64,000 nucleotides of DNA from Mycolicibacterium sp. MU0053 (GTDB lineage: Bacteria > Actinomycetota > Actinomycetes > Mycobacteriales > Mycobacteriaceae): the NCBI RefSeq assembly GCF_963378095.1, contig NZ_OY726397.1, positions 5,022,001 through 5,086,000 of the forward strand, read 5' to 3'. Positions 1 through 64,000 of the stretch are shown in pieces. Numbering within the stretch: the stretch's first letter is position 1; the number at the start of each line of letters is the position of its first letter. The position numbers were made by a program, and so were the translations under genes. The notes beneath the pieces are model-generated. The model had not been told where the DNA came from. It searched no databases and saw only the letters and a list, made by a program, of their open reading frames with translations.

Positions 1-1
1 C

Positions 2-1312
2 TTTCGACCGACTCAAATCGTCATCTACTTCACCAGCGTCACCGGGATCTACCCCGGTGACGACGCCCGCGTGCTGGGCGTCAAAGTGGGCAAGATCGCG
101 GCCGTCGACCCCGCGGGGGCGCACGTCAAAATGACGGTCGACATCGATGCGGACGTTCCGATCCCAGCGGACGCCAGGGCGGTGATCGTCGCACAGAGTT
201 TGGTGTCGTCTCGGTATGTGCAACTTGCCCCGGCGTACGAAACATCCGGTCCCACAATGCGGAACGGAGCGGTGATTCCCGTCGAGCGCACGGCGGTCCC
301 CGTCGAATGGGACGAGGTGAAGACCCAACTGATGCGACTGGCCACCGAGTTGGCACCCAGTGCGCAGGGCCCCGATTCGTCGCTGTCCCGGTTCATCGAC
401 AGTGCCGCCGATGCGATGCAGGGCAACGGTGAAAAGCTGCACCGCACCCTGGAAGAACTCTCCGGAGTGGGACGGATCCTGGCAGACGGTGGGGGGAACA
501 TCGTCGAAGTGATCCGGAATCTCCAAACGTTCGTGAGCACCCTTCGCGACAGCAATGTGCAGATTGTCGAATTCCAGAATCGATTCGCCACGCTGACCAG
601 CGTGCTCTCCGATAGTCGCTCCGCGCTCGATGGTGCCCTGACCGACCTGTCGAATGCGGTCGGCGACGTGCAGCGGTTCGTCGCCGGCACCGGTGCGGCA
701 ACCACCGAGCAACTGGAGCGCCTCACCGATGTCACGCAGGTTCTGGTGGATCAGAAGGCAGATCTGGAGAACGTCCTGCACGTGATGCCCAATGCGATTG
801 CCAACAGCTACAACGTGGTGAATCCCAACACCGGGACCCAGGTCGGGTCGTTCGTCATCAACAACTTCAGCGACACCCTGGGCTTCATATGCAATGCAAT
901 CGCTGCGGTCACGAACGTGACGTCGGAAGAGACAGCACGTCTGTGCCGACAGTATCTGGGACCCGCGCTACGGCTGCCGAATTTCAATTATCTTCCGATT
1001 CCGATCAATCCCTATCTCAGCAAGGCCGGGGGCGACATCATTTACACCGATCCCAGTCTGGCACCAGGCGGCACCGGAGCGAACCCACCTGAGCCGGCCC
1101 CGTCGATATCGGCCTACACCGGCGCGATCGACAATCCCTTCCCGGCGCCGCAGGGGGCACAGCCCCCGGCCGTTGCTCCGGGCCCAGGCGCTCCAGCCCA
1201 CCTTCCCGCGGCACCCGCACCGGCGCTGTACCCGGGGGCACCTGTGCCTGCCGCCCCCTCCGTCGGGCCGGCCCTTCCCGAGCTGATACTGCCGGCACAG
1301 GGGGCGTTATGA
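2..1312 (+). CDS. mceD: MceD, MCE-family protein of a lipid importer (5' end outside window)
   Basis: The reading frame is open from base 2, so the N-terminal membrane anchor lies upstream of the window. The visible protein begins inside the MCE/MlaD beta domain (TQIVIYFTSVTGIYPG, then GVKVGKI). A long helical region follows, and the tail is rich in Pro and Ala, which is typical of MceC/MceD. Mce proteins A-F form a cell-envelope complex that feeds lipids or sterols to YrbE permeases. The D assignment comes from position: the next gene is the lipoprotein MceE and the one after is MceF. The stop overlaps the mceE start by 4 bp (ATGA), so translation is probably coupled. The substrate cannot be read from sequence. 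Confidence 0.88.
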   Translation, partial: FRPTQIVIYFTSVTGIYPGDDARVLGVKVGKIAAVDPAGAHVKMTVDIDADVPIPADARAVIVAQSLVSSRYVQLAPAYETSGPTMRNGAVIPVERTAVPVEWDEVKTQLMRLATELAPSAQGPDSSLSRFIDSAADAMQGNGEKLHRTLEELSGVGRILADGGGNIVEVIRNLQTFVSTLRDSNVQIVEFQNRFATLTSVLSDSRSALDGALTDLSNAVGDVQRFVAGTGAATTEQLERLTDVTQVLVDQKADLENVLHVMPNAIANSYNVVNPNTGTQVGSFVINNFSDTLGFICNAIAAVTNVTSEETARLCRQYLGPALRLPNFNYLPIPINPYLSKAGGDIIYTDPSLAPGGTGANPPEPAPSISAYTGAIDNPFPAPQGAQPPAVAPGPGAPAHLPAAPAPALYPGAPVPAAPSVGPALPELILPAQGAL

Positions 1313-2568
1313 CGGTCCATAACCGGTCACACCGCGGATTTCGGCTACGCGCCGCGGCGCTGATCGCCGGGAGCGTGGTGGTGGCCACGACAGGTTGCGC
1401 ATTTCAAGGCTTGAACTCCCTGCCGTTGCCCGGCACTGTCGGCGGGGGCAAGCACGCGACGAGCTACCACATCGAATTCGCGAATATCGGTGCTTTGGAA
1501 TCGAATTCGCCGGTCATGGTCGATGACGTGGTGGTGGGACACGTCGGAAAGATGTCCTTCTCGAACTGGCACATCGATGTCGAGATTTCGGTACACGCCG
1601 ATGCGGTGGTCCCGGCCAATGCACTGGCCAGCATCGGGCAGACAAGCCTACTCGGATCCATGCACGTGGCGCTCGACCCACCCATCGGCCAGGCGCCCAA
1701 CGGTCGGCTACCCGCCGATGCGACGATCCCGCTGGACAAGTCGATGATCTTCCCGTCCACCGAGCAGACCCTGTCGGCACTGTCGGCCGTGGTGAATGGC
1801 GGCGGGCTGGGCCGAATCGGCAACATAATCCACAACTTCAACGCCGCGCTATCCGGTCGCGAAAGCGACGTGCGTGACCTGTTGAACCGGCTGGATCGCT
1901 TCGTCGAGGTGCTTGACACCCAGCGTGCGAACATTGTCGCCTCGATCGACGAAATGAAAGATCTTGCCGTCGTCTTCGCCGATCAGAGCCAGGTGATCTC
2001 GGCTGCGCTGCGCGAGATCCCGCAAGCCTTCGACGTATTGATCACCGAACAACCACGCATCACCCACGCCCTGAAGAAGCTGCACGCATTCAGTGACAGC
2101 TCCACTCGCCTGGTCCACGACACCCAGACCGATCTGGTGACCAACCTGGACAATCTCGGGCCGACGTTGCGCGCACTCGCCGACGTCGGCGACGGGTTGG
2201 ACCGCGCACTGGCCTACCTCACGGTCTATCCCTATGGACAAAACCTGATCGACCGGGCGGTGCGCGGCGACTACATGAACCTCTTCGAGATCATCGATCT
2301 CACCGTTCCGCGGCTCAAGCGAACGACGATGTTGGGGACACGCTGGGAAGACCCCAACGCCCCCTTGGTGCCGGCACCGGGAGAGCCCGCCTATCTGAAT
2401 TTCATCGCCGATCCGCTGCGGAGCATGACCGACGCCGCGGCCGGGACGCCGACCGGCCCCGACCAGGGCCCGGCATCTCAGCCGGCCCCGTCATCAGCCC
2501 CCGCCCCCGCCGCCGGACCGCCCCTGATCTTCGCCGGACCCTACGGCCCACCCGCGGGAGGCGGCTGA
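1309..2568 (+). CDS. mceE: MceE, lipoprotein subunit of the Mce lipid importer
   Basis: A 419-residue protein with a hydrophobic signal segment (about residues 13-28) ending in TTGC, giving a probable lipidated Cys30. The sequence after it, GLNSLPLPG, is the hallmark of MceE lipoproteins (LprK-type). An MCE domain follows (about residues 45-125), then a long helical region and a Pro/Ala-rich tail. The first residues overlap the mceD stop by 4 bp, and the stop shares one base with the mceF start (TGATG). MceE is expected to be anchored to the outer leaflet of the plasma membrane within the Mce needle complex. The lipobox is slightly atypical, with Thr at -3. Confidence 0.9.
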   Translation: MTVHNRSHRGFRLRAAALIAGSVVVATTGCAFQGLNSLPLPGTVGGGKHATSYHIEFANIGALESNSPVMVDDVVVGHVGKMSFSNWHIDVEISVHADAVVPANALASIGQTSLLGSMHVALDPPIGQAPNGRLPADATIPLDKSMIFPSTEQTLSALSAVVNGGGLGRIGNIIHNFNAALSGRESDVRDLLNRLDRFVEVLDTQRANIVASIDEMKDLAVVFADQSQVISAALREIPQAFDVLITEQPRITHALKKLHAFSDSSTRLVHDTQTDLVTNLDNLGPTLRALADVGDGLDRALAYLTVYPYGQNLIDRAVRGDYMNLFEIIDLTVPRLKRTTMLGTRWEDPNAPLVPAPGEPAYLNFIADPLRSMTDAAAGTPTGPDQGPASQPAPSSAPAPAAGPPLIFAGPYGPPAGGG

Positions 2569-4085
2569 TGCTCACACCGCTGATCCGTCTTCAGCTGATC
2601 CTGTTCACGATTGCCTCGGTGATCGGAATGCCCCTGATGGCCACGCATTACCTGCAACTGCCGACCCTCCTCGGCATCGGGAGAATCACGGTCAAACTGC
2701 AGTTGCCGGCAGCCGGCGGCCTGTACCGCTTCAGCAATGTCACCTACCGAGGCGTGCAGGTCGGGCAGGTCAACTCCATCGATGTGCGGGACGGGAAATA
2801 TGTAGAAGCCACCCTCTCGCTGGACACCCGGCCCCGCATCCCTACTGATCTCATCGCGCATGTTCGCAGCATGTCGGCCGTCGGCGAACAATACGTCGAT
2901 CTGCAACCCCGCAATGAATCACCACCATATTTGGTGAACGGGTCGGTCATCCCGGCGGGGAAGACAACCATTCCGCAGCAGGTGGGGCCGATGATGAACC
3001 AGGTCAGTACGCTGCTGGACAGCATTCCGCAGGACAAGCTGAGCACGATCATCGATGAGTCGTTCGACGCCTTCAACGGATCAGACTTCGCGTTCGGCTC
3101 GCTCCTGGACTCCGTCGCCAAACTGAGCACGGACCTCAACAGCGTGGCCAACGAGGCCGCCACCCTGATCACCGATGCCAGGCCCCTGCTGGAAGGCCAA
3201 GCACAGAGCAGCGACGCGCTACGGACCTGGATCCGCAGTCTCGGCGGCGTCACCGAGCAAGTGCGGCACAACGATCAGCACGTTCGCACCCTGCTGCAGC
3301 AAGGCCCGCCCGCCGCGGACGAGGTATCCCGATTGCTGGCCGACGTGCGCCCGACGCTGCCTGTGCTCCTGGCGAACCTGACCACCGTCGGCCAGGTTGC
3401 CGTGACATACAACGCGTCACTCGAGCAGCTACTGGTGCTCCTTCCTCCCAATGTGGCTGCGGTACAGGGCGTTGCACCCAACAAGAACGCCACCGGAATC
3501 GCCCTGGGAGATTTCGCCATGACGATGTCCGATCCGCCCCCGTGTACGGTCGGTTTCCTACCCCCGTCATCATGGCGATCACCGCAGGACCAATCGGTGA
3601 TCGATACGCCCGACGGGATCTACTGCAAGCTCCCGCACGACTCCCCGATCGCAGTCCGCGGGGCGCGCAACTACCCGTGCATGGAGCACCCCGGTAAACG
3701 TGCCCCGACGGTGGAACTGTGCAACAGTCCGGAGGGCTTCATGCCGCTGGCCCAACGGCAGCACATACTCGGCCCCTACCCGGTCGACCCGAATCTCCTC
3801 GGCCAAGGCGTACCACCGGACAGCAGGGCGGACCCGGACGAGGGCATCTTCGGCCCGTTGGAAGGGACCCCGCGGCCGGCGGACACCGGACCTCCTGCAC
3901 CACTGCCACCACCCGCGGCGCCCGCGGGCTACGACGATTCGGCGCCGGTCAATGTACAGACAGCGCAATACAATCCACATACCGGGGCATACATGGCCGA
4001 TGACGGCCGCATCTACTCCCAGTCGAATCTCGCCGAGTCGTCGACGAGCGGCGGTTGGACAGACCTGGTGATGCCGAACCCCTGA
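2568..4085 (+). CDS. mceF: MceF, MCE-family protein of a lipid importer
   Basis: A 505-residue protein with one N-terminal membrane segment (about residues 8-27), followed by an MCE domain containing the MceF-typical stretch GIGRITVKLQLP...GLYRFSNVTYRGVQVGQV. The middle is helical. The C-terminal half contains several cysteines and a Pro-rich segment, as in other MceF proteins. It is the last mce gene: 69 bp separate it from the next start, and the following genes are enzymes. The operon therefore ends in catabolic genes rather than in the usual mce-associated (Mas) proteins, which suggests that the imported lipid is processed by the island to the right. That link is inference. Confidence 0.9.
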   Translation: MLTPLIRLQLILFTIASVIGMPLMATHYLQLPTLLGIGRITVKLQLPAAGGLYRFSNVTYRGVQVGQVNSIDVRDGKYVEATLSLDTRPRIPTDLIAHVRSMSAVGEQYVDLQPRNESPPYLVNGSVIPAGKTTIPQQVGPMMNQVSTLLDSIPQDKLSTIIDESFDAFNGSDFAFGSLLDSVAKLSTDLNSVANEAATLITDARPLLEGQAQSSDALRTWIRSLGGVTEQVRHNDQHVRTLLQQGPPAADEVSRLLADVRPTLPVLLANLTTVGQVAVTYNASLEQLLVLLPPNVAAVQGVAPNKNATGIALGDFAMTMSDPPPCTVGFLPPSSWRSPQDQSVIDTPDGIYCKLPHDSPIAVRGARNYPCMEHPGKRAPTVELCNSPEGFMPLAQRQHILGPYPVDPNLLGQGVPPDSRADPDEGIFGPLEGTPRPADTGPPAPLPPPAAPAGYDDSAPVNVQTAQYNPHTGAYMADDGRIYSQSNLAESSTSGGWTDLVMPNP

Positions 4086-4154
4086 AACCCAGCTGGGTCG
4101 AAGGACAGCAGCCATCCCACCGAGCGCACCGAACCAACTGTGGAGGAACAGGAC

Positions 4155-5012
4155 ATGAGCCGACTCGAGAACAAGGTGGTCATGATCACCGGCGCTGCCC
4201 GCGGACAAGGTCGCAGTCACGCACTGCACATGGCCGCCGAGGGTGCCGACATCATCGCGCTCGACATCTGTGCCGACATCGCCAGCAACCCCAACCACTT
4301 GGCCACCGACTCCGATCTGGCGGAGACCGGACGTTTGGTCGAGGCGGCGGGAAGGCGTGTCATCACCGCCAAAGTCGACGTACGCGACCGGTCCGAGCTG
4401 GCGGCTGCGCTGGGTTCCGCCGTTGCCGAGTTCGGCGGACTCGACGTCATCGTGGCGAACGCCGGCATCTCTGCGTTCGGTCCGACGGTACCCGTGCAAG
4501 GCTTCGTCGATGCATTCGATGTCGACTTCGTCGGCGTCGTCAACACGGTGAGCGTCGGGCTGCCGCATCTGAAGCCGGGCGCATCGATCGTTGTCACCGG
4601 ATCAATTGCGGCGCTGGCATCGCAGGTGACCCGCAGCGATGGGTTGGGACTGCAGGGGCCGGGCGCAGCCGGCTACGGACTGGCCAAGAGCATGCTGTGC
4701 GACTACACCAAGTCCCTGGCCCTGGTACTGGGCGAGCAGCGGATTCGCGTCAACGCGGTGCATCCCACCAACGTCGACACCGACATGCTTCACATCGATT
4801 CGATCTACCGGGCATTCCGTCCCGACCTGGAGAATCCCACCCGCTCCGATGCCGAGGTCGGGTTCACCTTCATCCATGCCATCCCGGTTCCCTACGTCGA
4901 TCCCGCCGACATTTCCCACGCGGTCGTGTACCTGGCCTCCGACGAATCCCGCTACGTGACCGGGCAGCAATTGTTCGTCGATGCCGGCGCCGCCGTCAAG
5001 GCCGGGATGTGA
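4155..5012 (+). CDS. Mycofactocin-type SDR oxidoreductase
   Basis: A 285-residue short-chain dehydrogenase. The nucleotide-binding motif is TGAARGQGRSHA near the N-terminus, and the second beta strand ends in Asp (IIALDIC), which favours NAD over NADP. The catalytic set is Ser in VTGSIAALA and Tyr-x3-Lys in GYGLAKS. The GARGQGRSHA motif, the loop between strands 2 and 3, and the HPTNVDTDML region resemble mycofactocin-coupled SDRs, whose NADH stays bound and is recycled by mycofactocin; this is family knowledge, not shown here. I chose ATG 4155 because GGAGG at 4142-4146 is well placed before it; an upstream in-frame GTG at 4140 has no such site. It probably oxidises an alcohol of the substrate brought in by Mce. 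Confidence 0.82.
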   Translation: MSRLENKVVMITGAARGQGRSHALHMAAEGADIIALDICADIASNPNHLATDSDLAETGRLVEAAGRRVITAKVDVRDRSELAAALGSAVAEFGGLDVIVANAGISAFGPTVPVQGFVDAFDVDFVGVVNTVSVGLPHLKPGASIVVTGSIAALASQVTRSDGLGLQGPGAAGYGLAKSMLCDYTKSLALVLGEQRIRVNAVHPTNVDTDMLHIDSIYRAFRPDLENPTRSDAEVGFTFIHAIPVPYVDPADISHAVVYLASDESRYVTGQQLFVDAGAAVKAGM

Positions 5013-5038
5013 ACGAAACGCCGAGCGAAAGGACGGGC

Positions 5039-5848
5039 ATGAATCGACTCGCAATTGAGTACCTGAGCGTCTTCGGACTCTCCCCCACCGAATTCGTGGA
5101 CGTGGCAGCCGAACTCGGGTGTGGGTACATCTCGATGGGTCTGACCGGGATACACCTGGAGTCCCTGGGCTACCCGCACTATTCACTGCGCGAGGACGCC
5201 GCCCTGCGCCGGGAGTTTCGCGCGGCGTTGACAGACCGTGGCGTCGCGATCTCCCTGGGCGAGGGTTTCCTCATTGCGCCGGGCACCGATTGGAACGCCT
5301 ACGCCTCCGATCTTGACGTGATGGCGGAACTCGGCGCCGCCCAGATCAACACCCTCGGCTTGGATCCGGATCGAAACCGCACCTTCGACCAGTTCGCGAG
5401 GCTCACGGAGTTCGCCACCGACCGCGGTATGCGGACCACGGTAGAGATGATGCCCGGCACCGTGGTGGGTGACCTGGATGCGGCAGCGGCCGCGGTGGCC
5501 CACGTCGGACAGGCGGACTTCCGATTGCTCATCGACACCATGCACCTTGCACGCGCAGGCGCGGACGCTGACGACATCCGGCGGCTGGATCCGGCCACGA
5601 TCGGTTATGCGCAACTGAGCGACAGTCCCATCATCACCGATATGGCGGCCTACATCGAGGCCGCAACTTTCGAGCGCATGGTCCCCGGCACCGGAGCCTT
5701 ACCTTTGGCGGAGATCCTCCAGGCGCTACCCCAAGAGATTCACATCGGGCTCGAGGTTCCCATGCGATCGCTCGCCGAGGCGGGCGTTGGGCCGCTCGAG
5801 CGGCTCCGCCCCTGTGTGGAGGCCGCCCACGCCCTCATCCCGGCGTAG
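5039..5848 (+). CDS. Xylose isomerase-like TIM-barrel protein
   Basis: A 269-residue protein of the sugar phosphate isomerase/epimerase (AP endonuclease 2-like) TIM-barrel family. Visible barrel-strand motifs are TTVEMMPGTVVGDL, LLIDTMHLARAG and IGLEVPMRS, whose Glu, Asp, His and Glu residues are likely divalent-metal ligands. The start is ATG 5039, preceded by GCGAAAGGACG and lying 26 bp after the SDR stop. The frame is open far upstream, but that stretch overlaps the SDR in another frame and is not coding. Members of this family act as isomerases, epimerases or lyases on many substrates, so the reaction is not known here. It is co-directional with the SDR and probably in the same transcript. 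Confidence 0.75.
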   Translation: MNRLAIEYLSVFGLSPTEFVDVAAELGCGYISMGLTGIHLESLGYPHYSLREDAALRREFRAALTDRGVAISLGEGFLIAPGTDWNAYASDLDVMAELGAAQINTLGLDPDRNRTFDQFARLTEFATDRGMRTTVEMMPGTVVGDLDAAAAAVAHVGQADFRLLIDTMHLARAGADADDIRRLDPATIGYAQLSDSPIITDMAAYIEAATFERMVPGTGALPLAEILQALPQEIHIGLEVPMRSLAEAGVGPLERLRPCVEAAHALIPA

Positions 5849-5869
5849 TTCGGGGCACTGAGAGCCGGC

Positions 5870-6211
5870 CTACGCGCCGGACGGCGCGCGTGTGATGGTC
5901 ATAAAGCCGGCGCCCACAGCGTGCTGCGGTTCGGCGTCGCCCTGTACCTCCACCGCCAGCGCGATGTGGGCGAAGCTGAGAAACAGTTGCATGAGCCGGT
6001 TTTCGTCGTCGTCGTACTCGGCGAACGGCTTCTTGTCCAGATAGGTCAGCCCGTCCTGCAAGCGATCTTTGGCCGCATTGAAGAATGCGATCCGCTCGGC
6101 TTCGGTACTGCTGAGCCGCCCCTTGAGCCGGGCGTCGGCGGACTCGAAAACCCACCGGCCGACGAATGGTTCCAGGGTCTCGAAGCCCGGCGGTAAGAGT
6201 TCCCCGGTCAC
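5870..6211 (-). CDS. Conserved-looking small protein at the end of the Rieske operon
   Basis: A 113-residue soluble protein that I do not recognise. It has no membrane segment, signal peptide, Cys pair or known motif. It contains a helical, acidic middle (DKKPFAEYDDDENRL) and a beta-like C-terminal part. Its start overlaps the stop of the upstream Rieske oxygenase by 4 bp, so it is very likely translated with it. A non-catalytic partner or small subunit for the oxygenase is one possibility, but ring-hydroxylating oxygenase beta subunits are normally about 160-190 residues with an NTF2-like fold, and this one is too short. It is convergent with the TIM-barrel gene, only 21 bp away. Confidence 0.6.
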   Translation of the reverse strand: MTGELLPPGFETLEPFVGRWVFESADARLKGRLSSTEAERIAFFNAAKDRLQDGLTYLDKKPFAEYDDDENRLMQLFLSFAHIALAVEVQGDAEPQHAVGAGFMTITRAPSGA

Positions 6212-7380
6212 CGTGCCACCCCCGCCTGATGTGCCGACACCGCAGCGTCGACCTGCTGGAAGAGATGCCGCAGTAGCACCTCCTGAGCCTGAAAGTGAAT
6301 GTGGCTCAATGCGCCACTGCTGATGCCGCGTTGGCCCGCTTCGATGACCTCCCGGTCCTCGGAATGAATATCCAGGGTCGTGCAGGCGGCGTATTCACGG
6401 GCGAAGCGTTCGCTGGCATTCACGTCATCACCCACCCAGTACAGCCGCACGACACCGCGTGACTTGGTCGCCGAGATCGGGTAGACCACGTGGGAGAAGT
6501 GCTGGATGGCCATCCCGAAGATGAAGAAGTTCGGAAACAGCACCAGATAGTCCATGTTGAATTCCAACTGCCTGGACATCGCCCCCTCCAGCTGTTTCAT
6601 CAGCGCAATGCCCTGCACCTCGGCCGGCGTGAATTCGGGGTTGGTCCAGACGGTTTGGTAGCGGTGGGGGCCGGAGAACCCGATGTTGGTGGGGTAGCCG
6701 AATGGGTTTTCCGGTCCGGTGGGTCCGTTGCCGCCGCTGCGGGGATGGATGAACCGCAGGTGGTAGTTCTCCTGAAAGTTGTCGAAGGTGAGCTTCCAGT
6801 TCGCGTCGATCTCGTAGACGTACTCGGTGAAGGTCGTCGCCTGAGCCACCGGCAGCAACTCGAGCTTGGCTGCCATCGGCCCCAGGAACTCGCGCAGGGT
6901 TTGCTTCGGTTCGGGATCCAGGTTGATGAAGATCAACCCGGCGCAGACATCGACCGAAATCTTCGGCAATCCACACTGGGCCTTGTCGATATAGAAGTTC
7001 CCGAAATCCGGTGCGGACCGCAGTCGGCCGTCCGGGGTGAAGTTCCAACCGTGGTACTGGCAGCTGAATGACGACCGTTGCCCGCCCCGGTCGAGGACCA
7101 GCTGGGTGGCGCGGTGGGTACACACGTTGTGGAACGCGCGGATCTCGCCGTCCTTGGCCCGGGTGATCAGTACCGTGGTGTTCGCCACCTCCAGGTCGCG
7201 CACGATATAGCTGTTGGGCTCGGAAAGTTCGCAGATATGGCCGATCTCGAGCCAGGTCTGCTTGAACACGGCCTCACGCTCGGCCTCGAAGTACTCCGGC
7301 CGGTAGTACGGCCCGGTCGGTATCGGGTCGGTGCCCAGGCCGTGGGTCTCTGGGCGGGCTAAGACGGTTTCCGTTGTCAT
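6208..7380 (-). CDS. Rieske non-heme iron oxygenase, alpha subunit (first copy)
   Basis: A 390-residue ring-hydroxylating oxygenase. The Rieske [2Fe-2S] ligands are Cys87, His89, Cys107 and His110 (C-x-H-x17-C-x2-H). The C-terminal catalytic domain has the mononuclear iron region NFQENYHLRFIHP, whose two histidines plus a later Asp form the usual facial triad. The family adds O2 to aromatic, terpenoid or quaternary-ammonium substrates using electrons from a reductase and often a ferredoxin. No reductase is encoded beside it; the only ferredoxin in the island is at 16076-16426. It lies third or fourth in a leftward operon after a sulfotransferase, an MBL protein and an SDR. Its substrate is unknown. 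Confidence 0.88.
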   Translation of the reverse strand: MTTETVLARPETHGLGTDPIPTGPYYRPEYFEAEREAVFKQTWLEIGHICELSEPNSYIVRDLEVANTTVLITRAKDGEIRAFHNVCTHRATQLVLDRGGQRSSFSCQYHGWNFTPDGRLRSAPDFGNFYIDKAQCGLPKISVDVCAGLIFINLDPEPKQTLREFLGPMAAKLELLPVAQATTFTEYVYEIDANWKLTFDNFQENYHLRFIHPRSGGNGPTGPENPFGYPTNIGFSGPHRYQTVWTNPEFTPAEVQGIALMKQLEGAMSRQLEFNMDYLVLFPNFFIFGMAIQHFSHVVYPISATKSRGVVRLYWVGDDVNASERFAREYAACTTLDIHSEDREVIEAGQRGISSGALSHIHFQAQEVLLRHLFQQVDAAVSAHQAGVAR

Positions 7381-7404
7381 CGCACTTCCTTGTCTTGGGC
7401 CTGA

Positions 7405-8151
7405 TCAGCTGACGCAGTAGCCGCCGTCGACGGTGACGACGGATCCGGTGATGAACGCGCTGTTCTCGGTGCACAGAAAGATCACGGCATCGGCGACCTC
7501 CTCGGGTGTTCCGAGCCGGCCCAACGGGGTCCGCGCGCACTGCTCGGCGATGTAGTCGGGCACCAGTTCCGGGGAGGTCATCGGAGTGTCGATGAATCCG
7601 GCGGTCACGGCGTTGACCCGGATGTTGTCCGGCCCCCACTTCATCGCGAAGTTCCGCGTCATCGCCAGGAGACCTGACTTCGCCGCGCCGTAGGCGGGCA
7701 CCATGGGAACGGCGCGCACGGTGGACAGCGAGGACAGACCGACGACGCTGGCGCCGCCAGGCGCGGACGACTTGGCCAATGCGTCGTGCAGCGCGGTGGT
7801 GAGTTCGAAGGGGCCGAACAGATTGAGATCCACGGTGGACCGGAAGCCCTCGGGCGTCGACTCATCCAGCCCGCCCGCGAAGATCGCTCCGGCGTTGTTC
7901 ACCAGGATGTCGAGGTGCTCGAATGTGCCGGACAGTTCTTGGATCCCGGCGCGGTCGGTGAGTTCGAGCTGATGGTAGGTCATACCCTCCAGGTCGACCC
8001 CGTAGTCGGCGGCCTGTGGCTTGCGACCGGTGGTGGTTACCGCAGCACCGGCGTCGCGGAGCTTGGTCACGATGGCGTGACCGATGCCGCTGGTACCGCC
8101 GGTCACCAACGCGGTGCACCCGCTGAAGTCATAGGTAGCGCGTGAGGTCAC
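7405..8151 (-). CDS. SDR-family oxidoreductase
   Basis: A 248-residue classical SDR with the N-terminal motif TGGTSGIGHA, NNAGAIFA, catalytic Ser in GLSSLS and Tyr-x3-Lys in YGAAKSG. The strand-2 end TTGRKPQ carries Arg/Lys rather than Asp, which suggests NADP(H). Its start overlaps the stop of the upstream MBL gene by 4 bp, and the Rieske gene follows after 24 bp. It most likely oxidises or reduces an alcohol/ketone intermediate of the same pathway. The length and motifs are complete, with no sign of damage. Confidence 0.85.
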   Translation of the reverse strand: MTSRATYDFSGCTALVTGGTSGIGHAIVTKLRDAGAAVTTTGRKPQAADYGVDLEGMTYHQLELTDRAGIQELSGTFEHLDILVNNAGAIFAGGLDESTPEGFRSTVDLNLFGPFELTTALHDALAKSSAPGGASVVGLSSLSTVRAVPMVPAYGAAKSGLLAMTRNFAMKWGPDNIRVNAVTAGFIDTPMTSPELVPDYIAEQCARTPLGRLGTPEEVADAVIFLCTENSAFITGSVVTVDGGYCVS

Positions 8152-9422
8152 GAGAGTTCTCCGATCTGTTTGCGAAGCCAGGCTGATTCCCAGAAGTTGG
8201 TGCTCTGCGCCAACAGCGCCTCGTGGGCGGCCTTCACCACCGATCGAGCGCCGGGGTGGGCACGGTCGGCATTGAGGACGATCTCGCCCAGATGGATGGC
8301 GCGCAGGGGCTCACCGGCGGCGAGTAGCCGATCGGCGCGCTCACTGAGCGCGTCAGCGCCGGCCAGTTCGACCACGTCCGCGCTGACCGATTCCGGTCCC
8401 ACGGAATACAACTCGGTGGCGGAGCGGCGGTGGAACCAGCCGTTGTAGGTCTCCCAGATGGCCCGGACGTTCCAGCTGACCTTCCCGTATCCCTCGCCGA
8501 CCTCCAGGTGTGGCGGCAGCACGATCTGTGCCATGGCGTCGCGGACGTCATCGCCGGCGTTCATCGCCGCGACGGTTTCGTCGTGCAGGTACTGGACGGC
8601 GTCGCGCAGCCGGATCAGCTCGGCGTTGATCCGGGCCGCCCCGCGGATCGGCTCGAAGTGACCGGTAAGCAAGGCCTCGGGTTGCAGTTGCCGTACCCGC
8701 TCATAGGAGTCGACGGCCGTCAGGGCGTCACGATAACGGTCACCACGCATGGTCACCAGGTTCGGGATGTGCCCGAATACCGGGCCGAAGAGGTTGCTAC
8801 ACAGGCAAACCCGCTCGTCCGGCAGCCACACGACCATCGAATCAGTTGTTTCGCCACCCGGGGTGGCGATCAATTGCATCTTCCGGCTGCCGACCTCCAA
8901 CGACAAGATGTCGTCGACAATGACGTCCGGGTTCGGGACCGCTTGTGCGGGCAGCACCTGGCCGAATCGCTGCTGGATGCCGGCGACCGTGGCGCTGATC
9001 TTGTCCATGAACGCGAACGCGGTGTTTCTGGCCCGGTGCATCAACAGCCGGTCGGTGTCGTCGCGCCACATTTCCCAATTGGCCTGCGCGACAACCTGTG
9101 TTCCCGGTTCACGGAACACGTCAGTGCCGCCGACGTGATCGGGATGACCCTGGGTGTAGATGATGTAACGGACCGGGCTGTCGTCCACCGCATCGAAGTT
9201 GGCTTTGTGCACCGGCGCCTCGAACCCCATGCCGGTGTTCACCACAATCCGGCCGTCACCGGTCGTGAGCAGATAGGAGTTCGTCAGCCCCGGCGACATC
9301 CAGATTCCGGGCGCTACCTCTTGAGCCTCAGTTGCCGAGGCACCGGCCAGTTCTTCCACACCTGGCCTGCTGCGGTGCAGCGGTGCGAAGTCATGCAGGC
9401 CGTCGTCGGTCATCGTCGTCAC
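8148..9422 (-). CDS. Metallo-beta-lactamase protein with alkyl-sulfatase-type dimerisation domain
   Basis: A 424-residue protein. The N-terminal half is an MBL fold (TNSYLLTTGDGRIVVNTGMG, then TQGHPDHVGG at residues 90-99). The C-terminal half has the helical layout of the alkyl-sulfatase dimerisation domain (SWNVRAIWETYNGWFHRR...). SdsA1-type alkyl sulfatases hydrolyse sulfate esters using two zinc ions. Here the usual first His of H-x-H-x-D-H is Gln91, while His93, Asp95 and His96 are kept, so metal binding or reaction may differ from true sulfatases. It is coupled by 4-bp overlaps to the sulfotransferase upstream and the SDR downstream, and is therefore part of one operon. A hydrolase or lyase acting on a sulfate or other ester is the best guess. 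Confidence 0.75.
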   Translation of the reverse strand: MTTMTDDGLHDFAPLHRSRPGVEELAGASATEAQEVAPGIWMSPGLTNSYLLTTGDGRIVVNTGMGFEAPVHKANFDAVDDSPVRYIIYTQGHPDHVGGTDVFREPGTQVVAQANWEMWRDDTDRLLMHRARNTAFAFMDKISATVAGIQQRFGQVLPAQAVPNPDVIVDDILSLEVGSRKMQLIATPGGETTDSMVVWLPDERVCLCSNLFGPVFGHIPNLVTMRGDRYRDALTAVDSYERVRQLQPEALLTGHFEPIRGAARINAELIRLRDAVQYLHDETVAAMNAGDDVRDAMAQIVLPPHLEVGEGYGKVSWNVRAIWETYNGWFHRRSATELYSVGPESVSADVVELAGADALSERADRLLAAGEPLRAIHLGEIVLNADRAHPGARSVVKAAHEALLAQSTNFWESAWLRKQIGELS

Positions 9423-10693
9423 CGCTGCTTCCCGCCGATGGGTTCGGCGCGAACGTCGAACTTGTCGAAATAGAAATCGAAGCGGCTGCGGATCTCGTCG
9501 GGACTGCGGCCGAAGTGTTTCTCCAGGTCGTAGGCGATGCGACCGTGCTTGCCGCGCGGATTCCCGGACAGATACTGGTTGAACGCGGCCCGGGTGTCAT
9601 TCGGCAGGTCGACTCCGCCGCGCTGGTAGAGCTGCTCGAGGAACGGGATCTCGTTGCCGTTGAGGTGATGGAAGGAGATGTCGATGCTGCGCTCGGCCGG
9701 TACCAGGTCGCGGTCCCGGACGCACGCGCCCAGGAGCCGCTCCACCCGGTCGACCCAATAGTTGATGACCCAGTCGGTGTCCACCTTCTCGCGGCGGATC
9801 CGATCGCCGTAGGCCATCAGCGTGACGGTCGACTGGATGACGGCCACAGGGTCGCGATGCGTGAACGCGAAGGTCGCATCCGGGAACACCTCCAGCAAGG
9901 CTGGAATCTGCTCACAGTGCTGCGGGGCCTTCAGCACCCAGGTCTGCGGGCCGCGCAGGAAGGTCAAAGCCTTGAGCACATTCTTCAGGTAGCCGTAGTG
10001 TTTGACCTGATCCAACCCGAGGTAATAGTCCCGCCATTGCGGCACCTGTGCGTACCACTCCACGATGTAGTTGGAAAAGTCGAGGTCGAGTTCGATCTCT
10101 TCCTCGATGGCTTCCGGGTACCGGTCATGGACGGCCATCGCAATGGGCATGAATTCCTTGACGAAGCCGTACTCGTCGGCGGTGCGCTGGTACCGGGGAT
10201 CGATGCCGTTGGGGCCGGCAGCTTCGCCGTGGATCGGGAACGGTTCGCGGCTCTCCCAGTACGGCAACGCCCGACGGCGGCCATCGGCGGCAATGAGATT
10301 CACGAAGTGCGTGGTGCCAGAGCGCGGCATGCCGATGACGATGAACGGCTTCTCGATTTCGATGTCTTCGATCTCGGGATACCGACGCATCAGATCGGTG
10401 AACAGCACCCGGTTCCGCAACAAGCGGACCGACCTCTCCCGCAGGGTCATCCGCGACAGCGAGTTGAGATTGTCGGCGTCGATGGCTCCGAAGTGCACCG
10501 CAAGCCGCTCGCGGAATTCACCGTCGAGGCCTGCACCGTCGAATCCCCGTACCCCGGAAGACTGGACAGCCTCATCGAGGATGGTGTCGATGTCGAAGTC
10601 GACCTCCATCCCCTCGGTGGCGTCCAAGACTTGCCGCTGCAGGTCGGTCAGCTGGGGATCACGAAGATCGTCGACACAGTACACCTCGGTCAT
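9419..10693 (-). CDS. Sulfotransferase-family protein
   Basis: A 424-residue protein with the 5'-phosphosulfate loop GMPRSGTTHFVN (PRSGTT at about residues 123-128) and the downstream region WVLKAPQHCEQIPALLEVFPDA, as in mycobacterial sulfotransferase-family (Stf-type) proteins, which move sulfate from PAPS to an acceptor. I chose ATG 10693 over an ATG six codons upstream because AGGAGAG lies directly before it. It heads the leftward operon. A consensus-like promoter and a perfect palindrome lie 36-91 bp upstream of the start. The family also includes proteins without proven sulfotransferase activity, so the acceptor and even the reaction are open. Confidence 0.78.
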   Translation of the reverse strand: MTEVYCVDDLRDPQLTDLQRQVLDATEGMEVDFDIDTILDEAVQSSGVRGFDGAGLDGEFRERLAVHFGAIDADNLNSLSRMTLRERSVRLLRNRVLFTDLMRRYPEIEDIEIEKPFIVIGMPRSGTTHFVNLIAADGRRRALPYWESREPFPIHGEAAGPNGIDPRYQRTADEYGFVKEFMPIAMAVHDRYPEAIEEEIELDLDFSNYIVEWYAQVPQWRDYYLGLDQVKHYGYLKNVLKALTFLRGPQTWVLKAPQHCEQIPALLEVFPDATFAFTHRDPVAVIQSTVTLMAYGDRIRREKVDTDWVINYWVDRVERLLGACVRDRDLVPAERSIDISFHHLNGNEIPFLEQLYQRGGVDLPNDTRAAFNQYLSGNPRGKHGRIAYDLEKHFGRSPDEIRSRFDFYFDKFDVRAEPIGGKQR

Positions 10694-10728
10694 GCACTCT
10701 CCTGGGTCCAATTCGCATAAGCGTGGAA

Positions 10729-10784
10729 CTAATCAACCAGTTGATTAGTGAGCTGAGACTATGACTTGGCTCACGCGGAGTCAA
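10729..10784 (-). promoter_or_regulatory. Promoter and palindromic operator of the leftward catabolic operon
   Basis: Read on the minus strand: TTGACT (10784-10779), a 17-bp spacer, TAGTCT (10761-10756), then the perfect palindrome CTAATCAAC-CA-GTTGATTAG (10748-10729). The palindrome begins about where transcription would start, so a bound repressor would block the polymerase. The core AATCAA-N4-TTGATT recurs at 12337-12352 and in a weaker form at 10848-10863. A TetR- or MarR-type regulator is the usual binder of such sites; none is encoded in this window. Confidence 0.65.
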
Positions 10785-10808
10785 GGCCTGCGGCGCGGGC
10801 ACCGAGAC

Positions 10809-10863
10809 TTGACGCGGCACTTTCCGGGACCCTATCGTGCTCGAATCAATCGTATGGTTGATT
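10809..10863 (+). promoter_or_regulatory. Promoter and operator-like site of the rightward SDR gene
   Basis: TTGACG (10809-10814), an 18-bp spacer and TATCGT (10833-10838) form a plausible SigA-type promoter. AATCAA (10844-10849) follows, and TTGATT at 10858-10863. Two readings are possible: AATCAA-N8-TTGATT, or AATCGT-N4-TTGATT (10848-10863), a degenerate version of the neighbouring palindrome. The start codon at 10940 would leave an untranslated leader of roughly 90 bases with no structure that I recognise. Confidence 0.5.
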
Positions 10864-10939
10864 TCGACGCGGTTCGTCTCGACCGGGACGCCGGCGTCGG
10901 CTTCCCGCACCCCGGTGCCGCAAACAAAGGCTCTCCGAC

Positions 10940-11752
10940 ATGCAGACAGGCTTGGAACACCGGACCGTGCTGGTCACTGGCGGCAACGCCAACATCGGCC
11001 GCGGCATCGCGCTGGCTTTCGCCGCGGAAAGCGCCAATGTTGTCATCGTGGGTCGAGATCATGACCAGGGCGCCAAGGTCTGCACCGCGGCCCGGGCGGC
11101 CGGCGCGAATGCGGCGCTCTGGCAACACTGCGACGTCACCGACCATTTGGCGGTCATGGAAATGGTTGCCGCCGTGCAGGACCGGTTCGGCGGGGTCGAC
11201 GTGCTCGTCAATGGGGTCGGCGGCAATGTGGGCATGGATGAGTTCGCCAAGTCCGCGCCCGAGACCTGGCGTCAGGACATCGATCTGAACATCATGTCGA
11301 CCCTCAACTGCACGCACGCCGTACTACCTTCGATGATTGCCCGGCAACACGGTCGCGTCATCAACATCGGATCGACCTCGGGGATTGTCGGGGACCCGCT
11401 GCTTGCGGTGTACTCGGCGATGAAGGGCGCGGTGCACTCCTTCACCACGGTTTTGGCCAAAGAGGTCGGCCGATACGGCGTCACCGTCAACGCGATCGCA
11501 CCCTACTCCACCTTCCCCGACGGGGACGATGCCGTCAGTTCTGGCAGTCGGTGGCACCCCGACGGTGTGTTCGCGCGACTCATGGTCGATCGCGCGGCCG
11601 AACTGACCTCGATCGGGCGCCGCACGGTGCTGGCGCGCCAGTTCGCCTACCCCAGCGAGGTCGGCGCGGCTGCCGTCTACCTGGCCTCGGATGCCGCCGC
11701 TTTCGTGACTGCTCAAGTGCTGTCCGTCGACGGCGGAACACAAATTGCTTAA
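10940..11752 (+). CDS. SDR-family oxidoreductase
   Basis: A 270-residue SDR: TGGNANIGRGIALAF cofactor loop, Arg at the end of strand 2 (IVGRDH, favouring NADP), Ser in IGSTSGIVG, and Tyr-x3-Lys in YSAMKGA. The C-terminal VDGG ending is typical. A longer loop (YSTFPDGDDAVSSGSRWHPDG) sits where the substrate-binding flap usually lies. It is the first gene of the rightward unit, and the VOC gene follows after 16 bp. It probably handles an alcohol/ketone step of the same pathway as the other SDRs in the island. The substrate is not predictable. Confidence 0.84.
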   Translation: MQTGLEHRTVLVTGGNANIGRGIALAFAAESANVVIVGRDHDQGAKVCTAARAAGANAALWQHCDVTDHLAVMEMVAAVQDRFGGVDVLVNGVGGNVGMDEFAKSAPETWRQDIDLNIMSTLNCTHAVLPSMIARQHGRVINIGSTSGIVGDPLLAVYSAMKGAVHSFTTVLAKEVGRYGVTVNAIAPYSTFPDGDDAVSSGSRWHPDGVFARLMVDRAAELTSIGRRTVLARQFAYPSEVGAAAVYLASDAAAFVTAQVLSVDGGTQIA

Positions 11753-11768
11753 CCGAATGGAGTACAAC

Positions 11769-12293
11769 ATGCGACCATCCCCCATATCGGGACCCATCCG
11801 GCAGATCGGCTATGTGGTACCCGATTTGGAATCAGCACTGCAGTCCTGGTTGGCCGCTGGAGTGGGGCCGTGGTTTGTGCTGAGCAACCTGACGCAACGC
11901 GCCCAGTACCGCGGCAGCACCTGCGAGGTCAATTGCTCTATCGCACTGGCCAATAGCGGCCCGCTGCAGATTGAGCTGATCCAGCAACACGACGACACCC
12001 CCAGCGTCTACACCGAGTTCCTTGCCGACGGGGAGGGCTTTCATCAGCTGGCATATTGGCCCGAGGATTTCGATGCGGCGCTGGACGCCGTGGAGAAGGC
12101 CGGCTGGCCGGTCCTCTGGCGGGGTGGCGAGGACAGCGGCGTGCCCTACGCCTACGTCGAACCTCCCGGCGGGCCCGCCGCCGTCATCGAGTTGATGGAA
12201 CTCAACGACGTCACCCGTGGGCTGGCTCAGCTGGTGGGCGATGCCGCCGAAAGCTGGGACGGCAGCACCGATCCGATCCGGGCGATGAACTGA
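11769..12293 (+). CDS. VOC-family (glyoxalase/dioxygenase fold) protein
   Basis: A 174-residue protein with the vicinal-oxygen-chelate fold: GPIRQIGYVVPDLESAL opens the first beta-alpha-beta-beta-beta unit, GEGFHQLAYWPEDF gives a candidate His metal ligand, and AVIELMEL gives a Glu. I chose ATG 11769 because GGAG lies 6 bases before it; TTG 11745 and ATG 11757 are in frame but overlap or abut the SDR stop. VOC members include glyoxalases, methylmalonyl-CoA epimerases and ring-cleaving dioxygenases. The length and single-unit layout fit the glyoxalase/epimerase type better than extradiol enzymes. It probably belongs to the SDR transcript. Confidence 0.75.
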   Translation: MRPSPISGPIRQIGYVVPDLESALQSWLAAGVGPWFVLSNLTQRAQYRGSTCEVNCSIALANSGPLQIELIQQHDDTPSVYTEFLADGEGFHQLAYWPEDFDAALDAVEKAGWPVLWRGGEDSGVPYAYVEPPGGPAAVIELMELNDVTRGLAQLVGDAAESWDGSTDPIRAMN

Positions 12294-12303
12294 GGCACCC
12301 CTC

Positions 12304-12352
12304 TTGACGGGGTGTGTCGCACGCCATACTCTGTTCAATCAATCACTTGATT
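12304..12352 (+). promoter_or_regulatory. Promoter and operator before the E1-alpha gene
   Basis: TTGACG (12304-12309), 17 bp, TACTCT (12327-12332), then AATCAA-TCAC-TTGATT (12337-12352). The layout and the core palindrome match those at 10729-10784 and 10809-10863. The distance from the TTGACG start to AATCAA is 33 bp here and 35 bp at the other rightward promoter. This suggests that the E1/Rieske unit has its own promoter under the same regulator. Confidence 0.55.
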
Positions 12353-12391
12353 AATTCCCATTCGTCGCTATCGAGGAAGTGCATCAGCCCG

Positions 12392-13381
12392 ATGACCACC
12401 ACCGAAACCCGCCTCGGCCAGGATGTGCTGGTCGGTATCTACCGCACCGCCGCACGCATCCTGGCGTTCGACGAGACTTACCGCGCCCAGATGATGAGCG
12501 GCAAGTTCGCCGGCATGTATTACTCCCCGCGTGGACAGGAGTTCGCCGCGGCATCGGTGGCAGCCCATCTACGGCGCACCGACTTCGTCGTGACGACCTA
12601 TCGCGGTTTGCACGACCAGATCGCCAAAGGGGTTCCGTTGCGGGACCTGTGGGCGGAGTACCTGGGCCGGGCGGCGGGCACATGTCGGGGCAAAGGCGGA
12701 CCAATGCACGTCACCTCGCCCGAACATGGGCTCATGGTCACCACGGGAGTCGTGGGGTCGGGACTGCCGATCGCGAACGGTCTCGCACTGGCCGCCAAGA
12801 TGCGCGGCACCGACCAGGTCACCGTCGTCAACTTCGGGGACGGAGCCAGCAATATCGGCGCCTTCCACGAGGCCCTCAACCTCGCATCCCTATGGCAGCT
12901 ACCGGTGATCTTCGTCTGTCAGAACAACAAGTGGGCCGAGTACACGCCCCTGGCCGGCGGCACCACGGTGGCCAATATCGCCGACCGGGCCGCGGCGTAC
13001 TCCATGCCCGGAGTGACCGTCGACGGCAACGACCCCACTGTGCTCTGCGGGGCGGCCGGGGAGGCGATCGAGCGGGCCCGCGGCGGCGGAGGGCCGACCC
13101 TGCTGGAAGCTGTCACCTATCGGTTCTGCGGCCACTACTTCGGCGACCAGAGCGAGTACATTCCGGCCGAAGAGTTGGCCACCGCCAATGCCGCCGATCC
13201 GATTCCGATCTTCCGCCAGCGCCTGCTCGACGAGTTCGGTGTTGCCGCAGCCGAACTCGACTCCATCGACGAGCAGGCCCAAAAAGAGGTCGACGACGCC
13301 GCCGAGTGGGCATTCGAGCAGCCCCTGCCCCAACTCTCAGAACTCACCACAGACGTCTACGCAACGGAGACCGCGCGATGA
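12392..13381 (+). CDS. Thiamine-diphosphate-dependent dehydrogenase E1, alpha subunit
   Basis: A 329-residue protein resembling the E1-alpha of acetoin, pyruvate or branched-chain 2-oxoacid dehydrogenases. The ThDP motif runs from GDGASNIGAFHEALN (about residue 149) to CQNNKWAEY. RGKGGPMHV and the phosphorylation-loop-like SEYIPAEEL are also present. I place the start at ATG 12392, with GAGGAAG upstream; an in-frame start at 12314 would run through the operator. The stop overlaps the E1-beta start by 4 bp. With E1-beta it would decarboxylate a 2-oxo compound or cleave a diketone and pass the acyl group to the lipoyl protein encoded two genes downstream. Confidence 0.87.
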   Translation: MTTTETRLGQDVLVGIYRTAARILAFDETYRAQMMSGKFAGMYYSPRGQEFAAASVAAHLRRTDFVVTTYRGLHDQIAKGVPLRDLWAEYLGRAAGTCRGKGGPMHVTSPEHGLMVTTGVVGSGLPIANGLALAAKMRGTDQVTVVNFGDGASNIGAFHEALNLASLWQLPVIFVCQNNKWAEYTPLAGGTTVANIADRAAAYSMPGVTVDGNDPTVLCGAAGEAIERARGGGGPTLLEAVTYRFCGHYFGDQSEYIPAEELATANAADPIPIFRQRLLDEFGVAAAELDSIDEQAQKEVDDAAEWAFEQPLPQLSELTTDVYATETAR

Positions 13382-14373
13382 GCACCGCAACCGCCCCCAG
13401 CACCATGATGATGATCGATGCCATCCGCGATGCGCTCGACGTCGCGCTCGACCTCGACGATGCGGTCTTCCAACTCGGCGAGGACATTCAGGATCCCAAA
13501 GGTGGCGGCTTCGGTGTCCACAAGGGACTCGAGACCAAGTACGGTTCCGAACGGATCCGGTGCACACCGATCAGCGAGCAGGCCATCATGGGCGCCGCGA
13601 TCGGCGCCGCCATGGCAGGTATGCGGCCGGTGGCCGAGATCATGCTGATGAACTTCATCTCGGTCGCCGCCGACCAGTTGTTCAACCATGCCGCCAAGTT
13701 GCGGTACATGTCCGGCGGCGCCACCCCGATCCCGCTGACCGTGCGTACCACCACCGGCGCCGGAGCCGGGTTCGGGGCACAGCACTCCGACATGCTCGAG
13801 GCCGCGCTCATACACACGCCCGGCCTCAAAGTCGTAGTACCGTCGACCGCCGCCGACGCCAAGGGGCTGCTGCTGTCGGCGATCTTCGACGACGACCCCG
13901 TCGTAGTCGTCGAGATGAGCAGCCTGTACTTCGGTGTCCGCGACGAGGTGCCCGCCGGTGACTACCGCGTGCCCCTCGGGCAGGCGCGTATCGCGCGCGC
14001 AGGCACCGACCTGACGCTGATCACCTACGGCAAACAGGTGCTCGACTGCCTGGCCGTCGCCGAGCAGCTTGCCGCCGAGGGTATTTCGGTGGAGGTGATC
14101 GATCTGCGGACCCTGCAGCCGCTCGACACCCACGCCATATTCACGTCAGTATCCAAGACCCGGCGCGCCGTGGTCGTGCACGAGGCCGTCACCCGCGGCG
14201 GCTTCGGGGCCGAACTGAGCGCGCAGATTCATTCCGAGCTCTTCGGCGAGCTGCTCGCACCGGTCGGCCGGGTCGGCGGCGCGGACACCCCGGTGCCCTA
14301 TGCCTCCTCGCTCGAACAGAGTTTTCTGCCCACCAGCCGTATCGAACCGGCGATCCGCGCCGTCCTCGGCTAA
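13378..14373 (+). CDS. Thiamine-diphosphate-dependent dehydrogenase E1, beta subunit
   Basis: A 331-residue transketolase-type protein with the E1-beta order: LGEDIQDPKGGGFGVHKGL, TPISEQAIMGAAIGAAMAG, RTTTGAGAGFGAQHS, and the C-terminal transketolase domain with LRTLQPLD and HEAVTRGGFGAEL. It pairs with the preceding E1-alpha (ATGA overlap). AcoB/PdhB-type proteins have the same size. I find no E2 acyltransferase or E3 dihydrolipoyl dehydrogenase nearby, only a bare lipoyl protein, so the remaining complex components must be encoded elsewhere or are not used. Confidence 0.87.
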   Translation: MSTATAPSTMMMIDAIRDALDVALDLDDAVFQLGEDIQDPKGGGFGVHKGLETKYGSERIRCTPISEQAIMGAAIGAAMAGMRPVAEIMLMNFISVAADQLFNHAAKLRYMSGGATPIPLTVRTTTGAGAGFGAQHSDMLEAALIHTPGLKVVVPSTAADAKGLLLSAIFDDDPVVVVEMSSLYFGVRDEVPAGDYRVPLGQARIARAGTDLTLITYGKQVLDCLAVAEQLAAEGISVEVIDLRTLQPLDTHAIFTSVSKTRRAVVVHEAVTRGGFGAELSAQIHSELFGELLAPVGRVGGADTPVPYASSLEQSFLPTSRIEPAIRAVLG

Positions 14374-14391
14374 CGAAAGACAACTACCGCT

Positions 14392-14622
14392 ATGGCACAT
14401 GAAGTACGCATTCCCAAGCTGGGCGTTGCCGTCGAGCAGGGTCAGATCACCGAATGGCTCTGCGAAGACGGCGATGTCGTGGCCGCCGGCCAGGCCATCT
14501 ACGTCCTTGCCACCGACAAGACGGAGACCGAGGTCGAGAGCCCGGCCGCCGGTCGCATCGCCATCATCGGCGAAGTCGATCAGGACTACCCCGTGGGGTC
14601 AGTCGTAGCCACCATCAACTGA
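14392..14622 (+). CDS. Stand-alone lipoyl-domain protein
   Basis: A 76-residue protein that is a single biotinyl/lipoyl domain. Lys43 in the TDKTE turn is the expected lipoylation site, and VESPAAGRI is the matching second half of the fold. Full-length E2 proteins carry this domain followed by a peripheral-subunit-binding domain and a 230-residue acyltransferase core; both are missing, and the stop codon is clean. The gene lies 18 bp after E1-beta. It could act as a diffusible acyl or reducing-equivalent carrier (compare GcvH), or serve an E2 encoded elsewhere. Confidence 0.85.
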   Translation: MAHEVRIPKLGVAVEQGQITEWLCEDGDVVAAGQAIYVLATDKTETEVESPAAGRIAIIGEVDQDYPVGSVVATIN

Positions 14623-14655
14623 TTACGGGCCAGCGAGCAATACGAAAGGCACGGC

Positions 14656-16059
14656 ATGACAGCCCAACTCTCCCCCACCGAGGTCCCGGCCACCGAGCAG
14701 GCCGCGCCCTACGTTCCCCGGCACGACGTCGACACCTCCCGCGTGCCGTTTCGGTTGGCCGATGGGGTGCACCTACCTGTGCAGCGCTACTACGACCAGC
14801 ACTTCGCCGACCTCGAGTACGAGAAGATGTGGTTGCACACCTGGCAGTGGGCCTGCCGCGAAGAGGACATCCCCGAACCCGGCGACTACATCGAGTACTC
14901 GATTGTCAACAAGACCGTGATCGTGGTGCGCCAACCCGACCGCAGCATCAAGGTGCTCAACAACGTGTGCCCACATCGGGCCACCCAACTGGTCGAGCCC
15001 GCCGACTCCGGCGCCTTCGGCGGCAGCCAGATCGTCTGCCCCTTCCATGGTTGGCGTTTCGACCTCGACGGGAGTCAGAACTACATCTACTGCCGCAAGG
15101 GCTTTGCGCCAGGTTCGATCGATCCGGACACCACGCGGTTGACCGAGGTGCGGTCGGCGGTCAAGTACGGGTTCGTGTGGATCAACTTCGATGACGAGGC
15201 GCCCACCCTCGAGGAGTTCTTCGGCGATTACGACAAACACCTGGCACCCATGGCGATGGACCGGATGCGGGTGCGGTGGTGGAAGTACGCGGTTGTACCC
15301 GGCAACTGGAAGGTCGCCACGGAGGCGTTCCTCGAGGGTTACCACGTCATGCAGGCCCATCCCGAACTGGCGTTCGGTGCCACCGACGACCAATACGACG
15401 CCGACGGGATTCCCTTCTACCACCACGGCATGGGGCATGTGGACACGGCCGCACCGTTCGACCCCGAGCATCCGGAGAACTACAAGCTGCCGCCACCGCT
15501 GATCGCGGGGATGGAACCGGGGCGCTTCTTCATCGACCAGAACCAGGTCCTGTTCGAAGGAACCGACGGCTTTGCCACCGCACGTGACGAGTACATCGCC
15601 GACCGGATCCGCGACTTGCCCGATGACCAAGTGCTGTGGAAGTTCTTCGAGGAGCTCTACCGGTACGCAGAAGAGGCCGACATCCCGCTGCCGCCCATGG
15701 ATCCCAACGCTTCGACCTACGGATTCGTGTTTCCCAACCTGGTATTCCTCGGTCTCACCGGGAACCTGCTGTTCTACCGCTTCCGGCCCAATGGCACCGA
15801 TCCCAACACCGCGATCTTCGAGGCGTTCGCAATGCAGATACCGCGGCGTTGCGACATGGACAACGCGGCCCCGGAACGCGAGGGACCGCTGGAGCCGGAG
15901 GACTGGCCGTTTGTTCTGCAGCAGGACATGGGCAACATCTATCGGCAGCAGGCGGGCTACCGATCCGGGGCCATCACGCACTCCACGCTGTCACCTCGCT
16001 ACGAGCCGATGATCTTCTCGTTGCACAGCGAGATCGACCGCTACATTGCCACCACCTGA
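14656..16059 (+). CDS. Rieske non-heme iron oxygenase, alpha subunit (second copy)
   Basis: A 467-residue oxygenase with Rieske ligands Cys105, His107, Cys128 and His131 (C-x-H-x20-C-x2-H; the spacing is longer than in the first copy because of a PADSGAFGGS insertion). The iron-binding region TEAFLEGYHVMQAHPE lies in the catalytic domain. It is about 77 residues longer than the Rieske protein at 6208-7380 and clearly diverged from it, so it is not a recent duplicate. The following ferredoxin gene starts about 17 bp downstream and is a likely electron donor. The substrate is unknown; large aromatic or steroid-like substrates fit the neighbourhood. Confidence 0.88.
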   Translation: MTAQLSPTEVPATEQAAPYVPRHDVDTSRVPFRLADGVHLPVQRYYDQHFADLEYEKMWLHTWQWACREEDIPEPGDYIEYSIVNKTVIVVRQPDRSIKVLNNVCPHRATQLVEPADSGAFGGSQIVCPFHGWRFDLDGSQNYIYCRKGFAPGSIDPDTTRLTEVRSAVKYGFVWINFDDEAPTLEEFFGDYDKHLAPMAMDRMRVRWWKYAVVPGNWKVATEAFLEGYHVMQAHPELAFGATDDQYDADGIPFYHHGMGHVDTAAPFDPEHPENYKLPPPLIAGMEPGRFFIDQNQVLFEGTDGFATARDEYIADRIRDLPDDQVLWKFFEELYRYAEEADIPLPPMDPNASTYGFVFPNLVFLGLTGNLLFYRFRPNGTDPNTAIFEAFAMQIPRRCDMDNAAPEREGPLEPEDWPFVLQQDMGNIYRQQAGYRSGAITHSTLSPRYEPMIFSLHSEIDRYIATT

Positions 16060-16075
16060 ACCACCGTCGGTGACG

Positions 16076-16426
16076 ATGCGGGTGGAGCCGGCCGGATTCG
16101 ATATCGAGGTCCGGCCGGGGGAGACACTGATCCAGGCCGCCTGGCGTGCCGGATACAGCTGGCCCACCCTGTGTTACGCCATGGGGCGCTGCACCGCGTG
16201 TCAATGCGAGGTGCTCGATGGGCTGCACGCCCTCTCGGAGCGAACCGAAGCGGAATCCGCACTCCTCAACAATCTCGACCGCAGGGTTCGGCGGGCCAAT
16301 CCGCGGCGAGTGCGACTGGCCTGTCAGGTCACCGCGACGGCCGACATCAGAGTGCGTAAACCCGGCGTGCAGAAGCAGTGCGCGGACAGCGACGAGAGGA
16401 CTTCGAATTCCGATGTCAGCCAATGA
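16076..16426 (+). CDS. Plant-type [2Fe-2S] ferredoxin
   Basis: A 116-residue protein with cluster ligands Cys33, Cys39, Cys42 and Cys83 (C-x5-C-x2-C...C). A fifth Cys (Cys44) lies next to the motif. The GETLIQAAWRAGYSWP segment is the usual approach to the cluster loop. The start is uncertain: ATG 16076, GTG 16070 and TTG 16046 share the frame, and none has a strong ribosome-binding site, so translation may depend on coupling to the oxygenase gene. The end overlaps the flavoprotein gene by 14 bp. It probably carries electrons to one or both Rieske oxygenases; the reductase is not in the window. Confidence 0.8.
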   Translation: MRVEPAGFDIEVRPGETLIQAAWRAGYSWPTLCYAMGRCTACQCEVLDGLHALSERTEAESALLNNLDRRVRRANPRRVRLACQVTATADIRVRKPGVQKQCADSDERTSNSDVSQ

Positions 16427-18041
16427 TTTCGACGTGATCATCGTCGGTTTCGGCGCCGCCGGTGCGTGCGCGGCGATAGCGGCTGCCGAGAGCGGCGCCC
16501 GGGTGCTCGCGGTGGACCGGGCCATGGGCGGCGGCGCATCCGCGGTCTCCGGTGGCGTGATCTACGCCGGCGGCGGCACACCGCATCAGAAGGCCGCCGG
16601 GTATGACGACACCCCAGAGAACATGTACAACTATCTCAAACAGGAGGTACAGGGCGTCGTCAGCGACGACACCCTGCGCCGATTCTGCGAAGAGAGCGCC
16701 GACCAGCTGGCGTGGCTCGAGGAGCACGGCGCCCGGTTCGAGGGATCGTTGTGCCCCTATAAAACTGCGTACCCGCCCAAGCACTATCTGTACTTCTCGG
16801 GTAATGAAAAGGCGTACCCCTACCGACTGCACGCGGACCCCGCACCGCGCGGTCATCGACAAATCGCCAGCGGGACCAAGTCCGGCCGTGACCTCTGGCG
16901 CAGCCTGCGCGACGCCGCCGTGCGTCTCGGTGTCACATATCTGCCGCGTACCGTCGTGGACGATCTTGTCGTGATCGACGGTCGGGTCCACGGAATCCGC
17001 TGTCGCACTTGGACACAAGGTCACCGCATGGAACAGGCCGTGCACGGCCGGGTCAGCGCCGTGGGCGCCAAGCTCACCAACTGGTTTCCGCCGGGCGGCC
17101 TGGCCATCAGCGAGTGGGGTGACCGGATCTGGCGGCGCCGCGCCCAGTCCTGCACGTACACCGCACCCAGCGTGATCCTTGCCGCCGGCGGGTTCGCCTT
17201 CAACGAGGACATGCTGCATCAGCACGCGCCGGCATATCGGCAGATCCGGCCCCTGGGGACCCGAGGCGACGACGGCGCCGGAATCACGCTGGGAACGGCG
17301 GCCGGCGGCGGCACCGACCTCCTGGACCGCGTCACCGCCTGGCGTTTCTTGTCTCCCCCGTCGGCCATGATCGAAGGGATCACCGTCGGCGCCAATGGAG
17401 AACGGATCATCAACGAGGATCTCTACGGCGCCACCCACACCGAGGCCATGGTCCGCAAGTTCAGCGGCACCGGGTTTCTTGTCCTGGACGCCGATATCTG
17501 GCGACGGGCCCGGGGCCAATTCTGGGGGCAGACGGAATCGATACTCCGATTGCAGACCGCCACGATGTTCACGATCAACTATCGGAAAGCGCGAACGCTG
17601 GACGGTCTTGCCGCCAAGCTGGGTATTGCACCGGCCGGGCTGGCGGCCACCGTCGCGGCCTACAACGAGGCCATCGCCACGAAGAGCACCGACCCGGCGA
17701 ACAAGGCAGCGGAGTACTGCGCACCCATCCTGCGGGCACCGTTCTACGGCTTGGACATCTCGGTGAAGCCATCGCTGACCTTCCCGGTGCCCGGCCTGAC
17801 GCTCGGCGGCTTGAAGGTCGATGGCGCGACCGGACAGGTGCTCACCGACCAGGGCGGCGGGGTCCCCGGCCTTTACGCTGCGGGGCGTACGGCGGTGGGA
17901 ATCTGTTCCAACAGCTACGTCAGTGGTCTGGCGCTGGCCGACTGTGTGTTCTCCGGCAAGCGCGCGGGTGAGCACGCGGCAGCCGCCACGCAGGAGCCGC
18001 CGATCAGCGGTAACTCTCAGTGTTCAGGGTCAGCACCGTGA
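16413..18041 (+). CDS. FAD-dependent oxidoreductase, KstD/fumarate-reductase type
   Basis: A 542-residue flavoprotein with the N-terminal FAD loop VGFGAAGACAAIAAAESGARV, followed by GGGASAVSGGVIYAGGG. The C-terminal FAD-contact region is GLYAAGRTAVGICSNSYVSGLALADCVFSG. This is the layout of 3-ketosteroid dehydrogenases and related succinate-dehydrogenase-like flavoproteins, which introduce a double bond next to a carbonyl. The start is ATG 16413, preceded by GAGAGGA. The 3' end overlaps the convergent metallophosphoesterase gene by 38 bp. Together with the Mce genes this hints at a polycyclic or terpenoid substrate, but that is inference. Confidence 0.82.
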   Translation: MSANDFDVIIVGFGAAGACAAIAAAESGARVLAVDRAMGGGASAVSGGVIYAGGGTPHQKAAGYDDTPENMYNYLKQEVQGVVSDDTLRRFCEESADQLAWLEEHGARFEGSLCPYKTAYPPKHYLYFSGNEKAYPYRLHADPAPRGHRQIASGTKSGRDLWRSLRDAAVRLGVTYLPRTVVDDLVVIDGRVHGIRCRTWTQGHRMEQAVHGRVSAVGAKLTNWFPPGGLAISEWGDRIWRRRAQSCTYTAPSVILAAGGFAFNEDMLHQHAPAYRQIRPLGTRGDDGAGITLGTAAGGGTDLLDRVTAWRFLSPPSAMIEGITVGANGERIINEDLYGATHTEAMVRKFSGTGFLVLDADIWRRARGQFWGQTESILRLQTATMFTINYRKARTLDGLAAKLGIAPAGLAATVAAYNEAIATKSTDPANKAAEYCAPILRAPFYGLDISVKPSLTFPVPGLTLGGLKVDGATGQVLTDQGGGVPGLYAAGRTAVGICSNSYVSGLALADCVFSGKRAGEHAAAATQEPPISGNSQCSGSAP

Positions 18042-19215
18042 TATCCGGTCGCGCGCCGATCCGCACCGGCGGACCCCAGAACCCCGCGCCCCGGGAGACA
18101 TACAACTGAGTGTCGTTGACCGTGGACAGCCCGGCCAGCGACGGCTGCACGGCGGACACGGCGTAGTGGAACGGCCACATCTGGCCGCCGTGTGTGTGCC
18201 CGGAGAGTTGCAGGTCCACTCCGCGGGCAGCGGCCTCCTGGACCAGAACCGGTTGGTGGGCAAGCAGAATCGTCGGTCCGGACGGGTTCACCCCAGCCAG
18301 TGCCCGATCGAAATCCGGTCCGTCGGATTTAATGTCGCCCGCGATGTCGTTGACGCCGGCCAGGTCGAAGCGCGCCGCGCCGCGCCGAATTACGGTGTGC
18401 TCGTTGCGCAGCGGCTGCAGGCCGAGCCGTTCCAACTCGTCCAACCACTCGAAGGTGTCCTCGACGAAGTATTCGTGGTTGCCGGTGACGAAGAACGTGC
18501 CGTCGCGGGAAACAAGGTCCTGGAACGGTTCCGCGGCCGGGCCGAGCTCCGCGACCGTGCCGTCCACGATGTCGCCCACCACCGCCACCAGATCCGGTTC
18601 GGCCTCGTTGATCATTCGCACGATCCGTTCGGTGTGTGTGCGGCCGGCCAGCGGGCCGAGGTGGATGTCGGCGACCACCGCTATCCGATACCCGTTGAAC
18701 ACCGGGTCGAGCCGACGCAACCGGACCGGGACGCGCAGCAGGTCCGGCGGGCCCAGCGCGGTCGACGCACCTACCCCGACCAGACCGACCGACGCCACGC
18801 CGGCGGCCACCGCGCTGGTGCGGGCCAGGAACAGGCGGCGGTTCAAACCCGCCGCGGCTTCGGGCCGAACCGGTTCGGCCGGTTCCGGTGTCGCCGTGGG
18901 TTCCACCGGCGTCGAACGCCCGCGCCTGACCCAGCCGCGCAAGATCAGCCGCACCGGTTCCAGCGCCAGCAGCGTCAAGAACAGGTAGGCCAGCAGCCCG
19001 AACCAGAGATAGCCCGGCCAGGCGAACCACGCTGATTCGGTCAGCTCGATCAGGCGCGGGCCGATCAACGTCGCGGCCAGCAGCACCCCGAGCCCGATCA
19101 GGCCGACCGTGAGCAACCGGCGGGTGCGCCCCGCCGTGGTGGTGTCCTTGACCAGCCGTTTCCACAGGTAAAGGTGCATCAGCCCGAGGATCGCGCACAG
19201 CACAACGATGAACAT
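18004..19215 (-). CDS. Membrane-anchored metallophosphoesterase
   Basis: A 403-residue protein. About four hydrophobic segments fill the first 125 residues or so. A twin-Arg-like stretch (RRLFLARTSAVAAGV) follows, and then a calcineurin-like phosphoesterase domain with all signature motifs: ADIHLG, GDIVDG, GNHEYF and GHTHGG. These motifs bind two metal ions. The layout is like YkuE/YaeI-type enzymes, some of which act on phospholipids such as UDP-sugar lipids; the substrate here is not known. It is a single gene, convergent with the flavoprotein and divergent from the methyltransferase. Confidence 0.85.
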   Translation of the reverse strand: MFIVVLCAILGLMHLYLWKRLVKDTTTAGRTRRLLTVGLIGLGVLLAATLIGPRLIELTESAWFAWPGYLWFGLLAYLFLTLLALEPVRLILRGWVRRGRSTPVEPTATPEPAEPVRPEAAAGLNRRLFLARTSAVAAGVASVGLVGVGASTALGPPDLLRVPVRLRRLDPVFNGYRIAVVADIHLGPLAGRTHTERIVRMINEAEPDLVAVVGDIVDGTVAELGPAAEPFQDLVSRDGTFFVTGNHEYFVEDTFEWLDELERLGLQPLRNEHTVIRRGAARFDLAGVNDIAGDIKSDGPDFDRALAGVNPSGPTILLAHQPVLVQEAAARGVDLQLSGHTHGGQMWPFHYAVSAVQPSLAGLSTVNDTQLYVSRGAGFWGPPVRIGARPDITVLTLNTESYR

Positions 19216-19380
19216 GACTTCCCTTTGCTCGGACAGCGCGAGCCTAGTTGCCGGGTCGACGGGCGCTCGTCCGGGCGGTTTGAAAATAGGGCAAATACCC
19301 CATTGCTCCGGCCCGGACGGGCGCCCACGATAAATGCAACGCCGGTGGCCGATGCCGGCGACTTACCGGGGGACAGTCCG

Positions 19381-20460
19381 ATGACCACACAAGATGCCGC
19401 ACCCGCGGTCGATACCGACAAGCTGATGGCCTTCGTCTTCCGCGCGGTGGAGGAGGCCGGAGCGGCCCTGAACTGCGCGCTGGTCGTGATGGGAGACCGC
19501 CTCGGCTACTACCGCAGCCTGGCCGAGCACGGCGCCAGCACGCCCGCCGAATTGGCCCAACGCACCGGAACCGAGGAGCACTACGCCCGGGAATGGCTCA
19601 ACGCTCAGGCCGCGGGTTCCTTCGTCGCCTACGAACCCGACACCGGTCGCTACCACCTGCCGCCCGAGCAGGCTGTGGCCCTCACGGATGAGACCAGTCC
19701 CGCATTCGTCGGCGGGCTGTTCCAGATCGCCCTTGGCACCGCCAGCGACGCGGCCAGGATCGTCGCCGCCGCGCGCACCGGGGACGGGGTCGCCTGGGGC
19801 GATCACAGCAGCGACGTGCACATCGGATGTGAGCGGTTCTTCCGCCCCACCTACAACGCCCACCTGGTCAGCGAGTGGCTACCGGCACTGGACGGTGTCG
19901 TGTCCAAGTTGGCCGCCGGAGCCGCGGTCGTCGATATCGGGTGTGGACACGGGTCGTCGACAATCCTGATGGCCCAAGTGTTTCCGGCGTCGACATTTCT
20001 CGGAGTGGATTCCCACCGGGAGTCGATCGAGACGGCACGGCAGCGCGCCGCCGAGGCCGCGCCCGCAGCACGGATCAGCTTCCAGGCCACCGATGTGTCG
20101 ACCGTCGACGGTGGACCCTACGACCTGGTCACCATGTTCGACTGCCTGCACGACACGGGCGATCCGGTGGGGGCCGCCCGTCGCATCCGCGAGATCATCG
20201 CCGCGGACGGAACCTGGATGATCGTCGAACCCGCCGCCGGAGACCGCGTCGAGGACAACCTCAACCCGATCGGCCGTGCCTACTACGGGTTCTCCACCTT
20301 GCTGTGCACCCCGGCGTCGTTGGCGCAGCCCGTCGGCCTGGCGCTGGGCACCCAGGCGGGTCCGGCCCGGATCAAGGACGTGGTGACCCAAGCCGGGTTC
20401 ACCCGGTTCCGGTTGGCCGCCAACACCCCGTTCAACAACGTCTTCGAGGTGCGGCCCTAG
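19381..20460 (+). CDS. SAM-dependent methyltransferase with N-terminal winged helix (Rv2258c-like)
   Basis: A 359-residue protein. The first 110 residues or so look like a winged-helix dimerisation domain (GDRLGYYRSLAEHGASTPAELAQRTG, EEHYAREWLNAQAAGSF). A Rossmann methyltransferase domain follows, with motif I VVDIGCGHGSS, the acidic end of strand 2 in LGVDSH, and LVTMFDCLHDTGDP. This matches the Rv2258c class of mycobacterial methyltransferases in length and layout. An in-frame frame extends 200 bp upstream, but the Met at 19381 begins the recognisable domain. The last 4 bp overlap the convergent protease gene. The methyl acceptor is unknown. Confidence 0.82.
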   Translation: MTTQDAAPAVDTDKLMAFVFRAVEEAGAALNCALVVMGDRLGYYRSLAEHGASTPAELAQRTGTEEHYAREWLNAQAAGSFVAYEPDTGRYHLPPEQAVALTDETSPAFVGGLFQIALGTASDAARIVAAARTGDGVAWGDHSSDVHIGCERFFRPTYNAHLVSEWLPALDGVVSKLAAGAAVVDIGCGHGSSTILMAQVFPASTFLGVDSHRESIETARQRAAEAAPAARISFQATDVSTVDGGPYDLVTMFDCLHDTGDPVGAARRIREIIAADGTWMIVEPAAGDRVEDNLNPIGRAYYGFSTLLCTPASLAQPVGLALGTQAGPARIKDVVTQAGFTRFRLAANTPFNNVFEVRP

Positions 20461-21491
20461 CCTTCCCGCGATCCGATCCGCACCGTCAGGTTCACCCGCT
20501 CGCCACCGCGCGCGACGACCATCGGCTGCTCCTGGCCCGGTTGGGTGCGGCGCAGGGCGCCCAACAGGTCCTCCACGTCCTGCACCTGGGTTCCCGCGAG
20601 ATCCACGATCACGTCGCCGGGCCGGGCGCCCGCAACGGCGGCCGGGCTCCCGGCCTCCACGCCGCGTACCAGGGCGCCGCCGCTGACCTGCACGCCGAGG
20701 CGCTCCCGGATGGCCGGCGTGAGCCGGCTGGTGGTGACGCCGAGATACGGGTGGGAGGCCCGGCCGTTGGCGAGCAACTGCTCGGTGACGTCGAGGACGG
20801 TGGCGGTCGGGATCGCGAAGCCCAGCGACACCGCCCCGGCTGCCGGCGGAATGTAGGCCTCGTTGATGCCCACCACCCGCCCGTCGGCGTCGAGCAGCGC
20901 GCCCCCGGAGTTGCCCGGCGAGATCGACGCGTCGGTCTGGATGAGATCCACCAGCGATGCGCTCTCCACGGCGGAACCGGGGATGTTGCGGTTCAGGCCC
21001 GAGATGACGCCCGCGGTGACCGTGTTCTCGAACCCGAGCGGACTGCCGATGGCGATCGCGACATCGCCGGGGCGGGGCAGTTCGCTGCGGTACTCCGGTA
21101 CCGGAAGATTCCGACGCTCGGTCCGCACCACGGCCAGATCGGTCACCGCGTCGGTGGCCAGCACCTGTCCGGGTGAGCTGACGCCGTCGGCGTAGCCGAT
21201 CATGACCTCGCGGGCCCGGCCGACCACGTGCGCGTTCGTGACGATGACGTCGGGTCGCAGGACGACTCCGCTGCCCACCCCGCCCTCGAGTTGCACGGTC
21301 ACCACGCTGGGGCTGACCCGCTCGACGACGTCGGCGAACCCGGTCGTCGACGGCGGATTCGCCGCCGGCGCGGGTGGCGCCGCTGCGGTGGTGGTGGTGG
21401 TCTGGTCGACGTCCAGCTCGGCGGTGGAGGCGCACCCGGACACCGTCAGCAGGACGGCGGCGCCGGCGATGAGCACGTGTTTCCGCTTCAC
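20457..21491 (-). CDS. HtrA/DegP-like serine protease lipoprotein with PDZ domain
   Basis: A 344-residue protein with a lipoprotein signal (TVSGC, Cys20), a Thr/Ala/Pro-rich linker, and a trypsin-like domain with the triad His88 (TNAHVV), Asp118 (VTDLAVV) and Ser195 (SPGNSGGALL). A C-terminal PDZ domain spans about residues 245-335. It is expected to be anchored outside the plasma membrane and to degrade or chaperone misfolded envelope proteins, as mycobacterial PepD/HtrA proteins do. It is smaller than the HtrA paralogues, which have a transmembrane helix in place of a lipobox. All catalytic residues are present. Confidence 0.88.
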   Translation of the reverse strand: MKRKHVLIAGAAVLLTVSGCASTAELDVDQTTTTTAAAPPAPAANPPSTTGFADVVERVSPSVVTVQLEGGVGSGVVLRPDVIVTNAHVVGRAREVMIGYADGVSSPGQVLATDAVTDLAVVRTERRNLPVPEYRSELPRPGDVAIAIGSPLGFENTVTAGVISGLNRNIPGSAVESASLVDLIQTDASISPGNSGGALLDADGRVVGINEAYIPPAAGAVSLGFAIPTATVLDVTEQLLANGRASHPYLGVTTSRLTPAIRERLGVQVSGGALVRGVEAGSPAAVAGARPGDVIVDLAGTQVQDVEDLLGALRRTQPGQEQPMVVARGGERVNLTVRIGSREG

Positions 21492-21551
21492 CCGTCGCAG
21501 GCTACCGGGGCTGCACTGCGAATCCGGTCGAAACTCGGGCTATTCGCACGG

Positions 21552-22271
21552 CTACTTCCAGGCGAATACGGGCTGTTCCAGGTCGGCCACCGGGTCATGA
21601 CGGCCCTCCAGGCACAGCCACCGCAACTGCAACAGCACCGCGCCGGTGGGCGCGTGGATGAGATCGTTGCCCAGCGGGACTTGTACCACCGGGCGCGGGC
21701 TCTCCGGGATCGTGATGAACCGCGGCGAATCCTCGCGGAGCAGATTATGCAGCCCGACCCGGTAGGCGGCCACCACCTCGTCGGGCGCGGGCCGGGGATC
21801 AAGCCGGCCGCCGCCCCAGATCACCACCGGGGTGATGACGTAGCCGGACCGGGTCGGGTAGTCGTCCAGCAAGCCCAGCACCGTGGACTCGGGCAGCCCG
21901 ATGCCCACCTCTTCGTCCAGTTCCCGCAGCGCCGCTTCGGGTACGGTTTCGCCCGGGTCCACCCGCCCGCCGGGAAGCGCCCACTGAGCGGCGTGCGAGG
22001 AAAGTCGGGATGCCCTGCGGCACAGCAGAAAAGACGCCCCGCCGGAGACTCCGACCATGCGGCCGTCCAGACCCATCTCCGGCAGCGGACGACCGGCGTT
22101 CCAATCGTCCACCGGCGCCGGATCCACCCGGTCCTCGCCGATCTCGGAATCGACGATCACGACGGCGACGGCCGCGTGCCGCTTCGTCGGATCGGTCAGG
22201 ACGCGGCGTTCGTGGCGCGCCAGGTGTTCGGAGAACCGCGCCCGCAGCGCATCGTCGTAGCTGATGGTCAC
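21552..22271 (-). CDS. Nudix hydrolase
   Basis: A 239-residue protein with a complete Nudix box: GGRVDPGET...REL-DEEVGI, matching G-x5-E-x7-R-E-U-x-E-E-x-G-U. The N-terminal extension and the position of the box about mid-protein resemble CoA/acyl-CoA diphosphatase-type members (NudL/Nudt7), but I do not see the full CoA-specific motif clearly. It hydrolyses a nucleoside diphosphate linked to some other group. It sits 60 bp downstream of no obvious partner; the next gene on this strand is the HtrA-like protease. Confidence 0.82.
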   Translation of the reverse strand: MTISYDDALRARFSEHLARHERRVLTDPTKRHAAVAVVIVDSEIGEDRVDPAPVDDWNAGRPLPEMGLDGRMVGVSGGASFLLCRRASRLSSHAAQWALPGGRVDPGETVPEAALRELDEEVGIGLPESTVLGLLDDYPTRSGYVITPVVIWGGGRLDPRPAPDEVVAAYRVGLHNLLREDSPRFITIPESPRPVVQVPLGNDLIHAPTGAVLLQLRWLCLEGRHDPVADLEQPVFAWK

Positions 22272-22429
22272 CGCTTGACCATAGGACGGCCCCCCTGCCG
22301 GGTCTCGACACGGTCACGGGTCCGCATCTATCGCGCAGCACAGATCACAACCACCCCATCCATCACTAGCGTCACAGCAGCTAACTGTTGACGTCCTCGC
22401 CGCGTCCCCGTCCCCCGAGAGGTTGTGAC

Positions 22430-23851
22430 ATGTCGCCGCGTCAACGAACCGCGATGGCCACGACGGCCGTGATCGGCCTTTGCGTGGCCATCGGCGTCGC
22501 GCCCGCGGCGGTCGCCGAACCCTGCACCGGCGCTGCCGCCGCCGCCCAACCCCTTCCCGAGCAGGCCGTCCAGATTCCGAGTCCGTCGGCGATCGCACCA
22601 CTTCAGCGCCCGATCGGGCACAAGCCGCCGGGCGCCAACGAGTCGGCGCCGCTGCCCAAGTTGGGTCAGCTTCCGTTGGCGATCCTCAAAGCCCTGGTTC
22701 CCAAGTCCGCGCAGGTGCAGCAGCAGGCGGCGGTGGCGCCGGTCCCCAACCCCCGGGCCAACCAGCAGGCCCCGGCGGCACCCGCGCCGGCGGCCACGCC
22801 ACCGGCATCGGCGGCCGCGCAACCGGTACCGTCCGCTCCCCCGGGCACCTCGATCGTGGGCTGGGTCACCGGGCCCGACAGCCCCAACGACACCATCAAG
22901 CGCTTCGCCATCACCGGAACCGATCTCGGGATCATGTGGGACAACGGCGATCCCGCCAACCGCCAGGTGCTCATGGCCTTCGGCGACACCAACGGCTATT
23001 GCGGCATTCCCGGCAAGCAGTGGCGGTACAACGCGTTGTTCCGCAGTCAGGACGGCTCGTTGTCGAAGACCGTCGCGGTGCCCAACGGCGTTGTCGGCAA
23101 CAGGTATTCGGGCTCACCAGTGTGGCGACCCGGCATCTCCAAGCAGATCATCAACACCATCGGCCGGACGAAGGAAGAGACGGGCATCATCCCGACCTCC
23201 GGCGTCGCCGTCGGCGGACACCAATACCTCAACTTCATGTCGATCCGGAATTGGGACAGCCCGGGGTCGTGGTCCACGAACTACTCCGCGATCGCGGTGT
23301 CCAAGGACAACGGCGAGAACTGGGGCGTGTTCCCGGGCACCATCCGCACCCCCGCGGCGGGACACCAGAACTTCCAGATGGGAGCGTTCCTCAAGCCCGG
23401 GCCGGGTGATCCCTACCTGTACACCTTCGGTACACCCAACGGGCGAAGCGGTTCGGCGTATGTGGCGCGAGTGGCACCCAGCCTGGTGCCGGACCTGGCC
23501 CGTTACGAGTACTGGAATTCCGACAACGGTGCCTGGGTCCCCGGCAACCCGGCGGCCGCGACGCCGGTGATCCCGGGTCCGGTGGGCGAGATGTCGGCGC
23601 AGTACAACACCTATCTCAAGCAGTACCTGGTGCTGTACTGCAACGGAGCCAGCAACGATGTCGTGATGCGGACGGCCCCGGCGCCGCAGGGCCCGTGGAG
23701 CCCCGAGCATCGGCTGGCGTCGTCGGCGGAGATCCCCGGCGGCATCTACGCCCCACTGCTGCATCCGTGGTCCACCGGCAAGGAGTTGTACTACAACCTG
23801 TCGCTGTGGTCGGCCTACAACGTGATGTTGATGCGCACCGTCCTGCCCTAG
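22430..23851 (+). CDS. Secreted DUF4185 protein, possible arabinan-degrading glycosidase
   Basis: A 473-residue protein with a Sec signal peptide (about residues 1-29, APAAVA before EP), a Pro/Ala-rich linker to about residue 135, and a DUF4185 beta-propeller-like domain. That domain contains GTDLGIMWDNGDP, LMAFGDTNGYCG, NRYSGSPVW and a C-terminal YNLSLWSAYNVMLMRT. The Asp residues in GTDLG and FGDT lie where catalytic acids of the family are expected. From memory, DUF4185 proteins of mycobacteria were recently linked to endo-D-arabinan hydrolysis (family GH183); I apply this by family only. The start is ATG 22430, with GAGAGG before it. It would act in the cell wall or outside the cell. Confidence 0.75.
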   Translation: MSPRQRTAMATTAVIGLCVAIGVAPAAVAEPCTGAAAAAQPLPEQAVQIPSPSAIAPLQRPIGHKPPGANESAPLPKLGQLPLAILKALVPKSAQVQQQAAVAPVPNPRANQQAPAAPAPAATPPASAAAQPVPSAPPGTSIVGWVTGPDSPNDTIKRFAITGTDLGIMWDNGDPANRQVLMAFGDTNGYCGIPGKQWRYNALFRSQDGSLSKTVAVPNGVVGNRYSGSPVWRPGISKQIINTIGRTKEETGIIPTSGVAVGGHQYLNFMSIRNWDSPGSWSTNYSAIAVSKDNGENWGVFPGTIRTPAAGHQNFQMGAFLKPGPGDPYLYTFGTPNGRSGSAYVARVAPSLVPDLARYEYWNSDNGAWVPGNPAAATPVIPGPVGEMSAQYNTYLKQYLVLYCNGASNDVVMRTAPAPQGPWSPEHRLASSAEIPGGIYAPLLHPWSTGKELYYNLSLWSAYNVMLMRTVLP

Positions 23852-23872
23852 TCAGGCAGGCTGGGGGTCAAC

Positions 23873-26425
23873 ATGTCCCAGTCGACCGCAGCGCCCCTCC
23901 TCGACGATCCCAGCGATCTGTCGGCCCTGCGCGCCCGCGGCGCCGACCCCGACGAACTGTTCGCGTCCTTCGCCGCCTGGGCCGAGGACAGCGGGACCAC
24001 GCTGTATCCGGCACAGGAAGAGGCGCTGATCGAGCTGGTCAGCGGGTCGAATGTGGTGTTGGCGACGCCCACCGGTTCGGGCAAGTCGCTGGTGGCCACC
24101 GGGGCGCTCTACGCGGCGCTGGCCGCGCAGCGACGCAGTTACTACACCGCCCCCATCAAGGCGTTGGTCTCGGAGAAGTTCTTCGCCCTGTGCGAGGTGT
24201 TCGGCGCGGCCAACGTCGGGATGCTCACCGGCGACGCCGCGGTCAACGCGTCGGCCCCGATCATCACCTGCACGGCCGAAGTGCTGGCCAACATCGCGCT
24301 GCGGGAGGGCGCAGCCGCCGACATCGGCCTGGTGGTCATGGACGAGTTCCACTTCTACGGCGACCCGGACCGCGGCTGGGCCTGGCAGGTGCCGCTGTTG
24401 GAGCTGCCGAAGGCGCAGTTCCTGCTGATGTCGGCCACCCTGGGCGACGTCACGTTCCTGCGCGACGACCTCACCCGCCGCACCGGTCGGCCCACGGCGC
24501 TGGTTGCCGGCGCCGAGCGCCCGGTCCCGCTGTTCTACAGCTATGCGACCACGCCGATGCACGAGACCATCGGCGAGCTACTCGAGACCAAACAGGCACC
24601 GATCTACGTCGTGCACTTCACCCAGGCCTCGGCGCTGGAGCGGGCGCAGGCGTTGATGAGCGTGAACGTCAGCACGAAGGACGACAAGAAGGCGATCGCC
24701 GAGCAAATCGGTTCCTTCCGTTTTTCGACGGCGTTCGGCTCGACGCTGTCCCGGCTGGTGCGGCACGGCATCGGGGTGCACCACGCCGGCATGCTGCCCA
24801 AGTACCGGCGGCTGGTCGAGCAGCTGGCGCAGGCCGGTCTGCTCAAGGTCATCTGCGGCACCGACACCCTGGGCGTCGGCATCAACGTGCCGATCCGGAC
24901 CGTGGTGTTCTCGGCGCTGTCGAAGTACGACGGAGTCCGGACCCGGTTGCTCAGCGCCCGCGAGTTTCACCAGATCGCCGGGCGGGCCGGCCGCGCCGGC
25001 TACGACACCGCCGGCACCGTCGTCGTCCAGGCCCCCGACCACGAGGTGGAGAACCTCAAGCAGTTCGCGAAGGTCGCCGACGACCCGAAGAAGCGCCGAA
25101 AGCTGGTGCGCCGCAAGGTGCCCGAGGGCATGGTGCCGTGGAGCGAATCGACGATGACGCGGCTGATCGATGCCACGCCGGAGCCGTTGACCAGCAACAT
25201 GCGGGTATCGACGGCGATGATCCTCGATGTGGTCGACCGCCCCGGCGACCCGTTCGTCGCGATGCGCCGGCTGCTGACCGACAATCACGAGCCGCGCAAA
25301 CGCCAACTCCAGCACATCCGGGCGGCCGTCGGCATCGCCCGCTCGCTGCTGCAGGCCGGCGTCATGGAGCGCCTCGACCAGCCGGAGGCCGATGGTCGCC
25401 GGTATCGGCTCACGGTGGATCTGCCTGCCGACTTCGCGCTCAACCAACCGCTGTCGACCTTCGCCCTGGCCGCGGTGGAAGTGCTTGATCCCGAGTCGGA
25501 AACCTATGCGCTGGACGTGGTTTCGGTGATCGAGGCGACGCTAGAGGACCCGCGGCAGATCCTGTCCGCGCAGCTGAAGAAGGCGCGCGGGGAGGCCATC
25601 GCGGAGATGAAGGCCGACGGCATCGAATACGACGAGCGGATGGAACTGCTCGACGACGTGACGTATCCCAAGCCGCTGGAAGAGCTGCTGCAGCACACTT
25701 ACGAGCTGTACCTGCAAAGCAACCCGTGGGCCGCCGATGCGCACCTGTCCCCCAAATCCGTCGTCCGGGAAATGTGGGAGCGGGCCTTCACCTTCCGCGA
25801 GTTCGTCAGCGTGTACGGGCTGACCCGCTCCGAGGGTGCGGTGCTGCGCTATCTGTCTGATGCCTTCAAGGCGCTGCGCTCCGGGGTGCCCGCGGGCGCC
25901 CGCACCGAGGAGGTCACCGACATCGTCGAATGGCTCGGCGAGCTGGTGCGCCAGGTCGACTCGAGTCTGCTGGATGAATGGGAACAGCTCACCAGCCCGG
26001 ATCAGCCGCACGAGGTGCCCCTGTCGGTGCCCGCGCGCCCGCGACCGCTGACCGGCAACGAACGCGCGTTCACCGCGATGGTGCGCAACGCGCTGTTCCG
26101 GCGGGTGGAGTTGTTCGCCCGCGGTTACAGCTACGACCTAGGCGAACTCGACGCCGGATCCGGCTGGACCGCCGAGCGGTGGGCCGAGGTCATCGACGCC
26201 TACTTCGCCGAACACGACGAGGTGGGCACCGCCGCGGACGCCCGCGGGCCGGCGTTGCTGATCTTCGACCGACGGCCCGACGTCTGGCGGGTGCGGCAGA
26301 TTCTGGACGACCCGGCCGGCGACCACGACTGGGGATTCGACGTCGAGGTGGACCTGGCCGCCTCGGATGAGGCGGGCGAACCGGTCATCCGGATGGTCGA
26401 CGCGGGCGGCTCGGGACGGCAATGA
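23873..26425 (+). CDS. Ski2-like DEAD/DEAH helicase with C-terminal DUF3516-type region
   Basis: An 850-residue superfamily-2 helicase. Motifs in order: ATPTGSGKSLV (Walker A, about residue 64), DEFHFYGDPDRGW (DExH, about 157), LLMSATLGD (motif III), HHAGMLPKYR and GTDTLGVGINVP (motifs IV/V), and QIAGRAGRAGY (motif VI, about 367). The remaining 400 or so residues are helical and match the DUF3516-type tail found in actinobacterial helicases of this class. It probably unwinds RNA or DNA; the biological role is not established. The stop overlaps the glycosyltransferase start by 4 bp, an unusual but close coupling. Confidence 0.88.
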   Translation: MSQSTAAPLLDDPSDLSALRARGADPDELFASFAAWAEDSGTTLYPAQEEALIELVSGSNVVLATPTGSGKSLVATGALYAALAAQRRSYYTAPIKALVSEKFFALCEVFGAANVGMLTGDAAVNASAPIITCTAEVLANIALREGAAADIGLVVMDEFHFYGDPDRGWAWQVPLLELPKAQFLLMSATLGDVTFLRDDLTRRTGRPTALVAGAERPVPLFYSYATTPMHETIGELLETKQAPIYVVHFTQASALERAQALMSVNVSTKDDKKAIAEQIGSFRFSTAFGSTLSRLVRHGIGVHHAGMLPKYRRLVEQLAQAGLLKVICGTDTLGVGINVPIRTVVFSALSKYDGVRTRLLSAREFHQIAGRAGRAGYDTAGTVVVQAPDHEVENLKQFAKVADDPKKRRKLVRRKVPEGMVPWSESTMTRLIDATPEPLTSNMRVSTAMILDVVDRPGDPFVAMRRLLTDNHEPRKRQLQHIRAAVGIARSLLQAGVMERLDQPEADGRRYRLTVDLPADFALNQPLSTFALAAVEVLDPESETYALDVVSVIEATLEDPRQILSAQLKKARGEAIAEMKADGIEYDERMELLDDVTYPKPLEELLQHTYELYLQSNPWAADAHLSPKSVVREMWERAFTFREFVSVYGLTRSEGAVLRYLSDAFKALRSGVPAGARTEEVTDIVEWLGELVRQVDSSLLDEWEQLTSPDQPHEVPLSVPARPRPLTGNERAFTAMVRNALFRRVELFARGYSYDLGELDAGSGWTAERWAEVIDAYFAEHDEVGTAADARGPALLIFDRRPDVWRVRQILDDPAGDHDWGFDVEVDLAASDEAGEPVIRMVDAGGSGRQ

Positions 26426-27603
26426 GCCCCGCCACCATCTTGTTCTTAGGGCCCCTGGGGCCCGGGCACGTGAATCCGACGCTCGGCATCGCCGCCGAGC
26501 TGGTCCGCCGCGGCCACGGCGTCTCCTACGCCGCGCCGCGGATGTTTGAACAACGCATCGTCGAGACCGGGGCAACCTACATTCCGGTGGCCTCCACCTG
26601 GGAATCCATGCCGCGAGACGGACTGCCGCAGATGCACGGGGCGGAACTGATCCGCGCGACGTCGCTGCTGCTCGACGAGACCACGGCCATGGTCGAGCAG
26701 CTCGGTGACATCCCCGTGCCCGAGTTGGTGGTTCACGACGGACCGCTGGTGTGGTGGGGTCGAATCCTCGTTCACCGGTGGGGTGTGCCCGCGGTGGAAA
26801 CCTGGCCGAACTTTGTCAACAACCGACATTGGAACATGAGGCGGTACGCCAAGCTCAATCCGCTGCATCCACGGTTTCTCATCGTGCTGCTGCGGCTGGC
26901 CCGCTTTCTGCGCCGGGAGGGGCTGCGCGACGTCGGTGGATTCTTCCGGGGCGCGGGCGCAGCAGATCGCATCGTCACGGTGCCTCGCGCGTTCCAGCCC
27001 GCTGGCGACACCTTCGGCGAGGGTTACCGCTTCGTGGGTCCGGTACTGACCGACCGGCGGTTCCAAGGCGACTGGCATCCGCCGAGTTCGGCGCCGGTGC
27101 TGTTGGTGTCATTGGGCACGGGATACAACGACCGGCCCGAATTCTTCCGCATGGTCGTCGAATCCGCGGCCGGTCGGCCATGGCAGGTGGTGCTGGCGGT
27201 GGGCGACGCGGTCGGGTCGGACGCCCTCGGGCCCCTACCGTCCAATGTTGAAGTGCACGAGCAGGTTCCGCAGCTCGCCGTCCTACGCCATGCTTCGGCG
27301 TTCGTCACGCATGCCGGCATGGGTGGGGTGCTGGAAGGCCTGGCGCATCAGGTGCCGATGATCGCCGTCCCGCAGATGGCCGAGCAACGCGCGAACGCCG
27401 ACCGCCTCGTCGAACTCGGTCTCGGCCGGCAGCTCGCACCGGTTGGCATCACGGCCGAACAGCTATGGGACGCCATCGATTCCGTGGTTTCCGATGCACG
27501 GATGGGCGAACGCCTGGCCTGGATGCGAGGCGAGATCGAGGCCGCCGGCGGCGCTGTCGCGGCTGCGGACGCCGTCGAGGCTGCGCTTCGTCCCGCTTGG
27601 TGA
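26422..27603 (+). CDS. MGT/UGT-type glycosyltransferase (GT1 family)
   Basis: A 393-residue GT-B fold protein. The N-terminal acceptor domain opens with FLGPLGPGHVNPTLGIAAELVRRGH, the macrolide-glycosyltransferase pattern with a His likely acting as base. The C-terminal donor domain contains LLVSLGTGYNDRPE and HAGMGGVLEGLAHQVPMIAVPQMAEQ, the family signature that binds the NDP-sugar. It may glycosylate a small hydrophobic molecule, an antibiotic or a lipid. Mycobacterial GPL glycosyltransferases are also GT1 enzymes, but this gene is 25 kb from the NRPS locus and I see no reason to link them. Confidence 0.82.
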   Translation: MSPATILFLGPLGPGHVNPTLGIAAELVRRGHGVSYAAPRMFEQRIVETGATYIPVASTWESMPRDGLPQMHGAELIRATSLLLDETTAMVEQLGDIPVPELVVHDGPLVWWGRILVHRWGVPAVETWPNFVNNRHWNMRRYAKLNPLHPRFLIVLLRLARFLRREGLRDVGGFFRGAGAADRIVTVPRAFQPAGDTFGEGYRFVGPVLTDRRFQGDWHPPSSAPVLLVSLGTGYNDRPEFFRMVVESAAGRPWQVVLAVGDAVGSDALGPLPSNVEVHEQVPQLAVLRHASAFVTHAGMGGVLEGLAHQVPMIAVPQMAEQRANADRLVELGLGRQLAPVGITAEQLWDAIDSVVSDARMGERLAWMRGEIEAAGGAVAAADAVEAALRPAW

Positions 27604-27689
27604 GGCGTTGCGGTTTCACAGCGCCCCGATGGCATCGAACTCGTTGAGATTGCCATCATGGCGACGAGATTGTGATGGTGGCGGTAAGT

Positions 27690-27800
27690 CGGCTACATCT
27701 TCGCCGTGAGTTCAACCCCGAAGCCACGAACGCAATCTCGCGGATGACGGTGGATGTGCCGAGCTTCGGCCCGCCCACGCCCAGCCAGATTGGCATGTCG
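27690..27800 (-). pseudogene. Possible remnant of an LLM-class oxidoreductase
   Basis: The 217-bp gap 27604-27820 holds no intact gene. On the minus strand, starting near 27795, one frame reads MPIWLGVGGPK and continues for about 38 codons to a stop near 27680. PIW(L/I)GxGGPK resembles the motif before the C-terminal helix of luciferase-like, F420-dependent oxidoreductases. There is no start, no upstream sequence and no continuation, so if real it is a decayed fragment. It may be chance. Confidence 0.25.
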
Positions 27801-27820
27801 TGGGCGGGCGCGGGGCGTAC

Positions 27821-28201
27821 TCAGGCCTTCGCCGACTCCTCAGCCCTCCGGGCGGCGATCTTGGCGTGGACATCGTCCATATCGAGCGCCTTCACGCGAA
27901 CGATCAAGTCCTCGAGTGCCGCCGGCGGCATCGCCCCGGGCTGGCTGTACACCAGCACCCCGTCGCGGAAGGCCATCACGGTGGGGATCGAGCGAATGTC
28001 CAGGGTGGCCGCCAGGTCACGCTCGGCCTGGGTATCCACCTTGGCGTGCACCACGTCGGGATGGGCCGCCGAGGACCGTTCGAAGACCGGACCGAAGGCG
28101 CGGCAGGGGCCGCACCAGGATGCCCAGAAGTCCACAAGCACAATCGGATTACTGGTAATGGTGGACTCGAAGTTGTCGTAGGTCAAGCTCTTGGTGGTCA
28201 T
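27821..28201 (-). CDS. Thioredoxin
   Basis: A 126-residue thioredoxin-fold protein with the WCGPC active site at residues 29-33 and the cis-Pro in RSIPTVMAF. The C-terminus is extended by a charged helix (VHAKIAARRAEESAKA) compared with housekeeping thioredoxin of about 108 residues. It is the last gene of the leftward operon persulfide dioxygenase - SQR - thioredoxin. In that setting it probably reduces persulfides or rhodanese-bound sulfane sulfur. Its 3' end is separated from the glycosyltransferase by a short gap without an intact gene. Confidence 0.9.
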   Translation of the reverse strand: MTTKSLTYDNFESTITSNPIVLVDFWASWCGPCRAFGPVFERSSAAHPDVVHAKVDTQAERDLAATLDIRSIPTVMAFRDGVLVYSQPGAMPPAALEDLIVRVKALDMDDVHAKIAARRAEESAKA

Positions 28202-28228
28202 TTCTGCATCCCCTTTCGTTGGGCGCTC

Positions 28229-29428
28229 CTAGGCCAAGCCCTTGAGCATCAGGTTCCAGTACATGAACGGCAGGCCGTACTTCTTGAGGTACCAGTAGCC
28301 GCGGTGCGGCTTGGTGGGGTCGAGCAGCGGAAACGACGGCGTCAGATTCAGGTCGTAGTCGAACTCGGCCAACAGCATTGCTTCCGAGGAAGTGACGATG
28401 GGACACGAGCCGTAGCCGTTGTAGGCGGCGGTCAGCGGCCGCCCCTTCAGCATCGAGTCGATGTTGTCGACCACGGCCGGTGCCTGCTTGCGGATCGCCG
28501 CCCCGGTTTTCGAGTTCGGGGACGAGCCGACATCCCCGAGGCTGAACACGTTGGGGTAGCGCACGTGCTGCATGGTGTGCTTGTCGATCTCCACGTAGCC
28601 GCCCGCGTCAGCGGTGGACAGCGGGCTGGACTTGATCCAGTCCGGCGCCGACTGGCGGGGCACGGCGTGCAACACGTCGTAGGGCAGCATGAAGTCGGAT
28701 CCACTGTCCCCGCACGCGGTCACACCCACCTTGTGGGCGGCGGCATCGATGGCGGTCACCTCCGCGTTGGTGTGCACGGTGATGCCGTAGTCGGCAGCGA
28801 CGGCATCGAGGTTGTCGGCAATCGCCGGGATGCCGAACAGGCGCGGCGTAGGTACCACCAGGTGCACGTCGATGTCCTTGAGTACGCCCTGGGACCGCCA
28901 GTAGTCACTGGCCAGGTAGGCGATCTTCTGCGGCGCCCCAGCACATTTGATCGGACCGGACGGCATGGCGAACACCGCGGTACCCGACCGCACATTGCGG
29001 ATGAACTCCCAGGTGCGGGGTGCGAGGTCGAACCGGTAGTTCGACGACACCCCGTCCTTGCCGAGTGCGTCCGACAATCCCTCGGTGCGGTTCCAGTCCA
29101 GCTGGATGCCGGGGCAGACCACGAGTACGTCGTACTCGTAGTCCGCCCCGTCGGCACAGGTGACGGTGTTGTTGTCCGGGTCGACCGTGGCCGCGGCATT
29201 CTTGATCCAGGTGGCCCCCTTGGGCATCACCGAGGCCTCGGGCCGTGCCGTCGTCGACGCCTTGGCCTGACCGCCGCCGACCAGTGTCCACAGCGGTTGG
29301 TAGTAGTGCGTGTCGGACGGTTCGATGACCGCGACGTCGGAGTAGCCCCGCCGCAGCAGGCGGGCGGCCACCGAGATGCCGGCTGTGCCGCCGCCCACGA
29401 CCAGGATCTGATGTTTTGCGAGAGTCAT
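28229..29428 (-). CDS. sqr: Sulfide:quinone oxidoreductase (SQR)
   Basis: A 399-residue FAD protein with the dinucleotide loop VVGGGTAGISVAARLLRRG. It has the mitochondrial SQOR-like motif GPIKCAGAPQK (Cys162) and a second cysteine in YGSCPIV (Cys342), matching the redox Cys pair that forms a trisulfide in that class. VFSLGDVGSSPNSKTGAA contacts FAD. The C-terminus is hydrophobic/amphipathic, as expected for monotopic membrane binding. The enzyme oxidises sulfide, hands electrons to the quinone pool and delivers sulfane sulfur to a thiol acceptor. It lies between the persulfide dioxygenase and thioredoxin genes in one operon, just downstream of the CstR-type operators. Confidence 0.85.
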   Translation of the reverse strand: MTLAKHQILVVGGGTAGISVAARLLRRGYSDVAVIEPSDTHYYQPLWTLVGGGQAKASTTARPEASVMPKGATWIKNAAATVDPDNNTVTCADGADYEYDVLVVCPGIQLDWNRTEGLSDALGKDGVSSNYRFDLAPRTWEFIRNVRSGTAVFAMPSGPIKCAGAPQKIAYLASDYWRSQGVLKDIDVHLVVPTPRLFGIPAIADNLDAVAADYGITVHTNAEVTAIDAAAHKVGVTACGDSGSDFMLPYDVLHAVPRQSAPDWIKSSPLSTADAGGYVEIDKHTMQHVRYPNVFSLGDVGSSPNSKTGAAIRKQAPAVVDNIDSMLKGRPLTAAYNGYGSCPIVTSSEAMLLAEFDYDLNLTPSFPLLDPTKPHRGYWYLKKYGLPFMYWNLMLKGLA

Positions 29429-29461
29429 GCTGTTCTCCTGTTCCTTTCCTGATTCGCCGGC

Positions 29462-30841
29462 TCAGGCGTTCTGCCGGGATTCTTCCCAGGCGCCGAAGCC
29501 GCCCAGGATGTCGCTGACATCGACGAACCCGTTGCGCCGCAACAGGCTTGCGGCCACCGAGGACCGATAGCCGCCGGCGCAGTACACGACCGTCGGTCGG
29601 GCGGGATCGAGCTCAGCCAGCCGGGACGGCAGCTGACCCACCGGGATCGCTATCGCGTTCGGGACGGTCCCCGCGGCGACCTCGCCGGGGTTGCGCACGT
29701 CGACGATCTGCAGGTCGCCCAGCTCTGCGACGCGCTGATCGAAGGCCTTGGCCGTCAACCGGGAGGCGATCTGGACGTCGCCCTGATGTTCGAACATCGC
29801 TTCGAACGGGCGCTCCAGGTAGCCGATCACCCGGTCGAAGCCGATCCGGGCCAGCCGGGTCTTACCCTCCATTTCCTGCCCCGGCTCGGTGAACAGCACG
29901 ATGTCGACATCGGTGGGCACCACCGACCCCGCGAACTCGGCGTACCGGCCCTCGAGACCGATGTTGACAGCGCCGCGCAGATGCCCCAGGGCGAACTCCT
30001 CGGGGTTGCGGCCGTCGACCAGGACCGCACCCGCGGCCATCGCGGCGCGGACCTGCTCGTAGGTCATCGCGGTCGGCATCTTGGTCTCGTCCAGCAGCTC
30101 CCGGTCCTTGCGGTTGAGAATCGCGTCGTAGACGAAGTAGCTCGGCGCGGGTGGCTGGCCTTCGGTGACCAGCTCCATGAAGGTGGCCTTGTCCGGGGCG
30201 CGCAGCGCGTAATTGGTCTCCTTCTGCTCCCCCATCGTCGACCACAGTTCGGTGGACAGGTTCTTGCCGCAGGCCGAGCCTGCGCCGTGGGCCGGGTAGA
30301 CCCGGGTGGCGTCGGGCAGCGTCATCAGCTTGTTGTGCAGCGAGTCGTACAGCTTGTCGGCCAGCTCTTCGCGGGTGAACCCGATCGAAGCCAGCAGGTC
30401 CGGCCGGCCGACGTCACCGATGAACAGCGCGTCGCCGGTCAGCACTCCGTAGGGGACCTCGTCGCCGGCGTGCTCGTAGACCACGATGCTCAGCGACTCG
30501 GGGGTATGTCCCGGGGTGTGCCGGAACTCCAGGGTCACCTCCCCCAGCGAGTAGCGCTCGCCGTCGGCGACGCCCATCGATTCGAACTCAGTCTCGGCGA
30601 TATCGGAGTACACGATCTTGGCGCCGGTGGCCTTGGCCAGCTCCAGGTGTCCGGACAGGAAGTCGGCGTGGAAGTGCGTCTCGATGATGAGCTCGATCGT
30701 GTAGCCGTGCGCCTGCGCGTCGGCCAGGTACTCGGCGACGTCGCGCTGCGGGTCGACAACGACTGCGCGTCCGGTGGTTTCGTCGGCGATCAGGTACGAC
30801 GCGTGGGAGAGGCAGTCCAGGTAGTACTGGGTGAACTTCAT
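29462..30841 (-). CDS. Persulfide dioxygenase-rhodanese fusion (first copy)
   Basis: A 459-residue protein. The N-terminal MBL domain has ETHFHADFLSGH, HTPGHTPES, GDALFIGDVGRPDL and YPAHGAGSACG, the ETHE1/blh-type persulfide dioxygenase pattern using one iron. Two rhodanese domains follow. The first lacks a catalytic Cys (VLFTEPGQ in its place) and is probably structural. The second has CAGGYRS (about residue 420) and should be active. This order resembles the CstB/PRF fusion enzymes, which oxidise persulfides to sulfite and exchange sulfur with thiosulfate. It is the first gene of the leftward operon, facing the rhodanese gene across a promoter with four operator-like repeats. Confidence 0.87.
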   Translation of the reverse strand: MKFTQYYLDCLSHASYLIADETTGRAVVVDPQRDVAEYLADAQAHGYTIELIIETHFHADFLSGHLELAKATGAKIVYSDIAETEFESMGVADGERYSLGEVTLEFRHTPGHTPESLSIVVYEHAGDEVPYGVLTGDALFIGDVGRPDLLASIGFTREELADKLYDSLHNKLMTLPDATRVYPAHGAGSACGKNLSTELWSTMGEQKETNYALRAPDKATFMELVTEGQPPAPSYFVYDAILNRKDRELLDETKMPTAMTYEQVRAAMAAGAVLVDGRNPEEFALGHLRGAVNIGLEGRYAEFAGSVVPTDVDIVLFTEPGQEMEGKTRLARIGFDRVIGYLERPFEAMFEHQGDVQIASRLTAKAFDQRVAELGDLQIVDVRNPGEVAAGTVPNAIAIPVGQLPSRLAELDPARPTVVYCAGGYRSSVAASLLRRNGFVDVSDILGGFGAWEESRQNA

Positions 30842-30895
30842 TTCCGAGGTCCTTTCGGTCGGGGGCGGGTGGGCCTTCTGTCAGCTACTGTGCCT

Positions 30896-31001
30896 ATACC
30901 CCTACGGGTATGTCAAGTACCCTAGGGGGTATATAAATTCCCGCTTGCTTTTACCCCTGGGGGTATGTGTAACATGATCCGTAATATACCCCCTGGCGTA
31001 T
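30896..31001. promoter_or_regulatory. Divergent promoter with four CsoR/CstR-type operators
   Basis: The 206-bp gap between the divergent dioxygenase (start 30841) and rhodanese (start 31048) genes holds four 16-bp palindromic sites: ATACCCCTACGGGTAT (30896-30911), GTACCCTAGGGGGTAT (30917-30932), TTACCCCTGGGGGTAT (30951-30966) and ATACCCCCTGGCGTAT (30986-31001). A C-tract and a G-tract flanked by AT is the operator type of CsoR-family repressors. A fifth copy lies before the CsoR-family gene at 32526-32541, which supports self-regulation. Two sites sit nearer each start codon, so both directions are probably controlled. Confidence 0.8.
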
Positions 31002-31047
31002 ATGGTCGCAAAGCCCGCACCCATACGCAGCACCGAAAGGAAACGCC

Positions 31048-32845
<1,798 letters not shown>

Positions 32846-32879
32846 CCCGGGCTGCACTGAACGAGTTATTGGAGGCACG

Positions 32880-33293
32880 ATGAGTTACGCATTGTCGACG
32901 ACGCTGCAAACCACGTTCGAGGACGCGGTACAGAGAACTCGTAAGGCATTGGCAGATCAGGGTTTCGGGATATTGACCGAGATCGACATGAAGGCCACGT
33001 TAAAGGCCAAGCTGGGCGAGGACATGGAGGATTACCTGATCCTGGGGGCCTGCAACCCGCCGTTGGCGCACCGCGCGGTCAACGCGGACCGCCAAATCGG
33101 TCTGTTGCTGCCCTGCAACGTCACCGTGCGCGCTGACACCGCCTCCGGTGCCGACGGGGTGATCGTCGACGCGATGGACCCACAGATCATGGTTCAGGTG
33201 TCCGATCAGCCGGGGTTGCGCGAGGTCGCCGACGAAGCCGCGGCCAAGCTGCGAGCGGCGATCGAGGCTCTGCAGTCCGCAGACAACCGGTAA
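32880..33293 (+). CDS. DUF302 protein
   Basis: A 137-residue soluble protein of the DUF302 family: ALADQGFGILTEIDMKATLKAKLG and YLILGACNPPLAHRAVN are the characteristic stretches, the latter with a conserved Cys. Function in this family is not established; members often sit with sulfur- or metal-stress genes, as here. It lies 34 bp after the repressor gene, and its stop shares one base with the second dioxygenase-rhodanese gene (TAATG), so it is part of that transcript. Confidence 0.82.
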   Translation: MSYALSTTLQTTFEDAVQRTRKALADQGFGILTEIDMKATLKAKLGEDMEDYLILGACNPPLAHRAVNADRQIGLLLPCNVTVRADTASGADGVIVDAMDPQIMVQVSDQPGLREVADEAAAKLRAAIEALQSADNR

Positions 33294-34651
33294 TGGACGG
33301 CGAAGTTCAGGTCGCCATCATCGAGACCTCCGGGCTCGGTGACCGCAGCTACCTCGTCAGCGCCGACGGCATCGGCGCCGTGGTCGATCCGCAACGCGAC
33401 ATCGACCGGGTGCTCAACCTGGCCGACGCACTCGGGGTGCGGATCACCCATGTTCTGGAGACCCACCTGCACAACGACTACGTGACCGGTGGCTTGGAAC
33501 TCGCCCGGAACACCGGTGCCGAGTACGTGGTTCCCGCCGGCGACGAGGTGGGCTATCAGCGGCGCGCTGTGATCGACGGAGACGTCATCGATGCCGGGCC
33601 CATCAAACTGCACGTGCTGCACACTCCCGGCCACACCCATCACCACGTCAGTTACGTCGTGCGCGACGCCGCTGACTCCGTGGCCGGGGTGTTCACCGGC
33701 GGGTCGATGCTGCACGGGACAACCGGGCGCACCGACTTGCTGGGCGCCGAGCACACCGAGGAACTCACCCACGCACAGTTTCACTCGGTGCGCCGTCTCG
33801 TGGCCGAACTTCCCGACGACACCCCGATCTATCCGACGCATGGCTTCGGCAGCTTCTGCTCCGCGACGCCGGCCAGCGGTGACTCGTCCACCATCGCCGA
33901 TGAGCGCCGGACCAACCCGGCGCTGACCCAGGACGAGCAGACCTACGTCGACGAACTCATCGCGGGGCTGGGAGCCTATCCTGCGTACTACGCGCACATG
34001 GGGGTCATCAACGCGCAGGGGCCGGCCCCGGTCGATCTGTCGCTGCCGCAACCGGTGGATCCGGCCGAACTCCGTCGGCGCATCGACGCCGGCGAGTGGG
34101 TGGTCGATCTGCGCACCCGCACCGCCTTTGCGGCCGGGCACCTCGGCGGCTCCCTGGGTTTCGAGCTGTCGGACTCCTTTGTCACCTACCTCGGCTGGCT
34201 GCACTCCTGGGGTTCGCCATTGACCCTGATCGGCGAGGATATGTACCAAATCGCCGACGCGCGACGCGAACTCGTGCGAATCGGGGTTGATGATCTCGCG
34301 GGGGCCGCCGTCGGCGACATTCACACGCTGGCGGGAAGCGCCGTGCTGCGGTCCTACCGAGTCGCGGACTTCGCCGATCTCGCCGAGGTCGACGATGAGC
34401 GCCAATCCACCGTCCTCGACGTCCGCCAGAGCGGTGAGTACGACGACGGACACATCCCCGGCGCAATCAACATCCCGCTGCATGAACTCAGCAAGCGCAT
34501 CGGCGAGGTTCCCGGCGGTGAAGTGTGGGTCCACTGCGGTTCGGGCTATCGCGCCTCGATTGCCGCCTCGATGATCGACCACCCCGGCCGTACCGTCGTC
34601 CTCGTCGATGACTCCTTCGAGCAGGCCGAGAACTTGGGCCTCGTGCGCTAG
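33293..34651 (+). CDS. Persulfide dioxygenase-rhodanese fusion (second copy)
   Basis: A 452-residue MBL-rhodanese fusion. The MBL domain has ETHLHNDYVTGGLELA, HTPGHTHHHVSY, GSMLHGTTGRTDLLG and YPTHGFGSFC. Two rhodanese-type domains follow. The first (VVDLRTRTAFAAGHLGG) lacks a catalytic Cys; the second has HCGSGYRA (about residue 415). It is diverged from the copy at 29462-30841, which has H-x-H-A-D-F in place of H-x-H-N-D-Y, so the two may prefer different persulfides or work under different conditions. It is the end of the rightward sulfur operon and is convergent with the DUF202 genes. Confidence 0.85.
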   Translation: MDGEVQVAIIETSGLGDRSYLVSADGIGAVVDPQRDIDRVLNLADALGVRITHVLETHLHNDYVTGGLELARNTGAEYVVPAGDEVGYQRRAVIDGDVIDAGPIKLHVLHTPGHTHHHVSYVVRDAADSVAGVFTGGSMLHGTTGRTDLLGAEHTEELTHAQFHSVRRLVAELPDDTPIYPTHGFGSFCSATPASGDSSTIADERRTNPALTQDEQTYVDELIAGLGAYPAYYAHMGVINAQGPAPVDLSLPQPVDPAELRRRIDAGEWVVDLRTRTAFAAGHLGGSLGFELSDSFVTYLGWLHSWGSPLTLIGEDMYQIADARRELVRIGVDDLAGAAVGDIHTLAGSAVLRSYRVADFADLAEVDDERQSTVLDVRQSGEYDDGHIPGAINIPLHELSKRIGEVPGGEVWVHCGSGYRASIAASMIDHPGRTVVLVDDSFEQAENLGLVR

Positions 34652-34654
34652 CGG

Positions 34655-34990
34655 TCACGGCGCGTACAGGAGCGCCAGCAGGACCGCCACGGCGAAGCCG
34701 CTCGTGGCACCGCCGATGAGCAGCACCTCCGTACGCGGAGCCGCGATCACGAGCCGGTCCGCGATGACGGGGCTGTCTCTGATTTCTCGCGAGCGCCGAT
34801 AGCCGAGGGCCAGCACGAGCAGCGCCAGCAGGGTTGCCACGAGCGCCAACACGGACCGCCCGGGGCCAAGCGGGCCGTGCTGCCGGAGCAACACCAACGC
34901 ACCGCCCACCAAGAAACCGAAAGAGGCTCTCTCCCAGGACAACAGGGTGCGCTCGGCGGGAAGACCAGGTTTCTCGGGGGCTTGGGACAT
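34655..34990 (-). CDS. DUF202-type small membrane protein
   Basis: A 111-residue protein with the DUF202 opening (LPAERTLLSWERASFGFLVGGALVLL) and three hydrophobic segments. I place the start at 34990; a longer open frame to 35164 is only a shadow of the neighbouring gene. It lies 4 bp downstream of a second DUF202 gene. The function of the family is unknown. It is the last gene of the leftward run that starts with the molybdopterin enzyme at 37172, and it ends 3 bp from the convergent dioxygenase-rhodanese gene. Confidence 0.75.
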   Translation of the reverse strand: MSQAPEKPGLPAERTLLSWERASFGFLVGGALVLLRQHGPLGPGRSVLALVATLLALLVLALGYRRSREIRDSPVIADRLVIAAPRTEVLLIGGATSGFAVAVLLALLYAP

Positions 34991-34994
34991 CGCA

Positions 34995-35381
34995 CTACTC
35001 CGGCGGCCAGATGACCAGCACCACCAGCACGACCACCGTGACGACGAAGATCGCGCCGCCGAGCAGTAACGGCACGCGGGTGGCCGGCAGTTCGTCGCCG
35101 CGGCGCATCGCGGTCTGCACGCGTTGCCAGCGGTGCACTGCCAACGCGGCCAGCAGTCCACCAATGGCGGTCAGCGCCACACTGAGCCCAAGCCGCACGC
35201 CCGGAATCCCGAAGGACGGCGCGAACTGGACAACTGCGATCCCCCCGGCGATCAACGCCAGTGCCGTGCGAATCCACGCCAGAAAGGTGCGCTCATTCGC
35301 CAGGGTGAATCGGTGGTCGGGCTCCTGTTCGGTCGATTCGCTGGAACGCCCGTCATCGGCAGTACGCATCGGCCCCCTCAT
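34995..35381 (-). CDS. DUF202/YidH-type membrane protein
   Basis: A 128-residue protein with a hydrophilic N-terminus (DDGRSSESTEQEPDHRF), then NERTFLAWIRTALALIAGGIAV, the YidH/DUF202 signature, and two further membrane segments. The start at 35381 overlaps the stop of the HMA-like gene by 4 bp; MRTADD at 35369 is an alternative. Paired DUF202 genes are common in actinobacteria, and their role is unknown. Together they may form a small membrane complex with the molybdoenzyme upstream, but only gene order supports this. Confidence 0.75.
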   Translation of the reverse strand: MRGPMRTADDGRSSESTEQEPDHRFTLANERTFLAWIRTALALIAGGIAVVQFAPSFGIPGVRLGLSVALTAIGGLLAALAVHRWQRVQTAMRRGDELPATRVPLLLGGAIFVVTVVVLVVLVIWPPE

Positions 35382-35599
35382 TCGAGCGTGTAGCGGCCGG
35401 CCTTACGCACGGCCGCCTCGATCACCGCTCGATCCAACGCGATGTCTTCCTTGTGCTTGAGAATCAGCGTCGACTCGCCACCAGGCATGATCTCGGTGGC
35501 TACCGCACCGATGCCGGGGACGGCGCTGAGGCTGTCCTTGACCGCGCGTGCGTCCGCAGCGGTCACCATGCCGCCCACCCGGTAGCTGGTGCTGATCAT
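35378..35599 (-). CDS. HMA-like ferredoxin-fold protein without the metal-binding Cys pair
   Basis: A 73-residue protein with the beta-alpha-beta-beta-alpha-beta outline of heavy-metal-associated domains (SYRVGGMVTAADARAVKDSLSAVPGI, then TLILKHKED and AVIEAAVRKAGRYTLE). The usual GMTCxxC loop is GMVTAAD, so both cysteines are missing and copper binding of the normal kind is not possible. It starts 28 bp after the molybdoenzyme and overlaps the DUF202 gene by 4 bp. It could be a structural or docking version of the fold. Confidence 0.7.
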   Translation of the reverse strand: MISTSYRVGGMVTAADARAVKDSLSAVPGIGAVATEIMPGGESTLILKHKEDIALDRAVIEAAVRKAGRYTLE

Positions 35600-35627
35600 G
35601 CGACGCTCCTCGTCAGATCCGGTCTAC

Positions 35628-37172
35628 TCAAATTCGGCCGTTGAACGCTTGCAGGGCGGCGTCCTCGCGGGTTCCGCCGCGGCCGTCGCCGTAATCGGCG
35701 TAGTCGGAGATCCATTCGATGGATTTGATCCATTTGACCATCTTGTATCCGTGATTCGATTCGACGCGCAGCCGCAGCGGCGCGCCGAGATGGACTTCCA
35801 GTGGGCCGTCGTTGCGCTCATAGGCCAGGATTGTGTCGTCCTCGGCGACCAGATCCAGCGAGAGCACCGCATAGAACGGTTCGCGCGCGCGATGGTCGAT
35901 CATCTCCTGGGCCAAACCATGCGAGGTCACGATCACGTAGTTCGCGTCGTCCGGACGCGGTCCGAGCAGCGCCAAAACGTCGCGCAGTCGCACCCCGCCC
36001 CACTTCGAGGTGGCGGTCCAGCCCTGCATGCAGGAGTGGACCGCAATGTATTCGGTCTTTGGAAGTGCGCGCAGCTCCGCCATGCTCAATTGCAGTTTCC
36101 TGCCGCTCAACTCGCCGCCGACCGCAAGCCGCCAGTCCCGGAAGTCGTTGTCGCGGTGCGCGAGCCACTCGGTGGACTCGTCCGCCGTCGGTGGCAGGCC
36201 GTTTGTCCAGTGGTATTCGGAGATGTCCTTCTCGGTGTAGGCGCGTTGGCGTCCCATCCTGGGCTTCATCCAGCCCAACCCTGCTTTCCGTACCGGTTCG
36301 GTGAGCGCGACCAACCACTTCTGCGCGCGTACCCGGTCGGCGAGCGTGAGATAGCTCAGTGCGATCCAAAACCCTACTGCCACCACGATGGTCGCGAGGA
36401 CAATGGTGAAGGCCTGCGCGTAGCGGCTCGGGTCGGTGACGCCGAAAACCATGTGCGGCAAGTTGTATTCGGGATGGACGAGAAACACCAGGCCCACGTG
36501 CATCACGATGAAGACGATCATCGCCACCATGCCGAGGAAGTGAATCGAACGCGCCCCCTGGTGCCCACCCCATATCTTCACGTACCACGGAAAGCGGGAC
36601 CGCACGGCCGGCGACATCGCGATGCCGGTCAGGATCATGACCGGCGCCAGGATGAAGACGACACCGGTGTAGGCGAGCATCTGCAGCGCGTCATACGGCT
36701 GGAAGTGCTCGATCGACGGCACCCCGAAGCCGAGGTAGATCCGCAGCGAGTCCAGCGCTTCTCCGATCACGTCCCATGAGGTCGGGACGATCCGGCGCCA
36801 CAGCCCGGTCGCGAACAACAACACCACGTAGACGATGCCGTTGAGCAGCCACAGGGTTGCTCCGAGCCCGTGCCAGTGTCGTCCCAGCCCGACGTTCTTG
36901 CGACCCGGCAACGTCAGCAGCGGACTCGCCGTGCGCTCGTCCATCAGCGAGGTGTAAACGCCCTCCTCCTGCGGAATCTTGCGTCGGGTGAACTTGATCC
37001 ATTCGGTGCCCGGCTTGCAGTCGTTGCGCCACCACAGCCGCGGCAGCGAGGCGATGATCTCCCAGCCGCTGCGCACCACGATGCCCATCAGCAGGAAGTT
37101 GATCAGGTGGGTGCTGCGCAGCCATAGCGGAAAATCCGGATCCAATGTGAGCCTCCGTCGATTCAGACCCAA
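35628..37172 (-). CDS. Molybdopterin sulfite-oxidase domain fused to a cytochrome b-type membrane domain
   Basis: A 514-residue protein. The N-terminal 290 or so residues carry several membrane helices with well-placed histidines (RSTHLINFLLMG, GRHWHGLGATLW, RSIHFLGMVAM, VMHVGLVFL), like a b561-type diheme domain. The C-terminal half is an oxidoreductase molybdopterin-binding domain with the Mo-ligand Cys381 in AVHSCMQGWTATSKWGG. MsrP/MsrQ (YedY/YedZ) has the same two functions in two genes; here they are one chain. No Tat signal is seen, and the fused membrane part may do the anchoring. Beside persulfide dioxygenases, sulfite oxidation to sulfate or reduction of an S-oxide is likely, with electrons exchanged with the quinone pool. 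Confidence 0.82.
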   Translation of the reverse strand: MGLNRRRLTLDPDFPLWLRSTHLINFLLMGIVVRSGWEIIASLPRLWWRNDCKPGTEWIKFTRRKIPQEEGVYTSLMDERTASPLLTLPGRKNVGLGRHWHGLGATLWLLNGIVYVVLLFATGLWRRIVPTSWDVIGEALDSLRIYLGFGVPSIEHFQPYDALQMLAYTGVVFILAPVMILTGIAMSPAVRSRFPWYVKIWGGHQGARSIHFLGMVAMIVFIVMHVGLVFLVHPEYNLPHMVFGVTDPSRYAQAFTIVLATIVVAVGFWIALSYLTLADRVRAQKWLVALTEPVRKAGLGWMKPRMGRQRAYTEKDISEYHWTNGLPPTADESTEWLAHRDNDFRDWRLAVGGELSGRKLQLSMAELRALPKTEYIAVHSCMQGWTATSKWGGVRLRDVLALLGPRPDDANYVIVTSHGLAQEMIDHRAREPFYAVLSLDLVAEDDTILAYERNDGPLEVHLGAPLRLRVESNHGYKMVKWIKSIEWISDYADYGDGRGGTREDAALQAFNGRI

Positions 37173-37320
37173 CCCTAGGCGCTAAGACGCGCCCTTGTGC
37201 CACACCGAAGGGATCAGCGGGGGTTTCGTTCCTGCATCTCGTGGCAATACTGCAGCGCACGCACCACGCAAGTAGCGACTCGCAGCAGTTGCGGGTGCGG
37301 CACCGACGAAAGGATCAGCC

Positions 37321-37509
37321 ATGGCACTCGACGACGACGACATCACCACCACCCCGGGCGAAGGCGGCGGCGAAGGCACCGCTGACGGCGGCTCCAACCC
37401 CGAAGGCCACGACGGCGGCGCCGACGGTTCCGCGGATACGGGCGAGGGCACCGCCGACGGCGGTTCCAACCCCGAGGGCCAAGACGGCGGCGCCGACGGG
37501 ACCGCCTGA
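37321..37509 (+). CDS. 62-residue Asp/Gly-rich repeat peptide, possible substrate of the next gene
   Basis: The peptide has an acidic start (ALDDDDITTTPGE) and then two copies of a 24-residue unit, GEGTADGGSNPEG(H/Q)DGGADG(S/T)A, ending exactly after the second copy. It has no Cys, no signal peptide and no hydrophobic segment. GAAAGGA precedes ATG 37321, and the cupin gene starts 10 bp after the stop. Its codons differ between the repeats mostly at silent positions, so the protein repeat is under selection. I recall similar short mycobacterial proteins annotated as BatC, without known function. A substrate or precursor peptide for the downstream JmjC-type oxygenase is the most attractive reading; an intrinsically disordered metal- or protein-binding peptide is the alternative. 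Confidence 0.68.
   Translation: MALDDDDITTTPGEGGGEGTADGGSNPEGHDGGADGSADTGEGTADGGSNPEGQDGGADGTA
37369..37506 (+). repeat. 72-bp coding tandem repeat (1.9 copies) in the Asp/Gly-rich peptide gene
   Basis: Units 37369-37440 and 37441-37506 have a 24-codon period. Over the 22 shared codons I count five silent changes and two replacements (His30/Gln54 and Ser37/Thr61). Silent change with a retained peptide argues against a recent slippage product. Confidence 0.8.
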
Positions 37510-37519
37510 CCGCTTCGCG

Positions 37520-38731
37520 ATGCTGAGCCGCTGCATCGCCACCGACGCGCACACTTTCGCCGCCGAGCACTGGGATCGCAAGCCACTGCTCAGTAGGGCC
37601 AGTGAGCTGCCCCGCGACTTCGGCGACCTGCTCTCCTCCGAGGCGGTCGACGAGTTGATCGCCGAGCGCGGAGTGCGCGCGCCGTTTCTCCGCCTGGCCA
37701 AGGACGGCGACGTGCTGGCCCGGGATTGCTATCTCGGGTCGGCCGGCTTCGGCGCGGAGATCGCCGACCAGGTGGACTCGGCCAAAGTGCTCGCCCAGTT
37801 CGCCGGCGGCGCAACGATAGTGCTGCAAGGCCTGCACCGGTTGTGGCCACCGCTGATCGAATTCGTCCGGCGCGCCGTCGACGATCTGGGCCATCCGGTG
37901 CAGGCAAACGCCTACATCACGCCGCCGAGCAGCCGCGGGTTCGATCCGCACTACGACGTCCACGACGTGTTCGTGCTGCAGACAGCCGGGGAGAAGCGCT
38001 GGATCGTGCACGAGCCGGTGCACGCCCACCCCCTGCCGTCCCAGCCGTGGACCCGGCACCGAGCGGCGATCGAGCAGCGGGTCACCGACGAACCGGTGAT
38101 CGACACGGTGCTCGCTGCCGGCGATGCGCTGTATCTGCCGCGGGGCTGGGTGCATTCCGCCCTGGCCCTGCAGAGCACGTCGATCCATCTCACCCTCGGG
38201 GTTTCGGCGGTGACCCGCCTCGATGTCATCCAGGCGGTCATCGATCAACTCGTCAACGATGCCGGGTTCCGGGAGTCGTTGCCGATGGGCGCCGACCCCA
38301 CCGACCCGGATGAGACACTCGCGACGGTGACGAAAGTGATGGCGGAGATGGTCGATACCCTGCGCGACGAGACGACCGCGCTCAGCGCCGGCGCCGCGGC
38401 GCGGTTGACCCAACGGCACGCCGAGCGGACCCGTCCGGCCCCGGTCCGCCCGCTGGCCTCGCTCGCGGCCGCACGGACTGCCGCCCGCACGCCGGTGCAG
38501 TGGCGCCATGGGCTTGTCGCAGCTCTTGAAAACCGCGGCGAACGGCTCGCCTTGCGGCTACCGGACCGCGTCATCACGTTTCCGGTCTCGTGCGCGGAGG
38601 CCCTCCGGGCGCTGCACCGCGGCCTTGTCGCCGACGCCGCCACGTTGCCCGGTCTCGACCGAGCCGACGCGACGGTATTGCTGCGCCGACTGCTGCGCGA
38701 GGCTGTCGTGGTGCCGGTGGCGCACGAATGA
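37520..38731 (+). CDS. JmjC-type cupin oxygenase (ROXA/YcfD-like)
   Basis: A 403-residue protein. HWDRKPLL near the N-terminus opens a JmjC/cupin-8 domain. Likely Fe(II) ligands are His144 and Asp146 (FDPHYDVHDVF) and His212 (LPRGWVHSAL). TAGEKRW supplies the usual 2-oxoglutarate-contact Lys. A helical dimerisation region and a winged-helix-like C-terminal part follow. This is the layout of bacterial ribosomal oxygenases such as YcfD, which hydroxylate a residue in a protein. The start is ATG 37520; the frame is open upstream but overlaps the repeat peptide gene. It is coupled to the next gene by a 4-bp overlap. Its target may be ribosomal or the Asp/Gly peptide encoded just before it. Confidence 0.8.
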   Translation: MLSRCIATDAHTFAAEHWDRKPLLSRASELPRDFGDLLSSEAVDELIAERGVRAPFLRLAKDGDVLARDCYLGSAGFGAEIADQVDSAKVLAQFAGGATIVLQGLHRLWPPLIEFVRRAVDDLGHPVQANAYITPPSSRGFDPHYDVHDVFVLQTAGEKRWIVHEPVHAHPLPSQPWTRHRAAIEQRVTDEPVIDTVLAAGDALYLPRGWVHSALALQSTSIHLTLGVSAVTRLDVIQAVIDQLVNDAGFRESLPMGADPTDPDETLATVTKVMAEMVDTLRDETTALSAGAAARLTQRHAERTRPAPVRPLASLAAARTAARTPVQWRHGLVAALENRGERLALRLPDRVITFPVSCAEALRALHRGLVADAATLPGLDRADATVLLRRLLREAVVVPVAHE

Positions 38732-39615
38732 CGGCTGCCCGGCGGCGGCCGTGCAGCGATCAGTCGCTGGCCCGCAACGACCCGATGTACGGCACGGCGT
38801 CGGCAGGGCATGCCTGGATGTTGCTGGAATTGTCCGGCGGGTGGGGACATTCGGCGTTCCTCCAGTCGCCGTCGGTGATCGACCCCGAGCTGGGCCGCGC
38901 CATCGTGCGGCGAGCCGAGAAGGCCGGCATGCGGATCGCGGCGATACGCCGTCATGGCCGGCGGTCGGCCCCGCCGCTATGGCGCTGGTTCATCGCGCAC
39001 TCCGATGTCGGCAGCGAGGCTATGTACCGCGGCGAGGTGAACGATCCACGCGACTACCTGGAGCTGGCCCTCGACGGATCCGACGGCACGCGGTCCGCCG
39101 AGCCGCTGGTCGCCATCTGCGCCCACGGCAAACACGATCAATGCTGCGCGGTCCGCGGTCGTGGCGCCACCGCGGCAATCGCGGCGGATTATCCCCAAAT
39201 CACCTGGGAATGTTCACACTTGGGCGGTGATCGCTTCGCCGCCACCATGCTGATACTGCCGGAAGGCTTATGTTACGGGCGCGTCGACACCACCGATTCG
39301 GCTCGTCTGGTGCGGCTGTATTTCGACGGCCGGCTGGACAACGACTTCCTCCGCGGACGCACTTCGCTGCCGCATCCGGCGCAGGCCGCCCAATATTTCG
39401 TCCGCGAAGCCCATGGCGGAGACCGTATCTCGAGCCTGGCCCCGCTGGAGGTCAAGCGCGGCGAAGGACAGGTACGAGTGCTGCTGCGCGGCGAGTCGGG
39501 TCCCATCGAAGTGGTCGTGAACGAGGAGCACTCCGAACCGCTGTTGTCCCAGTGCGATGCCAAGCATCCGGGCCGGGTGCGGGTCTATACCCTGGCTTCG
39601 ATCTCCGCGCCGTAG
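38728..39615 (+). CDS. Sucrase/ferredoxin-like [2Fe-2S] protein (Apd1-type thioredoxin-fold)
   Basis: A 295-residue protein with the family motifs CAHGKHDQCC (Cys131 to Cys140) and ECSHLGGDRFAAT (Cys162, His164, Asp168). In yeast Apd1 the cluster is held by C-x8-C and H-x3-H. Here C-x8-C is kept, the first His is His164, and the second His position is Asp168, with Cys162 close by. The start overlaps the cupin stop by 4 bp (ATGA). It may supply or sense electrons for the cupin enzyme, although JmjC enzymes normally need only 2-oxoglutarate; a role in redox repair of the iron centre is possible. Confidence 0.8.
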   Translation: MTAARRRPCSDQSLARNDPMYGTASAGHAWMLLELSGGWGHSAFLQSPSVIDPELGRAIVRRAEKAGMRIAAIRRHGRRSAPPLWRWFIAHSDVGSEAMYRGEVNDPRDYLELALDGSDGTRSAEPLVAICAHGKHDQCCAVRGRGATAAIAADYPQITWECSHLGGDRFAATMLILPEGLCYGRVDTTDSARLVRLYFDGRLDNDFLRGRTSLPHPAQAAQYFVREAHGGDRISSLAPLEVKRGEGQVRVLLRGESGPIEVVVNEEHSEPLLSQCDAKHPGRVRVYTLASISAP

Positions 39616-39638
39616 GCCGCAGCTGCCTCGAATCGACC

Positions 39639-40523
39639 TCAGGCCTCGGGGATTTCGAAGTCGAAGTTCTCGCGCGCGAACACCTCGGCCTCCGGGCCGC
39701 CGCGGACGCCGGTGTCCAGCGCGTCGATGCCGCCGAGTTGGTCATCGGTGAGCACGAAGTCGAAGACATCGAAGTTCTCCGCGATCCGGGCGGGGGTCAC
39801 CGACTTCGGGAACACCTGACGGCCCTGCTGCAGATGCCACCGCAGCACCACCTGAGCCGGTGTCTTGGCATGCGCATCGGCAATGCGGGTGATCACCGGA
39901 TCCTTCAGCGGGGAGCCGTGGGAACCCTCGAAGTAGGTGGTGATCCCGCCGAGCGGCGACCAGGCTTGGGTGAGGATGCCGAGGTCATCGTCGATGGCCA
40001 GCACGTCCGATTGCCGGAAGTACGGGTGCAACTCGATCTGGTTGACCGCCGGCACCACGTCGGTCTCGGCCAGCAGCCGTTCCAGGTGCGCCGGGGTGAA
40101 GTTGGAGACACCGATCGCGCGCACCTTGCCGTCGGCATACAGCTTTTCCAGGGCCCGATAGGCGGCGATGGTCAGCTCGAACTCGCCGGGCATCGGGTGA
40201 TGCAGGATCAGCAGATCGAGCCCATCGACGCCGAGTTTGCCCGCCGACTTCTCGAAGGCATGCAGCGTCGAGTCGACGCCGTAGTCGCTGATCCAGACCT
40301 TGGTCTCGATGAAGACGTCATCGCGGTCCACCGCGGAGGCGCTGATTGCCTCGCCGACCTGCCGCTCGTTGCCGTATGCGGCGGCGGTGTCGATGTGGCG
40401 GTAGCCGGTGTCCAAGGCGCGCCCGACCGCGGCCGCCGTCTGTTCCGGGGTGGCCTGGTAGACGCCGAAGCCCAGAGCCGGGATTTGCACACCGTTGTTC
40501 AAACTGAAAGTAGGGCTGCCCAT
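39639..40523 (-). CDS. Aldo/keto reductase
   Basis: A 294-residue TIM-barrel reductase with the full catalytic set Asp45 and Tyr50 (HIDTAAAYGNE), Lys75 (IETKVW) and His108 (LLILHHP). VSNFTPAHLERLL, NQIELHPYF and PKSVTPARIAENFDVFDF (NADPH-binding end) are also typical. It closely follows the bacterial 2,5-diketo-gluconate reductase-like group that is common in mycobacteria. It is a single gene, convergent with the cassette to its left. General carbonyl detoxification is likely. Confidence 0.9.
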   Translation of the reverse strand: MGSPTFSLNNGVQIPALGFGVYQATPEQTAAAVGRALDTGYRHIDTAAAYGNERQVGEAISASAVDRDDVFIETKVWISDYGVDSTLHAFEKSAGKLGVDGLDLLILHHPMPGEFELTIAAYRALEKLYADGKVRAIGVSNFTPAHLERLLAETDVVPAVNQIELHPYFRQSDVLAIDDDLGILTQAWSPLGGITTYFEGSHGSPLKDPVITRIADAHAKTPAQVVLRWHLQQGRQVFPKSVTPARIAENFDVFDFVLTDDQLGGIDALDTGVRGGPEAEVFARENFDFEIPEA

Positions 40524-40660
40524 CCCCCCACGCTAGCCCAGGAACTCCGGCCGGGCAGCGGGACAGCTACGGCGAAAGCTGCACCCGGGACTGCGATTTC
40601 GCGCGGAGCGCAGCCCCGGATGCCACCCGACGAGTACACCCGTCGGATCAGCGCCTGGAC

Positions 40661-41038
40661 CTAGAACTGGTTGCAGGTGTCCAGCACGGTCTTCATGGCC
40701 GCGATCTTCGCCTGGCCCTCGGGCGAGTTCTTGCGTTCCTGCCATTCCGCGCGCTTCTCGGGGCTGATGTCGGCCTTCTTCGCGCGCATCTCCGCAGCCT
40801 TGGCGTGGCGTTCCTCGACGGAGAGGTTCAGCACCTTCTCGAACTTGGCCATGCGCTCCGGCTTGGCAGCGAGATCCGGGGCGTGCTGCTGCGCGGCCGC
40901 CTGGAACTGGGTGTAGCTGCAGGTGGTATCCAGCAGCCCGCCATGCGGTTGAGCCGCTGCGGCGCCGGCGCCGAACAGCAAGCCTGCGGTGGCCAATCCA
41001 GCGACGGTCGCAATCAGTGGGGTCCGGGTGACAGCCAA
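40661..41038 (-). CDS. Hemophore-related secreted protein (Rv0203-like)
   Basis: A 125-residue protein with a signal peptide (about residues 1-29, GAGAAAAQ) and a mature all-helical domain holding two cysteines (DTTCSYTQFQAAAQQHAP near the start, DTCNQF at the C-terminus) that probably form a disulfide. SYTQ and the YAA-like helix resemble the mycobacterial hemophore family, whose member Rv0203 binds heme outside the cell. The mature part is rich in Lys and Glu. It stands alone, with about 200 bp of gap upstream and 137 bp downstream. Heme binding is inferred from family resemblance only. Confidence 0.8.
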   Translation of the reverse strand: MAVTRTPLIATVAGLATAGLLFGAGAAAAQPHGGLLDTTCSYTQFQAAAQQHAPDLAAKPERMAKFEKVLNLSVEERHAKAAEMRAKKADISPEKRAEWQERKNSPEGQAKIAAMKTVLDTCNQF

Positions 41039-41236
41039 GATGACGTCCCTCTCTCGTTGTTGTGACCTGGCCTCCGAAAGGTTCGGCAGCCGCCACCGAG
41101 TTAACCAGAGTCGGCGTTCTGCCTGCGTGTGGCGTTAACGGGTGGTCGGACCCGCCCTGCCGATCCGACAAATCTCCCTGCCGACGATCCGCGATGGTGG
41201 TAATTTTCGGCGTATCCCGATCGCGAACGGATACCC

Positions 41237-42076
41237 ATGAGCACTTCCGCAGAACGTGCCACCCAGCTGAACCTTGTCGCGCGGTTGAAGTCGGCCTACC
41301 CCGAGCTCCCCGATGCTCCGACGCCGGATCTGCTCGACCATGCCCGCATCGACGCCTACCTCAAACCCGTCCATGACGTCGGCGGTGAACCCGACGTCCC
41401 GATGAAGTACGAGAACAAGGACTACGAGTACTGGGAACACATGACCTATGTGATCTGCGAAGTCCTGGCTTGGCGCGGCATCTGGCTGTCCGAGGAACGA
41501 CGGCGGATCGGCAACGTCGACGTCGGCCGCGCGGTCTACCTCGGCTTTCCTTACTACGGGCGCTGGTTGCTGTCGGTGGCGCGGGTGTTGGTCGAGAAGC
41601 ATCACATCGGTCTCACCGAACTCAGCGAGCGCATGGCCGAGGTCAAGCAGCGCTACGCCGACGGCCTGGCCGGCGGAAAGCTGACCGCCCAGCCCAAGTC
41701 CGAGGGCGACGGTTCGGCGGTCAAACGCAACAGCCACATCGTCCATGCGGTGGGCAAGGGCGATCCGCAGGTGTATGCGGGGAAGGCCGGGAAGCCGAAG
41801 TTCAAGGTGGGTGACCCGGTCACCGTCCGTGAACTGCCGGTGCTGTTCTACACCCGCACACCCGAATACGTGCGCGGCGCCACCGGTCAGATCGACGCCG
41901 TGGCCTACGAAAGTCCCGCCCCCGAGGACGAGACGTGGGATATTCCCGACGCCAAACCGGAGTGGTTCTACGTGGTCCGGTTCAGCATGGCCGAGCTGTG
42001 GGATGACTTCAACGGACCGGCCGCCGACAGCCTGCGGACCGAGATTCCCGAACGCTGGCTCCAAGCCGCGCACTGA
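41237..42076 (+). CDS. Nitrile hydratase/thiocyanate hydrolase beta-type subunit
   Basis: A 279-residue protein. The N-terminal part is the helical half of a nitrile hydratase beta chain (YENKDYEYWEHMTYVICEVLAWRGIW, FPYYGRWLLSVARVLVEKH). The C-terminal part is the SH3-like half (KFKVGDPVTVRELPVLFYTRTPEYVRGATGQI, EWFYVVRFSMAELW). Both halves are in one chain, as in nitrile hydratase; thiocyanate hydrolase of Thiobacillus has them as separate alpha and beta subunits. The gene for the metal-binding subunit follows after 14 bp. Together they would hydrate a nitrile to an amide or hydrolyse thiocyanate to carbonyl sulfide and ammonia. Confidence 0.83.
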   Translation: MSTSAERATQLNLVARLKSAYPELPDAPTPDLLDHARIDAYLKPVHDVGGEPDVPMKYENKDYEYWEHMTYVICEVLAWRGIWLSEERRRIGNVDVGRAVYLGFPYYGRWLLSVARVLVEKHHIGLTELSERMAEVKQRYADGLAGGKLTAQPKSEGDGSAVKRNSHIVHAVGKGDPQVYAGKAGKPKFKVGDPVTVRELPVLFYTRTPEYVRGATGQIDAVAYESPAPEDETWDIPDAKPEWFYVVRFSMAELWDDFNGPAADSLRTEIPERWLQAAH

Positions 42077-42090
42077 TCGAACGGACGAGC

Positions 42091-42792
42091 ATGACACCGC
42101 ATGACCACGACCACGACCGCACCGTCAAGCCCATGGTCGATGAGGTCACCGACTTCGAGGTCCTTGAGATCGCCCTGCGCGAATTGTGCATCGAGAAGGG
42201 CATCTTCACTGCCGAGGAGCATCGGCGCTTCACGGAGTTCGCCGAGCAGATCGGCCCTACGCCGGCCGCGCGCCTGGTCGCGCGCGCCTGGCTGGACCCG
42301 GACTTCAAGGCGCTCGCGCTCGCTGAACCGATGACGGCGAGCAAAGAGGTCGGCGTCGACTGGCTTGAGCCCACCGGTTTCGGCACGCCCAGCGATTTCA
42401 CCGCATTCCAAATTCTGGAAGACACCCCGACAGTGCACAACGTGATCGTGTGCGCGCTGTGTTCGTGTTATCCGCGGCCCATCCTGGGCAATTCACCGGA
42501 GTGGTACCGCACCCCCAATTACCGTCGCCGCCTTGTTCGTTGGCCGCGACAGGTGCTTTCGGAGTTCGGCTTGTACCTCTCCGATGACGTCGAAGTCCGG
42601 GTGCAGGATTCCAATCAGAAGCACCGCTTCATGGTGATGCCGATGCGTCCGGCCGGCACCGACGGGTGGACCGAGGATCAGCTGACCGAGATTCTGACCC
42701 GCGACTGCCTGATCGGTGTCGCATTGCCGAAGCCGGGAGTGACCACCAACGTGATCACCGCTACCCGCGCCGCCGTTCATCCCGTCGAGTGA
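42091..42792 (+). CDS. Nitrile hydratase alpha/thiocyanate hydrolase gamma-type catalytic subunit
   Basis: A 233-residue protein with the metal claw Cys121-Ala-Leu-Cys124-Ser-Cys126 (VCALCSCYPRP), in which two cysteines are normally oxidised to sulfenic and sulfinic acids and bind non-corrin Co(III) or Fe(III). The N-terminus is His/Asp-rich (MTPHDHDHDR), perhaps helping metal loading. CSC followed by YPRPILG, rather than the TPWPVLG of many nitrile hydratases, leans toward the thiocyanate hydrolase side. The second claw residue is Ala, where cobalt enzymes usually have Thr and iron enzymes Ser, which is unusual. The 5-6 kb distance to the sulfur island fits thiocyanate use but does not prove it. 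Confidence 0.83.
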   Translation: MTPHDHDHDRTVKPMVDEVTDFEVLEIALRELCIEKGIFTAEEHRRFTEFAEQIGPTPAARLVARAWLDPDFKALALAEPMTASKEVGVDWLEPTGFGTPSDFTAFQILEDTPTVHNVIVCALCSCYPRPILGNSPEWYRTPNYRRRLVRWPRQVLSEFGLYLSDDVEVRVQDSNQKHRFMVMPMRPAGTDGWTEDQLTEILTRDCLIGVALPKPGVTTNVITATRAAVHPVE

Positions 42793-42806
42793 GATCGGAG
42801 CCGGTT

Positions 42807-43148
42807 ATGGACAGTTCCCCCGAAATCCTGCAGGACATCGTCGGACGCAATCAGGTGTGGCCGCGGATGGCGGCGAAGTACGGCGTCGAGAACCTGGTGC
42901 CACCGTGGAAGACCAGCCTCGACGGGTTGTGCGACGCCCTTGACCAGGCCGGCTGTGACGCCGACATCCCCAGTTTCAAGGACCGCCGCGACGAGGAAGA
43001 CGCCCTCTCGGCAACGCTGTACGCCGACCTGCCCTACCCGGAGAATCAGCTCCTCTCGCTCGCGCATTCACTGTTGGAGCGCGGTGTCATCACCGAATCG
43101 GAACTGCGCCAACGGTTGTCCGCCATTCGGGCTCGACTCGAGGCGTGA
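42807..43148 (+). CDS. Small nitrile hydratase/thiocyanate hydrolase accessory subunit
   Basis: A 113-residue helical protein: WPRMAAKYGVENLVPPWKTSLDGLCDALDQAG, then YPENQLLSLAHSLLERGVITESELRQRLSAIRARL. The latter resembles the helical N-terminal half of nitrile hydratase beta chains and the small accessory (activator-type) proteins of these enzymes. Cobalt-type nitrile hydratases need such a protein to swap the cobalt-loaded alpha subunit into the apo-enzyme. ATG 42807 is preceded by CGGAGCCGG and lies 14 bp after the catalytic subunit gene. It could also be a true third subunit, as in thiocyanate hydrolase. Confidence 0.72.
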   Translation: MDSSPEILQDIVGRNQVWPRMAAKYGVENLVPPWKTSLDGLCDALDQAGCDADIPSFKDRRDEEDALSATLYADLPYPENQLLSLAHSLLERGVITESELRQRLSAIRARLEA

Positions 43149-43219
43149 CGCTCACCAGAGGCTAGACCGAGCCTGCGGTGCCGCAAACACCCGCGTACCC
43201 GGCGTCGTAGACTGCACCG

Positions 43220-44002
43220 GTGAATGCGGTCCAGTTCGTCGGAGCCGGCCCCGGTGCCGCCGATCTCCTCACGCTGCGCGCCGCCCGCCTGCTCGCCGAG
43301 GCCGACGTGGTCCTCTACCCCGGCACCTATTTGGACCCCGAAGTCCTCGAAAACTGCTCGCCGAAAGCCGATCTCGTCGACACCCAGGATCTCGACCTGG
43401 ATGCCATCATCGAGCGGATCGTCGTCGCGCAGCGAACCGGGATGCGGGTCGTCAGACTGGTTTCCGGCGACCCCACGCTCTACAGCGCGGTCTCCGAACA
43501 GACCAGGCGCCTCGACCGGGCAGGGGTGCCCTGGGCGCTGACGCCGGGGGTGCCCGCCTACGCCGCGGCCGCAGCCCGGGTCGGCCACGAACTCACCGTG
43601 CCGCTGGTCGCGCAGTCGGTGGTGCTGACGCGGACCCAACACCGTTCGACGGCGATGCCCGAATCCGAATCGCTCGCCGCCTTCGCGGCCACCCGCGCGA
43701 CCCTGGTACTACATCTGGCCATCACCCGCACCCGGGCGCTCATGGATGAGCTCGCGTCGTCATACGGGCCGGACTGCCCCGTGGTGGTGGTCTACCGCGC
43801 CTCCCAGCCGGCGGAACTGGTCCTTCGCGGCACGGTGGCCGACATCGCCGACCGCGTGGAGGCCGCCGATCTGCGGCAGGCCGCGATCATCCTGGTCGGC
43901 CGCGCGCTGGCGCAGCGTGCCGACCCAGAGGCCGGCGAGAGCTTTCTCTATGCCCCCACGCGCGAGCGCAGCCGCAGAGCGCCGGACGGCGACCCGCAAT
44001 GA
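43220..44002 (+). CDS. cobM: Precorrin-4 C11-methyltransferase
   Basis: A 260-residue tetrapyrrole methylase: VQFVGAGPGAADLLTLRAARLLAEADVVLYPGTYL at the N-terminus, LVSGDPTLYSAVSEQ, and VVLTRTQHRSTAMP, which is specific to CobM/CbiF. It methylates C-11 of precorrin-4 using SAM in cobalamin synthesis. The start is GTG 43220. The stop overlaps bluB by 4 bp. In this window the other cob genes are split over both strands, so cobM-bluB is a small operon of its own. Confidence 0.93.
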   Translation: MNAVQFVGAGPGAADLLTLRAARLLAEADVVLYPGTYLDPEVLENCSPKADLVDTQDLDLDAIIERIVVAQRTGMRVVRLVSGDPTLYSAVSEQTRRLDRAGVPWALTPGVPAYAAAAARVGHELTVPLVAQSVVLTRTQHRSTAMPESESLAAFAATRATLVLHLAITRTRALMDELASSYGPDCPVVVVYRASQPAELVLRGTVADIADRVEAADLRQAAIILVGRALAQRADPEAGESFLYAPTRERSRRAPDGDPQ

Positions 44003-44622
44003 ACCTGTACGACATCATCGAACGCCGCCGCGACACCCGTCGCGAATTCACCGGCGCCCCAATATCTCCCGATGTGCTCACGCGCGTGTTATCGGCTGCG
44101 CACGCCGCACCCTCGGTGGGCATGTCGCAGCCGTGGGACTTTGTCCTGGTCCGTTCACCGGCAACGCTGGCCACCTTCCGCGACCACGTGGCCTTGGAGC
44201 GGGAGGCCTTTGCCTCCCGACTGACCGGCGAGCGGGCGGACACCTTCGCGCAGATCAAGATCGAGGGTATCTGCGAATCGCGGCTGGGCATCGTCGTCGG
44301 ATACGACCCCACCCGAGGCGGCCCGCAGGTCCTCGGCCGGCACGCGATTGACGACGCGGGTCTCTACTCGGTGATCTGCGCGATCCAGAACCTCTGGCTC
44401 GCCGCTACCGCGGAAGGCCTTGGGGTGGGTTGGGTTTCGTTCTACCGTGAGGATTTCCTGCGCGATCTGGTGGGAATGCCCGCGCACCTGCGACCGGTGG
44501 CCTGGCTGTGCGTCGGCCACATCGCCGAGCTACCGGAGGTGCCCGACCTTGAGCGGCACGGCTGGCGCAGCCGCAGCCCGCTCGAGACCGTGGTGCATCA
44601 GGAGCGGTATTCGCCCCGCTGA
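43999..44622 (+). CDS. bluB: 5,6-dimethylbenzimidazole synthase
   Basis: A 207-residue flavin-destructase of the nitroreductase fold: RRDTRREFTGAPISPDVLTRVLSAAHAAPSVGMSQPWDFVLV, then GIVVGYDPTRGGPQVLG and GVGWVSFYREDFLRDLVGMP. These are BluB features. The enzyme splits reduced FMN with O2 to give the lower ligand of B12. Its presence beside cobM shows that the organism makes cobalamin with the benzimidazole ligand itself. The ATG overlaps the cobM stop, and the 3' end faces cobL across 2 bp. Confidence 0.92.
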   Translation: MNLYDIIERRRDTRREFTGAPISPDVLTRVLSAAHAAPSVGMSQPWDFVLVRSPATLATFRDHVALEREAFASRLTGERADTFAQIKIEGICESRLGIVVGYDPTRGGPQVLGRHAIDDAGLYSVICAIQNLWLAATAEGLGVGWVSFYREDFLRDLVGMPAHLRPVAWLCVGHIAELPEVPDLERHGWRSRSPLETVVHQERYSPR

Positions 44623-44624
44623 GG

Positions 44625-45833
44625 TCACGCCTTGATGTAGGCCCACTGCGTGACCGCACGACCCGGCGTCCAGCCGGTGAACGACCCCACCGGCGCGGCG
44701 CGTTCCACATGAATCCGGGTCAGTTCGCCGCCGTGCTCGGAGCGGGCGCGGCCGAGCAGCATTTCGGTCTCCACGGTGACGCCGTGCACCACCAGTCGAC
44801 CCGCCGGTGCCAACACGGCCATGCACGCGTCCAGCACCCCGGGCCGGGTGGCCCCACCGCCGATGAACACCGCGTTGGGGGCCGGCAGCCCCGCCAACGC
44901 GTCCGGGGCGCTGCCGTGCACCACCTGCAGGCTCGGCACCCCCAGGTTGCGGGCGTTGCGGGCGATCCGCTCGGCGCGCGTCGCGTCGGCTTCCACTGCG
45001 ATCGTTCGGCACATCGGGTGCGCGCGCATCCATTCGATGCCGACCGAGCCTGCACCCGCGCCGATGTCCCACAGCAGTTGGCCCGGCACGGGCAGCAACC
45101 GAGCCAGCGCCGCCGCGCGCAGATCCCGCTTGGTGAGCTGCCCGTCGTTCTCGAAGAGATCATCGGCTATTCCTGTGGCCCAACTGGTTTCGATGGGGCC
45201 GGCGAGCTCCAGGGCGACGATGTTCAGACGCGGGGCCGCTCCATCAAACGTCGCGGGTGTGGTCTCCGTTCGGGTTTCGGTGGCGCTGCCCAGCTCACCG
45301 AGGACCACCATTCGGCTCGAGCCGTAGCCGCGCCGGGCCAACAGAGCCGCCAGTTCTCCCGGGGTGTGCTCATCCGAGGACAGCACCAGCACTCGGCGGC
45401 CCGGCGCCAATTCGCGCAGCACCGCGTGCACGTCGCGACCCACCACGCTGACGACGGCGGTGGACTCGGCCGACCAGCCGAGGCGGGCGCGGGCCAATGC
45501 CGGCGACGACACGTGCGGCAGCACCGTCACTCGATCGGCACCGAGCAGGTCGATCAACGTGGTGCCCACGCCACTGAGCATCGGGTCACCGGAGGCGAGT
45601 GCGACGACGTGGCGCGCATCGATCGACTCGATGACGGCCGGCAGGGCGGCACGCAGCGGAGAGGGCCAGGGGGCGCGTCGCTGGCCGCTGACCTGCGGGA
45701 GCATGTCGAGGTGCCGGGGAGCGCCAAGGACCACTTCGGCGTGCTGAATCAGTGCGCGTGCGGCGTCGGGTAACCCCGCCCAGCCGTCCGCCCCGATTCC
45801 GACCACGGTGAGATACACATCTTCAACCGCCAC
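44625..45833 (-). CDS. cobL: Precorrin-6Y C5,15-methyltransferase (decarboxylating)
   Basis: A 402-residue fusion. The N-terminal half is a tetrapyrrole methylase of CbiE type (VVGIGADGWAGLPDAARALI, LASGDPMLSGVGTTL). The C-terminal half is a CbiT-type Rossmann methyltransferase (LLWDIGAGAGSVGIEWMRAHP, VFIGGGATRPGVLDA, RLVVHGVTVETE). Together they methylate C-5 and C-15 and remove the acetate carboxyl at C-12. The start is GTG 45833. It is on the opposite strand to cobM/bluB and cobO, each of which is close by. Confidence 0.93.
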   Translation of the reverse strand: MAVEDVYLTVVGIGADGWAGLPDAARALIQHAEVVLGAPRHLDMLPQVSGQRRAPWPSPLRAALPAVIESIDARHVVALASGDPMLSGVGTTLIDLLGADRVTVLPHVSSPALARARLGWSAESTAVVSVVGRDVHAVLRELAPGRRVLVLSSDEHTPGELAALLARRGYGSSRMVVLGELGSATETRTETTPATFDGAAPRLNIVALELAGPIETSWATGIADDLFENDGQLTKRDLRAAALARLLPVPGQLLWDIGAGAGSVGIEWMRAHPMCRTIAVEADATRAERIARNARNLGVPSLQVVHGSAPDALAGLPAPNAVFIGGGATRPGVLDACMAVLAPAGRLVVHGVTVETEMLLGRARSEHGGELTRIHVERAAPVGSFTGWTPGRAVTQWAYIKA

Positions 45834-45880
45834 GGCGGCGATGCTAGCGTGGCCGCGTGCTTAGCGTGGGATTGGCCTAG

Positions 45881-46495
45881 ATGCCGCAGGGACAGCCGTC
45901 GGTGGTTCCCGACGACAGCCTCACCACCCGTCAGCGCCGTAACCGGCCGCTGTTGCTGGTCCACACCGGCGACGGCAAGGGCAAGTCGACCGCGGCGTTC
46001 GGGCTGGCGCTGCGCGGCTGGAACCAGGGCTTTCGGATCGGGGTCTTCCAGTTCGTGAAATCCGCGAAGTGGCGGATCGGTGAGCAGACGGTCCTCGAGC
46101 GTCTCGGCGACCTGCACACCGAAACCGGCGAGGGCGGTCCCGTCGAATGGCACAAGATGGGTTCCGGCTGGTCCTGGAGCCGTAAGGCGGGGTCCGACGC
46201 CGACCATGCGCAGGCCGCCGCCGAGGGCTGGACCGAGATCAAGCGCCGCCTCGCCGCAGAATCCCACCAGCTGTACATTCTCGACGAGTTCACCTACCCG
46301 ATCAATTGGGGTTGGGTCGACATCGACGACGTCGTCGAGACGCTCACCAACCGCCCCGGCCACCAGCATGTGGTGATCACCGGCCGCCGCGCCGACCCGA
46401 AGCTGACCGAGATCGCCGATCTGGTCACCGAGATGCAGAAGATCAAGCACCCGATGGATGCCGGGCAGAAGGGGCAGCGCGGCATCGAGTGGTAG
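45881..46495 (+). CDS. cobO: Cob(I)yrinic acid a,c-diamide adenosyltransferase
   Basis: A 204-residue CobA/CobO-type ATP:corrinoid adenosyltransferase with the P-loop HTGDGKGKSTAAFG near residue 42, the acceptor region VFQFVKSAKWRIGE, ILDEFTYPINWGWVD (Walker B-like) and VITGRRADPKLTEIADLVTEM. It attaches the adenosyl group to the cobalt. The gap to the divergent cobL is 47 bp. A hairpin lies between its 3' end and the convergent cobU. Confidence 0.93.
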   Translation: MPQGQPSVVPDDSLTTRQRRNRPLLLVHTGDGKGKSTAAFGLALRGWNQGFRIGVFQFVKSAKWRIGEQTVLERLGDLHTETGEGGPVEWHKMGSGWSWSRKAGSDADHAQAAAEGWTEIKRRLAAESHQLYILDEFTYPINWGWVDIDDVVETLTNRPGHQHVVITGRRADPKLTEIADLVTEMQKIKHPMDAGQKGQRGIEW

Positions 46496-46525
46496 TTGCG
46501 GATGTGTCCGGTCTCCGGGACGCCC

Positions 46526-46569
46526 CTCGGCTGTGGACCGTCATCGTCTGATGACGACTTCCAGCCGAG
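46526..46569. terminator. Nested inverted repeat between convergent cobO and cobU
   Basis: The outer arms CTCGGCTG (46526-46533) and CAGCCGAG (46562-46569) enclose an inner hairpin CGTCATC-GTCT-GATGACG (46539-46556). Both stems are perfect. There is no clear U-tract on either strand, which is common for mycobacterial terminators. Its place between two converging genes fits a two-way terminator. Confidence 0.55.
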
Positions 46570-46625
46570 CGGCCGTAGGAGACAGGCAGCACCGCACGGC
46601 GAGAAAGCAACCGACCAAGCCTCTC

Positions 46626-47150
46626 TCAGAGCTTGAGGACCCGACCCGCCACCACCAGGTGCACCTCGTCGCAGACCGTCGCCACGCGCTGGTTGACCGT
46701 TCCGAGCAGATCGCGAAAAAGCCTGCCGGAGCGGTGTTCTGGCACCACGCCGTAGCCAACTTCGTTGGTCACCAGAACTGCCTGCGGACGCGCGCGCAAC
46801 GCGTCGCAGACCGCGTCGACGCGCGCCCCGACCACGGTGTCGACGGTGTCGGCCGGGGCCTCCCACAGTTGTTCGTCGTCGACCAGGGCGGTGAGCCAGG
46901 TGCCCAGGCAGTCGACGAGGACCGGGCCCTCGGCTCCGCGCAGGGCGTTTTCGAGGTCGGCGGTCTCCACCGTGGACCAGCCGGCGGGTCGGCGCGACCG
47001 GTGCAAGCTCACGCGCGCATCCCAGTCGGGGTCGCCGCCGTCGGCGCGGCGCCCCGGCGCGATGTAGGTGACATCGGCGGTCCCGGCCAGGAGTCCTTCG
47101 GCATGCCGGGACTTGCCGGAACGCACCCCACCGGTCACCAGAATCCGCAC
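46626..47150 (-). CDS. cobU: Adenosylcobinamide kinase/guanylyltransferase
   Basis: A 174-residue protein starting VRILVTGGVRSGKSRHAE (P-loop GGVRSGKS), with YIAPGRRADGGDPDWDARVSLHRSRRPAGW and VLVDCLGTWLTALVDD. These are the CobU/CobP motifs, with His48 or a nearby residue as the expected guanylylated site. It phosphorylates adenosylcobinamide and then forms GDP-cobinamide. The start is GTG 47150, 4 bp after the cobK stop; an overlapping ATG is out of frame. It is the last gene of the leftward cobF-cobQ-cobK-cobU run. Confidence 0.9.
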   Translation of the reverse strand: MRILVTGGVRSGKSRHAEGLLAGTADVTYIAPGRRADGGDPDWDARVSLHRSRRPAGWSTVETADLENALRGAEGPVLVDCLGTWLTALVDDEQLWEAPADTVDTVVGARVDAVCDALRARPQAVLVTNEVGYGVVPEHRSGRLFRDLLGTVNQRVATVCDEVHLVVAGRVLKL

Positions 47151-47154
47151 TCGC

Positions 47155-47907
47155 TCATCGTAGGCGGCGTTGGTTGCGCACCCAGTCCAGCGCCTCGTCG
47201 ACGCCGGCCACGACGGGAACCTCACCGGGCACACCCGGTCGGCGCACGATGACCACCGGTATGCCCAGTTCCTCGGCGGCCAGCATTTTCGGCCAGGTGT
47301 ATTCGCCACCGGAGTCCTTGGTGACCAGCACATCGACCCGGTGTTCGCGCAGCAGCGTCAGCTCGCCCGGTAGCTCGTAGGGGCCGCGGCTGGTGAGCAG
47401 CCGCCACCGGGCCGGCAACTCGAAGTCGGGTTCGTCCACGACCCGGGCCAACGTCGCACGCTCCCGCAACGCCGGCACGAACAGCGCGAGCCGCTGTCGA
47501 CCGATGGTGAGAAACGGCCGGTCGCCGAGGCGCGCCGCCTCGGTCGCGGCCTGTTCATGGGTGTCCACCCAGTGCCACGACGAGCGTGACCGCTCGGCCC
47601 ACCCCGGGCGTTCCAGGCGCAGCAGGGGTCGCCGGACCGGGCCGGTGGTGCAGGCGGCGACGGCGTTGGCGGATATCGTGGCCGCGAACGGATGGGTGGC
47701 GTCGACGACCACGTCGTACTCGGCCAGCGCATTGCGCAGCCCCTCGACGCCGCCGAACCCGCCGATGCGCACCGGCCCGACCGGCATTCGCGGGTCGACC
47801 ACCCGGCCGGCCAGTGAGCTGGTGACTTCGATGCCGTGGTCCACGAGTCTTGCCGCAAGTCCCCGCGCCTCGGCCGTGCCACCCAACAGCAGAACACGCA
47901 TCGACAT
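47155..47907 (-). CDS. cobK: Precorrin-6A reductase
   Basis: A 250-residue Rossmann-like protein: [22 protein letters not shown] at the N-terminus, [32 protein letters not shown] and [31 protein letters not shown]. All are CobK/CbiJ features. It reduces precorrin-6A with NADPH. Start choices are GTG 47910, ATG 47907 (sharing one base with the cobQ stop, TGATG) and ATG 47901; I prefer 47907. Confidence 0.92.
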
Positions 47908-49382
47908 CACGGCGCTCCGGGAGAAAGGAAGGGCAGCGCCGCGGGGGCGCCGGCGAAGATCAGGTCCACCAAGGCATCCACGTCCACATGGTGTTCGACG
48001 AGGTCACCGAGCAGATCGAGGCGGCGCTCGCGGGCGGCGGGAAAGCTGACCCCCGACGGTGCCAGGCCCAGGGTCTCGCGTAGCAGCGCCGCGCGGAACT
48101 CGTCGCCTTCCAACGCGCCGTGCCACATGGTGCCGAACACCGATCCGGACCGGGCGCCGCCGAGAAACGGTTCGGCCCCGGGCCCGCGGTGGATGCGTCC
48201 GTGGTGGATCTCGTAGCCGGCGGCGCGTGCGCCCAGCTCCGTTGTATCCGGCAGGCCAAGGACTTTCGTGGCCGAGAAGATGGTTTCCACGTCGAGCAGC
48301 CCAAGCCCGTCGACCTCGACCGCCGCCACCTCGACGCCCGCCGGGTCGCGGACCGTGCGCCCCAACATCTGGAATCCGCCACAGATTCCGAGCAGTGGCT
48401 TGCCGGCCGCGGCATGGTCGAGCACCGCCCGGTCCAGCCCGCGCTCCCGCAGCCACGCCAGGTCGGAAATCGTTGCGCGAGTGCCGGGTAGCACCACCAG
48501 ATCGGCATCGCCGAGGGCGCGCGGGTCCGAGGCGAACACCACGTCGAGATCCGGTTCGAGCCCCAGCGCGTCGACGTCGGTGAAGTTACTGATGCGCGGC
48601 AGTCGGACCACCGCCACCCGGCGCGACCCGAGGGCGGCCGATCGCCGGGACTGCAGATCCAATGCGTCCTCGGAGTCGAGCCAGAGATCGGGGTTCCACG
48701 GCAGGGTTCCGTAGATCCGGCGGCCGGTGACGCGCTCGAGATCGCGCAATCCCGGCGCCAACAGGGTTTCGTCCCCACGGAACTTGTTCACGATGAACCC
48801 CGCCACCAACGCCTGATCCTCGGCCGAGAGCAGGGCGACGGTCCCCAGGAAGGCCGCAAAGACCCCGCCGCGATCGATGTCGCCCACCACGACGGTGGGC
48901 AGCCGGCCGTGGCGCGCGAGGCCCATGTTGACGTAATCGCCTGCGCGCAAGTTGATCTCGGTGGGGCTACCCGCGCCCTCGGCGACGACTACATCGAAGC
49001 GGCCGGCGAGGTCGTCGAACGCGGCGTGCGCCGCCGCGGCCAGTGGGCGTCGGCCGGCCACCCAGTCCGAGGAGGACACCGCTCCCCACGGCCGTCCCAT
49101 CAGCACGACGTGGCTGCGCCGATCACTACCCGGTTTGAGCAAGACGGGGTTCATTGCCGGCTCCGGCGTCGCTCGTGCCGCGAGCGCCTGCACCCATTGC
49201 GCGCGGCCGATCTCGACGCCCTGTCCGTCCGCGGTCTCGCACACCATCGAGTTGTTGGACATGTTCTGCGCCTTGAACGGCGCCACCTTGAGGCCTCGGC
49301 GCACCAGTGCCCGGCAAAGACCGGTGGTGACAACGGTTTTGCCCGCATCGCTCGTGGTGCCCGCGACCAGCAGACCGGGCAT
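47907..49382 (-). CDS. cobQ: Cobyric acid synthase
   Basis: A 491-residue protein. The N-terminal ATP-dependent domain has [21 protein letters not shown] and [14 protein letters not shown]. The glutamine amidotransferase domain has [12 protein letters not shown] (nucleophile Cys) and [10 protein letters not shown]...[11 protein letters not shown] (His/Glu). CobQ adds four amide groups to adenosylcobyrinic acid diamide. The start shares one base with the cobF stop, and the stop shares bases with the cobK start, so all three are translated in series. Confidence 0.94.
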
Positions 49383-50155
49383 CAGCTCTTCCTCACCAGG
49401 AACAGGTCCATCACCCAGCCGGCCTCGTCCTTGGCGGCCGTCCGCGCTGCGGCGACGTCGCCGAGCACCGCGCCCAGCCTACCGGTGACCAGGCGCTCGG
49501 ACTCGGCACCGAGATTGCCCCCCCACCACAGGGTCCAGTCGTCGAGACCCGTCAGGTCCAGCCGCTCCGGGGGTGGATTGAGCATTGCGACGATGTTGTC
49601 CAACCCGGCGGCGACGGCCTCCTGCAACCGACGTCCGGTGGTCACGTGCACCGGACGGCCTATCTCGTGCAGCACGATGCGGTGGCGGGCGGCCAGCAGT
49701 TGTGGCGCGCTGATACCCGGCAGCACATCGAATTCCAGCGGTACCCCCAGGTCGCGAACCCGCTCGACGATTCGGATGGTCGAGTCGTAGAGCGACGGGT
49801 CGCCCCACACCAAGAACGCCGCGGTGCCGCCGCGCTCGCGCAGCACCGCGGCGTAGCGTGCCGCCCGCGCTTCATGCCAATCGGCCACGGCGCCCTCGTA
49901 TCCGGGGGTGTTCAGGCCGACGGCGCGGTTGCGCTCCGGGTCAGGCACGGTGACGATCTCGGGCGGGTCACCCGGCCGGCCATGGGCCTCGACGATCTGG
50001 CGCCGCAGGGCGAGCAGACCGTCGTCGCCGTCGCTGGGGCTCTTGTCGGCAGCCAGCACGTAGTCCACGTCGCGCAGGGCCTCGGCGACTTCAGCTGTCA
50101 CATGATGGGGTCCCATCCCGACACCCAGGATCCGGACCATCACCGGCTCAGCCAT
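49382..50155 (-). CDS. cobF: Precorrin-6A synthase (deacetylating)
   Basis: A 257-residue tetrapyrrole methylase: VRILGVGMGPHHVTAEVAEALRDVDYVLAADKSP, AFLVWGDPSLYDSTIRIVERV, EFDVLPGISAPQLLAARHRI, and TLWWGGNLGAESERLV. These match CobF, which methylates C-1 of precorrin-5 with loss of acetate in the aerobic pathway. It heads the leftward cob operon; the 55-bp gap to the SDR gene upstream on the same strand leaves room for only a short leader, and I see no cobalamin riboswitch. Confidence 0.92.
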   Translation of the reverse strand: MAEPVMVRILGVGMGPHHVTAEVAEALRDVDYVLAADKSPSDGDDGLLALRRQIVEAHGRPGDPPEIVTVPDPERNRAVGLNTPGYEGAVADWHEARAARYAAVLRERGGTAAFLVWGDPSLYDSTIRIVERVRDLGVPLEFDVLPGISAPQLLAARHRIVLHEIGRPVHVTTGRRLQEAVAAGLDNIVAMLNPPPERLDLTGLDDWTLWWGGNLGAESERLVTGRLGAVLGDVAAARTAAKDEAGWVMDLFLVRKS

Positions 50156-50210
50156 GCCAGGGTCCTCTCGGTCGGCGGTGTCAACGCCTACGAGTATGGC
50201 CCGCTTCTTC

Positions 50211-51050
50211 TCAGCCGTTGGCGGCGGCCACCCGGGCCCGCTCCCGCATCGAGGCGACGACGCCGCCGTCGTTCAGAATGTCGGTACCGGTGAGGTATCC
50301 GGCCTTGTCGCTGACGCAGAACGCGAACAACTCGGCCATTTCCTCGGCCTTGCCCCACCGCGGGACCGCGGCGTCGGCCACCATCGCACCGGCACCGGCC
50401 TGTTCTTCCAACCGGCCCATCTCGGTGTCGACCGAACCGGGCGACACCGACACGATCCGCAGGCCGCGACCGTTGAACCTTTCGGCCTGCGCGGTGGAGT
50501 ACCAGCGGACGAAGTTCTTGCTCACCGCGTAGGCGATGCCGGAGCGCATCTCCTCGGGCACGATGTTGCAGGCCGCGAGCATGTCGGTCAGGAAACGGTC
50601 GCGGTCCTGCAGCGCGAGCGGGAACGTAGCGATCGGGACCATCTCGTCGGGCAGCAGGTGGGCGGCCATCGAGGCGACGTTGACGATCGCCGAACCCTCC
50701 CCTGCGATCTCGAAGAAGGCCTCGTTGACGTTGACCGTGCCGAGCGCGTTGGTGCGCATGACGTAGTCGGCGTCGCCCATGCTCGGGCTCACCCCGGCGG
50801 CGTGGACCACTGAGGCCACCGTCCCGAGGCTCGAAGCGGTATCGAAGAGTTGGCGGACCGCCTCGCGGTCGGTGACATCGCAATTGAATACGGTGGCGAC
50901 GATGCCGAGATCCGCGAGGGCCGCGGCCGCGGTCTCGAGACGGTCCTGGCGAACGTCGCCGAGTACCACCAGATTGTCTCGGCCGACGATCTTCGCCGTC
51001 GCCACGCCCATGCCGCCGGCCCCACCCGTGATTACCGATACGCGGTTCAT
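50211..51050 (-). CDS. SDR-family oxidoreductase
   Basis: A 279-residue SDR: VITGGAGGMGVATA cofactor loop, Asp at strand 2 (VVLGDVRQD, favouring NAD), VVHAAGVSP, Ser in VNVASMAAHLL and Tyr-x3-Lys in YAVSKNF. About 40 residues, with a helical insertion (PIATFPLALQDRDRFLTDMLAACNIVPEE in two parts), separate Ser from Tyr, more than in classical SDRs; this is a trait of some substrate-specific mycobacterial SDRs. It lies between cobF and the Gap gene. A role in either pathway is not evident. Confidence 0.83.
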   Translation of the reverse strand: MNRVSVITGGAGGMGVATAKIVGRDNLVVLGDVRQDRLETAAAALADLGIVATVFNCDVTDREAVRQLFDTASSLGTVASVVHAAGVSPSMGDADYVMRTNALGTVNVNEAFFEIAGEGSAIVNVASMAAHLLPDEMVPIATFPLALQDRDRFLTDMLAACNIVPEEMRSGIAYAVSKNFVRWYSTAQAERFNGRGLRIVSVSPGSVDTEMGRLEEQAGAGAMVADAAVPRWGKAEEMAELFAFCVSDKAGYLTGTDILNDGGVVASMRERARVAAANG

Positions 51051-51130
51051 AGGGCCTTACGGTAATGCAGCTTGTTCGGGGAATTCGGCATGGGGTGAAG
51101 CGGTCAAACTTGGACGCTGGGCTGCGTGCC

Positions 51131-51928
51131 TCAGATCGCCCCGAGACCGGTGATCATCTGCCATACCCCGACGAGCACGAACAGGGCCAGCAGGATCTGC
51201 ATGCGGTGGGCCTGCGCCCATCCGTGTAGCGGTTCCAGGACGGCCTGGGTTCTCCCGGGAGTAACCGCATAGCTCAGCAGCGCGATCTCCAGTACCGCCA
51301 GCATCACGAAGATGAACGCGAAAACGGCCAGAATCTGGGTACCGATCGGGACCCCCGATCCCACGATGATGGTGTCCACCAACAGGATCAGCGGGGGCGG
51401 CGCAATGTAGCCGAGCCCGAACAGCAGCGAGACCCATACGGTCCCGCTTTCCCAGGCCTCCTTGGCCCGCGCGAAGAGCCGCCGGATTGTAGATTCCAGC
51501 GGGGCGAACGTGCTTCTGATGCGACCCGGTGGGCGCGGCGGGGTCGGGTCCAGAATCAGGTCAGAGGTGGGACCACCGGCGCCGACCGGCACCGGTTGCC
51601 TCACCCGTCGACGCATCATGTGCGCGGCGATCAGCGTGGCAATCAAGAGACAGAACGCCCCGGTACCGAGTTGCAGCGGCTGAACACCGGAGTTCGGGTC
51701 CGGGGTCACCATGTCGCGGGCGAAGGATTCGAAGGACGGGATCAGGTGCAGCGCCAACAGCGCGCCCAGCCACAGCGGCACATTCACGATCAGGCAGCCG
51801 ACCCAGAAGGCGAGCAGATTCTGCACCGGTCGCGGCCGCGAAAGCACGAGCAGGATGAAGGCGAGCAACATCGGATTGAGCGCCGCCAACAGCGCCAACC
51901 CCAATACGTCGCTCCACATTGCCGTCAC
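51131..51928 (-). CDS. gap: GAP-family membrane protein (GPL-addressing type)
   Basis: A 265-residue integral membrane protein with about six hydrophobic helices. It starts with LGLALLAALNPMLLAFILLVLSRPRP, the signature of the Gap/Sap family. A long hydrophilic loop (about residues 110-150) splits two sets of three helices. In M. smegmatis the Gap protein encoded after mps1-mps2 is needed to bring glycopeptidolipids to the cell surface. Here the gene lies directly downstream of the two NRPS genes on the same strand, which supports the same role. Other Gap paralogues exist in mycobacteria, so the symbol rests on position as much as on sequence. Confidence 0.78.
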   Translation of the reverse strand: MTAMWSDVLGLALLAALNPMLLAFILLVLSRPRPVQNLLAFWVGCLIVNVPLWLGALLALHLIPSFESFARDMVTPDPNSGVQPLQLGTGAFCLLIATLIAAHMMRRRVRQPVPVGAGGPTSDLILDPTPPRPPGRIRSTFAPLESTIRRLFARAKEAWESGTVWVSLLFGLGYIAPPPLILLVDTIIVGSGVPIGTQILAVFAFIFVMLAVLEIALLSYAVTPGRTQAVLEPLHGWAQAHRMQILLALFVLVGVWQMITGLGAI

Positions 51929-52117
51929 CCTACCTTGTTTGCCATCTATCGATACCCGATTGTATTGTCATTGAATTATGTTGGCTGGACCCGACTTAGC
52001 GAAACTCAGCGCCAGCTGGCTCCGTTACTCAGGTTTGCTGTACGCGAGCTGAAGCCGAACTGCGCGGTCGACGTCGTTGCGATGCACGTCGACCTTCGAT
52101 TTCGATTCCAACTCGCT
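51929..52117 (-). other. Intergenic gap with a low-GC patch before the Gap gene
   Basis: The 189 bp between the second NRPS gene and the Gap gene hold no open frame that I would call. The 51940-51985 stretch (CTATCGATACCCGATTGTATTGTCATTGAATTATG on the + strand, read in parts) is much richer in A+T than its surroundings. It may contain a promoter for the Gap gene, but I cannot place -10 and -35 boxes with confidence. Confidence 0.4.
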
Positions 52118-55100
52118 CTACAGCAATCCGAGCAACTGCAGGTCGGTCACGTACTTGACGATGTGACGGGCGGATACCTGTGGAACATCGTGGTCGGCAC
52201 CGATTTTCGCCTCCTGCACCGCCGCTTGGAAACGGTCTGCCGGCGCGTAGGAGCCCAGTGTCGGCTCTGGGGCCTGCAGATCCCCGGCATGCTCCTTGAG
52301 CATGGTCAGCATCTGCAGCACCGAATTCTGCCGCTGCCGCTCCGGTAGCGCCTGCAGGCCGGTTTCAAACCGCTGCAACCACTCGCCGAAGTCACTGATC
52401 CGCTCGATCGGATAGCCGGCCTCGATGAGCCAGTCGACGTAGGTGTCGATCCCGATGCCGTCATCGTGGGGGTTCATCACGTGATAGGTCTCGAAGACCT
52501 CCGCCGAAGTCGGGGCCGAGCGCGCGATCTGCCAACCCAGCTTGGTGATCGCCTCCGCGACGAAATCGACAGGCAGTCCGTCGAAGTGCGCCCGCTGACG
52601 CTGGCCGTCGGCGCCGAGTTGGTAGAACGACTCGGGTGCGACCCCGGCGGCGACGATGCTCAACACCATCCGGGAAACCGTGTCCGCCACGTTCAGCTGT
52701 CCCGCGTAGGTCGGGTCGACCATGATCATGCCGGACCGGAAGACCGCCACCGGCAGCCCGCAGTGGTCATGGGTCTCCCGCAGCAGGACCTCGCCGGCCC
52801 ACTTGCTGTTGCCGTAGCCGTTGGCGTAGGTGGCATCCACGGCGCGGGTCGCGCTGATCTCGCGGATGTCGGCGTCCTCGATGAATGCCGACGGCTCCAC
52901 CTGCCGACCCACATCGGAGGTCGAGACGAAGTTGTAGGGCTTGAGCTTGGTGGTCAGCGCAAACCGAATCAGCTCCGCCGTCCCGACGACATTGGGCCCG
53001 AACAACTCGCTATAGGGCAACACGCTGTTGACGAACGCGGCGGAGTCGACGATCAGGTCGACGCTGCCGGCCAGCTGCTGCCAAGTCTCGTCGTCCAAGC
53101 CCAGGTTCGGCTCGCCCTTGTCCCCGGCGACGACCCGCAACCGCCCGGCCGCCAACTCCTGGAAATGCCTGCGCAGGATCGGGTCGGTGTCGAACGTCGC
53201 CTCGAGCCGCCGGCGCGCGTCGTCGTCGGACTTGCCGCGGACCAGACAGATCACGGAGTCATCGACACGACGCAGCTTCCGCAACCATTCCAGCAGCAGA
53301 TAACGGCCGAGGAATCCGGTGGCACCGGTCAGCAACACCGTCTGCACGTGCCCGTTCGGGCGAGGCAGGGTCGTCGCGGTCCGCAGCGTCGCGGCGTCGA
53401 TGAACTTGTCCAGTGTCAGGTCTCCGGCGTGGACCTCGGTGACTCCGCTGCCGTGCACGGACGCGAAGCTGAGTCCGTCCGGACGGGAGCCCCTGCCCGA
53501 ATCGGCCTCGAGGTCCAGCTGGAGGCTGAGGCTTCGCACTGCGGGGCTCTCGAACAATGCGCGCACGGAAAGGTTCGCATCGAGGGCGGTGTTGATCGCG
53601 GCGATCGCCCGCATCGCGGAGATCGAGTCGCCGCCCAGGTCGAAGAACGAGTCGTCGACTCCGACCCGTTCCACGCCCAGCACCTGCGCATAAATTCCGG
53701 CGATGGTCGCCTCGACCGCGGTTTCCGGAGCCCGGTAACGATCGGCGCTGCGGTACTCGGGCGCCGGCAGTGCCCGCCGGTCGAGCTTGCCGTTGACCGT
53801 CAACGGCAGGGTCTCCAGTGGCACAACGGCGGCGGGCACCATGTACGACGGGAGCCGGTCACCCAGCGCGGTGCGCACTTCGCCCGGATCCGCGGAGCCG
53901 GTGATGTACCCGATGAGCCGCTTGTCGCCGGGCCGGTCCTCGCGGGCGATCACCACTGCCTGCTCGACGCCGTCCAATTCGGCCAGCGCGGCCTGGATTT
54001 CACCGAGTTCGATCCGGTAGCCCCGAATCTTGACCTGCTCGTCGGCGCGACCCAGATACTGCAGTTGACCGTCGGGTCCCCACCGCACCAGGTCGCCGGT
54101 CCGGTACATCCGTTGCCCTGGCGCGCTGGCGAACGGGCACGCCACGAACCGCTCAGCGGTCAACCCGTACCGGCGAACGTATCCGACGCCGACACCCCGT
54201 CCGGCGAGATAGAGCTCGCCGACCACACCGGCGGGCACCGGCCGCAGCCAATCGTCGAGGACGAAGGTCGCCCCACGAGGTACCGGCGATCCAATCGGGA
54301 CGACGCCCGAACCCGCCTTAAGGGGCGCGCTCATCGCGGCGTAGATGGTGGCCTCGGTCGGACCGTAGGCGTTGATCATCACCCGTCCCGGCGCCCAGCG
54401 GTCCATCACCTCGGTCGGGCACGCTTCACCCGCGACCACCAGCGTGGTGTTCTCCAAGCCCTCCGGCGCCAACATGCCGACCGCGGACGGAGTTTGGTAC
54501 AGCACGCTGACCTGCTCGGCGACCAGCAGCTCGTGCAGATCGGTCGGCGAGCCCGCAATGGCTTCCGGCACGATCACCAGCCGGGCGCCGTGCAGCAGCG
54601 CACCCCAGACCTCCCACACCGACACGTCGAATACCAGCGAATGCCATTGCGACCAGACCTGTCCCGGCCCCGCCGGCAGATCTGCGTGCAAGGCGGTCAG
54701 GGTTTCGGTGACGTTGCCGTGCGTGACGGCGACGCCCTTCGGAACCCCGGTGGTTCCGGAGGTGTAGATCAGGTATGCGATGTCGTCCGGGGCCGGCATC
54801 AGCAACGCGGTGCGGGGATACAGGGCCGTCGGAACGGGGTCGTCGACCTCGATGACGGGCAGGTCGACTCCGTCGAGTCGCGACCGTAGGTCGGCGGTGG
54901 TGAGCGCGGCGACCGGCCCGGCGTCGGCGAGCATGAATTCCAGCCGCGATGCCGGCACCGTGGGGTCGATGGGTAGATAGGCCGCACCGGTCTTGAGGAC
55001 CGCCAGGATTGCGACAATCGCATCGGCGGAACGCGGAATCAGCAGCGCCACCGACTCTCCCGGACCCGCGCCATAGACCGCGAGCAAATTCGCCAATTGC

Positions 55101-58100
55101 GCGGCGGCATCGTCGAGTTCACCGTAGGTCATGTCCTGACCCTCGAACGTCAACGCCACCGCGCCGGGCGCCGACGCGACCTGGCGCGCGAAGACCTCCG
55201 GGATCGACAGCGTGGCGGTCGCCGGTTCGGCCAGGATCGCACGGTTGCCCCACTGCGCGAGGCGGTTGTGTTCCCCGTCGTCGAGCACGTCCAGCGCCGA
55301 CAGTCGCCGGTCGGGGTCGGCGGTCATTTCGCCCAGCACCCGCTGGAAACGTTCGACCAAGGCCTCGATGGTGGCCGTGTCGAACGCGTCGGTGTCGTAT
55401 TCGACGCGCAGACCCAACTCGTGGCCCGGCAGCGCCATCACCGAAAGCGGATAGTGGTTGTACTCGCGGTTGGTGAAATCGGTGATCGCCAATTCCTGCA
55501 CGCCCATGAACGCGCTGGTGTCGATCGGATAGCTCTCATACAGGAACAGGGTGTCGAACAGCTGATCGTGCCCGGTGAGGTGGTGAATGTCGTTCAGCGC
55601 CAGGTGTTCATGCTCGAGCGTGTCGTTGTGGGCGTGCTGCAGTTGCCCCAGCAGATCGGCGACCGTGGTGCTCGCGGTGCTGCGCGCGCGCACCGGCACG
55701 GTGTTGATCAAAAGGCCCACAATGGCATCAGAACCGGGCATGTCTGCGGGTCGCCCCGACACCGCGGTGCCGAAGGCCACATCGCGTTGTCCGGTCAGGG
55801 TCATCAACAACTGCGCCCAGGCGGCCTGCAGCACGGTGTTGATCGTGGTGCGCTGCGAGCGCGCCAGCTCCCCGAGTGCGCGCGTGGCCTCGCCGGACAA
55901 CCGGTAGGACTCGATCCCGCGTGGTCCCGCGGTCCCTGGGGGCGCGACCAGCGTGGGGGTCTCGAATCCAGCCAGCGCCGCACGCCACGCCGTTTCCGCC
56001 GCGTCCCGGTCCTGACGCGCCAGCCAACTGACGAAGTTGCGGTACGACGACGGGGCGGGCAACCGCTGCCCGAAATAGCTCGCGAAGATCTCGCGCAACA
56101 GGATCGGCAGCGACCAGCCGTCGATCACGATGTGGTGGAAGGTCAGGACGAACCGATGCTGATTTCCGGAGGTGCGGATCAGCGCGGCGCGGAACGTCGG
56201 CCGGTCCATGAGGTCGCAGACCGCGGCCCGCTCGGCGGCGCACAGTTGCTGGATTTCCTCATCGGGTTTGAGGTCGTCGCCACGCAGATCGAGATACCGC
56301 CACGCCATCATCGGCTGGGCCGGGATCACCTGCACCGGTTCGCCGAATTGATCGCTGAAGCGGGCCGCGAGGTTTGGGTGACGGTTGACGACCGTGTGCA
56401 GCGCATCGCGGAGCCGGTGCTGGTCGACCACGCCGCTCACGGTGATGTCCAACTGCACCGCGTACACGTCGTTGTCGGTGCCGCGGGCGAATGTCGAATG
56501 GAACAGCAGACCCTGCTGCACCGGGGTCAGTGGCAGCACGTCGGCAACTTGGAATTGCTCGGTCAACTCGTCGATCTGAACCTGGCTGAGCCGCGCCGGT
56601 AGCAGGTCGGACGGGGTGAGGCCGCCGCCGCCGCCGCGTACGTGGGCGCAGATCCCGGACAGCGCTTCGAACCACAGTCGGCTCAGCGTGTCGATCTGCT
56701 GCTGGTCGATGACCGACGGCGCCCAGGTCCAACCGGCCTGCAGCAGGGGTCCCTGGTCGGTGTCCATGGTCCCGGCATTGAGATCCACGGTGTGCATCAA
56801 CGGCATCGGCACCGCCGAGGCAGCGCCGGTCGCCGAGAGCGCTTCCTGATCGATGCGCCACAGGTCCTCGGAGAGGTCGGCCGCGCCGGCGCCCAGCCGA
56901 CCCAGGTAGTTGAAGCCGATGGTGGGATCGGTTTCGGACAACTCGACGTCCGCGTTCAAATATCGCAGTAGCCCATAGGTCAAGCCGTCGGGCAGGGCCC
57001 GCAGCTGTTCCTTGACGTCCTTGATGACCGCGCCCAGGGCCGCATCGCCGCTGCTGACCTGCTCCCACGACAACCGGTCCGGGGCCAACGCGACCGGGTA
57101 CTTGGTGGTGAACCATCCGACGGTCCGGGACAGGTCGACGTCGCCGAGCAGTTCCTCGGCGCGGCCGTGTCCCTCGACGTCGACACCGATTGTCGTGTCG
57201 CCGCCGAGGAACTCGTTCCACGCCAAGCCGAACGCGATGAGCAAGATGTCCTGTACCCCGGCGTTGAACGCCGCCGGTACCTCACCGAGCAACTGACGGG
57301 TGGTCTCGACGTCCAGCGATACGGTCAGCTGGCCGGCGGTGGCGTAGGTGTCGACCTCGGGTGCCGGCGCCGGCAACACCGCAGGCGTGGCGGCCACCTC
57401 CTGCCAGATCTCGGCGGTCTCCGAAACCGCGGGGTCGCCGGCATAGTCGGCCAGTAGCGCAGACCAACGCGCGAAAGAGATTCCGCCCGTCGGCAGCGCG
57501 ATTGGTTGTTGGCTGTGGTGCTGGGCCCAGGCGAGGTTCAAGTCCTCCAGCAGGATTCGCCAGGACACGCCGTCGACGGCCAGGTGATGGATCATCAACG
57601 CCAACTGCCGCGACTCGGGCACCCAAACGGCGCTGAGCATCCTGCCTGCTGCGGGATCCAGTCGCGTCCGCGCTGCCACGACTGCATCGTCGTCCAACGA
57701 GGCGACGCTGGTTACACAGTCACGTGCCTGCACCGCACCGACTTCGGGCACCAGCAACGACCAGTCTGCGCCGCTGTCCTGCTCCTCGACCCGCAACCGC
57801 AAGGTGGCGTGCCGATCCAGCAGGGCCTGCAGTACGACGTGCACGTCGGCCTCGGTCACCCCAGCTGGGGCCTTCAGCACCAACGTCTGGTTGAACTGAT
57901 CGACCGGGCCATCCACGCTTTGCAACCAGTGCATGATCGGGGTGGCCGAAACCGGGCCGGTTCCCTCGTCGACCTCGTCGGACTGACCCGCGGCGAACGA
58001 TGCGACCTGAGCGACTCGGGCCACGGTCTGCTCGACGAACAGATCGCGTGGCCGGCATTGCACACCGGCCGCCCTCGCGCGGGACACCACCTGCATGGAC

Positions 58101-59809
58101 AGGATGCTGTCGCCACCGAGGTCGAAGAACGAATCGTCGACGCCGATTCGCTCGACGCCGAGCACCTGGGCGAAGATGTCGGCCAGGATTTCTTCGAGGG
58201 CGGTCGACGGAGCGCGATATTCCGCAGCCGCACTGCGGTATTCGGGGGCCGGCAGCGCGCGTTTGTCCAGCTTTCCGTTGACGGTCAGCGGCAGCGTCTC
58301 CAGCACCACGACTGCGGCCGGGACCATGTAGGCCGGCAGGGTCGCGGCCAGGGCGGTGCGGGCCTGGGCCGGGTCAGCGGTACCGGTGATGTAGCCGACC
58401 AGCCGCTTGTCGCCGGGACGATCCTCGCGGGCGATCACGACCGCCTGCTCGACGCCGTCCTGGCGGGCCAACACCGCCTGCACTTCGCCGGGTTCGATGC
58501 GGTAACCGCGGATCTTGACCTGCTCGTCGGCGCGGCCCAGATAGTGCAACTGTCCGTCGTCGCCCCAGCGCACCAGGTCTCCGGTGCGGTACATCCGTGC
58601 ACCAGGCCCGCCGAACGGGCACGCCAGGAACCGCGATGCCGTCAACCCGGACCGACGCGCATATCCCGGTGCCACGCCGGTACCTGCGACATACAGCTCG
58701 CCGACGACGCCCTCGGGTGCCGGCCGTAGGAACTTGTCGAGCACGAACAGCGCCGCGCCGGGTACCGGCGAGCCGATGGGGGCCACCCCGGCGCCTGGTC
58801 GCAGCGGCGCACTCATGGCCGCGTAGATGGTGGCCTCGGTAGGACCGTAGGCGTTGATCATCACGCGCCCATCGGTGGCCCAGCGATCCACCAACTCGGT
58901 GGGGCAGGCCTCACCAGCGACCACCAGCGTGGTCGATTCGAGCCCCTCGGGGGACAACATGCCCGCCGCCGAGGGAGTTTGGCACAGCACACTCACCTTT
59001 TCGGTGATCAACAGGTTGTGCAGGTCCTCGGGAGACGTGGCGACCGCCTCCGGCACGATCACCAGACGGCCGCCGTGCAGCAGCGCACCCCAGATCTCCC
59101 ACACCGACACGTCGAACACCAGCGAATGCCATTGCGACCACACCTGCCCCGGTCGGGCGGGCAGGTCGGCGTGCAGAGCGTCGACCAGCTGTGCCACGTT
59201 GTGATGGGTGACCGCAACCGCTTTCGGAATCCCGGTCGTGCCCGACGTGTAGGTCATGTACGCCAGGTCATCCGGCGCGGGCGCCGGTAGCGCGGCGCTG
59301 GACTGACTGTGCACTGCGGGGTCGTCGACTTCCAGGACCGGTAGGTCGGATCCTTCGAAGCGGGCCCGCAGGTCCGCGGAGGTCAGCGCCACCACCGGGG
59401 TGGCGTCTGAAACCATGAAGTCGATCCGCGAATCGGGGTGCGCGGGGTCGATCGGCAGGTACGCCGCCCCGGTCTTCAACACGGCCAGGATGGCCAAAAT
59501 CGCTTCGGCGGAGCGGGGAATCAGCAGCGCGACGGTTTCACCCGGGCGCGCGCCCTTGCTTGCCAACAGGTGGGCCAACCGATTGGCCGTGTCGTCCAAA
59601 TGTCGGTAGCTCCACTGGCGGTCCCCGCACACCAGTGCGACCGTGTCCGGCGCGCGGTTCACCTGCGTGGTGAAGAGCTCCGGAATCGAAACCGGGGTGG
59701 GGCCGGGCTCGGTCAGCACCGCGCGGTTGCCCCACTCGTCGAGCAGATCGTGCTCGTCGTCGTCGAGCGCGTCAAACGACAACAGCGTCCGGGTGGAATC
59801 CACAGTCAT
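52118..59809 (-). CDS. mps2: Non-ribosomal peptide synthetase with terminal reductase, Mps2-like (A-PCP-E-C-A-PCP-R)
   Basis: A 2563-residue NRPS. Domain order with approximate residues: A (1-520, [11 protein letters not shown] near 190), PCP (LGGDSI near 565), E ([10 protein letters not shown] near 741), C (HHIVIDGWS near 1225), A (P-loop near 1686), PCP (LGGDSI near 2058), and thioester reductase ([12 protein letters not shown] near 2160, then YGNSKWAGE). The pocket residues of the two A domains read D-V-W-C-V-A-A-I-Y and D-V-W-Y-V-A-A-I-Y by my alignment, so both probably select the same small residue. In GPL, Mps2 adds D-Ala and then Ala, which is reduced to alaninol; E in the first module and R at the end fit exactly. 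The start overlaps the upstream NRPS stop by 4 bp. Confidence 0.85.
56942..57187. repeat. Near-identical intergenic copy of an E-domain segment (copy in mps2-like gene)
   Basis: This stretch of the epimerisation domain matches 61450-61696 in the upstream NRPS gene. Over the first 126 bp I count seven differences. The middle 20 bp or so diverge, and the rest is again very close. Identity this high at silent sites suggests gene conversion or recent module duplication. Confidence 0.75.
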
Positions 59810-62800
59810 GATTGCTCCCTCGTGTCCGCTGTCATGTTCTCCAGTACCCGTTGGAATCGCTTTACCAACTTCTGGATTCGTGCTGCGCTCAACACGTGGG
59901 TGTCGAATTCGACGCGTAGACCCAGTTCATGACCCGGAACCGCCTGCACCGAAAGTGGATAGTGGTTGTACTCGCGGTTGGTGAAATCGGTGATCGCCAA
60001 CTCGCGGACGCCCAACAAGGCGGCCGCGTCAATCGGGTAGTTCTCGTACACGAACATGGTGTCGAACAACTGATCATGATCCGTTACACGGTGAATTTCG
60101 TGCAGCGCCAGGTGCTGGTGGTCCAGGGTGGCCGTATAACCGCTTTGGATCTGGCTCAGCAAGCTGGCGATGGTGGTCTCGGCCGTGATGGTCGCGCGCA
60201 CCGGCACCGTGTTGATCAACAAGCCCACCATCGACTCCGCCCCCACCAGATCGGTGGGTCGCCCGGAGACCGCGGTGCCGAACGCGACATCGTGCTGACC
60301 GGTCAGCCACGTCAGCAGCTGTGCCCAGGCGGCCTGCAACACCGTGCTGACGGTGGTGCGGCAGGACCGCGCCAATTCGCCCAGGGCCTGCGTGATTTCC
60401 GCGGACACGGTAAACGACTCCACACCGCGTCGCCCCAGTGCCAACCCCGACGGTCCCACCAAAGTCGGTGTCTCGAATCCGTCGAACACCGCGCGCCACG
60501 CTTCGCGGGCGGCATCGTTGTCCTGGTCGGCCAGCCAGGTGACGAACCGGCGGTACGGCACCGGCGCGGGCAGCCGCTCGCCGAAGTAACTGGCGAAGAT
60601 CTCCTGCAGCAAAATGGGTTTCGACCAGCCGTCGAGCACGATGTGGTGGTTGGTGATCACGAACCGGAACTGATCCGCTGCCGTGCGGATCAACGCGGCT
60701 CTGAATACCGGCTGCTCGAGGTCGACGACGGCCGCACGTTCCGCGGCGGACAGCCGCTGGACTTCGTCTTCGACGTTGCCGCCGCCGTTGCCGGTCAGGT
60801 CGACGTACTGCCACGCCAGCGCGGGATCGGCCGACAGAATCTGCACGGGCTCGCCGTAGTCTTCGCAGAACCGGGCCACCACGTTCGGGCGTCGCTTGAG
60901 CACCGTGTGCACGGCTTCGCGCAGGCGCTGGGGCTCGAGCGGCCCGGCCACCGTGATGTCCAGCTGCACCGCGTACAGATCCTCGCCGCCCTGTGTAGCC
61001 ACGGTGTGGAACAGCAGACCTTGTTGCAGCGGGGTCAGGGGCAACACATCGGCGACCGACTCGCGCTGCGTCAGCTCGTCGATCTCCTGCTGGCTCAGGC
61101 GGGCCGGGGCGAGGTCCGACGGCGTCAGCCCGCCGCCACCGGTGCACACGTGTGCGCAGATACCGGCCAGCGCCTCGAACCACAACCGGCCAACGCGATC
61201 GACCTGGTCGCGATCGAGGGCCGACGGCGCCCACGTCCACGTTGCGTGCAGCTGCGGCCCGGCGTCGGTGTCCATGGTGCCGGCGTTGAGTTCCACGGTG
61301 TGGCCCAACGGTGTTGGCACGGCCGATCCTGCGGCGGTGACCGCCACCGCGTCCTGGTCGATGCGCCACAGGTCCTCGGAAAGGTCCGCCGTGCCGGCGC
61401 CCAGCCGACCCAGGTAGTTGAAGCCGATGGTCGGGTCGGTTCCGGGCAACTCGACGCCCGCGTTCAAATACCGCAGCAGCCCGTAGGTCAAGCCGTCGGG
61501 CAGGGCGCGCAGCTGCTCCTTGACGTCCTTGATGACCGCGCCCAGGGCCGCATCGCCGTTGCTGACCTGCTCCCAAGACAGGTCACCGACGGCCAACGCG
61601 ACCGGGTACTTGCTGGTGAACCATCCGACGGTGCGGGACAGGTCGACGTCGCCGAGCAGTTCTTCGGCGCGGCCGTGCCCCTCGACGTCGACACCGAACG
61701 GCGCGTCGCCGATGCCCAGGAATTCCTTCCAGGCCAACCCGAATGCGATCAGCAGAATGTCTTGCACCCCGGCGTGAAACGCCGTCGGCACCGCACCGAG
61801 CAGTTGCCTGGTGGTCTCCACATCCAGCGACACCGACAACTGGCCCGCGGTGGCGTAGGTGTCGGCCTCGGGTGCCGGTGCCGGCAGCACCGCCGGTAAT
61901 GCGGCCATCTCGCGCCAGGTGTCCGCCTTCGCCGCTACCCCGCTGTCGGCGGCGTAGTCGGCCAGCAGCGACGACCAGCGCGCGAATGACGTGCCCCCCG
62001 AAGGCAGCTCGATCGGCTGTCCACCGTGATGCTGCGCCCACGCGATGTTGAGGTCTTCCAACAGGATTCGCCACGAGACGGCGTCCACGGCGAGGTGATG
62101 GATCAGCAGCGCCAACTGGGAGGTCTCCGGCACCCACAGCGCGCTCAGCATCTGTCCGGTCGTCGGGTTCAGCCGCCGCCGCGCGGCAACCAGCGCGTCC
62201 TCCGACAACGCCGCCACCGTCGACAGGCAATCAGGTGCCGAGACCGCGCCCTCGTCAGGCACGGTCAGCGACAAGTCACTCCCGGACGCGCGCAACCGCA
62301 GCATGGCGTGGCGATCCAACAGCGCCTGCAGAACCACCAGGACGTCGGGTTCTGTCACCCCGGCGGGAGCACGCACCACGACGGTTTGGTTGAACTGATC
62401 CACCGGGCCGTCGAGGCTGTAGAGCCACCGCATGATCGGGGTGGCGACCACCGCACCCGTGCCCCGATCGACGACACCGGTTGCGTTGTCGGCAAAGGCG
62501 ACCACCTGGGCCAGCCGGGCCACGGTCTGCTCGGCGAAGATGTCCCGCGGCCGACATACCAGTCCGGCCGCCCGCGCTCGGGCCACCACCTGCATCGACG
62601 AAATGCTGTCTCCGCCAAGGTCGAAGAACGAATCATCCACTCCGACTCGCTCGACACCGAGGACCTGCGCGTAGATTCCGGCGAGCAGTTCCTCAACCGC
62701 GTCGGCCGGCGGACGGTACTGATCCACGTCCTGGAATTCGGGGGCCGGCAGGGCCTGGGTGTCGAGCTTTCCGTTGACCGTCAGCGGCAGTGCCTCCAAC

Positions 62801-64000
62801 ACCACCACCGCCGCCGGCACCATGTAGGCCGGGAGTCGCTCGGCCAGCGCTGCCCGCACCTTGACGGGATCGGCACTGCCGGTGATGTACCCGACCAACC
62901 GCTTGTCACCGGGACGGTCCTCGCGCGCGATCACGGCAGCCTGCTCGACGCCGTCGAGATCCGCCAGCGCGGAATGCACTTCGCCGAGTTCGATGCGGTA
63001 GCCGCGGATCTTGACCTGTTTATCGGCACGACCCACATACCGCAACTGGCCGTCGGCGCCCCAGGACACCAGATCCCCGGTGCGATACATACGTTGTCCC
63101 GGCGCTCCTGCGCCGACGAACGGGCAGGCCACGAAACGCGTCGACGTCAGATCCGAGCGGCCGACATAGCCGCTCGCCAGGCCGGACCCGGCTACATACA
63201 GTTCGCCGACCACGCCCACCGGCACCTGCCGCAACCAACCGTCGAGAACGAAGAAGGCCAGGTGCTTGAGCGGCACGCCGATGGGGCTGGCGTTGTTCGC
63301 GACGTCCTCATCACCGATCTCCCGGAACGAGGCATGCACGGTGGTCTCGGTGATGCCGTACATGTTGATCATGCGCGGCAGTGTTGGATGGCGTTGCAGC
63401 CAGCCGGATAGCTGTTGTGGCTCAAGGGCTTCGCCGCCGAACACCACGGTCTGCAGCGCCAGCTGCTGGCCCAGCTCGGGCTGCAGCGCGTCGGCTGTCT
63501 GGAGGGCGTAGAACGCCGAGGGTGTCTGGCTCAGCAAGCCGACCTTCTCGGTGACCAGCAGGGCGTGCAGGTCCTCGGGGGAACGAACGACGGAGTCCGG
63601 CACCACGAGCAGGCGCCCGCCGTAGAGCAGTGCGCCCCAGATTTCCCAGACCGAGTAGTCGAAGGCCAGTGAATGACACTGCGTCCACACCAGTTCGGCA
63701 GAGAGCTCCGAATCCAGCGCTTCCAGCAATTGGGTGACGTTTCGGTGTGTGACCGCGACGCCCTTGGGGGTGCCGGTGGTTCCCGAGGTGTAGATGATGT
63801 AGGCGATGTTGTCCGGGGCCGGGATGGGCAGCGCAGTGCTGGGCTGTGTGTCGATTGCCGAGTCGTCGATGGTGACGATCGCCATCTGTGGCACATCGGA
63901 GGTCACCAGTCGCGCCCGTAGGTCCGCCGTGGTGATCGCCGCCACCGGAGCCGCATCCGAGAGCATGAACTCGACGCGGGTGTCGGGATGGGCGGGGTCG
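59806..64000 (-). CDS. mps1: Non-ribosomal peptide synthetase, Mps1-like, 5' part outside window (A-PCP-E-C visible)
   Basis: The frame is open to the right edge, where it reads [13 protein letters not shown], inside an adenylation domain. Visible order: rest of A ([11 protein letters not shown] near 63790), PCP (LGGDSIS near 62615), E ([10 protein letters not shown] near 62095), C (HHIVLDGWS near 60640). The protein ends after the C domain, without A, PCP or thioesterase, so it must hand its peptide to the next NRPS, which begins with A. The A-domain pocket reads D-Y-W-S-V-G-M-V-H, close to the threonine code (D-F-W-N-I-G-M-V-H). With the E domain this predicts D-(allo-)Thr, the second residue of the GPL core. 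The missing upstream module should select Phe. Confidence 0.84.
61450..61696. repeat. Near-identical copy of an E-domain segment (copy in mps1-like gene)
   Basis: Partner of 56942-57187. Both encode the same part of the E domain (around [18 protein letters not shown] and VGWFT.KYPVAL). As direct repeats about 4.5 kb apart they could recombine and delete a module, or cause assembly errors. Confidence 0.75.

Follow-up and report, generated by a model that had tools for sequence, protein, structure and literature searches.

A conserved three-gene unit of repeat peptide, JmjC-type cupin and Suc_Fer protein in actinobacteria looks like a peptide-modification system

Introduction

In the window, the 64,000-nucleotide stretch of the Mycolicibacterium sp. 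MU0053 genome analysed here, a gene for a small acidic repeat peptide lies directly in front of genes for a JmjC-type cupin and a Suc_Fer-like protein. This arrangement raises the question of whether the peptide is the substrate of the cupin and, if so, which of its residues would be oxidised. We propose, with a probability of roughly 0.55, that the three genes form a RiPP-like peptide-modification unit, in which the JmjC oxygenase hydroxylates Asp residues in series.

Results

All features listed with coordinates below are located on the + strand. The precursor-like peptide gene (37321..37509, 62 aa) is preceded by the Shine-Dalgarno-like stretch GAAAGGA (37308..37314), and many relatives have similar stretches ahead of the start codon. 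The peptide begins with the leader MALDDDDITT (37321..37350), a form common to divergent family members, and contains two 21-codon repeat units, EGTADGGSNPEGHDGGADGSA (37372..37434) and EGTADGGSNPEGQDGGADGTA (37444..37506), the second with Gln in place of His. A gap of 10 bp separates the peptide ORF from the JmjC-type cupin oxygenase gene (37520..38731, 403 aa), which in turn overlaps the gene for the Suc_Fer-like protein (38728..39615, 295 aa) by 4 bp. The original prediction had described this order of genes, which is correct to the base, and had also stated that no exporter or protease adjoins them. Indeed, the upstream neighbour, a molybdopterin/cytochrome b561 protein, and the downstream neighbour, an aldo/keto reductase, are encoded on the opposite strand and are neither exporters nor proteases.

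The two repeat copies show 89% identity across 65 nt, with their starts spaced by 72 nt (24 codons). Over the 21 codons of the units, six silent and two replacement differences are found, and the pN/pS ratio of repeat units is about 0.1 (0.10-0.12; 0.10 for 200 pairs of units compared within peptides across all loci). This indicates strong purifying selection on the repeat units, as had been suspected from the excess of silent differences. A search of Pfam and NCBIfam with the window peptide gave no match. A mobile-element origin was considered and rejected, as the peptide had no match in plasmid and phage records, although this is a weak test with the low-complexity filter of BLAST switched on. 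The peptide ORF is frame-shifted in loci L002 and L020 and obscured by N in L036; genome G122 has a split cupin.

Among 148 genomes of the same genus, a strong peptide match, a close cupin and a Suc_Fer protein are present in the same 53 genomes, and the other 95 lack all three. The peptide is encoded upstream of the cupin in 80/80 fetched cupin relatives and Suc_Fer downstream in 79/80, so that the small ORF is conserved next to homologous cupin genes, a point on which the original prediction had asked for a check; peptides with other cores are encoded beside far more divergent cupins. In 20 regions with distant same-genus cupins (30-41% identity), Suc_Fer is absent and no such peptide was seen by eye in the ORF lists, which confines the peptide link to one part of PF08007.

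Acidic repeat peptides with a common leader, roughly L-[ST]-D-E-D-I-x-T-[VT] (LDDDDITT in the window), are encoded in front of divergent actinobacterial cupins, and their Asp-rich cores differ strongly. Thus, a conserved leader is combined with a variable core, and a short precursor gene is found beside the candidate modifying enzyme, as is typical of RiPPs. An acidic repeat peptide is encoded in 26 of the 36 divergent-cupin regions, namely in 21/21 with an adjacent Suc_Fer gene and in 5/15 without one (L156, L157, L166, L177 and L179), which indicates that Suc_Fer is not always adjacent; in genome G257, it is located 22 kb away. Four further loci, picked for the presence of cupin and Suc_Fer, all encode a peptide. 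Locus L147 falls within the clade of the window yet has neither a clear repeat peptide nor Suc_Fer. A branch from Streptomyces, with peptides of the GRSDGND type (L144, L160, L163 and L193), was kept apart from the others; no adjacent Suc_Fer is found in L144, L160 and L163. The survey covered Actinomycetota and, of the 58 genomes with cupin matches, all but 13 (G231, of which only the Suc_Fer was inspected, G284, G321, G348, G379, G399, G442, G468, G477, G486, G503, G511 and G525). The deepest forks of the tree are weak (44/88), the L177 and L178 sequences are half-length, the gap of 635 bases at L178 being counted from half a cupin, and row L030 is a fragment artefact. The HMM scores of L143 and L144 are inflated, since both sequences belong to alignment A2.

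Gly/Asp/Ala-rich ORFs are common in G+C-rich DNA, and the peptide could therefore be a low-complexity ORF that lies beside an unrelated oxygenase by chance. This explanation is refuted by the exact co-occurrence, the low pN/pS ratio and the conservation of position and leader: an Asp-rich ORF with the leader lies just 5' of the cupin in 18/29 loci but in 0/1277 control ORF groups, with a leader pattern that was composed post hoc, after inspection of the peptides. Taken together, the unit is wider than first noted and combines a common leader, a family of cores and a specialised Suc_Fer protein.

Asp is the only residue that exceeds 10% in every one of the 29 curated cores; Ala and Thr are likewise present in each of them, at lower levels. 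The original prediction of serial repeat modification is partly supported, with Asp as the best-fitting serial site on account of this distribution. However, the argument is partly circular, since the peptide filter demanded more than 12% Asp, and some peptides were added by eye. Alternatively, the cupin may oxidise the peptide at His (in GHDGG) or Asn (in GGSNP), with Asp merely providing acidity. The nearest solved relatives of the cupin, NO66 and MINA53, are His hydroxylases, and within the group of the window His 13 and Asn 9 come close to Asp in constancy, being kept in 208 and 216 of 218 units, respectively; since Asp 14, Asp 18 and either Asp or Tyr at position 5 were built into the counting pattern, only Asn 9 and, in part, His 13 are free counts. 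Across the curated cores, however, His is missing in 17/29 and Asn in 16/29, unit 2 of the window has Gln at the His position and the last units of the Dietzia peptides have Ala. We therefore regard oxidation of His or Asn as unlikely. A cross-link or macrocycle between repeats, or another oxidation that does not yield hydroxy-Asp, seems still less probable: aromatic, Cys and Lys residues are often used in cross-links, and the 29 Asp-rich cores lack them. Nothing in the present data points to such a product, even though 2-oxoglutarate oxygenases have a diverse chemistry and the title of a published study names alpha-ketoglutarate-dependent dioxygenase-catalysed macrocyclisation in RiPPs.

The window cupin matches PF08007 (JmjC_2) with 97.2 bits (Pfam cut-off 22). 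Residues H144, D146, H212, K159 and N130 do not vary among 43 cupins from cassettes and 22 others; from the family, we take H144, D146 and H212 to be the HxD...H iron triad and K159 to be the 2-oxoglutarate-binding Lys. A Foldseek search with the cupin model returned NO66, MINA53 and YcfD as best matches (top E 1.7e-24). Based on the Pfam match, the catalytic residues and the modelled fold, the window cupin is a predicted Fe(II)/2-oxoglutarate oxygenase of the ROX-like JmjC kind. Residues R53, H106, H125, R329, R390 and R393 are typical of cassette cupins, and the last three belong to a winged-helix-like C-terminal part (residues 326-399, 38495..38716). In the model, the secondary structure of this part, strand-strand-strand-helix...helix, would fit an RRE, but the profile comparison did not confirm such a resemblance: hhalign against PqqD in local mode gave a probability of 11% for this part, compared with 1-4% for three further parts taken from the cupin.

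The Suc_Fer-like protein matches PF06999 with 56.5 bits (Pfam cut-off 34.9), and no solved structure in the PDB matched its model with an E value below 0.001. The probable cluster-ligand region (39118..39237) has the form C-x-H-G-x-H-D-x-C-C ... C-S-H-x-G-G-D-R-F. H-x-G-G-D is present in the window protein and in 18/19 cassette members, and H-x-G-G-H in 8/9 readable Suc_Fer relatives from outside the cassette; in the first motif, most cassette members have His for Arg. The window protein thus lacks the Apd1-type H-x-G-G-H, which presumably holds two His ligands. We conclude that the cassette Suc_Fer is a specialised member of the unit, changed at a probable ligand.

Upstream of the peptide gene lies an imperfect SigF-like promoter, GTTT-N15-TGGCAA (37223..37247); the SigF consensus is GTTT-N14-19-GGGTA (PMC4694148). 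The strict form GKTT-N15-17-GGGYA is present upstream in 28/50 mycobacterial loci (shuffle mean 0.26), and the site in the window is not among them. A stricter genome-wide pattern gave 15 matches in the genome of the window and 11 in the backward control, again without the window site. SigF control of the unit in mycobacteria is a lead only.

Discussion

We propose that gene 1 encodes a small acidic precursor with a conserved leader (MALDDDDITT) followed by Asp-rich repeats. The product of gene 2, a JmjC-type Fe(II)/2-oxoglutarate oxygenase, would hold the acidic leader, probably by its basic C-terminal winged-helix-like part, and oxidise the repeats serially, most likely by hydroxylation of the Asp beta-carbon. 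Gene 3 would encode a Suc_Fer-type [2Fe-2S] protein, which probably acts as redox partner of the oxygenase or keeps its iron reduced. The resulting poly-hydroxyaspartyl peptide could bind metal. It would be intracellular unless unlinked genes export it.

Some RiPPs rely on unlinked genes for leader removal and export. Genes for these steps do not adjoin the unit in the window, nor do any recur beside it in other loci. Among ORF clusters that recur in at least 3 of 41 loci or span at least 3 genera, no recurring exporter or protease was recognised. Four clusters recur in three or more loci, three being frames that overlap the peptide and the fourth coming from L160, L163 and L169; six span three genera or more, and those with a clear identity are genes of the unit itself and overlapping frames. 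As no exporter or protease adjoins the unit, an extracellular role of the peptide is without support. The lack of these genes, together with the ribosomal-oxygenase fold of the cupin, would also suit an unmodified peptide that partners a cupin acting on ribosomal proteins and binds metal or enzyme, be it as chaperone, iron buffer or regulator. But a mere partner is not expected to keep its leader while the core is swapped between lineages and the repeat number varies, and the unit, unlike ribosomal proteins, is missing from 95/148 genomes of the genus. We consider such a partner role rather improbable.

Returning to serial Asp hydroxylation, one might speculate further, and tentatively, that the unit represents an old and widespread actinobacterial RiPP class, in which a leader-reading JmjC enzyme and a re-ligated [2Fe-2S] protein make poly(beta-hydroxyaspartyl) repeats as metal-binding polymers for stationary phase or stress, under SigF control in mycobacteria. 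The unit spans mycobacteria to deep Actinomycetota, and its conservation is so high that importance to the cell is to be expected. If our proposal is correct, one simple enzyme would serially modify numerous, nearly identical positions in a ribosomal peptide, JmjC enzymes of the ribosomal-oxygenase type would be tied to peptide natural products, and the Suc_Fer subfamily with the altered ligand motif, so far an orphan, would gain a role.

Our literature search did not find the peptide/JmjC/Suc_Fer triad; JmjC enzymes in RiPP contexts are already in print. The three-gene unit of many actinobacteria appears to be a peptide-modification system of a kind not yet described. The ROX-type oxygenases NO66, MINA53 and YcfD (PF08007), for which PDB titles name ribosomal His or Arg as targets, resemble the window cupin in fold, Fe/2-oxoglutarate residues and the winged-helix-like C-terminal part. 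In contrast to them, the window cupin is encoded with a repeat peptide and Suc_Fer and has the cassette-typical R53, H106, H125, R329, R390 and R393. A JmjC protein was also found inside a YcaO-TfuA-ThiF cluster. In the accessible text of the respective reports, the cupin/JmjC hydroxylases PbsQ and BpmG of biphenomycin-type clusters have a ribosomal precursor as actual or proposed substrate (PMC12257519), and PF08007 JmjC proteins with RRE-like folds are placed in RiPP-like contexts (PMC12710340). These systems share with our proposal a cupin/JmjC enzyme that works on a ribosomal precursor; as far as those texts describe them, they include MNIO, radical SAM, arginase or protease genes, whereas the window unit consists of three genes only and differs by its Asp-rich repeat core and Suc_Fer. 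Similarly, nitrilobacillins, as described in the part of the source available, contain beta-hydroxylated Asp made by an MNIO (PMC13060819). Hydroxy-Asp in a ribosomal peptide is also the end result proposed here, but in nitrilobacillins the enzyme family is unrelated and, in that text, single sites rather than long repeats are modified. Lastly, the Suc_Fer protein of the window has the Pfam family PF06999 and the C...C-C...H-x-G-G motif in common with Apd1, for which the accessible text reports a 2Cys2His pocket (PMC11126956), whereas H-x-G-G-D and, in most members, a His that replaces Arg in the first motif set the cassette proteins apart.

Gene arrangement and conservation in close relatives

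The partnership of the repeat-peptide, cupin and Suc_Fer genes is well supported and putative serial oxidation of the peptide by the cupin is the best reading, with Asp as the likeliest, predicted oxidation site. For the whole statement, the three-gene partnership together with putative serial oxidation at Asp, we put the probability only slightly above one half (about 0.55), because the Asp-site step leans on a partly circular residue count. No description of the Asp-repeat triad was found in the open-access literature searched. In the window, the ORFs lie at 37321-37509 (peptide), 37520-38731 (cupin) and 38728-39615 (Suc_Fer), which agrees with the original prediction, including the gap of 10 bp between the first two and the overlap of 4 bp between the last two. 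The predicted JmjC cupin and sucrase/ferredoxin-like families were confirmed by Pfam (JmjC_2 and Suc_Fer-like, respectively); for the peptide, neither Pfam nor NCBIfam gave a match at E 1, and the peptide profile matched a single place in the window's genome. The two peptide repeats, spaced 72 nt from start to start and 89% identical over 65 nt, had been said to differ mostly at silent sites, and we indeed counted 6 silent versus 2 replacement changes in the 21-codon unit. At 40661-41038 (-), the window also encodes a protein of 125 aa that begins with a signal-like stretch and contains two Cys residues; it has no Pfam match at 0.001 and presumably resembles mycobacterial haem-binding proteins.

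Conservation of the small ORF beside homologous cupin genes had been proposed as a check. In the best 80 of 154 cupin-relative stretches, obtained by scanning named genome contigs, the leader was present upstream of the cupin in 80/80, followed in each case by the repeats or at least their beginning, and a Suc_Fer gene was found downstream in 79; the sole exception, Rhodococcus rhodnii (locus L065), had none within 1.3 kb downstream. This set covers Mycobacterium in the wide sense, Gordonia, Williamsia, Antrihabitans, Dietzia, Rhodococcus, Rhodococcoides, Agreia, Herbiconiux and Agromyces. With the window included, pattern scoring gave three units in 61/81 peptides, two in 17/81 (among them the window and L020), one in L056 (three by eye) and zero in L002 and L036; the L002 and L020 peptides carry a frame-shift within the repeats and the L036 peptide is masked by N. 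All 218 scored units are 21 residues long. The constancy of Asp among them proves little, as the pattern itself demands most Asp positions; Asn 9, which is not demanded, is kept in 216/218 units and His 13 in 208/218. Differences between unit codons fall on 45% of third positions versus 5-8% of first and second positions, and pN/pS is 0.10 within peptides (200 pairs) and 0.12 between loci (3000 sampled pairs).

Distribution across the genus and the phylum

The genus was sampled with 148 genomes. A strong match to the peptide (E no higher than 1e-11), a close cupin scoring >380 bits and a Suc_Fer match at E 1e-10 occurred, without exception, in an identical set of 53 of them; as the genomes are related, a chance calculation overstates this association. 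The other 95 contained weak peptide-like matches in 17 (E 0.006 or worse), a distant cupin in 24 (at most 109 bits) and no Suc_Fer match. Twenty distant-cupin regions (30-41% identity) were fetched; none contained Suc_Fer, and no such peptide was seen in their ORF lists.

The cupin profile was also searched against 396 genomes of the phylum and matched in 58 at E 1e-25, of which 33 provided 36 regions (two previously known to be positive), 8 were known earlier, 4 were fetched later and 13 were left out. An acidic repeat peptide precedes the cupin in 26/36 regions, being of the window-like GADG type in 4, with cores such as TDGDATDGTDGDA in 20 and with other repeats in 2; the remaining ten held a different GRSDGND peptide (2) or none or nothing clear (8). 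All 21 regions with Suc_Fer, which lies within 116 bases of the cupin in 20 of them, have the repeat peptide, and it is still present in 5/15 regions lacking an adjacent Suc_Fer. It was also found in 4/4 further loci, selected for cupin plus Suc_Fer. On a 66-row cupin tree, whose deepest forks are weak and which includes one erroneous and two half-length rows, peptide types clustered (9 label changes versus 33.7 with shuffled labels) and the GRSDGND rows formed one supported clade.

Divergent peptides share a leader (LSDEDVQAV, LTDEDIKTT and VEDEDIVTT; LDDDDITT in the window), which is missing from the GADG-type peptides L145 and L146. A leader plus Asp-rich ORF ending just upstream of the cupin was found at 18/29 loci versus 0/1277 control ORF groups from the same DNA, using a pattern drawn up post hoc, once the peptides were known. 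Asp makes up 12-37% of the sequence after residue 10 in 29 curated peptides, a count biased towards Asp since the filter demanded Asp >12% and some peptides were picked by eye. Ala and Thr also occur in all 29 cores (minima 6% and 2%); Gly is missing from 1, His from 17 and Asn from 16. At locus L156, which has no adjacent Suc_Fer, the cupin is preceded by a precursor of 155 aa in which units resembling SADGTDQGVEGGTYGPRDA recur about six times, and the core of this precursor is richer than in the rest of the family.

Regulation

A SigF-like promoter was found in 28/50 mycobacterial upstream regions (mononucleotide-shuffle mean 0.26) and in 1/31 from other genera, with a pattern selected after inspecting the sequences and on related loci; two further sigma patterns had 0 matches in the upstream regions. 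A published account gives the SigF consensus as GTTT-N14-19-GGGTA (PMC4694148). In the window itself, the site is imperfect and absent from the 15 genome-wide matches (backward control 11). Possible SigF control of the mycobacterial units is a lead.

The Suc_Fer protein

In a sample of 119 genomes, Suc_Fer matched at 33 places in 28 genomes, 19 adjoining a cassette cupin; 30 loci were fetched and the motif was readable in 28. Cassette proteins carry H-x-G-G-D in 18/19 cases, with Cys in the remaining one, whereas 8/9 non-cassette proteins carry H-x-G-G-H. The ninth, with the Asp form, belongs to genome G257, which has a peptide and cupin 22 kb away; this peptide (L177/L224) contains two exact copies of PTEDDENLDAPGEHSQDTGDE. 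The Arg of the first motif is replaced by His in 18/19 cassette proteins. This linked motif change suggests that the cassette Suc_Fer has evolved together with the unit. For yeast Apd1, a 2Cys2His pocket is described in one source (PMC11126956). The Suc_Fer model had no match among solved folds.

The cupin and comparison with known systems

H144, D146, H212, K159 and N130 are invariant across 43 cassette and 22 other cupins. Residues typical of the 43 cassette cupins are R53 (41), H106 (37), H125 (40), R329 (41), R390 (41) and R393 (41). In the AlphaFold2 model (mean pLDDT 93), R390 and R393 are located in the final helix of the winged-helix-like part at the C-terminus, where binding of an acidic leader could take place. 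An RRE was not confirmed by profile comparison with 14 sequences of PqqD.

Other pairings of a peptide with a JmjC protein were also observed. In Streptomyces clavuligerus, a 48-aa peptide with a leader-like SLEPDEIEVI and two IADxDPxDP repeats is followed by a cupin, and in S. avidinii and S. albidoflavus a GRSDGND peptide is followed by a cupin and an aldo/keto reductase. Family cupins at the Streptomyces loci L144:4797-6146, L193:2723-4979, L160 and L163 are preceded by peptides of 45-48 aa ending in GRSDGND (a longer start is possible for L160), with an aldo/keto reductase gene after the cupin in L144 and L193. The Streptomyces GRSDGND loci are possibly a second, separate RiPP-like type. 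In Streptantibioticus cattleyicolor (L191), an ORF ending in SISLESIDVEVENQSFGMITASTGCFSNIGGPSC, which we take to be lanthipeptide- or thiopeptide-precursor-like, lies about 300 bases upstream of the JmjC cupin match at 3001. On a Paraburkholderia megapolitana plasmid (L189:503-12603), a PF08007 JmjC protein is encoded within a YcaO-TfuA-ThiF cluster, flanked by two such gene sets, which are accompanied by MFS transporters and small ORFs.

A published survey describes PF08007 JmjC domains to which RRE-like folds are fused, and bacterial relatives in RiPP-like contexts (PMC12710340), and PbsQ and BpmG are presented elsewhere as cupin/JmjC enzymes from biphenomycin-type clusters (PMC12257519). 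Among solved structures, our cupin model is nearest to NO66, followed by MINA53 and YcfD (best E 1.7e-24).
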